Virus record (IMG/VR): IMGVR_UViG_3300031885_000099
Coordinates: 1-25,895 of that record
DNA from: a virus
Length of the DNA: 25,895 nt
Strand: one strand, 5' to 3'
Part shown: positions 1 to 25,895 of the stretch, in pieces
Position numbering within the stretch: the first letter of the stretch is position 1
Layout of the letters: each line of letters opens with the position of its first letter
Notes under the pieces: model-generated
What the model was told of the DNA's origin: nothing
Seen by the model: only the letters and a program-made list of their open reading frames with translations
Database searches by the model: none
Program-made: the position numbers and the translations under genes

Positions 1-2
1 CA

Positions 3-86
3 CGGTTAGCGTTCAAGCATGGTCTAGCCAGCAAACAAGACATTGACTTAATATGCGCGGCAGTAATAGCTAACGCTATTACTTAG
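3..86 (+). CDS. C-terminal end of an upstream gene (partial, unidentified)
   Basis: One frame is open from the window edge to a TAG at 84-86 and encodes 27 residues ending in DLICAAVIANAIT. The other two plus frames close sooner (TAG at 7-9, TGA at 44-46). The codons resemble those of the downstream phage genes and the peptide looks like a C-terminal helix, so this is probably the tail of a gene that begins outside the window. Its last codons fall inside the 62-83 hairpin. The product cannot be named from so little sequence, and a chance open frame is possible. Confidence 0.4.
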   Translation, partial: RLAFKHGLASKQDIDLICAAVIANAIT

Positions 87-107
87 TAGCAAGCTGCTAC
101 TGCAGAG
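59..107 (+). repeat. Left arm of an imperfect inverted repeat made of two hairpins
   Basis: Two adjacent perfect hairpins. The first is AGTAATAGC (62-70), loop TAAC, GCTATTACT (75-83). The second is AGTAGCA (85-91), loop AGC, TGCTACT (95-101). The reverse complement of 721-770 has the same two hairpins in the same order, preceded by the same GGCAGTAA. The arm overlaps the stop codon of the upstream partial gene. Confidence 0.7.
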
Positions 108-140
108 CCAACCTAAGCAGGCCAGCCACGAGCAGGCAAA

Positions 141-164
141 GCAAAGCGGTACACTTACCGCTGC
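141..164 (-). repeat. Hairpin element, copy 1 (opposite orientation)
   Basis: GCAAAGC, then a hairpin GGTA-CACT-TACC, then GCTGCC. The full stem is AGCGGTA (145-151) with TACCGCT (156-162). It matches the reverse complement of the copies at 333-360 and 410-435 in both stem arms and in the GCAAAGC flank, but has a different four-base loop (CACT instead of AGGG). Confidence 0.7.
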
Positions 165-185
165 CTGCCACCACCAAGCAGGCAG

Positions 186-201
186 TGCAAAGCGCTGGTA
201 G
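186..201 (-). repeat. Hairpin element, copy 2, with the hairpin apex missing
   Basis: TGCAAAGC (186-193) runs directly into GCTGGTAG (194-201). The reverse complement of 333-360 is TGCAAAGC, then twelve bases GGTAAGGGTACC, then GCTGGTAG. This copy is therefore identical to that element apart from exact absence of the self-complementary 12-base centre. It is either a deletion product or an 'empty' site without the apex. Confidence 0.7.
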
Positions 202-214
202 TGCAAGTGGGAGT

Positions 215-238
215 GCATAGGCATAGGCATAGGCATAG
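215..238 (+). repeat. Hexamer array, four GCATAG units
   Basis: Four perfect tandem copies of GCATAG (215-220, 221-226, 227-232, 233-238). AGTGCAT occurs at its left edge (212-218) and again just after the second array (275-281). Confidence 0.9.
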
Positions 239-246
239 TACAGAGT

Positions 247-276
247 ACATAGGTATAGGTATAGGTATAGTTATAG
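247..276 (+). repeat. Hexamer array, GTATAG units with variant ends
   Basis: Five hexamers: ACATAG, three perfect GTATAG (253-270), then TTATAG. It lies 8 bp after the GCATAG array and differs from it mainly at one base, so both are variants of G-Y-ATAG. Confidence 0.85.
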
Positions 277-332
277 TGCATGCCAACCCGCCTACCCACC
301 ACTGCTTACTGCTTTGCAAGGGCACTGCTTTG

Positions 333-360
333 CTACCAGCGGTACCCTTACCGCTTTGCA
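333..360 (+). repeat. Hairpin element, copy 3
   Basis: CTACCAGC, then GGTACCCTTACC, then GCTTTGCA. The hairpin stem is AGCGGTA (338-344) with TACCGCT (349-355) around a CCCT loop. Bases 335-360 are a perfect 26-bp direct repeat of 410-435. Confidence 0.85.
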
Positions 361-409
361 TAGCTTGCCATGTGCAGGCTAGCTAGTGGCAGGCCAGCAT
401 GTAAATGCA

Positions 410-435
410 ACCAGCGGTACCCTTACCGCTTTGCA
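410..435 (+). repeat. Hairpin element, copy 4
   Basis: Perfect 26-bp duplicate of 335-360. Stem AGCGGTA (413-419) with TACCGCT (424-430), loop CCCT. Here the surrounding sequence adds an outer 5-bp stem, TGCAA (406-410) with TTGCA (431-435), separated from the inner stem by a CC bulge. Confidence 0.85.
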
Positions 436-462
436 AATGCAAATGATTCGCAGCATAATGCA

Positions 463-501
463 GGGAGGCCAGCAGGGGGGAGCAGGGGGTGCTTGCTTGG
501 G
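463..501 (+). other. G-tract cluster (possible G-quadruplex)
   Basis: Four runs of three or more G on the plus strand: 463-465, 475-480, 485-489 and 499-501, with spacers of 9, 4 and 9 bases. The pattern permits a long-loop quadruplex but does not prove one. Confidence 0.3.
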
Positions 502-549
502 TGCACTGCACCTCGAAAATCTCGCCAGCAAATTTTTCCCAAGGAAAAA
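500..549 (+). repeat. Two adjacent small dyads
   Basis: GGTGCA-C-TGCACC (500-512) is a perfect 13-bp dyad. TTTTTCC-CAA-GGAAAAA (533-549) is a perfect 7-bp stem with a 3-base loop. Neither has the GC-stem plus U-run form of a normal terminator. Confidence 0.6.
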
Positions 550-679
550 CAAGGCCTTGCCTGCTGCCCAAGGTAAGCATGCTGGGTGTGCCTTGGCTAG
601 TTCGCCTGTAGCCCAAGGTATGCTGCCTAGGTGTGGCAGGCCAGTTGCTGCTCAAATGTAGCTTTACAGCAGCTTTATT

Positions 680-710
680 TTGTGCTAGTATGCTTGGCAT
701 GGCTTATAAA
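680..710 (+). promoter_or_regulatory. Weak sigma70-like promoter candidate upstream of the late operon
   Basis: TATAAA at 705-710 could serve as a -10 box, with TTGTGC at 680-685 as a poor -35 box. The 19-bp spacer is too long for a strong promoter. It is listed because something must drive the gene series starting at 835; a phage polymerase promoter would not be recognised this way. Confidence 0.2.
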
Positions 711-720
711 AATAAGAATG

Positions 721-770
721 CCTGTAGTAGCTCAGCTACTGCCTTGTAACAGCGCCCTGCTGTTACTGCC
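721..770 (-). repeat. Right arm of the imperfect inverted repeat made of two hairpins
   Basis: AGTAGCT-C-AGCTACT (726-740) followed by GTAACAGC (746-753), loop GCCCT, GCTGTTAC (759-766). Read on the minus strand, the order and sequences parallel 59-107. The GTAATAGC/GCTATTAC stem on the left is GTAACAGC/GCTGTTAC here, so one base pair has changed on both sides and the stem is kept. Confidence 0.7.
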
Positions 771-834
771 TACAGCCTTACTGTCCCTCCCAGTAGGGCT
801 GCCTTTTATTCTGCTACCACTAACAGGTATGGTA

Positions 835-3018
835 ATGGCCAAACTTACTCTTACAGACGAATCTAGTGGCTTTCAAACCACAACACAAAGAAATGCCAAC
901 TATGCTGCTATTGAAACTGCTTTAGAAAACACCTTGTCAAGGAACGGTACTGGCCCTAATGCTATGGGTGCTAACCTTGACATGAACAGCCACCGCATTA
1001 TAAACCTGCCTGCACCTATTGCTAGTAGTGATGCTGCTAGGTGGGTTGATGTGGCAAGTGCTGTAGGCTTAAGTACAGCTGTACCTACCCAGACTGGTAA
1101 TGGTGGCAGGGTATTGAGTACTGACGGTACTTCACTTACTTGGAAGAATGCGCCTGTTGCTGTTGATACAGTAGCAGACATGAAGGCCTTGACTGGCCTT
1201 GCGAATGGGGCTTACGTGTGCTGTGGTGGCTACTATACTAAAGGGGATGAAGGCGGTGGAGATTTCATCTATAACTCTAGCTCTAGTGCTACCCAAGATA
1301 ACGGCAAATATATCACCCCTAATACTCTCCCGGGTAGGTTCATTAGACTTATGGAAGGCGACATAACACCGCACATCTGGGGCGCGAAGGGGGACTCTAC
1401 TACTAATGACCAGACAGCGTTTGAAGCTTGTATAACGTGGATTAAGAGTGCGCAAGTTGCCACTCCAGCTATGACAAACGTATACTCAACGCCTGTTATG
1501 CGTCTGATTGAGGGCAAAAGGTACCTAGTGACTGGGAATCTTGATGTCGGTACAGACTTTCACATATATGCTAATCGTGCTGTGATAATGTCGAGCTTTT
1601 ATCCCTTTGTACAGACAACACCTCTGTTCATTAACGTGAACACGGGTTGTGTTTTTGACGGTGTAGGCACCTGTGGATTCACCGACATCTTTCGTATCGC
1701 AACTGGGAATCTCGACGGGTCCGTCATCGTGATCCAAAATTGCGATATACAAGAGTGGTCAGGCGTAGCTATTAAGACAGACACTAACAGCGCAAGTACT
1801 TTCCTTATAGCACAGAATAATAGATTCATAGGTAGACACACAGTGGCTACTAATTGTGTATCCGATACAAAAGTAGACTTTTTCCATTTTATACGCAACT
1901 GGGTGGAAGCGTCGTGTGAGACGTTTTTCATCAATCGAGGCTCAATACTGATAGAAGGTCTGTGCGGAGTGCCCTTCTACAGCACTGCAAATGACACCTG
2001 GGTTGATCATTTAGGCTTTGATGTAACCTTAACAAACTGCCGATTTGGTGGTGAACTAGGAGCCAGGACGATAGTGCGGAATGGAACTGGCCCAGGGGCT
2101 ACTAACGTCAACCGGGTATCAATAACGAACTCGCAGATGTACTGTGGCGATTTTCCCGTGTGCTATTTCACTGACATCCCTGACGTGTTTGTGTTTACGG
2201 GCAACAATGGACTGACTGGCTCCTATCCTTTTGAATTCTCAACAAGTATACCCACATCCACGCTATACACGTTAGGTTCTCGTCAAAGTTGGGTTGTTGA
2301 AAATAATCAGTTCGCTAGCGTCCTCTTTGGACAAAGAGCAAGCACAGAGCATGGGACTGCTGCATGTAAGATTGAGCTCATGCAAAACAGGGATAAGCAA
2401 AGTGGATGTGAGACTTACAAAGAATCTCAGAAGCTGCTCGATATTTTATACACAGAATCAGGATATGGGGCCGCTGGGAGTTTAGGCGCAGGCATGAGCG
2501 CAGGCACATCTACAGACATATACGCTGCTACAGTGCAAACAATCCTCGGTGTGGATGGCACAGGGAATCAGTTCAACACAAGCTTTACAACACTGCTCAA
2601 TGGACTGGCGGCTGGCTTGTATACAGCAGTAGTGAATGTTGAAATGAAAACAGCCAAAACAGTAGCTTTCAGTTTATCTGGGGGCGGTAATAAAGTTACG
2701 CAAAATCTCGGGATGGGCGCACAAACAATATCAGTGCCTTTTTACTTTGATGGTACAAACACTCAAGCTGTAGGCTATCAAGTAGAAAACGTGTGCACCG
2801 GGGCTACTTTTGCGCATGGCGGCGTCCGGTTATTTTCTGGTAGAGTTCTAGTTAAAACTTGGAACACCGAGGCTCTAGGTAATGCAGCCCCGACAACCAG
2901 GTATTGGCGGCTGGGTGATCGTGTCAGACGACTGACACCTACTGTAGGGCAACCAAAAGCTTGGGTGTGTACTGTTGCTGGTACACCTGGCACATGGGTA
3001 TCTGAGGGGAATTTATAG
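835..3018 (+). CDS. Tail spike / tail fibre with pectate-lyase-like beta-helix
   Basis: 727 aa. The N-terminus MAKLTLTDESSGFQ...ALENTLSRNG...LDMNSHRIINLP (1-60) is the particle-attachment type common in podovirus fibres. The YYTKGDEGGGDF stretch (133-144), WGAKGD (182-187) and NDQTAFEA (191-198) are typical of the opening of pectate-lyase-superfamily tail spikes, and the long following region has beta-helix character. The C-terminus, ending VAGTPGTWVSEGNL, is a terminal domain frequent in such spikes. The frame stays open back to 631, but the conserved N-terminus starts at 835, with AGG at 825-827 as ribosome site. It probably binds, and may cleave, a surface polysaccharide. Catalytic residues cannot be assigned. 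Codon style in the middle (about 1260-2950) differs from the ends, consistent with domain exchange. Confidence 0.85.
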   Translation: MAKLTLTDESSGFQTTTQRNANYAAIETALENTLSRNGTGPNAMGANLDMNSHRIINLPAPIASSDAARWVDVASAVGLSTAVPTQTGNGGRVLSTDGTSLTWKNAPVAVDTVADMKALTGLANGAYVCCGGYYTKGDEGGGDFIYNSSSSATQDNGKYITPNTLPGRFIRLMEGDITPHIWGAKGDSTTNDQTAFEACITWIKSAQVATPAMTNVYSTPVMRLIEGKRYLVTGNLDVGTDFHIYANRAVIMSSFYPFVQTTPLFINVNTGCVFDGVGTCGFTDIFRIATGNLDGSVIVIQNCDIQEWSGVAIKTDTNSASTFLIAQNNRFIGRHTVATNCVSDTKVDFFHFIRNWVEASCETFFINRGSILIEGLCGVPFYSTANDTWVDHLGFDVTLTNCRFGGELGARTIVRNGTGPGATNVNRVSITNSQMYCGDFPVCYFTDIPDVFVFTGNNGLTGSYPFEFSTSIPTSTLYTLGSRQSWVVENNQFASVLFGQRASTEHGTAACKIELMQNRDKQSGCETYKESQKLLDILYTESGYGAAGSLGAGMSAGTSTDIYAATVQTILGVDGTGNQFNTSFTTLLNGLAAGLYTAVVNVEMKTAKTVAFSLSGGGNKVTQNLGMGAQTISVPFYFDGTNTQAVGYQVENVCTGATFAHGGVRLFSGRVLVKTWNTEALGNAAPTTRYWRLGDRVRRLTPTVGQPKAWVCTVAGTPGTWVSEGNL

Positions 3019-3026
3019 GGGGTTTT

Positions 3027-3422
3027 GTGGAAAATTTACTTGTTGATATATTGAAAGGTGGTAGCCTGTTTGGTGCCGCTGCTGTTGTTGTGCTTGCAAG
3101 CTTTGCTTCTCGCCTTATTTACTCGCTGTATAAAGGGGAAAGGTCAAAGATTGACAAGTCAATTAAGGTAGCAGTAGAGGATCAAAAGCTACTTAATAAA
3201 GAGATTGAAGGTTTAATTGCCATGTCCAGTGATAACAAACAAGCTATAAGCATACTGCTGTCTAAATATGAACAACTAAAGGAAGATCAAGCTGGGTTAC
3301 AAACAAGGATTACTTTGTTAGACAACAGGGTGTCAGAGCTAGGCAAGGACATGCATACAGGCTTTTCTGATATAAAGACCTTACTTATACAGTTATTTGG
3401 GCAGAGGCGTAAAGATGGGTGA
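3027..3422 (+). CDS. Single-TM coiled-coil protein, holin- or spanin-like position
   Basis: 131 aa. Starts with GTG at 3027, five bases after AGGGGG. Residues 12-33 form one hydrophobic membrane segment (GGSLFGAAAVVVLASF...). Residues 39-115 are charged with heptad-like leucines and should form a coiled coil. In T7 the holin gene (17.5) lies between the tail fibre and small terminase genes, and this gene has exactly that place. The N-terminal TM plus long coiled coil also fits an inner-membrane spanin, although the basic residues just after the TM would favour a cytoplasmic C-terminus. A lysis role is inferred from position and shape, not from sequence identity. It overlaps the next gene by 8 bp. 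Confidence 0.6.
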   Translation: MENLLVDILKGGSLFGAAAVVVLASFASRLIYSLYKGERSKIDKSIKVAVEDQKLLNKEIEGLIAMSSDNKQAISILLSKYEQLKEDQAGLQTRITLLDNRVSELGKDMHTGFSDIKTLLIQLFGQRRKDG

Positions 3423-4026
3423 TTTTAAGAATGCAGATGCTTTAATACCTGAAGACTTTATACTTGAGCATGACATGAAGGGCACGGCAGAGTATGCCAT
3501 AGCTGACTACAGCAGGAAGCCTACCAGGGCATTGTTCTACGAATTTAAAAACCTTGCCTTAGAACCTACCTACACAGTGCACTTTCAAGACAGGCGCGTG
3601 GGTGACAAACTATACAAGTCTATGCGTTTAGTTTACATAAACACTTGTGACCCTACTGAATGGACTTTTGTACAACAGGTTTGCCATGGTGACTGGGAAT
3701 ACTGGAACCAGTTGCAGCGTGCTTTGAATAACTACATATTAAAGCCTAAGAAAGACAGTATTGAACGCTGGCGTAAAGAGATGGAAATGAAAATACGCAG
3801 TGACGCTTTACTTGCCATACACAAAGACAGTATATCAGGTGGCATGTCTGCTATTAGCAGTGCTAAATGGCTTGCAGAGGGCCGTTACAAGCTTAAGCCT
3901 ACTACCAATAAAGCTAGGGAAGATGTGGTTGCACCTGCTGAGCAGGTAAGCAAGGAGCCTGATGTTTATGCAGAAGACATTCAACGTATGGCGCAGTACA
4001 GTATAGATAATGCAATCATCCAATAA
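3415..4026 (+). CDS. Terminase small subunit
   Basis: 203 aa. ATG at 3415 is preferred over TTG at 3397 because AGAGG (3403-3407) lies 7 bases before it. TerS recognises phage DNA and stimulates the large subunit. Identification rests on position directly before TerL and on the C-terminal part: a helical segment around DALLAIHKDSISGGMSAISS, then AKWLAEGRYK and a basic, proline-containing linker, a pattern common in podovirus small terminases. The N-terminal half is aromatic-rich and not recognised. It overlaps TerL by 17 bp, suggesting coupled translation. TerS proteins diverge greatly, so residue-level function is not claimed. Confidence 0.7.
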   Translation: MGDFKNADALIPEDFILEHDMKGTAEYAIADYSRKPTRALFYEFKNLALEPTYTVHFQDRRVGDKLYKSMRLVYINTCDPTEWTFVQQVCHGDWEYWNQLQRALNNYILKPKKDSIERWRKEMEMKIRSDALLAIHKDSISGGMSAISSAKWLAEGRYKLKPTTNKAREDVVAPAEQVSKEPDVYAEDIQRMAQYSIDNAIIQ

Positions 4027-5557
4027 GATAAATAAGCAAGACATAAAGCAGCTAGCAGAAACAGATTTTGCATTCTATGCAAGGCTTGTATGCCCTGACC
4101 TGTGCTTTGGTGACATACACGACCAGTTATTCAGGTGGTTAACAAGTACTGACAGGGACTTAGCTAGCCTTGTTTTACTGCCAAGGGGCCATTTAAAGTC
4201 AACTGTTGCTGCTATATGGACAAGCTGGCGTATAACGGTTGACCCAAAAGTACGTATATTGTACGTGTCAGCTACTAGCTCTTTAGCAGAAGCCCAACTT
4301 TACAGTGTAGGACAGATACTGACTAGCCGTGTATACAAACGGTACTGGCCTAACATGGTTGATGACAACAAAGTTAAAAGGGCTAGATGGAATACTAGCG
4401 AAATAATTGTGGATCACCCAGCTAGGCATAACACTCTTATAAGAGATAACACCCTTACAGCAGTTGGTATAGGTGGTAACATTACAGGTAGGCATTGTGA
4501 TATACTTGTACTTGACGATTTAGTTGTACCTGACAACGTCACAACAACAGACCAAAGAAATAAGGTTGCTTCTGCATACTCACAATTAGCTTCTATTAAA
4601 GACCCTGGGGCTATTACTATTGCTGTAGGTACAAGATACCACCCTGACGACTTATACCAAGAACTATTAAGCCTAGAAGTGTATGACCATATTAAGGGCA
4701 GCAGTCGCAAGATGTACGACTTGTTTCAAAAGCAAGTTGAAGATTCAGGTGACGGCACTGGTGACTTCATATGGCCTAGACGGCAAGCTGCAAATGGGGC
4801 ATGGTATGGCTTTGATGCTAATGTCTTGGCTTACAAGAAAGCTGAATACTTAGACAAAAACCAGTTTTTCTGCCAGTACTACAACAAGCCTAATAACGAA
4901 GCTACTAAGCTTATACAACCTGAATGGTTCCAGTACTATGACAAGAGCCAGGTGAGGTTTGTAGATGGTATATGCACTGTTGCAGGTAAGCCTGTACTGG
5001 TAACAGCAGGGGTTGACTTTGCTTTCAGTATTAAGAAAAAGACTGACTACAGCGTAGTGGCAGTTGTGGGCATGGATGCTGACAGGCGTGTATACATACT
5101 AGACCTAGCTAGATTTAAGACTGAAATGATATCAGGCTACTTTGCAGAAATTGAGCGGCTATACCTGAAATGGGGCTTTAAACGTATACGCATGGAAACG
5201 ACCACAGCACAGCAGCAGATTGTGAATGAGTTAAAATATACCTACTTCCCCAATAACGGGATCTTATGTTCCATAGAGGAACACAGGCCTAACCGTAACC
5301 ACGGTACAAAGGAAGAACGTATTCAGTCTACCTTAAAGCCCAGGTATGAGCAGCGAGTTATGTACCACTACAAAGGGGGTAACTGTGAACTACTTGAAGA
5401 AGAGCTGCGCTTTGAAAACCCGCCACACGACGATCTTAAGGATGGCCTAACTATAGCAGTGCTAGCAGCTAAGCCAGCAAGCAGGCAAATGCAGTCCGAA
5501 AGTTCTAACAGTAATGTCGTTTATCACCGTAAATTTGGAGGAGTTGCCTACCAATGA
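4010..5557 (+). CDS. terL: Terminase large subunit (packaging ATPase-nuclease)
   Basis: 515 aa. The N-terminal ATPase has a Walker A-type loop PRGHLKST (58-65), Walker B ILVLDD (165-170) and a coupling-type motif VGTRYHPDD (206-214). The C-terminal RNase H-fold nuclease shows the expected acidic residues: D336 in AGVDFAF, D346 in KTDYSVV, E396 in IRMETT and D474/D475 with D478 in HDDLKDG. It docks on the portal, pumps DNA into the prohead and cuts the concatemer. There is no strong ribosome site before the ATG at 4010, which lies inside the end of the small subunit gene, so translational coupling is likely. Length is typical for podovirus large terminases. Confidence 0.95.
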   Translation: MQSSNKINKQDIKQLAETDFAFYARLVCPDLCFGDIHDQLFRWLTSTDRDLASLVLLPRGHLKSTVAAIWTSWRITVDPKVRILYVSATSSLAEAQLYSVGQILTSRVYKRYWPNMVDDNKVKRARWNTSEIIVDHPARHNTLIRDNTLTAVGIGGNITGRHCDILVLDDLVVPDNVTTTDQRNKVASAYSQLASIKDPGAITIAVGTRYHPDDLYQELLSLEVYDHIKGSSRKMYDLFQKQVEDSGDGTGDFIWPRRQAANGAWYGFDANVLAYKKAEYLDKNQFFCQYYNKPNNEATKLIQPEWFQYYDKSQVRFVDGICTVAGKPVLVTAGVDFAFSIKKKTDYSVVAVVGMDADRRVYILDLARFKTEMISGYFAEIERLYLKWGFKRIRMETTTAQQQIVNELKYTYFPNNGILCSIEEHRPNRNHGTKEERIQSTLKPRYEQRVMYHYKGGNCELLEEELRFENPPHDDLKDGLTIAVLAAKPASRQMQSESSNSNVVYHRKFGGVAYQ

Positions 5558-7311
5558 GTCAAGTAGAATGCCTAACAGGCCTAGCCAATCCTGACCACAA
5601 AGCTAAGCATGTAGCTGACATGTGGACTAAGTTTAAGACGTCTAGGCAGTCTTTTGAAGACGAAGTGGCAGAGTGCCGCGAATACGTGTATGCAACAAAC
5701 ACCAAACAGACAAACAATGCTAAGCTGCCATGGAAGAACAATACTCACTTGCCTAAGTTATGCCAAATTATGGATAACTTGCATGCTAGCTACTTTGAGT
5801 CGCTATTCCCTAATGAGGAATGGGTTAAATGGGACGCCTACAGCGCTGATGCAGCCGATAAGACTAAGGTGCAGGCCATTACTGCCTACATGGCAAACAA
5901 ACTGCGTGTGAGTGGCTTTAAGGACGTTGTGAGCGATTTATTGCTAGACTTCATTTTATGGGGTAACTGTGTTGCTACCTGTGAGTATGTAGAAGACTAT
6001 TATATTGATGACGAAACAAATGAAAAGGTTATTACCTACATAGGCCCAAGAGCTAGGCGTGTACCTATGGCAGATATTGTTTGGGATCCTACAGCAGCAA
6101 GCTTTGAGGCTAGCCCTAAAGTTGTAAGGTATGTTAAGACTCTAGGCGACTTGCATGCAGAAGCCTTATCAGAGCCCGAGCATTCTTATAAGCATGACAT
6201 TGTACGTAAAGCCCTGGCTAACAGATCCTTTCATCAAGGCTCTAGCAGAACAGAACTAAGTATGTTTGACAGTATGGTTGTTGATGGCTTTGGCAGCTTT
6301 GGCATGTATATGCGGTCAGGCCTAGTGGAAATATTAGAATTCCATGGTGACATGTATGACCTTGAAACAGGTCTGTTCCTTAAGAACCACATTATAACTG
6401 TTGTAGACAGGTGTGACCTTGTGCGTTGCGAACCTAACCCTAGCTGGGTTGGTAAGTCATACTTTGTGCATGCACCTTGGCGTCAAAGGGCTGGCAGTAC
6501 GTACGGGCAAAGTCCGCTCGTTAACCTAATAGGTATGCAGTACAGAATAGACCACCTTGAGAATATTAGGGCTGACTTGTTTGACCTTATGGCACTGCCG
6601 CCCATTAAAGTGCGTGGCTTAGTTGACAACTTCAAGTTTGGCCCTGGCGAAAAGATTATACTACCTGACCCTGACTCAGATGTAGACTTCCTACGTGTAG
6701 ATGGCACAGCACTGCAAGCTGACAGCCAAATAGCAAACCTGCTTGCCTTAATGGAAGAGTTTGCAGGTATGCCTAAAGAGGAGCTGGGGTTCCGTACCCC
6801 TGGGGAAAAGACAGCCTTTGAAGTCGGGGAAATGAAGCGTGCACGTAACAAGCTGCCACAACAGAAGATTAAGTCCTTTGAGCAGAAAGTACTTGAACCT
6901 TTGCTTAACAGTATGTTAGAATTAGCGCGAAGGAATATTAACGCTATAGACACTATTAGTGTACTGGATACTGATACAGGGGCTTTAGAGTTCCTTAGTA
7001 TTACCAAAGCAGACCTTACAGCAAAAGGAAAAATAAGAGCTGTAGGAGCTGACCATTATGCAATGCGCAACAATGTTTTACAGAATTACCTTGGCTTTAG
7101 ACAGGCATTTGCAGCAGATCCAGCTGTTATGTCACACGTATCCGGATTAGCCGAAGCTAAGCTTTTTGAAGAACTGTTACAACTAGGCCGCTACCAGCTA
7201 ATGACGCCTAACGTCAGGATATCAGAGCAAGCAGAAACACAAATGCTTGGCATTCAGTACCAAGAAAACATACAAGTAGCACAAGAACAAGAATTACCTG
7301 ATGGTATGTAA
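5554..7311 (+). CDS. Portal (head-tail connector) protein
   Basis: 585 aa. Begins at an ATGA overlap with terL, with a strong ribosome site GGAGGAG at 5537-5543. It forms the ring at one capsid vertex through which DNA enters and leaves. Support: position between TerL and scaffold, length, the LPWKNNTHLPKLCQIMDNL and LFPNEEW segments (about 59-90) typical of a family of podovirus portals, and the GSTYGQSPLVNLIGMQYRID stretch in the middle, which resembles the wing/stem region of portals. The C-terminal fifth is helical with an acidic, Gln-rich end. No barrel extension like that of P22 portal is evident from length. Confidence 0.88.
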   Translation: MSQVECLTGLANPDHKAKHVADMWTKFKTSRQSFEDEVAECREYVYATNTKQTNNAKLPWKNNTHLPKLCQIMDNLHASYFESLFPNEEWVKWDAYSADAADKTKVQAITAYMANKLRVSGFKDVVSDLLLDFILWGNCVATCEYVEDYYIDDETNEKVITYIGPRARRVPMADIVWDPTAASFEASPKVVRYVKTLGDLHAEALSEPEHSYKHDIVRKALANRSFHQGSSRTELSMFDSMVVDGFGSFGMYMRSGLVEILEFHGDMYDLETGLFLKNHIITVVDRCDLVRCEPNPSWVGKSYFVHAPWRQRAGSTYGQSPLVNLIGMQYRIDHLENIRADLFDLMALPPIKVRGLVDNFKFGPGEKIILPDPDSDVDFLRVDGTALQADSQIANLLALMEEFAGMPKEELGFRTPGEKTAFEVGEMKRARNKLPQQKIKSFEQKVLEPLLNSMLELARRNINAIDTISVLDTDTGALEFLSITKADLTAKGKIRAVGADHYAMRNNVLQNYLGFRQAFAADPAVMSHVSGLAEAKLFEELLQLGRYQLMTPNVRISEQAETQMLGIQYQENIQVAQEQELPDGM

Positions 7312-7313
7312 AG

Positions 7314-7574
7314 ATGCCTACTAAGCGCGACTATAAGAAAGAATATAAAGAATACCACAGCAAACCTGAGCAGAAAGCTAATAGAGCTAAAAGAAATGCA
7401 GCAAGAGCCACAATGGTTGAAGCAGGCCGTGCACGTAAAGGAGACGGTAAAGACGTTGACCATAAACGTCCTCTTAAGCGTGGTGGCGGTAATGGAGCTA
7501 GTAATCTTCGTGTTGTTAGCAAATCTACTAATAGGTCTGCTGGCGCTGCTATACGCTATGGGCGGGGAAAGTAA
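7314..7574 (+). CDS. Small HNH-like protein
   Basis: 86 aa, strongly basic. The first 45 residues are Lys/Arg/Ala-rich helix. Then GDGKDVDHKRPL (43-54) and SNLRV...TNR (63-74) match the small HNH-type proteins that phages often carry near packaging genes. The D49-H50 pair and N64 fit the first part of an HNH fold; the final His is replaced by an NR pair, as in several relatives, so nuclease activity is uncertain. It starts 2 bp after the portal stop. HNH proteins next to terminase aid packaging in some phages, but this is only an inference here. Confidence 0.7.
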   Translation: MPTKRDYKKEYKEYHSKPEQKANRAKRNAARATMVEAGRARKGDGKDVDHKRPLKRGGGNGASNLRVVSKSTNRSAGAAIRYGRGK

Positions 7575-7813
7575 TGACGAATAACCTAATAGAACGGCAC
7601 GTTACAGCAGACAACCTTGACCGTGTACGTGTCGAATTCAAAGAGGCCGCACACTTGTTTGGGTATGTAACTAAAGCCATTACTGATATGGAGAATTCTA
7701 TAAGAACTAAGGCTATGGCTGAGGATTTTAAAGGCGACTGGGCTTATAACCAAGCCTACTTAGTAGGGCAATTGAAGGCTTTAGATTTTTGTAAACAACT
7801 TATAACAAGGTAG
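7574..7813 (+). CDS. Small protein of unknown function between portal and scaffold
   Basis: 79 aa. The ATG shares one base with the previous stop (TAATG), with a G-rich ribosome site about 7564-7567. The C-terminal end (AYNQAYLVGQLKALDFCKQL) looks like an amphipathic helix and resembles small conserved proteins often found beside phage portal genes. No catalytic or membrane motif is seen. It is real by context, codon use and exact fit between neighbours. Function unknown. Confidence 0.75.
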   Translation: MTNNLIERHVTADNLDRVRVEFKEAAHLFGYVTKAITDMENSIRTKAMAEDFKGDWAYNQAYLVGQLKALDFCKQLITR

Positions 7814-7818
7814 GATTT

Positions 7819-8478
7819 ATGGACAATGCTGACCAAGCTAGTCAAACAGCACCAACGATTTTTAACGATTTCATTGGGGCTGAGAAGAAGTATAAGACTG
7901 TCGATGACGCTTTAGCAAGCGTGCCCCATGCACAGCAGCATATTGCCAAGCTGGAAGCTGACAATAAAGCTTTGCGTGACCAGCAACTTGCCATCCAAGC
8001 GCGGCTAGATGCTTTGATCACGAGAAGCCCTTCTACAGACGGTGTGCAAGCTCTACCCCAGCAACCCACAGCCGGGCAATCTGTAGACATGGAAGCACTT
8101 GTTGAGAGAGCCTTAGCCAGGCGACAGTTAGAAGCTAAAACACAAGAAAACAGCAGCAAGGTAGCTGCTGAACTTAAGCAACTGTATGCTGACAAGGCAG
8201 AAAGTGTTTATGTGGAAAAAGCTAGGGAGCTAGGCTTAGATGTTCAAGACCTGAACAGCATGGCCGCTAAAAGCCCTCAAGCAGTTTTAGCTTTATTTAA
8301 ACAGACGAACCAACAGCAGTCTGGCAGTGTACATGGGGGTGTTAATACCCTAAGCCTTGGTGGTGGTGAAAGTGTAGATGCGCTTATGGCAGTCTTAACA
8401 ACTGACCCAAAGACTTACTACAGCAAAACGCACCAAGAGCGCTTATACAGAGCAATGGCTAGACAAAATAACAATTAG
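7819..8478 (+). CDS. Capsid scaffolding protein
   Basis: 219 aa. Located directly before the major capsid gene. The N-terminal FIGAEKKYKTVDDALASVPH (18-37) and a following coiled coil (HIAKLEADNKALRDQQ) are characteristic of podovirus scaffolds. The middle is Gln/Pro-rich and probably disordered, then a charged helical region, and the C-terminus is again helical and basic, the end that usually binds capsid subunits. It guides shell assembly and then leaves the head. The ribosome site AGGA at 7812-7815 overlaps the previous stop. Identification is by position and composition plus the conserved N-terminal segment. Confidence 0.85.
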   Translation: MDNADQASQTAPTIFNDFIGAEKKYKTVDDALASVPHAQQHIAKLEADNKALRDQQLAIQARLDALITRSPSTDGVQALPQQPTAGQSVDMEALVERALARRQLEAKTQENSSKVAAELKQLYADKAESVYVEKARELGLDVQDLNSMAAKSPQAVLALFKQTNQQQSGSVHGGVNTLSLGGGESVDALMAVLTTDPKTYYSKTHQERLYRAMARQNNN

Positions 8479-8489
8479 ATGAGGTTTAT

Positions 8490-9476
8490 ATGATTAGATC
8501 AGCTGATACACACATCCGGGCCACAGTATACTCAGAAGAGATCAAAAGACTCTTATTAGCCGATCTTATGGCTGGTAAGTGGTGTAAATGGATCACGCCT
8601 GACTTTGGCCATGGCACTACGTACAGTGTACCCTCTATAGGTCAACCTATGGTTAAAGACTGGAACGAGAACGTCGATACCACTTCAAGTGCAAGAGATA
8701 TTGGTGAGTTCACTATGATTGTTGATGAGGATGTGTATTCCCAAGACACGATCACCGACAAAGCAAAAGAGGACTCTTACTTTCTTGACAACCTGTATGG
8801 CAAATCACAGTTCGTTGCTGACCAAGTTCGTGTACTTAACGAATACTTAGAAACAGCAGTACTTAAAGCAGCTGGCCCTGGTGCTAAGTCAGGTGGTGGC
8901 CAAACAACCGCTAATGCCAACAGGATCAATAGCGCGGATCACCGCTTCAATGGTACTGGTACTAGCCGTGTAATCACCATTAACGACTTCCATTATGCTA
9001 GATCAGCTCTATCTCGCTCTAACGTACCTGGCCAAGGTTTAGTTGCAGTAGTGGATGAGTCTGTAGCTTATGAAATCAGCAAAATTGCTACTAACGTACT
9101 TTCACCAGTACCTATGTATCAAGATGCTATCGCTAACGGTATTGTTGGTGCTAACAGTCAATTCCGCTTTAACATCGCTGGGTTTGACGTTTATGTATCA
9201 CAGTACTTATGGCAACTAACGGCAACTGAAGCAATTACACATTCTGGCGCTTCTGTTACTGCACAAGTAGGTGACGTTCAGAACCTGTTCTTCGCTGTAC
9301 CTTCTGCTGACTTTGCACCATTCCGTGGTGTTATGCGTAGAGCACCTAGAACAGAGCCTCAACGTGATGCAGTGAAAGGTGGTGGCATGGAAACATTAGT
9401 AACAACGATGCGTTTCGGTGTGAAACTTTTCAGGCCTGAGAACATGGTTGCTATTAACACTAACGCTGCACTATAA
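8490..9476 (+). CDS. Major capsid protein
   Basis: 328 aa, expected HK97 fold. Follows the scaffold gene, with GAGG at 8481-8484 five bases before the ATG. The C-terminal part (TTMRFGVKLFRPENMVAI) is a typical end of capsid proteins in this kind of podovirus, and AVVDESVAYEISK and NIAGFDVYVSQYL fit the central capsid domain. Codon use differs from neighbours, with many ATC, TTC and AAC codons, as expected for the most highly expressed gene; eight GATC sites occur in its first 508 bp although the tetramer is scarce elsewhere. No second, frameshifted capsid form is apparent. Confidence 0.9.
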   Translation: MIRSADTHIRATVYSEEIKRLLLADLMAGKWCKWITPDFGHGTTYSVPSIGQPMVKDWNENVDTTSSARDIGEFTMIVDEDVYSQDTITDKAKEDSYFLDNLYGKSQFVADQVRVLNEYLETAVLKAAGPGAKSGGGQTTANANRINSADHRFNGTGTSRVITINDFHYARSALSRSNVPGQGLVAVVDESVAYEISKIATNVLSPVPMYQDAIANGIVGANSQFRFNIAGFDVYVSQYLWQLTATEAITHSGASVTAQVGDVQNLFFAVPSADFAPFRGVMRRAPRTEPQRDAVKGGGMETLVTTMRFGVKLFRPENMVAINTNAAL

Positions 9477-9489
9477 GGGGTATATTGAT

Positions 9490-10023
9490 ATGACCGTTTA
9501 CACAAACTCTGATGGCTTGGTACAATTCTACGGGCCACGTTCGACAAACGAAAATGCTGTTGCTAGACAGTATATTAACGATGCTGGTTCTGAGAGGTCT
9601 ATTGAGATTGATGTTGAGTATACACACATCGGCTCAGGTATTAGTACTTTTCTTGACCAGGACTCAAACTTCAACGGGTCTAACGACAGTTTTAGTAGCG
9701 CACACGCCTATATCCCTGCAAATGCTATTATCGTTGACGCTAAGTTCTACGTTAAGACTGCATTCACGTCAGGCGGGGCTGCTACCTTAGATGTGGGCTT
9801 GTATGCTAAAGCTGGTGGAGCTATTGACGCTGATGGCTTTATTGCAGCGCAAGCTGTTGCTGGCCTTACCGCTAATACAGCTATTGTAGGTGCTGGTGCG
9901 TTAGCTACCAATGATAACGTAGGCACTGCAAACGCGTATATTGGTATGACATACGGAACTGCTGCTTTCACAGCTGGTAGTGGCCGTCTTGTTGTTAGGT
10001 ACGTCCCACAAAGACCGCAGTAA
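9490..10023 (+). CDS. Capsid-associated structural protein (possible decoration protein)
   Basis: 177 aa. ATG at 9490 is chosen because AAGGGG (9474-9480) precedes it; the frame is open to 9448, inside the capsid gene. The protein begins MTVYTNSDGLVQFYG and is rich in Gly, Ala and beta-prone segments (ATLDVGLYAK, IDADGFIAA, FTAGSGRLVVRYV). Similar small proteins commonly sit immediately after the major capsid gene in podoviruses and are found in virions. Decoration or minor capsid function is inferred from position and composition. It ends the capsid block, followed by a hairpin-rich gap. Confidence 0.65.
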   Translation: MTVYTNSDGLVQFYGPRSTNENAVARQYINDAGSERSIEIDVEYTHIGSGISTFLDQDSNFNGSNDSFSSAHAYIPANAIIVDAKFYVKTAFTSGGAATLDVGLYAKAGGAIDADGFIAAQAVAGLTANTAIVGAGALATNDNVGTANAYIGMTYGTAAFTAGSGRLVVRYVPQRPQ

Positions 10024-10143
10024 TGTGTTAGGCAGCCAAGGCTATGTGCATTAGCACACCTCAAACCGGCTGCCACTGCTAGCGCCAGCAGCCTGTCTTA
10101 AGCAGGAATAGGCGCACTAATTCTATACCCATAAAGGCATAAA
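10024..10143 (+). other. Structured intergenic region after the capsid block
   Basis: A 120-bp gap in an otherwise gapless operon. Three hairpins follow one another. The first has a 7-bp outer stem GGCAGCC (10031-10037) with GGCTGCC (10068-10074), enclosing TGTGC-ATTA-GCACA (10045-10058). The second is CTGCT (10076-10080) with AGCAG (10087-10091). The third is CCTG (10092-10095) with CAGG (10103-10106). No U-run follows, so it is not a simple rho-independent terminator. AAAGG at 10133-10137 is the ribosome site of the next gene. In T7 a terminator lies just after the capsid gene; a transcript-thinning or RNA-processing site here is an analogous guess. Confidence 0.55.
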
Positions 10144-10800
10144 ATGGCAAACATTGAACACAGCACAATGGGCCACAGCTCAGTGCACGAGCCTAAGCAT
10201 ATAACAATATCTACCACAGCAGACGCTGGTAAAGTAATCACTAGCAGCAGTGCTACCAATGCTGTAAGTGTGTACCGTAAGCTTGGTGTACATGAGCTTG
10301 ATGCTGCACTTGCAGGCCAAAACCCTTTTACAGGTTTTCAGTTATGGTCTGATAGCCAGTATGTTACTGGGGCAAGGCGTGCAATAAGTGCTACAACCCG
10401 TACTTCACTGACCATTAACGGCACAGGTGCTGGCCAAGTTACGACTTACACAGCCAGTGGTTCAGGTAATTGGTACAATACATCTACCAATAAAATAACA
10501 CCTACCAGCCTAAATGATGCTTACCTGTGTGAGTTGTACTTTACTATAAAGATTCCTGTAGGCACTAGCCCTTACGTCACTATAGACTTTGATGTAGCTG
10601 GGACAACTGGTGTAATACGTGAAACGACGCGAAGTGTGGCTAAAGGGGCAGCTGTTGACGAGAAGATGTCATTCCCTTTCCTAATGCATGCTACGGCAGA
10701 CTTTAAGAACAACGGTGCCGTTATGAATATAACAACCAGCCATGCTGCTGAGCTTTTCGATATAAGACTTATAGTTACAAGACTACATAGGGCAGTATAG
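10144..10800 (+). CDS. Virion structural protein, unknown
   Basis: 218 aa. Starts MANIEHSTMGHSSVHEPKHI, an opening (short basic/polar stretch with HEPK) frequent in phage head or tail accessory proteins. The rest is Thr/Ser/Gly-rich with beta-strand character (YVTIDFDVAGTTG, NGAVMNITTSH) and no TM. Position between the capsid block and the tail adaptor suggests a head-surface or connector protein. Not recognised as a named family, so function is open. Confidence 0.6.
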   Translation: MANIEHSTMGHSSVHEPKHITISTTADAGKVITSSSATNAVSVYRKLGVHELDAALAGQNPFTGFQLWSDSQYVTGARRAISATTRTSLTINGTGAGQVTTYTASGSGNWYNTSTNKITPTSLNDAYLCELYFTIKIPVGTSPYVTIDFDVAGTTGVIRETTRSVAKGAAVDEKMSFPFLMHATADFKNNGAVMNITTSHAAELFDIRLIVTRLHRAV

Positions 10801-10801
10801 T

Positions 10802-11539
10802 ATGCAAATGACTTTGCTGGACATTACACAGGATATATTGTCTGACATGTCTTCAGACAATGTTAACAGTATTAATGATACAGAAGAATCTTTACAGGTT
10901 GCCCGTATTGTACGTACTACCTTTTTTGAGATTATCTCAGGGGCTGACTGGCCTCACCTCAAAGAGATATTCCAACTAACAGCGTTAGGTGACGCTAATA
11001 AGCCTACACATATGCGCCTACCTACAAGCATCTCAAAGGTAGAGACAATTAGGTATAATATGTCTATAAATGGACAGGTTGAGTGGGGTGATGTTAAATT
11101 TGTTGATGCAGAGTACTTTTTAGAGTACGTATCCAGGTATGACAGTTCCAGTGCCAGCAACCAGTTAGTTACAGATATTACAGGCATCCAGTTTGCTGTT
11201 AGTAAATCAGATATGCCTAGCATTTGGACAAGTTTTGATGATGACTATATTGTGTTTAACGGTTATAATAGCACCGTCGATGGCACGTTACAGCAATCTA
11301 AAACACTGTGTACTGGCTACCGTGAAGCAACGTTTACCTTGACAGACAATGCAATACCTGACATGCCTGCCAAGATGTTCAGCTTGCTGCTTGCTGAAGC
11401 TAAAAGCACCTGCTTTAACGCTTTAAAGCAACAGCCTAATGCTAAAGAAGAGCAGCGTGTAAGGCGTCAAAGGTCTTGGCTTGGGACAGAGAGACATAGA
11501 ACAATATCAACTATTGAGTACCCAGATTATGGCAGATAA
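10802..11539 (+). CDS. Tail tubular protein A-like head-tail adaptor (T7 gp11-like)
   Basis: 245 aa. The N-terminal LDITQDILSDMSSDNVNSINDTEESLQVARI and the following PTHMRLPTSISKVE match the gp11-type adaptor family of T7-like tails, which binds the portal ring and carries the nozzle protein. ATG at 10802 has AGGG at 10789-10792, nine bases upstream; a second ATG at 10808 is less well placed. The C-terminus is basic (RVRRQRSWLGTERHR). It overlaps the next small gene by 11 bp. The tail B gene follows after that small gene, as expected. Confidence 0.82.
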   Translation: MQMTLLDITQDILSDMSSDNVNSINDTEESLQVARIVRTTFFEIISGADWPHLKEIFQLTALGDANKPTHMRLPTSISKVETIRYNMSINGQVEWGDVKFVDAEYFLEYVSRYDSSSASNQLVTDITGIQFAVSKSDMPSIWTSFDDDYIVFNGYNSTVDGTLQQSKTLCTGYREATFTLTDNAIPDMPAKMFSLLLAEAKSTCFNALKQQPNAKEEQRVRRQRSWLGTERHRTISTIEYPDYGR

Positions 11540-11726
11540 AAAAGAGATTTATACCAAAGAAGATTTTGTTGTGTTATTTGACCGTTCACGTAACCTGCAT
11601 TTAATTGAAATGAAAACTGACGTTGAAAAGCCTCTGCCAGCAGCTTTAAGTGAAACGTCTTATACCCGCCATGACTTTGCTAGAGTCGCCATTGAAAACT
11701 TTGTAAGATCACAGAAGAAGGTCTAA
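11529..11726 (+). CDS. Small protein between tail tubular A and B genes
   Basis: 65 aa. ATG at 11529 (MADKKEIYTKEDFVVLFD) lies inside the end of the previous gene; the frame is open to 11481 but the downstream start gives minimal overlap. Charged, no TM, no recognised motif. Its TAA shares a base with the ATG of the next gene. Position and packing support a real gene; function unknown. Confidence 0.7.
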   Translation: MADKKEIYTKEDFVVLFDRSRNLHLIEMKTDVEKPLPAALSETSYTRHDFARVAIENFVRSQKKV

Positions 11727-13987
11727 TGCCTGCACAGTACCTGCTACCGTTTGTAAAAGGTCTTAATACTGACCAAGGTGTGATAACAGGAGATAGCGGG
11801 TTTACCCGTGACGAGTCTAACGTTGTCCTGCAAAAAGATGGATCTAGGAAAGTAAGGCTAGGCCTGGACTATGAGTCTAGTACACTGCAAGGCCTTACTG
11901 GGACGACTATTAATACAACCGCCTTCACAAGTTACACATGGGAAGCTGCCGGGAACAAAGATAAAACATTTATAGTAATGCAGCAAGGCTATAAATTGCA
12001 TTTCTTTGACGCGGGTTCTAGCAGTATTATTGCCGGCTTTCACAGTACAATAGAATTGACAACTACACCTTACTATAATACTACAACAGCCAGCGACTGC
12101 CGTGTAGAGTATGCACCTGGCAATGGCAGCTTGTTTATTGCTGGCCTTAAGTTTGAACCTTGCAGGATTGGCTACAACGGTACTACTCTTAATAAGGTTG
12201 ACATAGTTATTGAGACACGTGACTACTATGGCATCCCTGACGGTGTAGAGCCTGATGTTAGGCCTGCCAGTCTGTCTAATGATAACAAGTATAACCTGTT
12301 TAACCAAGGCTGGTATCAGAAAGCTAATAACCGCAGTGGCACTGTAGTTAACGTTATTGATGAGTTCTATACAAAAGAGCTAGACTTTCCTGCTAAGATT
12401 TACCAGTGGTGGCGTGGCAAGCGTGAAGCTAACTATGGACAGTTCTTCTCTGAAGATTTACGTAACATTTACTCAGGCCGCCTAGAAGCACCTAAAGGTC
12501 ATTTTGTAATTGATGTATTCAGACGCAATTACAGTAGGTCTGTGAAAACAAATACCACTACAAAGCAAGAGTTTTTCGGTAATAGCGTGAATGGCCCAGC
12601 TGCATTTAGCTATGGAAGCAAAGATGAAGAGCGTAACAGGCCAGCAGCTGTAGCTTGGTATGCAGGTAGGTTGTTTTGGGCTGGGGCTCTTTCAGATATT
12701 GATGGTGCGCTAGTCAGTAGCCCTGACTTAACGGGTTACCTGTTCTACAGCCAAACAGTAAGGTCTGAGTTAGATTACGGCAAGTGCTACCAAGAAGCAG
12801 ACCCTGCAAGTGAAGAAGACAGTGACCTTGTTGCCTCTGATGGTGGTTACATGGTATTCCCAGGTGCAGGCCGTGTACAAAAGCTGGCTGTGATTATGGA
12901 CAGCCTTATAGTGATGACTGATAAGCAAGTATTGGCTATACGGGGTGGCGATGCAGGCTTTACTGCTGAAGCACAACAGTCATACAAAATATTAGATGTT
13001 GGTATTGCAGGTCCAGGTTGTGCGGTAATAGCTGAAGGCAGCTTATTCTTATGGGCTAAGGATGGTATTTACAGTGTAGGCTATAATGGACAGTCAGGTG
13101 GTATATCAGCTCAGAACCTGAGCTCAGGTAAGATACAAGACTATCTTACCCAAATAAACCCTATACAACAAGCTTATGTGCAGTCAGTGTATGACTCACT
13201 CAATAAGAAAGTTAGTTGGTGGTACAATTCAGACAACAGTTTTAATGGAGTCATAGACACAGGCAAGTTGGTTACAGAGCTGAGTTATGATATACTGTTA
13301 CAGGCATTCTGCAAGAACACACTAGCATCAAATAATAATTACCTTGCTACATCCCCGTTCTATACAGTAAGTCCGCGTGTTAGCGTTATAGCTAATAATG
13401 TTACTTCAGGCGCTGACACAGTTGTATCAGGTTCTGACAATGTAACTGTAGGTGGTTCAGGTTACAGCTACACAGCTAACAAAGTTTTCATGTTCCTTAT
13501 CAATACTTCAACAAGTACACTAGGGGTGTCTTACTACAAGAACACATCCTACAAAGACTATGGACTAACGACTTACACTGCATTTTTGCAGGGCAACAAC
13601 GATATCCTTGGTGACGCAACAAGTAAGAAGTACCCTCTGTACTTTAGGTGTCAGTTTAGGCGTACTGAGACTGCTTTCATTAATAACGGCTCAGGCCAGC
13701 CTGCACTAGACTTCCCTAGTAGCTGCAAGATGCAGGCTAAGTGGGACTATAGTGACTCTGATAACAGTGGCAAATGGTCTACTGAACAAGAAATTTACCG
13801 CTTTACCCGTGCTTATATGCCTGGGGCAATAGGTGATGCTTTTGATTATGGGCAAGAAGTGATTACAACTAAAACTAAACTACTGGGTACTGGGCGTTCT
13901 TTGTCTATGAAGTTTTCAGCAGTGGCGGGTAAAGGGTTTCATTTACTAGGGTTTGGTTTTGAAGGGGTGGTTAATAATGCGTTATAA
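11726..13987 (+). CDS. Tail tubular protein B-like nozzle protein (T7 gp12-like)
   Basis: 753 aa. The N-terminal LLPFVKGLNTDQGVITGDSG...TRDESNVVLQKDGSRKVRLGLDYE has the layout of the gp12 family, in which the protein folds as a beta-propeller and forms the distal tail tube. Inner segments such as AAVAWYAGRLFWAG and LIVMTDKQVLAIRGGD recall propeller blades. Ribosome site GAAGAAGG at 11714-11721. Length is close to T7 gp12 (about 790 aa). The C-terminus overlaps the next gene by 11 bp. Together with the adaptor at 10802 it gives good evidence for a short-tailed particle. Confidence 0.82.
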   Translation: MPAQYLLPFVKGLNTDQGVITGDSGFTRDESNVVLQKDGSRKVRLGLDYESSTLQGLTGTTINTTAFTSYTWEAAGNKDKTFIVMQQGYKLHFFDAGSSSIIAGFHSTIELTTTPYYNTTTASDCRVEYAPGNGSLFIAGLKFEPCRIGYNGTTLNKVDIVIETRDYYGIPDGVEPDVRPASLSNDNKYNLFNQGWYQKANNRSGTVVNVIDEFYTKELDFPAKIYQWWRGKREANYGQFFSEDLRNIYSGRLEAPKGHFVIDVFRRNYSRSVKTNTTTKQEFFGNSVNGPAAFSYGSKDEERNRPAAVAWYAGRLFWAGALSDIDGALVSSPDLTGYLFYSQTVRSELDYGKCYQEADPASEEDSDLVASDGGYMVFPGAGRVQKLAVIMDSLIVMTDKQVLAIRGGDAGFTAEAQQSYKILDVGIAGPGCAVIAEGSLFLWAKDGIYSVGYNGQSGGISAQNLSSGKIQDYLTQINPIQQAYVQSVYDSLNKKVSWWYNSDNSFNGVIDTGKLVTELSYDILLQAFCKNTLASNNNYLATSPFYTVSPRVSVIANNVTSGADTVVSGSDNVTVGGSGYSYTANKVFMFLINTSTSTLGVSYYKNTSYKDYGLTTYTAFLQGNNDILGDATSKKYPLYFRCQFRRTETAFINNGSGQPALDFPSSCKMQAKWDYSDSDNSGKWSTEQEIYRFTRAYMPGAIGDAFDYGQEVITTKTKLLGTGRSLSMKFSAVAGKGFHLLGFGFEGVVNNAL

Positions 13988-14285
13988 CTTACACCAAGAC
14001 AACGACGTGAAACTTGATGTAGAAGAATTTAGAGGAGTCGCCTACCTGCACTGTGAAGTACTTGGTAAGTTCACAGTAAGCCGTTACAAGAAATTCCTTG
14101 TAATATTTACGGCTGCCCTCGAAACTTTAAAGAGAAAGTATACAGCTGTCAGGGCTATGATCCAAGCTAGCAATAACAAACTTGCACGCTTTGCTGAGAT
14201 GTTCCAATTCGAGAAAATAGGCTTTACCCCTAAAGACGGTAACAGACCTTCTTACCATATATATGAGGTACAATATTATGGGTGA
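13977..14285 (+). CDS. Small GNAT-like protein (gp13-like position)
   Basis: 102 aa. ATG at 13977 with AAGGGG about 13962-13967; the frame extends upstream inside the tail B gene. The segment NNKLARFAEMFQFEKIGF (66-83) resembles the helix preceding the last strand of GNAT acetyltransferases, where an 'A-x-x-F-y-e-k-l-G-F' pattern is usual; the region before it (LVIFTAALETLKRKYTAVRA) could be the acyl-CoA-side helix. A full acetyl-CoA pyrophosphate loop is not evident, so activity is doubtful. In T7 the gene at this position (13) encodes a small protein needed for core assembly. The relation is by position and size. Confidence 0.55.
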   Translation: MRYNLHQDNDVKLDVEEFRGVAYLHCEVLGKFTVSRYKKFLVIFTAALETLKRKYTAVRAMIQASNNKLARFAEMFQFEKIGFTPKDGNRPSYHIYEVQYYG

Positions 14286-14793
14286 CCCGATAACTGCTGT
14301 TCTAATCGGCTCTGCTGTACTTGGTGTAGGCAGTGCAAGTCAACAACGTAAAGCACAGAAAAAAGAAGGCCGTGAGCAGCAGAAGCTTGCAGCAATGGAA
14401 AACAACAGACGTATACGTCAAGCACAAAGAGAAACCAGGCGTGCTAGGGCTGTTACAGAAGCTCAAGGGAGTATGTCTGGGCAGTTAGGTAGCAGCAGCA
14501 CTATAGGTGTACTTGGTAACCTACAGAACCAACTAGCTAGTAATATTGAGTACATGGATAATGCGGCTGACTTAAATAAGCGCGTGCAGAATGCCAGGCA
14601 AAAGCAGGCTGACTGGGCTTTTGTCGGTCAGATGGCTTCATTAGCAGGCAGTGCAGCTTCCTCCTTTGGTAAGCCTGCTGGACTAACTACCACTACTGGC
14701 TCAGCAGCTAAGCCAGGTGTGCCTAGCGCGAATTACACAACCACGCCAGCAATACAACGACCAACAGTTAACAGTTCCAGCATTTACGGGTAA
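14278..14793 (+). CDS. Internal virion protein, gp14-like
   Basis: 171 aa. ATG at 14278 with GAGG at 14265-14268. A short hydrophobic N-terminus (ITAVLIGSAVLGVGSAS, 5-21) is followed by a long basic, Gln/Arg-rich helix (23-65) and an Ala/Gly/Ser/Thr-rich tail. This is the general form of T7 gp14 and related ejection proteins, which insert in the outer membrane at DNA entry. It comes before the long ejection-type proteins, as in T7. It overlaps the previous gene by 8 bp. Sequence similarity to gp14 itself is not demonstrated. Confidence 0.68.
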   Translation: MGDPITAVLIGSAVLGVGSASQQRKAQKKEGREQQKLAAMENNRRIRQAQRETRRARAVTEAQGSMSGQLGSSSTIGVLGNLQNQLASNIEYMDNAADLNKRVQNARQKQADWAFVGQMASLAGSAASSFGKPAGLTTTTGSAAKPGVPSANYTTTPAIQRPTVNSSSIYG

Positions 14794-14798
14794 AATTG

Positions 14799-17700
14799 AT
14801 GTCATACTTTGGTGATGAAGTAACGCAAGCTGATGTAGACTATATTTTCAATGATAAGCCGTACAGGCCTGTTGTAGACCTTCGTGAGCAGTTCTATGCT
14901 GACCTAGCCACCAGACAACCACAGGCCTACAGACGCATGCAAGATGAAGCCGCTGTAGGTGTAGATACGACCTACCAGACACTAACTGCTGATGCCACAT
15001 CTGAACGTAAAGTAGCTTTAAACAAAGGTTTGCAAAGTGCCTTATTGGCTGCGCCTGTAGAAGAGGCCCAAGGTATTGTAGACAACTTTTCTGACAAAGC
15101 TAACCAGCCCTTAACTATGCGTGAAATGTTCTTCGAGCAGCAAGGTATTGAGTTAAAGGATGACTTAGAAGTGGCCAGGAATCTGCTGTCTGAGACGTCT
15201 GCTAAAATACCTACCAACCTAATTAACCGCGCTAAAGCTAGAGCTACAACCAGCCAAATTGGTGCAGGTGCAGACCCTGGCAGTCTTATAGCTGAAGCAG
15301 GCAGGGAACAAGCCTACTTTGAAGGTTCAGACAAGCAAAGCCAGCAAGCTTTTATACAAGAAGAACAGGACATAGCGTCAGCTCAAGGCGGCCTAATAAG
15401 GTCAATGCCAGCATTCACTATGGCGTGGATGTCACAGGCTGCTAAAGAAGTTACTGGTGAGCAATCTTACCTTTACGGGAATGCTGTAGAGGCTCTGGCT
15501 GCGCACATATACTACAGCCCTGACCGTGCTAAAGCTACAGAGGCAGTTATTACCAGTGTACGTAAGCACAGTGGCCTGCTAGGTGAAAATGAATTTGATG
15601 TAGCCTCTACGCTGGATTTAGTTAATGACTATGTAGGCAAGATTGATGAAGGCACCACTGAAGAGTGGCGTGCTAAACTGCAAAACTTCATGCTTAACAC
15701 CTTTGCTATTATAGACTTTATACCTGACTGGGTGCCTAACTTTAACAAGACCATTAAAACAGCTAAAGCTAATAGTGCAGCTGCCCCTTTAGGGCGTGGT
15801 ATTGACACCCCTTTGGGTGACATAGCTGCAAATGATAAAGCTGCTGGTGACATACTAGCCAGCGCTGTATTGCAAGAACCTAGTGGCCAAGCAGGGAATG
15901 TATTAGGTGTAACTAAAGAGCAAGCTGCTATAAACAGTGTGCCAGGCTTTGAGTATGACGGCCTACGCGTTGCTGGGCAAGACGGCACTAAAGAGCTTAA
16001 CGACAATGTAGCTGTGGCACTAGCTACTGCTGAGAACATTACACCTGCAAGTTTGTACCCGTTTGTAGATGCATCTAAGCAGGAAAAGCAGCTAGAAGGT
16101 GTGTTAACACAGTTACCTAAAGACGGCCAATTACCCCCTTACCAATCTGACCTGACTTTAAGTATTTTTAAGAAGTCTGATGACGGCTTTTTAAGGTACG
16201 GCTCTGTGTATGGTAAAGCAGACGGTTCAAGTTTTACGTCTTATGACGAGGCTTTATCAGCTTCACAAGGTATTAGGCAACAGTTTGGTGCTGGCCCTTT
16301 TGAGACTGAAGGTGTGACTATACTTGAGCGTGTTGGTGGTGGCAACACCTGGTCTACTCTTCAAGGTGCACCAACTGAAGGTGCAGAGTTTAAAGTGCAG
16401 TTAGATGTTAAGCAGCGCATGCGTTGGGATACTGACCATGTAATACCTGAAGAGGCTGTAACACCAGCCCTCTTTGGCACCAGGTACTTTCAGAATATAC
16501 ACGCAACGTTGTCTAGTGACTATACTACCGCGTTAGTAGTATCTAATGAAAGTGCTTCTAGGTTACAGTCAGATATACTACGTATTAATGAGCCTATTTT
16601 TAAGCTGAACGAGTTTAAGAAGCAAGGCGTACTTAAGGCTATTGTAGACGGTGGGGAACAAGAGCGGGTATTTAACGACACTGAACTTGTGGCTATGTAT
16701 AAACTAGACCAAGACCAAATACATGCCTACCATTCTGAGAGGGCTATGTGGGATGTTATACACCAAATAAAGAACAAAGAAGAGTACACCACCAAACTGT
16801 CTGAAGGCTACGTACGCCTCAAGTCTGATGCAGACGACGGTACGCAGGCTGTTGATACCATGGGTAAGGCTGTTGACTTAAGTAACTTCACTGGTGTGGA
16901 GAAGGTCGCTGTGATAGATAAAGGCCAGGTTACTGTTGTAACAAGAGCAGAAGCTGACCAGTTCAAACAGCAAGGCTACCAAGCTTATGCCTTAGCTGAC
17001 GTACATAATGCGGCTGGGGATAAACGCTACAAGTTTATGATGGCTAAGCCTACAGAGCATGTGCAACCACTGCCTGAGCAGATGCTCCCGTACCGTAAAG
17101 GGTACTATTATAAAATAAACAAAGGGAAGTACTTCATTGAAAAAGAGTTCCCAGGTGAACTGAACGGTGTTGCTCACAGCTTTAAGCGTGCTGTTGCTAT
17201 TGCTGACAGCCCTGCTGCTGCTGAAATGGCAGTTAAGCAAGGTATAGGCACAGGTTATAAGGTAGACGAGAACCTTGTGAACAACCATGACTTCGCCAAC
17301 TGGATTGAGATTAACACCCCTACTACAGGTTACTGGTACTCTGCAAGGCAGCCACAAATGCCTACATACAGTGTAGACATGGCTAACCAATTACAACGTG
17401 TGACCAGTAAGTCTGAAGACCCTTTGTCTGCGGCAGAAGCTGCTGCTGCTAAAGTCAGTAACTTTGTTGCATGGCGTGACACAATCAAAACATACGAGCA
17501 ATTACACAAGAACACCTACCCTGAGCTTTGGACAAGTGATGGTGCAAGGTCTTTGTACTTAGGTACGCAGGCAGCTGACAATACTGCACGGGTAAGAGCT
17601 GCTAACGCTATGTTTGAGCACATGACCAGCCTGACAGGCTATGCTAGCCAAGTTGATGCTACTTGGAATAACTGGATGGTGTCTATGGATAAGCTATTCA

Positions 17701-19544
17701 GTAACCACAGGTTAGGACAACACACATCTAAACTATTCCTTGATGCAGGTGTTAAAGCTAACCCTGCAAGGCTGTTAACTAGCGGCACTTACTACACACA
17801 AGTGGTTTCTGCCCCTTTCAGGCAGTTCTTACTTAATATTATGACGCCCACATTGTACGCAGGTGTTGCACCTGTAACATGGGCTAAGTCTATTAAAGAG
17901 GCTTACTTTGTTTACGCCAAGCTAACAGGCGGGCATTTACCTTTGCGCAGCGTGCAAATTGATAATGCATTACGTACAACTGGTGGTGTTGTTGACGACA
18001 TTACAGAAGTAGCTAGGCAGTTCGTAAAGACGGGTAAGATTGAAACAGTTGACAGCCATGTACAACTACATAACGAAATGTTAAAGGCCTTTAAAGGTGG
18101 TTCTGATACTAAAGCAGAAGCGCTGTTCAGGGAGTCTGTTAAACCTCTTAAAAAGGTCGTTGGTTTTGTTAGAGAGCAAGGTGTTGTGAAAGGCGAATTA
18201 TTTAACAAGGTATTTAGTTTTGTTTTCTCTAAGAATATGCTGCAAGCTGACAAGAAAGTCCCTCTTAAGGGCAACTGGTATGACAAGGCCAACCTGGAGC
18301 GTATAAGTAACAAAGCTAACCAGTTAGGTTTAGATATGACTAAAGTTGGGGCTTATGCTTACCAAGGCGGACTTGCTAGACCTCTTACCCAGTTCTTAGG
18401 TGTTATGCACCAAGCTATGGGTGTGTTGGTGCCTAAAATACCTGGTGTAGTGCGTGGCAACAGAGCTTACGATGGTAAGCGTGCCGCTGTGCTACTTGGC
18501 CTTTTCTCTTTATGGGGTGCACAAGGCTTGCCATTCAGCCCTGACGAGCTTATTAATGGCGTACTAAGGCAGCAGCTAGAAGATAATGGCATTGACCTGT
18601 CTGTATTAGACAATGGCACATCATATGCTTTGATGGAAATACTACTAAGAGGTGCGCTGGGGGCTTCATTTGCTGAAGTTATGCGCCTCGCCACTGGCCA
18701 AGAAGAGTCTGTTACTTCTGAATTCAGTGGTGTCATTAGCCCAGTAGCTTCAGGTGCTAACCCGTTTGTAGAGCGCCTACTTACATCTGAAGGTACTTTG
18801 CTTGAGCTGCTAGCAGGGCCTAGCTTGAACTTTGTAAATAATGTCAGCGCTGCTGCTACAAGTACAAGGTTACTTATGTATGGCTATAAGCCTGACGAAC
18901 TTAGCTTAGAAAAGCTTAAGGACATTGCTGTAACATGGGCTGGCATCTTACCTAGCTTCTCTAATTATATGCAGGCTTCAGCATCTATTAAGTACAAGCA
19001 GGTTGTGGATGACTACTATAGCTTCAGTAAGAAGGATGTAAGATTGCAGTCCAATATGGGCGAGCAGCTTATTAAAGCTTTTGTCGGGATTAAACCAGGT
19101 AATGAGCAGACTTTTTACGACATGCTAGGTGATAACAAAAAGATGGAAGAGGCAGCAAAGCAAGATGTTGCTATTATTAAGGGTATGTGGTTGCGTATAG
19201 CTACAGATAACACATTGACAGATGAGCAAAAACAAGCTAAAATTGCAGGCATTAGCAGTGTACTAAGTAATAACCAATTATATAACAATAAGATACTAGA
19301 CACACTGGCAGTTGAGCTTGTTAACGACAGTACATTAGAGCCTATTGTTACTGCTTTTATTACCAAAAACCTACTAGACACACCTGAAAAGTCCATAACT
19401 GCTACCGAAAGGGAGTTGGACAGGTTCTTCTTAGGACACCCTTTAGTCCCTAAAGAAACTCAAATAAAAATACGTGAGATGGTTAAGACATACGCTGAAG
19501 ACGCTAGAGCTGCAATAGAGTTAAATAATGCCACAACAAATTGA
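14799..19544 (+). CDS. Very large internal virion / DNA ejection protein
   Basis: 1581 aa from ATG at 14799 (a TTG at 14796 directly before it is less likely). The N-terminal third is acidic, helical and Gln/Ala-rich. More hydrophobic stretches occur around residues 1007-1040 (FLLNIMTPTLYAGVAPVTW) and 1230-1245 (VLLGLFSLWGAQGLPF). Length and position after the gp14-like gene fit the largest T7 core protein (gp16, about 1320 aa), but I see no N-terminal transglycosylase motif; a separate lysozyme gene downstream may supply that activity. No GATC tetramer occurs anywhere in this gene. Overlaps the next gene by 17 bp. Confidence 0.75.
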   Translation: MSYFGDEVTQADVDYIFNDKPYRPVVDLREQFYADLATRQPQAYRRMQDEAAVGVDTTYQTLTADATSERKVALNKGLQSALLAAPVEEAQGIVDNFSDKANQPLTMREMFFEQQGIELKDDLEVARNLLSETSAKIPTNLINRAKARATTSQIGAGADPGSLIAEAGREQAYFEGSDKQSQQAFIQEEQDIASAQGGLIRSMPAFTMAWMSQAAKEVTGEQSYLYGNAVEALAAHIYYSPDRAKATEAVITSVRKHSGLLGENEFDVASTLDLVNDYVGKIDEGTTEEWRAKLQNFMLNTFAIIDFIPDWVPNFNKTIKTAKANSAAAPLGRGIDTPLGDIAANDKAAGDILASAVLQEPSGQAGNVLGVTKEQAAINSVPGFEYDGLRVAGQDGTKELNDNVAVALATAENITPASLYPFVDASKQEKQLEGVLTQLPKDGQLPPYQSDLTLSIFKKSDDGFLRYGSVYGKADGSSFTSYDEALSASQGIRQQFGAGPFETEGVTILERVGGGNTWSTLQGAPTEGAEFKVQLDVKQRMRWDTDHVIPEEAVTPALFGTRYFQNIHATLSSDYTTALVVSNESASRLQSDILRINEPIFKLNEFKKQGVLKAIVDGGEQERVFNDTELVAMYKLDQDQIHAYHSERAMWDVIHQIKNKEEYTTKLSEGYVRLKSDADDGTQAVDTMGKAVDLSNFTGVEKVAVIDKGQVTVVTRAEADQFKQQGYQAYALADVHNAAGDKRYKFMMAKPTEHVQPLPEQMLPYRKGYYYKINKGKYFIEKEFPGELNGVAHSFKRAVAIADSPAAAEMAVKQGIGTGYKVDENLVNNHDFANWIEINTPTTGYWYSARQPQMPTYSVDMANQLQRVTSKSEDPLSAAEAAAAKVSNFVAWRDTIKTYEQLHKNTYPELWTSDGARSLYLGTQAADNTARVRAANAMFEHMTSLTGYASQVDATWNNWMVSMDKLFSNHRLGQHTSKLFLDAGVKANPARLLTSGTYYTQVVSAPFRQFLLNIMTPTLYAGVAPVTWAKSIKEAYFVYAKLTGGHLPLRSVQIDNALRTTGGVVDDITEVARQFVKTGKIETVDSHVQLHNEMLKAFKGGSDTKAEALFRESVKPLKKVVGFVREQGVVKGELFNKVFSFVFSKNMLQADKKVPLKGNWYDKANLERISNKANQLGLDMTKVGAYAYQGGLARPLTQFLGVMHQAMGVLVPKIPGVVRGNRAYDGKRAAVLLGLFSLWGAQGLPFSPDELINGVLRQQLEDNGIDLSVLDNGTSYALMEILLRGALGASFAEVMRLATGQEESVTSEFSGVISPVASGANPFVERLLTSEGTLLELLAGPSLNFVNNVSAAATSTRLLMYGYKPDELSLEKLKDIAVTWAGILPSFSNYMQASASIKYKQVVDDYYSFSKKDVRLQSNMGEQLIKAFVGIKPGNEQTFYDMLGDNKKMEEAAKQDVAIIKGMWLRIATDNTLTDEQKQAKIAGISSVLSNNQLYNNKILDTLAVELVNDSTLEPIVTAFITKNLLDTPEKSITATERELDRFFLGHPLVPKETQIKIREMVKTYAEDARAAIELNNATTN

Positions 19545-21315
19545 CCTCAACCAGATCCAATACCAAGCTGCGCAAGTAAGGCCTGTTGATAACAGTGCCT
19601 TTGTAAATGCTACGAGCAATCTTATTGATGCTGGTGCTCTACTGCAAGAGCGTAGTGCTTTTAAGTCTTTGCAGAAAGATGTGTCTAGCCTTGAGCAAGA
19701 CTACCAGAATGAAAAGCAGGCAGATGCTACAGCATTTGCTGACGTGCGTGCACAGCTAGCTAATGGCACTAAAGCTGACAGCGACACAGCAGAACTGCAA
19801 GCACATGCTGTTAAGCTCGCTAACAAGCTTAGGCAAGGTGGTAATAGCCTTGACTACGTGACCAAATTACAGTTAGCGACCAAGCAAGCTAAGATGCGTG
19901 CCCCATGGGCAGCAGACAAGCTAGAAGCTACATTCCAGCAGTATGTGGGTAGTGAAGGTAGCAGTATGATATATACTGACTACCAGGCTAGTCAAAAGCT
20001 GCAACAGCAGTACCAGCAGCAGCTGCTTAGTGATGCCTCTGAAATGGGCTTACACCCAGCCGACCCTTTCTTAGAGCAGAAAGTATTGCAAGGTAAAGCT
20101 GAAGCCTACAAGTTAAAGACAGACATGCAGAAAATGCAGGCTGTTGGTGCATCAGATGAGCTAGTGTCAAGGTCTGTCATTAATGCGTCTGTTACAGGTA
20201 TTGACAACCAAATAGAGTCAGTTATCTCTGCTGCTGTATCACAGTATGGCAGTTTAGATAAGGTGCCGGTAGAGCAGCAAGCTATGTACGTACAACAGCT
20301 TGCACAGCTTAAAGCTAATGCACGCCTCAGTATTGAGAATTCTGTTACACGCAGTGGGCTTATTAAGCCTGACAAAGAACACCTTAACAGTATTGGAGCA
20401 TCTCTTAATAGTAAAATTGATTTGATGACTGACATGCTTAATGGCAAAGTATCTTCAGATATTATAAAGAATGGATATAGCATTGCTGAGAATAGTGTAA
20501 TGCTTGATCTTTACAAGAAAGATATTAACCTTTTCAAAGCTGTGTCACTTATGGCTAAAGCACCTAACGCACCTTTCTCAAGTTCTGTGCAGAACGCTAA
20601 GTTGGGTGGTCAGATGATTAACTTCATTAACGGCGAATATCCTACGGATGCCAAAGAACGCAATGCAACTGTGAGCGCAGTTACGTCAGCCATGCAGCAT
20701 AAAGATACAGCACCAGAAACACAGGCACAGCTAGGTTCGGCTATTGTTGATGCCCTTGATAAAGGGGTGAGATCCCCTGGTACTATGACTGTGGCTGACA
20801 GAGACATGCTGATTGATGCGTACCGTAACCCAAGAAATAAGCCTGTCTTTGATAAAGACCCCAAATCCTTGCAAGTTCTTGAAAGAGCTGTGCAACATAA
20901 GATGTACCAAGAAATCCCTGGTGTACTTAAGAGCCGCTATGAGCCTACAGAGTTGAAGCAAGTGCAAGCAACTGTCAGTACTAATGGTGCATTACAGTTT
21001 GTGCCGTTAAAGACAGATGGCGGTGACTTTAACAGAGCAAGTGCTATTGCCAGTGAATTAAATAAGCATGTAGCACCTAAAGTAAATAAGACCTTAGATA
21101 CATGGTCTGCTTACAGTGGTGCGCAGGGTAAAATCACTATTAATCCTTACGCCAAACTACGCAACATTATGCCTGTGATAGGTGCTGAGGATGTCGTTAT
21201 ACAGCAACCGCAGCGAGCAGCAGCGCCACAAGCAGCGCCTGCACCTGAGCAGCCTAAAGTAAGGCGTGTTGTAAGGAAAGCTGACGGCAGTGGCTTTATG
21301 TATGGTGACCAATAA
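19528..21315 (+). CDS. Internal virion protein, long helical
   Basis: 595 aa. Rich in Gln, Lys, Ala and Leu over most of its length, with predicted helices (SLEQDYQNEKQAD, QKLQQQYQQQLLSDASEMG) and no TM. A short Ala/Pro/Gln-rich linker (about 563-580) and a basic C-terminus follow. Such long helical proteins form the internal core in podoviruses (T7 gp15 is about 750 aa). Here the order is large protein first, then this one, the reverse of T7 gp15-gp16. No good ribosome site precedes ATG 19528, which lies within the previous gene, so coupling is likely. Confidence 0.7.
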   Translation: MPQQIDLNQIQYQAAQVRPVDNSAFVNATSNLIDAGALLQERSAFKSLQKDVSSLEQDYQNEKQADATAFADVRAQLANGTKADSDTAELQAHAVKLANKLRQGGNSLDYVTKLQLATKQAKMRAPWAADKLEATFQQYVGSEGSSMIYTDYQASQKLQQQYQQQLLSDASEMGLHPADPFLEQKVLQGKAEAYKLKTDMQKMQAVGASDELVSRSVINASVTGIDNQIESVISAAVSQYGSLDKVPVEQQAMYVQQLAQLKANARLSIENSVTRSGLIKPDKEHLNSIGASLNSKIDLMTDMLNGKVSSDIIKNGYSIAENSVMLDLYKKDINLFKAVSLMAKAPNAPFSSSVQNAKLGGQMINFINGEYPTDAKERNATVSAVTSAMQHKDTAPETQAQLGSAIVDALDKGVRSPGTMTVADRDMLIDAYRNPRNKPVFDKDPKSLQVLERAVQHKMYQEIPGVLKSRYEPTELKQVQATVSTNGALQFVPLKTDGGDFNRASAIASELNKHVAPKVNKTLDTWSAYSGAQGKITINPYAKLRNIMPVIGAEDVVIQQPQRAAAPQAAPAPEQPKVRRVVRKADGSGFMYGDQ

Positions 21316-22034
21316 TGCCTGTTATAGAATATGAAGGTCAGCAGTACGAATTCCCTGAAGATGCTAGTGACGAAGAGATCTTTGATTTCTTAGGTAATGA
21401 GCCTGCCAGTGAAGCGCCTACTGACGACGTGCCAGAGCCTTTGCTGCCAGAGGGTACATCAGACTATATAAAGCAGAATGAAGGTTACAGAGCAAAACCT
21501 TATAAGGACAGTTTAGGCATACGTACTATAGGTTACGGTTTTAACTTACAAGACCAGTCTAACCAGGCATTAGCTCAACGTCTAGGTGTTAAGTTTGATA
21601 AGCCTTTAAGTGCACAGGATGCTGATAAGCTTTTTAAGCACAGTGTCATTGCAGCTGAAGATTCATTACGAAACTTAGACCCTGAGTATGACAATAGACC
21701 TGACGGGGTTAAGAAAGCTTTACTTGATATGTCGTACAATCTTGGGGCTAACCGATTAGGTGAGTTTGAAGATATGTTTACAGCTATTAAGTCTGGGGAC
21801 TATAAGCAAGCAGGCTTTGCAGTTACGAAGTCGCTATACGCGTCACAGGTGCCTGTACGGGCACGTAATAATGCCAAGCTGCTAATGCAGGCGTCAATGC
21901 AGGCAACCGAGCAGCGTTATGCAGTACAGCAGCCTGTACAGTCTTACAGCGAAGGTGACTATGAAGACGAAGCTGGTAACCCGTTCTATGTAGATTCTAA
22001 TGGCCAGGTTAACCCAGCCAGGTATGCACCATGA
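21315..22034 (+). CDS. Virion-associated T4-type lysozyme (GH24) with N-terminal adaptor
   Basis: 239 aa. Residues 1-27 ([20 protein letters not shown]...) form a short 'G-x-x-Y-x-FP-x-DA-x-x-EEI' segment seen at the start of various phage virion proteins. The enzyme begins about residue 48. E56, D65 and T71 are spaced exactly as E11, D20 and T26 of T4 lysozyme (E-x8-D-x5-T), within [33 protein letters not shown] and the [12 protein letters not shown] segment fit the rest of the fold. It should cleave the MurNAc-GlcNAc bond. Position among structural genes suggests a particle-borne enzyme for entry rather than the lysis enzyme. Stop and start overlap both neighbours. Confidence 0.85.
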
Positions 22035-22507
22035 CAAGTCCAGTAGGTAAACTAACTAAGATAGTACACAAGCCTGGCACTAAAGGTGACCAAGGCCCAA
22101 GAGGCTTTGACGGCATGCCAGGCCTAACAGGCCAGCAAGGCCCTGTAGGTAAACAAGGGATACCTGGCCTACAAGGGCCACAAGGCGAGCCAGGTCTTAC
22201 ACCTGAGCATGAAGTACAGCAAGGCATGGTTAGGTTTAAAAAGCCTGACGGGTCTTGGGGTCAGTGGGTACAGCAAAGGCCTGGTACAGGCAGTGGTGGT
22301 CACCCGCCTTACCTAGTTAAGTACCACGCTATAACTACTAATAACTACCGCATAACACGTGACTCACTTGTGTGGGGCAATAACATATTTGGGGTGCGCT
22401 ATGCAGGGGCAATAACAATATACATACCACCAGCAGCAGACGTACAACAACTTATGTTCTTTAAAGATGAATTAGGCACAGCAACAATAACATTAACAGC
22501 AAGCTAG
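22031..22507 (+). CDS. Collagen-like tail fibre protein
   Basis: 158 aa. Starts at an ATGA overlap with the lysozyme gene. Residues 16-54 consist of thirteen uninterrupted Gly-X-Y triplets ([15 protein letters not shown] ...), predicting a trimeric collagen helix. A middle region with [10 protein letters not shown] leads to a compact beta-rich C-terminal domain. Phage collagen-like segments serve as rigid shafts in fibres, so this is probably a short fibre or spike subunit. No host-range domain is recognised. Confidence 0.8.
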
Positions 22508-22516
22508 GACACAACA

Positions 22517-22975
22517 ATGGCACAAGGCGATATTATTCTTTTTGATCAATTCATGGTTGATTTAGGTGAAAAACTACATGACTTAAGCTCTGATGTCTAT
22601 AAGCTAGGTTTGGTTACCTCAGTGACTACGCCTACAGCTACAACAGCAGATCCTAGATGGGGTGCAGGCGGTACAACCAACTTCGATACGAATGAGTGTA
22701 CAGCAGGTGGTAACTATACAGCTGAAGGGCAAACCTTAGCGAGCGTTACGTTTACATTAACAGGCGGTAAAGCTGTGTTTGATGCTGCTGACCTGACAAT
22801 ACTTCAAAACGCTAGTAACCCAACTAATGCTAGGTGGGCTATTGGCTATAACAGCACTGATGCTGGCAAGCGTGCACTGTTTGCGGTAGACCTTGGCTCT
22901 GCCTTTGACCTCACTACTGGTGACCTTGTATTCACATGGAATGCTGGTGGTATATTTGATATTAACCAGGGGTAG
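22517..22975 (+). CDS. Tail-region structural protein, conserved phage type
   Basis: 152 aa. Ribosome site AGGA at 22506-22509. N-terminal MAQGDIILFDQFMVDLGEKLHDL and inner DPRWGAGGTTNF, NARWAIGYNSTDAG and WNAGGIFDINQG belong to a small-protein type common among tail genes of many phages. Beta-rich, with no TM. Exact role is unknown; a tip or fibre-connector component is plausible from its place between two fibre-like genes. Confidence 0.68.
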   Translation: MAQGDIILFDQFMVDLGEKLHDLSSDVYKLGLVTSVTTPTATTADPRWGAGGTTNFDTNECTAGGNYTAEGQTLASVTFTLTGGKAVFDAADLTILQNASNPTNARWAIGYNSTDAGKRALFAVDLGSAFDLTTGDLVFTWNAGGIFDINQG

Positions 22976-22978
22976 TCT

Positions 22979-23833
22979 ATGACAGCGACCAGAGTTAAAG
23001 AGACAGCAACTACCACTGGCACAGGTAACTTCACTTTAGCTGGTGCGGTCACAGGCTTTGTTACATTTAACACAGCCTATGGCACTAGCAGACGCTTCCT
23101 CTATTTCATTGAAGGTGTGTCTGGTGAGTGGGAGTCAGGCTTCGGGTACTTGTCAGCATCGACAACACTTGTAAGAGAGCAGATAAGGCAAAATAGTTCA
23201 GGCACTACGACTGCACTCAACTTCAGTGCTGGTACTAAGAATGTGTATATGGCCGTTACAGACCGTTCAATTATCCAGCCACCTCAAGGCTGGCAAAATG
23301 TATCAACAAAAGGTGTGCCAAGTGCTCACATTTCCGCATCAACACCAAGCGCCGTGCAATCTGCTGGGTCTGATAAGATGCGAATGACACCATTTGAACT
23401 AGCGTTCCCGATGGTCGCTACTGGAATTCGTGTAGAAGTTACAACAGCGGCAGCTTCTAGCAAAGGGCGTATGGCGCTGTATGAAGTAAAAAGCAACGGC
23501 CTGCCAGGTAATATAATAGTGGAAACTGGCAACATAGACACTACAACTACCGGCATAAAGACAGGGACTTTCACTGCAAAGTTCATACATGCAGGCACGT
23601 ACTGGTCTGCATGTGCACAAGATCTGTCAGCTGTTGCTTTTAGACGCTATTCACAAGGTGGATTCAGGGGGAGTGTGGCTGGAGGTAATACTTCCACAGC
23701 TGCTCACGACTCCGGGATAAACCACTCTCTTACTGGGGGGTGGACGACACTGCCTACAGCAGATCCTACTGGGTCAGTCTTAGATGACTCTTCAGGGTGC
23801 CTTTTCTTAAACTTAGTGGGAGACATGATCTAA
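22979..23833 (+). CDS. Tail fibre-like protein, mosaic
   Basis: 284 aa. ATG at 22979, preceded by AGGGG in the end of the previous gene. Residues 1-100 (RVKETATTTGTGNFTLAGAV...FLYFIEG...WESGFGYL...TLVREQI) are a conserved opening found in many phage tail proteins. The remainder (GIRVEVTTAA, GRMALYEVKSNGLPG, GTYWSACAQDLS) looks like a beta-sandwich binding domain. Base style changes near 23280, where the conserved part ends, suggesting that the C-terminal domain was exchanged. Its stop overlaps the next start by one base. Confidence 0.68.
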   Translation: MTATRVKETATTTGTGNFTLAGAVTGFVTFNTAYGTSRRFLYFIEGVSGEWESGFGYLSASTTLVREQIRQNSSGTTTALNFSAGTKNVYMAVTDRSIIQPPQGWQNVSTKGVPSAHISASTPSAVQSAGSDKMRMTPFELAFPMVATGIRVEVTTAAASSKGRMALYEVKSNGLPGNIIVETGNIDTTTTGIKTGTFTAKFIHAGTYWSACAQDLSAVAFRRYSQGGFRGSVAGGNTSTAAHDSGINHSLTGGWTTLPTADPTGSVLDDSSGCLFLNLVGDMI

Positions 23834-24294
23834 TGCCTATTGTATATATTAACAAGCCAGGAATTTATGAGTACTTAGGAAAGTTCAACTTGCGCCTAGA
23901 GCAAATTGGCTATACTTGGGTAGGGTACGAAGTTATTAATGGCATTGACACAGTGGGAACTGACGAAAACGGCATTAACGCCAAAGTAAATGCTAAAATT
24001 GTGGAATATAACCCTCTAGCATATTGTAAAAAGGTTCAAAAGTTTAACGTAAGAGATAAGTTTCAAGATATCGTTTCACTAGAAGTACGTCCCATGACGC
24101 TTGATGAAATTGATACTCTGCTTGATTTGTGGCGATCTATTACCCCCGCTTCCCGTAACCCAACAGCTACATTTCAGAAGATATTAGATATTAACACCCA
24201 GGCAAAGGGCTTTCAGACATCAATTAACGCCGCAACAGTCTGGCAAACACTTTGGGCAATTGATTACATGGCCGATGCAACATGGGGTAGATAG
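23833..24294 (+). CDS. Unrecognised tail-region protein
   Basis: 153 aa. ATG 23833 shares a base with the previous TAA; the frame extends upstream to 23797 inside the preceding gene. Contains MPIVYINKPGIYEYLG, a middle KVQKFNVRDKFQDIVSLEVRPM and a Trp-rich C-terminus (VWQTLWAIDYMADATW). No TM, signal or known motif. The codon style is more AT-rich than its neighbours and like that of the C-terminal half of the preceding gene, so both may have arrived together. Function unknown; possibly a partner or chaperone of the preceding fibre. Confidence 0.65.
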   Translation: MPIVYINKPGIYEYLGKFNLRLEQIGYTWVGYEVINGIDTVGTDENGINAKVNAKIVEYNPLAYCKKVQKFNVRDKFQDIVSLEVRPMTLDEIDTLLDLWRSITPASRNPTATFQKILDINTQAKGFQTSINAATVWQTLWAIDYMADATWGR

Positions 24295-24296
24295 GT

Positions 24297-25031
24297 ATGT
24301 TACTAGGCAGCTCACCTTTAGGCGCTGTTGCGTTAGGAGAACTGCCTGCGGTCGCTGGCAGTGGCCTTACTTTAAGTGTAGCGCTTGGCCACGTAGTTGT
24401 CACAGGTTATGCAGTTGCCATTAATAGTAAGCGTACCCTCCAGGCCGCTACAGGGCATGTGCTTGTAACACCTTACCAGGCCAGTGTCAGGATAGGGAAA
24501 TCTGTCAGTGTAGCTGCTGGGCATGTCACTGTTACGGGCTACCCCGCCAGTATTAACAGTAAACGTAATGTCATTGCTGCCACTGGGCATGTGGCAGTTA
24601 CAGGGTATGCTGCTACCGTGACGACAGGGGCGAGCCGCACAGTCAATGTTGTTAAGGGTGCTGTCCTTGTAACCAGCTATGCAGCTAGTGTTAAACGTAG
24701 TAGGGGCGTAATTGGTGCAGCGGGACATGTAGTAGTAACGCCATATGCAGCTACGTTAGGTAAGGTTCGTAGAGTAACTGCGACTAAAGGTTCTGTTTTA
24801 GTCACAGGCAGGCAGGCAGTAATAAAAACTAACAGACAGGTGCAAGTTGCAGCTGGGCATGTTATAATCACAGGCAAGGCGGCTACGGTAACCTTGGGTG
24901 GCACTGCCTATACAGGCGTAAAAATTGATGGCCAACAATACAAGTACACTAATACCGCCTACCAATCTTTAACCCTGTACTGTAACGGTACAGACTATTT
25001 TACATTAGAAGGTTTTACATGGAATCCTTAA
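24297..25031 (+). CDS. Repeat-built tail protein (eight 22-residue units)
   Basis: 244 aa. N-terminal LLGSSPLGAVALGELP (2-17) is a phage tail-type opening. Then eight repeats start at G31, G53, G75, G97, G121, G143, G165 and G187, spaced 22 residues except one of 24. The unit begins G-(H/A/S)-V-x-(V/I)-T, continues with an Ala at about position 10 and a basic Ser/Lys/Arg turn, and ends in Val-x-Ala-Ala/Thr. This alternation of beta strands and basic turns suggests a solenoid or stacked beta structure. The C-terminus (TAYTGVKIDGQQYKYTN...FTWNP) is a separate small domain. It overlaps the next gene by 13 bp. Fibre function is inferred. Confidence 0.75.
   Translation: MLLGSSPLGAVALGELPAVAGSGLTLSVALGHVVVTGYAVAINSKRTLQAATGHVLVTPYQASVRIGKSVSVAAGHVTVTGYPASINSKRNVIAATGHVAVTGYAATVTTGASRTVNVVKGAVLVTSYAASVKRSRGVIGAAGHVVVTPYAATLGKVRRVTATKGSVLVTGRQAVIKTNRQVQVAAGHVIITGKAATVTLGGTAYTGVKIDGQQYKYTNTAYQSLTLYCNGTDYFTLEGFTWNP
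24387..24896 (+). repeat. In-gene repeat array, 66-bp period
   Basis: The eight protein repeats correspond to DNA units of 66 bp (one of 72 bp), with recurring pieces such as GGGCATGT and GGCCACGT for Gly-His-Val. Units are diverged at the DNA level but remain in frame. Confidence 0.75.
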
Positions 25032-25171
25032 TCGACGTCATGGCAATTGTTAGCCATATTATTGCAGTAGCATCTATTGTTGTTAAGATCACCCCAGACC
25101 CTAAAGATGACAAAGCGCTTGAGAAAGTTGTTAAGATCCTTAAGTTCTTAAGTTTAAATAAAGCTACCTAA
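25019..25171 (+). CDS. Small single-TM protein, candidate holin
   Basis: 50 aa. ATG at 25019, six bases after AGAAGG (25007-25012) and inside the end of the previous gene. Sequence: MESLIDVMAIVSHIIAVASI, then VVKITPDPKDDKALEKVVKI, then LKFLSLNKAT. Residues 5-22 are hydrophobic enough for one TM helix; KITPDPKDDKALEKV with a basic helix after it matches a type of tiny phage membrane protein usually encoded beside endolysins. It is the last gene before the terminator and faces the GH19 endolysin, so a holin role is likely but unproven. Confidence 0.7.
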   Translation: MESLIDVMAIVSHIIAVASIVVKITPDPKDDKALEKVVKILKFLSLNKAT

Positions 25172-25201
25172 GACAATATTACCCACCCCGCTAGCTTAAT
25201 G

Positions 25202-25228
25202 ACGCCACTTAATTGTGGCGTTTCTTTT
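25202..25228 (+). terminator. Rho-independent terminator of the late operon
   Basis: Perfect 7-bp stem ACGCCAC (25202-25208) and GTGGCGT (25215-25221), loop TTAATT, followed by TTTCTTTT. It is 30 bp after the last plus-strand stop. On the minus strand no T-run follows, so it acts mainly on plus-strand transcripts. Confidence 0.88.
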
Positions 25229-25258
25229 AAGGTCACCTGACCTTTTACCTGACCTTTT
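25229..25258. repeat. Dyad and tandem 12-bp repeat between convergent genes
   Basis: ACCTGACCTTTT occurs twice in tandem (25235-25246, 25247-25258). The first copy also forms a dyad with the bases before it: AAGGTC (25229-25234), ACCT loop, GACCTT (25239-25244). The second copy overlaps the stop codon of the minus-strand gene. It may back up termination between the two converging units. Confidence 0.6.
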
Positions 25259-25886
25259 AAATTGTGCTGTATACTACTAATGCAGTAGCTACACGCTCGT
25301 CCATCTTCAGACCTGCCTTATTAATCTTATAGCACAGTGCTCTAATATTGTCAGTGCTCTTTACGTCTGTTATGGCAGGCAATTGCCACTTAGGGCTACG
25401 CACATATGCAAGCCAGTATGCTATAGCAGTCACTTCGGCATGGTTAGCAGCAGAGTACAGCCTCGGGCTTGGTGGGTATGCAGCAGTAGTAAGGCCTGCT
25501 TTGTACATCAGCACGTGCATTTGGTATATATTCTTGTACGTAATAGCCCCTGTAATCTGCATTGGGCCTAAGCCTCTATAAGTCCAGCCATCATTAGTCG
25601 CTTTGTCACCATTACCTAGTTTATTGGCGTATACAGTATTAGCAATTGCAATGGGCCTGTGCGCTAACTCTTCAGCTAGTTCAGGCCGCTTTTTGAATAT
25701 GCTTGGCCATGTCCTAGCAAGGCCCATCTGCGAGTAATTAAGGTTTTCCCTGTAGAAGCTGAATTGTGTTTCTACCCATGCGTTACCTAGTAATACAGCT
25801 GTCTCTTCTTTGTTAAGGTTAGCTATATTACATGCAGCAAGGAGTTTGGAATAATTAGTCTTCTGTATTTTTGTTGTAAGTTTCAT
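25257..25886 (-). CDS. GH19 endolysin (chitinase-like lysozyme)
   Basis: 209 aa, ATG at 25886-25884, complete in the window. Residues 33-52 (LGNAWVETQFSFYRENLNYS) are the GH19 active region, with likely catalytic E39 and E47. IAIANTVYANKLGNGD, then NDGWTYRGLGPMQITGAITY form the typical substrate-cleft motifs. There is no signal peptide, TM or wall-binding domain, so a separate holin should be needed to release it to the periplasm. It should cut peptidoglycan glycan strands at the end of infection. It is the only minus-strand gene and converges on the late operon; its promoter lies beyond the window, and only nine bases upstream are visible. Confidence 0.88.
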   Translation of the reverse strand: MKLTTKIQKTNYSKLLAACNIANLNKEETAVLLGNAWVETQFSFYRENLNYSQMGLARTWPSIFKKRPELAEELAHRPIAIANTVYANKLGNGDKATNDGWTYRGLGPMQITGAITYKNIYQMHVLMYKAGLTTAAYPPSPRLYSAANHAEVTAIAYWLAYVRSPKWQLPAITDVKSTDNIRALCYKINKAGLKMDERVATALVVYSTI

Positions 25887-25895
25887 TATAAAACC

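Follow-up and report, generated by a model that had tools for sequence, protein, structure and literature searches.

A hairpin unit of 22 bp was found at five positions, on both strands and non-collinear with the surrounding sequence, inside one hypervariable non-coding island shared by five closely related phage records. The best explanation, to which we give a probability of roughly 40%, is that the unit is a locally mobile hairpin, copied and collapsed at the terminal repeat during replication or concatemer processing, and the comparison suggests that hairpins this small can be gained by copying and lost again in this non-coding stretch. The evidence comes from a metagenomic phage sequence of 25,895 nucleotides (IMGVR_UViG_3300031885_000099), the whole of which was analysed and is here called the window, and from its relatives.

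The phage and its variable island

Matches to PHROG families named a terminase, connector, major head protein, tail proteins, tail fibre and endolysin among the products of the window, and among the best 20 matches listed its terminase is about 44-46% identical to terminases of Lentibacter, Roseobacter, Celeribacter, Methylophilales and Vibrio phages. The SIO1, ICBM and MEP401 records used for comparison are classified as Zobellviridae. The gene arms are divergent, with early genes reading leftward, late genes reading rightward and the island in between (Table 1); the leftward early genes of one relative, L006, include a DNA polymerase-like gene, named by eye. Two further reading frames of the window lie among the virion genes, one of 1582 aa (14796-19544) with no PHROG match at 0.001 and one with collagen-like Gly-X-X repeats (22031-22507).

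When viral_contigs was searched with the terminase, 10 loci were returned, of which four (L004, L006, L007 and L008) have the island, L005 has the leader alone, and five gave no match to window positions 1-900. Together with the window, the four loci make up an island data set of five records, all metagenomic. The frame of the small ORF on the left border is common to all five; it encodes 58 aa in L004, and the versions in L006, L007 and L008 are 66-73% identical to that one. Outside the island, long aligned blocks of the four relatives are 87-99.9% identical to the window, which identifies the island as the variable non-coding stretch, with the tail fibre gene (unalignable at approximately 1340-2936 in L006, L007 and L008) as a second, coding one. 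Over 9,045 aligned positions starting at window position 163, the identity between the window and its closest relative, L004, is 99.9%; upstream of this point the two diverge, the break falling at the edge of hairpin A. The sole gap in those 9,045 positions is an extra 6 bases of L004 within the tandem hexamers GCATAG and GTATAG at window 215-276.

Table 1. Coordinates of the island and neighbouring features in the window
Feature	Position	Strand	Remarks
Small conserved ORF, 3' end; left border of the variable island	3-86	+	Stop codon 84-86
Hypervariable non-coding island, G+C-rich and palindrome-rich	87-460		Many indels between relatives
Hairpin copy A	143-164	+	Stem-loop 145-162, loop CACT
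Putative collapsed (empty) site	186-201	+	189-198 is AAAGC+GCTGG, the unit ends without the 12-base centre
Hairpin copy B	336-357	-	Exact unit AAAGCGGTAAGGGTACCGCTGG; stem-loop 338-355
Hairpin copy C	411-432	-	Exact unit AAAGCGGTAAGGGTACCGCTGG; stem-loop 413-430; 75 bp from B
G-box, GGGGGG-AGCA-GGGGGTG	475-491	+	Right end of the island; like the box in ICBM1 just inside the DTR end
Conserved leader of the late operon	492-828	+	Stem-loops 533-549, 726-740 and 746-766; terminator-like hairpin 773-801
Tail fibre gene, opens the rightward late operon	829-3018	+	

Hairpin number, place and strand vary between relatives

The unit consists of AA, a 7-bp stem (AGCGGTA/TACCGCT) enclosing a 4-base loop, and GG. 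The original prediction, which was made from the window alone, described one filled hairpin; the window in fact holds three of this form, and an exact-form search of all 25,895 bp found no fourth perfect AGCGGTA-N4-TACCGCT hairpin. There are two copies in L004, one each in L007 and L008, and none in L006 within two mismatches. Six of the seven copies are the exact 22-mer AAAGCGGTAAGGGTACCGCTGG, and the 7-bp stem arms are intact in all seven; the deviating copy, A of the window, has a different loop and a different final base. It is set in the order GCAGGC, seven bases, hairpin, GCCTGC, and the corresponding site in L004 and L006 is the bare palindrome GCAGGCCTGC. Copies B and C are common to the window and L004. 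A search of eight relative records, allowing up to two mismatches, found no further copy beyond the island, so that in the records compared the unit is confined to about 370 bp. An Rfam scan of window 1-1000 gave no match at E<=1. A terminator scan scored two of the three window hairpins as terminator-like on the minus strand (three sites against 1.1 expected), a reading that we do not favour because the T's after the hairpins are interrupted by other bases.

All exact matches of at least 11 bp among the four distinct islands were listed, a comparison that is independent of gap settings. Between loci, only the hairpin match is longer than 18 bp, all others being 18 bp or shorter. In L008 it precedes the anchors TATAGAGTGCAGAG and CCTTAAGCGTGC and in L007 it comes after both, the 26-bp match between these records (L007 1102, L008 1678) being non-collinear with the two anchors. 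The window matches the L007 and L008 hairpins twice, on the opposite strand and over 23-25 bp. The exact length common to a pair of copies varies from 23 to 30 bases, and the flanks of the unit differ from copy to copy. A lack of filled/empty variation among relatives had been named as an outcome that would refute the prediction; hairpin number, place and strand all vary, and the original interpretation is supported in part.

When the hairpin sites were re-aligned under four gap settings, gaps lay opposite hairpins at several sites, but their clean form depended on the setting (two or three of the four). Opposite the L008 hairpin, L007 has a clean 22-base gap between GGCCA and TATAGAG under two settings; opposite the L007 hairpin, L008 has a 32-base gap between AAGCGTGC and TTTAGCC under three; and opposite copy C of the window, L006 has a 22-base gap under three. 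No setting gave a clean gap at copy B, where L006 TAGCAGCGGCCCTGCTT was aligned to the hairpin in all four (as TAGCAGCGG, a 2-base gap, CCCT, a 4-base gap and GCTT); judged from this alignment, L006 may carry an eroded copy at that site, or a chance pairing, rather than an empty site. At the L008/L007 site no target duplication accompanies the clean gap, and no constant duplication was seen.

Ordinary turnover by indels and recombination, in which the island is shuffled between co-infecting phages via short homologies and the hairpin is one module among many, is a possible account that we hold less probable than local mobility. The islands do carry numerous indels unrelated to the hairpin (155 gap bases in 18 runs between L007 and L008, and 211 in 27 runs between the window and L006), the near-identity of the window and L004 breaks off at the edge of hairpin A, and strand annealing at the terminal repeat is described in the cobavirus study (PMC6775973). 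Several shorter matches (11-17 bp) are likewise non-collinear or inverted, which indicates that the island is shuffled in general. Even so, the hairpin still stands out as the only match above 18 bp, non-collinear and on opposite strands, whereas plain shuffling predicts no such standout.

A putative hairpin site without its centre

The original prediction had compared the plus strand at 186-201 (TGCAAAGCGCTGGTAG) with the minus strand at 333-360 (TGCAAAGCGGTAAGGGTACCGCTGGTAG). We confirmed these coordinates and found the 12-base palindrome to be the sole difference; the boundaries, said to be exact to a single base, are looser than that, because CG is present at both junctions and the 12-base gap has three adjacent equivalent placements. 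A search of the window for the gapped pattern, which had been suggested as a check, gave two matches, whereas 100 shuffles averaged 0.01. The worry that the flanking 8-mers might recur by chance where there is no hairpin did not materialize, as the window contains the core AAAGCGCTGG a single time; among the five island records it is present in the window and L004 only, and 14 other records or pieces compared gave no match. Because L004 is nearly identical to the window from position 163, the site that it shares represents one event, not two.

For a local null, the hairpins were held fixed and the remainder was generated by Markov models of order 1-4 (20,000 simulations each) trained on the islands minus the hairpins and minus site 186-201. 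An empty match reaching 16 bases or more, for a core of 12 bases, arose in 0.02%, 0.005%, 0.035% and 0.055% of simulations for orders 1 to 4, respectively, the true chance being several times larger because the pair was picked post hoc and other core sizes would have been acceptable.

On our own estimate, the balance tips modestly towards a collapsed copy at 186-201 rather than a pre-insertion target, since AAAGC and GCTGG, both ends of the unit, are retained. Its left half was aligned to the L008 hairpin under all four gap settings, and the exact 12-base gap appeared under one, the setting that favours long gaps. The outer flanks (TGC before, TAG after) are closer to those of copy B than to those of the L008 copy, which argues against simple orthology with the latter.

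Hairpins possibly nested in outer stems

Each of the five distinct copies is flanked by short inverted repeats, with a different sequence each time (GCAGGC/GCCTGC, GCTA/TAGC, TGCAA/TTGCA, TAAGCGTG/CACGCTTA and GCC/GGC). These outer stems average 5.2 pairs, compared with 3.2 at random island points (P 0.0017) and 3.3 for unpaired flanks (P 0.0049), both comparisons being post hoc with n=5; when flanks were swapped among copies, the mean fell to 3.4 pairs. The L008 outer stem is a weak case, and as a whole the figures give weak evidence of an outer stem around the 7-bp-stem hairpin. Single-stranded DNA folding z-scores are modest: -1.0 around site 186-201, and between -1.4 and -2.2 for the five stretches that surround hairpins.

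The island probably lies at the genome terminus

The junction of the window resembles that of cobaviruses, whose direct terminal repeats (DTRs) go with T7-like concatemers (PMC6775973), in its divergent early and late arms and in the like G-rich box beside the repeat. At a divergent junction of this kind, ICBM1 has an annotated DTR of 172 bp and ICBM2 one of 159 bp. The G-box pattern GGGGGNNNNGGGGGTG has one match in each of the five island records and none in 100 shuffles of the window; four other records searched had no match, and all of these stop short of the junction. In ICBM1 the end of a like box is 18 bases inside the repeat end, and in ICBM3 it is 17 bases from the record end; four SIO1-type records have one such box each, with similar flanks. 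The pattern used has no match in the ICBM2 or MEP401 pieces, nor in MW202697, and by eye the ICBM2 repeat contains a looser version. Because the island ends at the box that marks the DTR end in ICBM1, the hairpins probably lie within or beside the terminal repeat. A DTR of ICBM1 length would span approximately window 338-509, which would put copy C inside it, copy B at its start, and copy A and site 186-201 outside.

Unlike the island phages, the SIO1-type records compared show no moving hairpin (four of six distinct records: the original and three of the five FJ), and their junctions are nearly identical. Between SIO1 and ICBM1, the early side is less conserved (85%, 17 gap runs) than the late side (93%, 3 gap runs). 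The word 'hairpin' does not occur in the main text of PMC6775973.

In L006, the two record ends share an exact 141-bp overlap, inside a gene at approximately window 22984-23124. Since 141 is a common k-mer size, this is probably an overlap produced by the assembler, closing the circle, and not a real repeat; with such ends the record looks complete. This bears on the idea that the hairpin is a functional site, an operator or a packaging or processing signal that is bound by a phage protein and maintained by selection even as the copies shift in position and number. Such a role would suit the stem arms, perfect in all seven copies while the loop of copy A differs, and the location at the divergent early/late junction adjoining the G-box, but we regard it as unlikely given that L006, apparently complete and 91-94% identical in the late region, lacks any copy within two mismatches.

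Searches beyond the island phages

When 84,980 species genomes were scanned with AAAGCGGTANNNNTACCGCTG for a host repeat, 64 loci were returned with a single match each, none with an AGGG/CCCT loop; 15 of them are in one context beginning ggttcttag, and no shared context was seen in the rest. In viral_contigs, the 18-mer gave three loci, all near relatives, while AGCGGTANNNNTACCGCTGG gave 61 and CAAAGCGGTANNNNTACCGC 37, the family members being L004, L014 and L015 in both scans. The remaining AGCGGTANNNNTACCGCTGG loci were set aside as having other loops and other contexts, some in tandem coding-type repeats. Likewise rejected was L202, an CAAAGCGGTANNNNTACCGC match whose loop is CCCT but whose stem has 6 bp and whose flanks are different; by our estimate, about 0.3 CCCT-type loops would be expected by chance among the other 34 CAAAGCGGTANNNNTACCGC loci. 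Queries with two leader words, the tail fibre N-terminus and the small ORF retrieved no new island-bearing record, and 21 tail fibre relatives (L154-L174) gave just one weak 22-base match, at the gene start.

These results weigh on the proposal that the unit is a REP-like miniature element moved in trans by a host transposase. REPs with RAYT transposases are described (PMC3733652) as extragenic palindromes of 20-40 bp with stems mostly of 6-9 bp, and the phage unit resembles them in palindrome size, stem length and single-hairpin form. It has neither the GTAG nor the CGTC end tag, ending instead in AA and GG; GTAG follows copy B only, a chance of its flank, and is not found at the other copies. 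A search for the Y1 transposase (PF01797) found none in seven of seven phage records, though the host may still encode one; no RAYT was found, and no constant target duplication was seen. Many dispersed copies would be typical of REPs, whereas here there are 0-3 per record in one island, with no extra ones in the window (exact) or in the eight relatives (up to two mismatches). Considering also the single, differently looped matches in the species genomes, we judge this proposal very unlikely. Least credible of all is an assembly artefact from palindromic metagenome reads, for although all five island records are metagenomic contigs, the exact 22-mer is present in four of them (window, L004, L007 and L008) in at least three contexts, L004, L007 and L008 come from different metagenomes according to their contig names, and the window and L004 concur on copies B and C.

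How a short hairpin might move

We return to local mobility of the hairpin, for which a more specific version can be put forward tentatively: the unit would be a very small mobile palindrome, about 22 bp long, that resides in the terminal repeat of a lytic, T7-like phage, spreading, flipping and collapsing through concatemer-end processing without a transposase. The island would be the direct terminal repeat, or adjoining sequence, of a cobavirus-like podophage (Zobellviridae) that presumably replicates through concatemers joined at this repeat. Single strands exposed at the concatemer junction could fold back at GCAAAGC-type microhomologies and at the palindrome itself, and template switching or fold-back synthesis would then copy the hairpin to a nearby place or to the other strand, the new copy often landing inside another palindrome. 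Slippage across a hairpin, or hairpin cutting, would delete its centre or the whole of it. The unit would probably be a non-coding by-product of end processing, with hairpins possibly retained as a help to it. The confinement to one island, the varying match lengths, both orientations, the nested stems and the centre-deleted copy fit template switching or fold-back together with slippage at exposed strands.

Of this scenario, the records demonstrate variation, non-collinearity, inversion and confinement, while the terminus, the copying and the direction of change are deduced from them. As to that direction, an ancestor with many copies followed by repeated loss would also fit. Counting against the copying of hairpins are the many other indels, the dependence of the gaps on alignment settings, the size of the data set (five records) and the near-identical SIO1-type junctions.

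Comparison with known hairpin elements

A hairpin-ended concatemer intermediate forms at the junction in T7, and Chung, Nardone and Hinkle reportedly described this hairpin end in 1990. The phage unit is similar in placing a hairpin at a concatemer junction, here a predicted location, and differs in that the T7 hairpin arises as an intermediate during processing in one phage, whereas the unit here changes position between relatives.

Mobile hairpins are known in mitochondria and REPs in bacteria, and a search of open-licence papers found no report of a moving hairpin in phages. For the hairpin-forming elements (RHE/DHE) of fungal and sponge mitochondrial DNA, mobility has been proposed, with no target duplication in Allomyces (PMC2800124). 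Like those elements, as presented there, the phage hairpins are short intergenic palindromes with conserved stems and loop changes, and their frequency differs in close relatives; the palindrome is at different places in L007, L008 and the window, as judged from exact anchors. They differ in belonging to a phage, not an organelle genome, in the 22-bp size of the unit, in their restriction to one island, and in being single hairpins, though often inside another stem, instead of two adjacent ones. The suggestion that the unit spreads like the organelle elements was therefore too broad, as in the records compared it stays in one island of approximately 370 bp. Yeast mitochondrial GC clusters have AG or ACT direct repeats on their flanks and occupy many genome positions (PMC4478555). 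The GC42 clusters of that study share with the phage unit a palindromic form, varying copy number, footprints at some absence sites and changes concentrated in the loop, whereas the phage unit has no constant short flanking direct repeat.

In mitochondria and bacteria alike, the spread of very short palindromes that have no enzyme of their own still awaits an explanation. If local mobility is correct, the unit would be a phage counterpart of the mitochondrial hairpin elements and would allow the process to be tested in a phage system that is fast and simple, tied to the processing of replication ends. It would also serve as a warning that the terminal repeats of such phages can be hypervariable.

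Additional observations

Within the conserved leader, window 720-801 contains two hairpins flanked by CTGTAG and CTACAG, with a terminator-like hairpin and then the tail fibre gene downstream; this arrangement is possibly an attenuator. On the minus strand of L006 (2734-3144), a 136-aa fragment of an IS240/IS6-type transposase (PF13610, E 3e-24) adjoins the DNA polymerase-like gene and may be either a genuine insertion or a mis-join. An ArdA-like antirestriction protein (PF07275, E 1e-13) is encoded on the minus strand of L008 (656-1204), with its C-terminal part in tandem (LDYRAFGRDLVLEGAVVKLNGYL twice). Finally, the phage contig L172 has, at 1900-3010, four perfect hairpins of differing sequence upstream of a similar tail fibre start, which makes this region a candidate instance of the same hairpin phenomenon.
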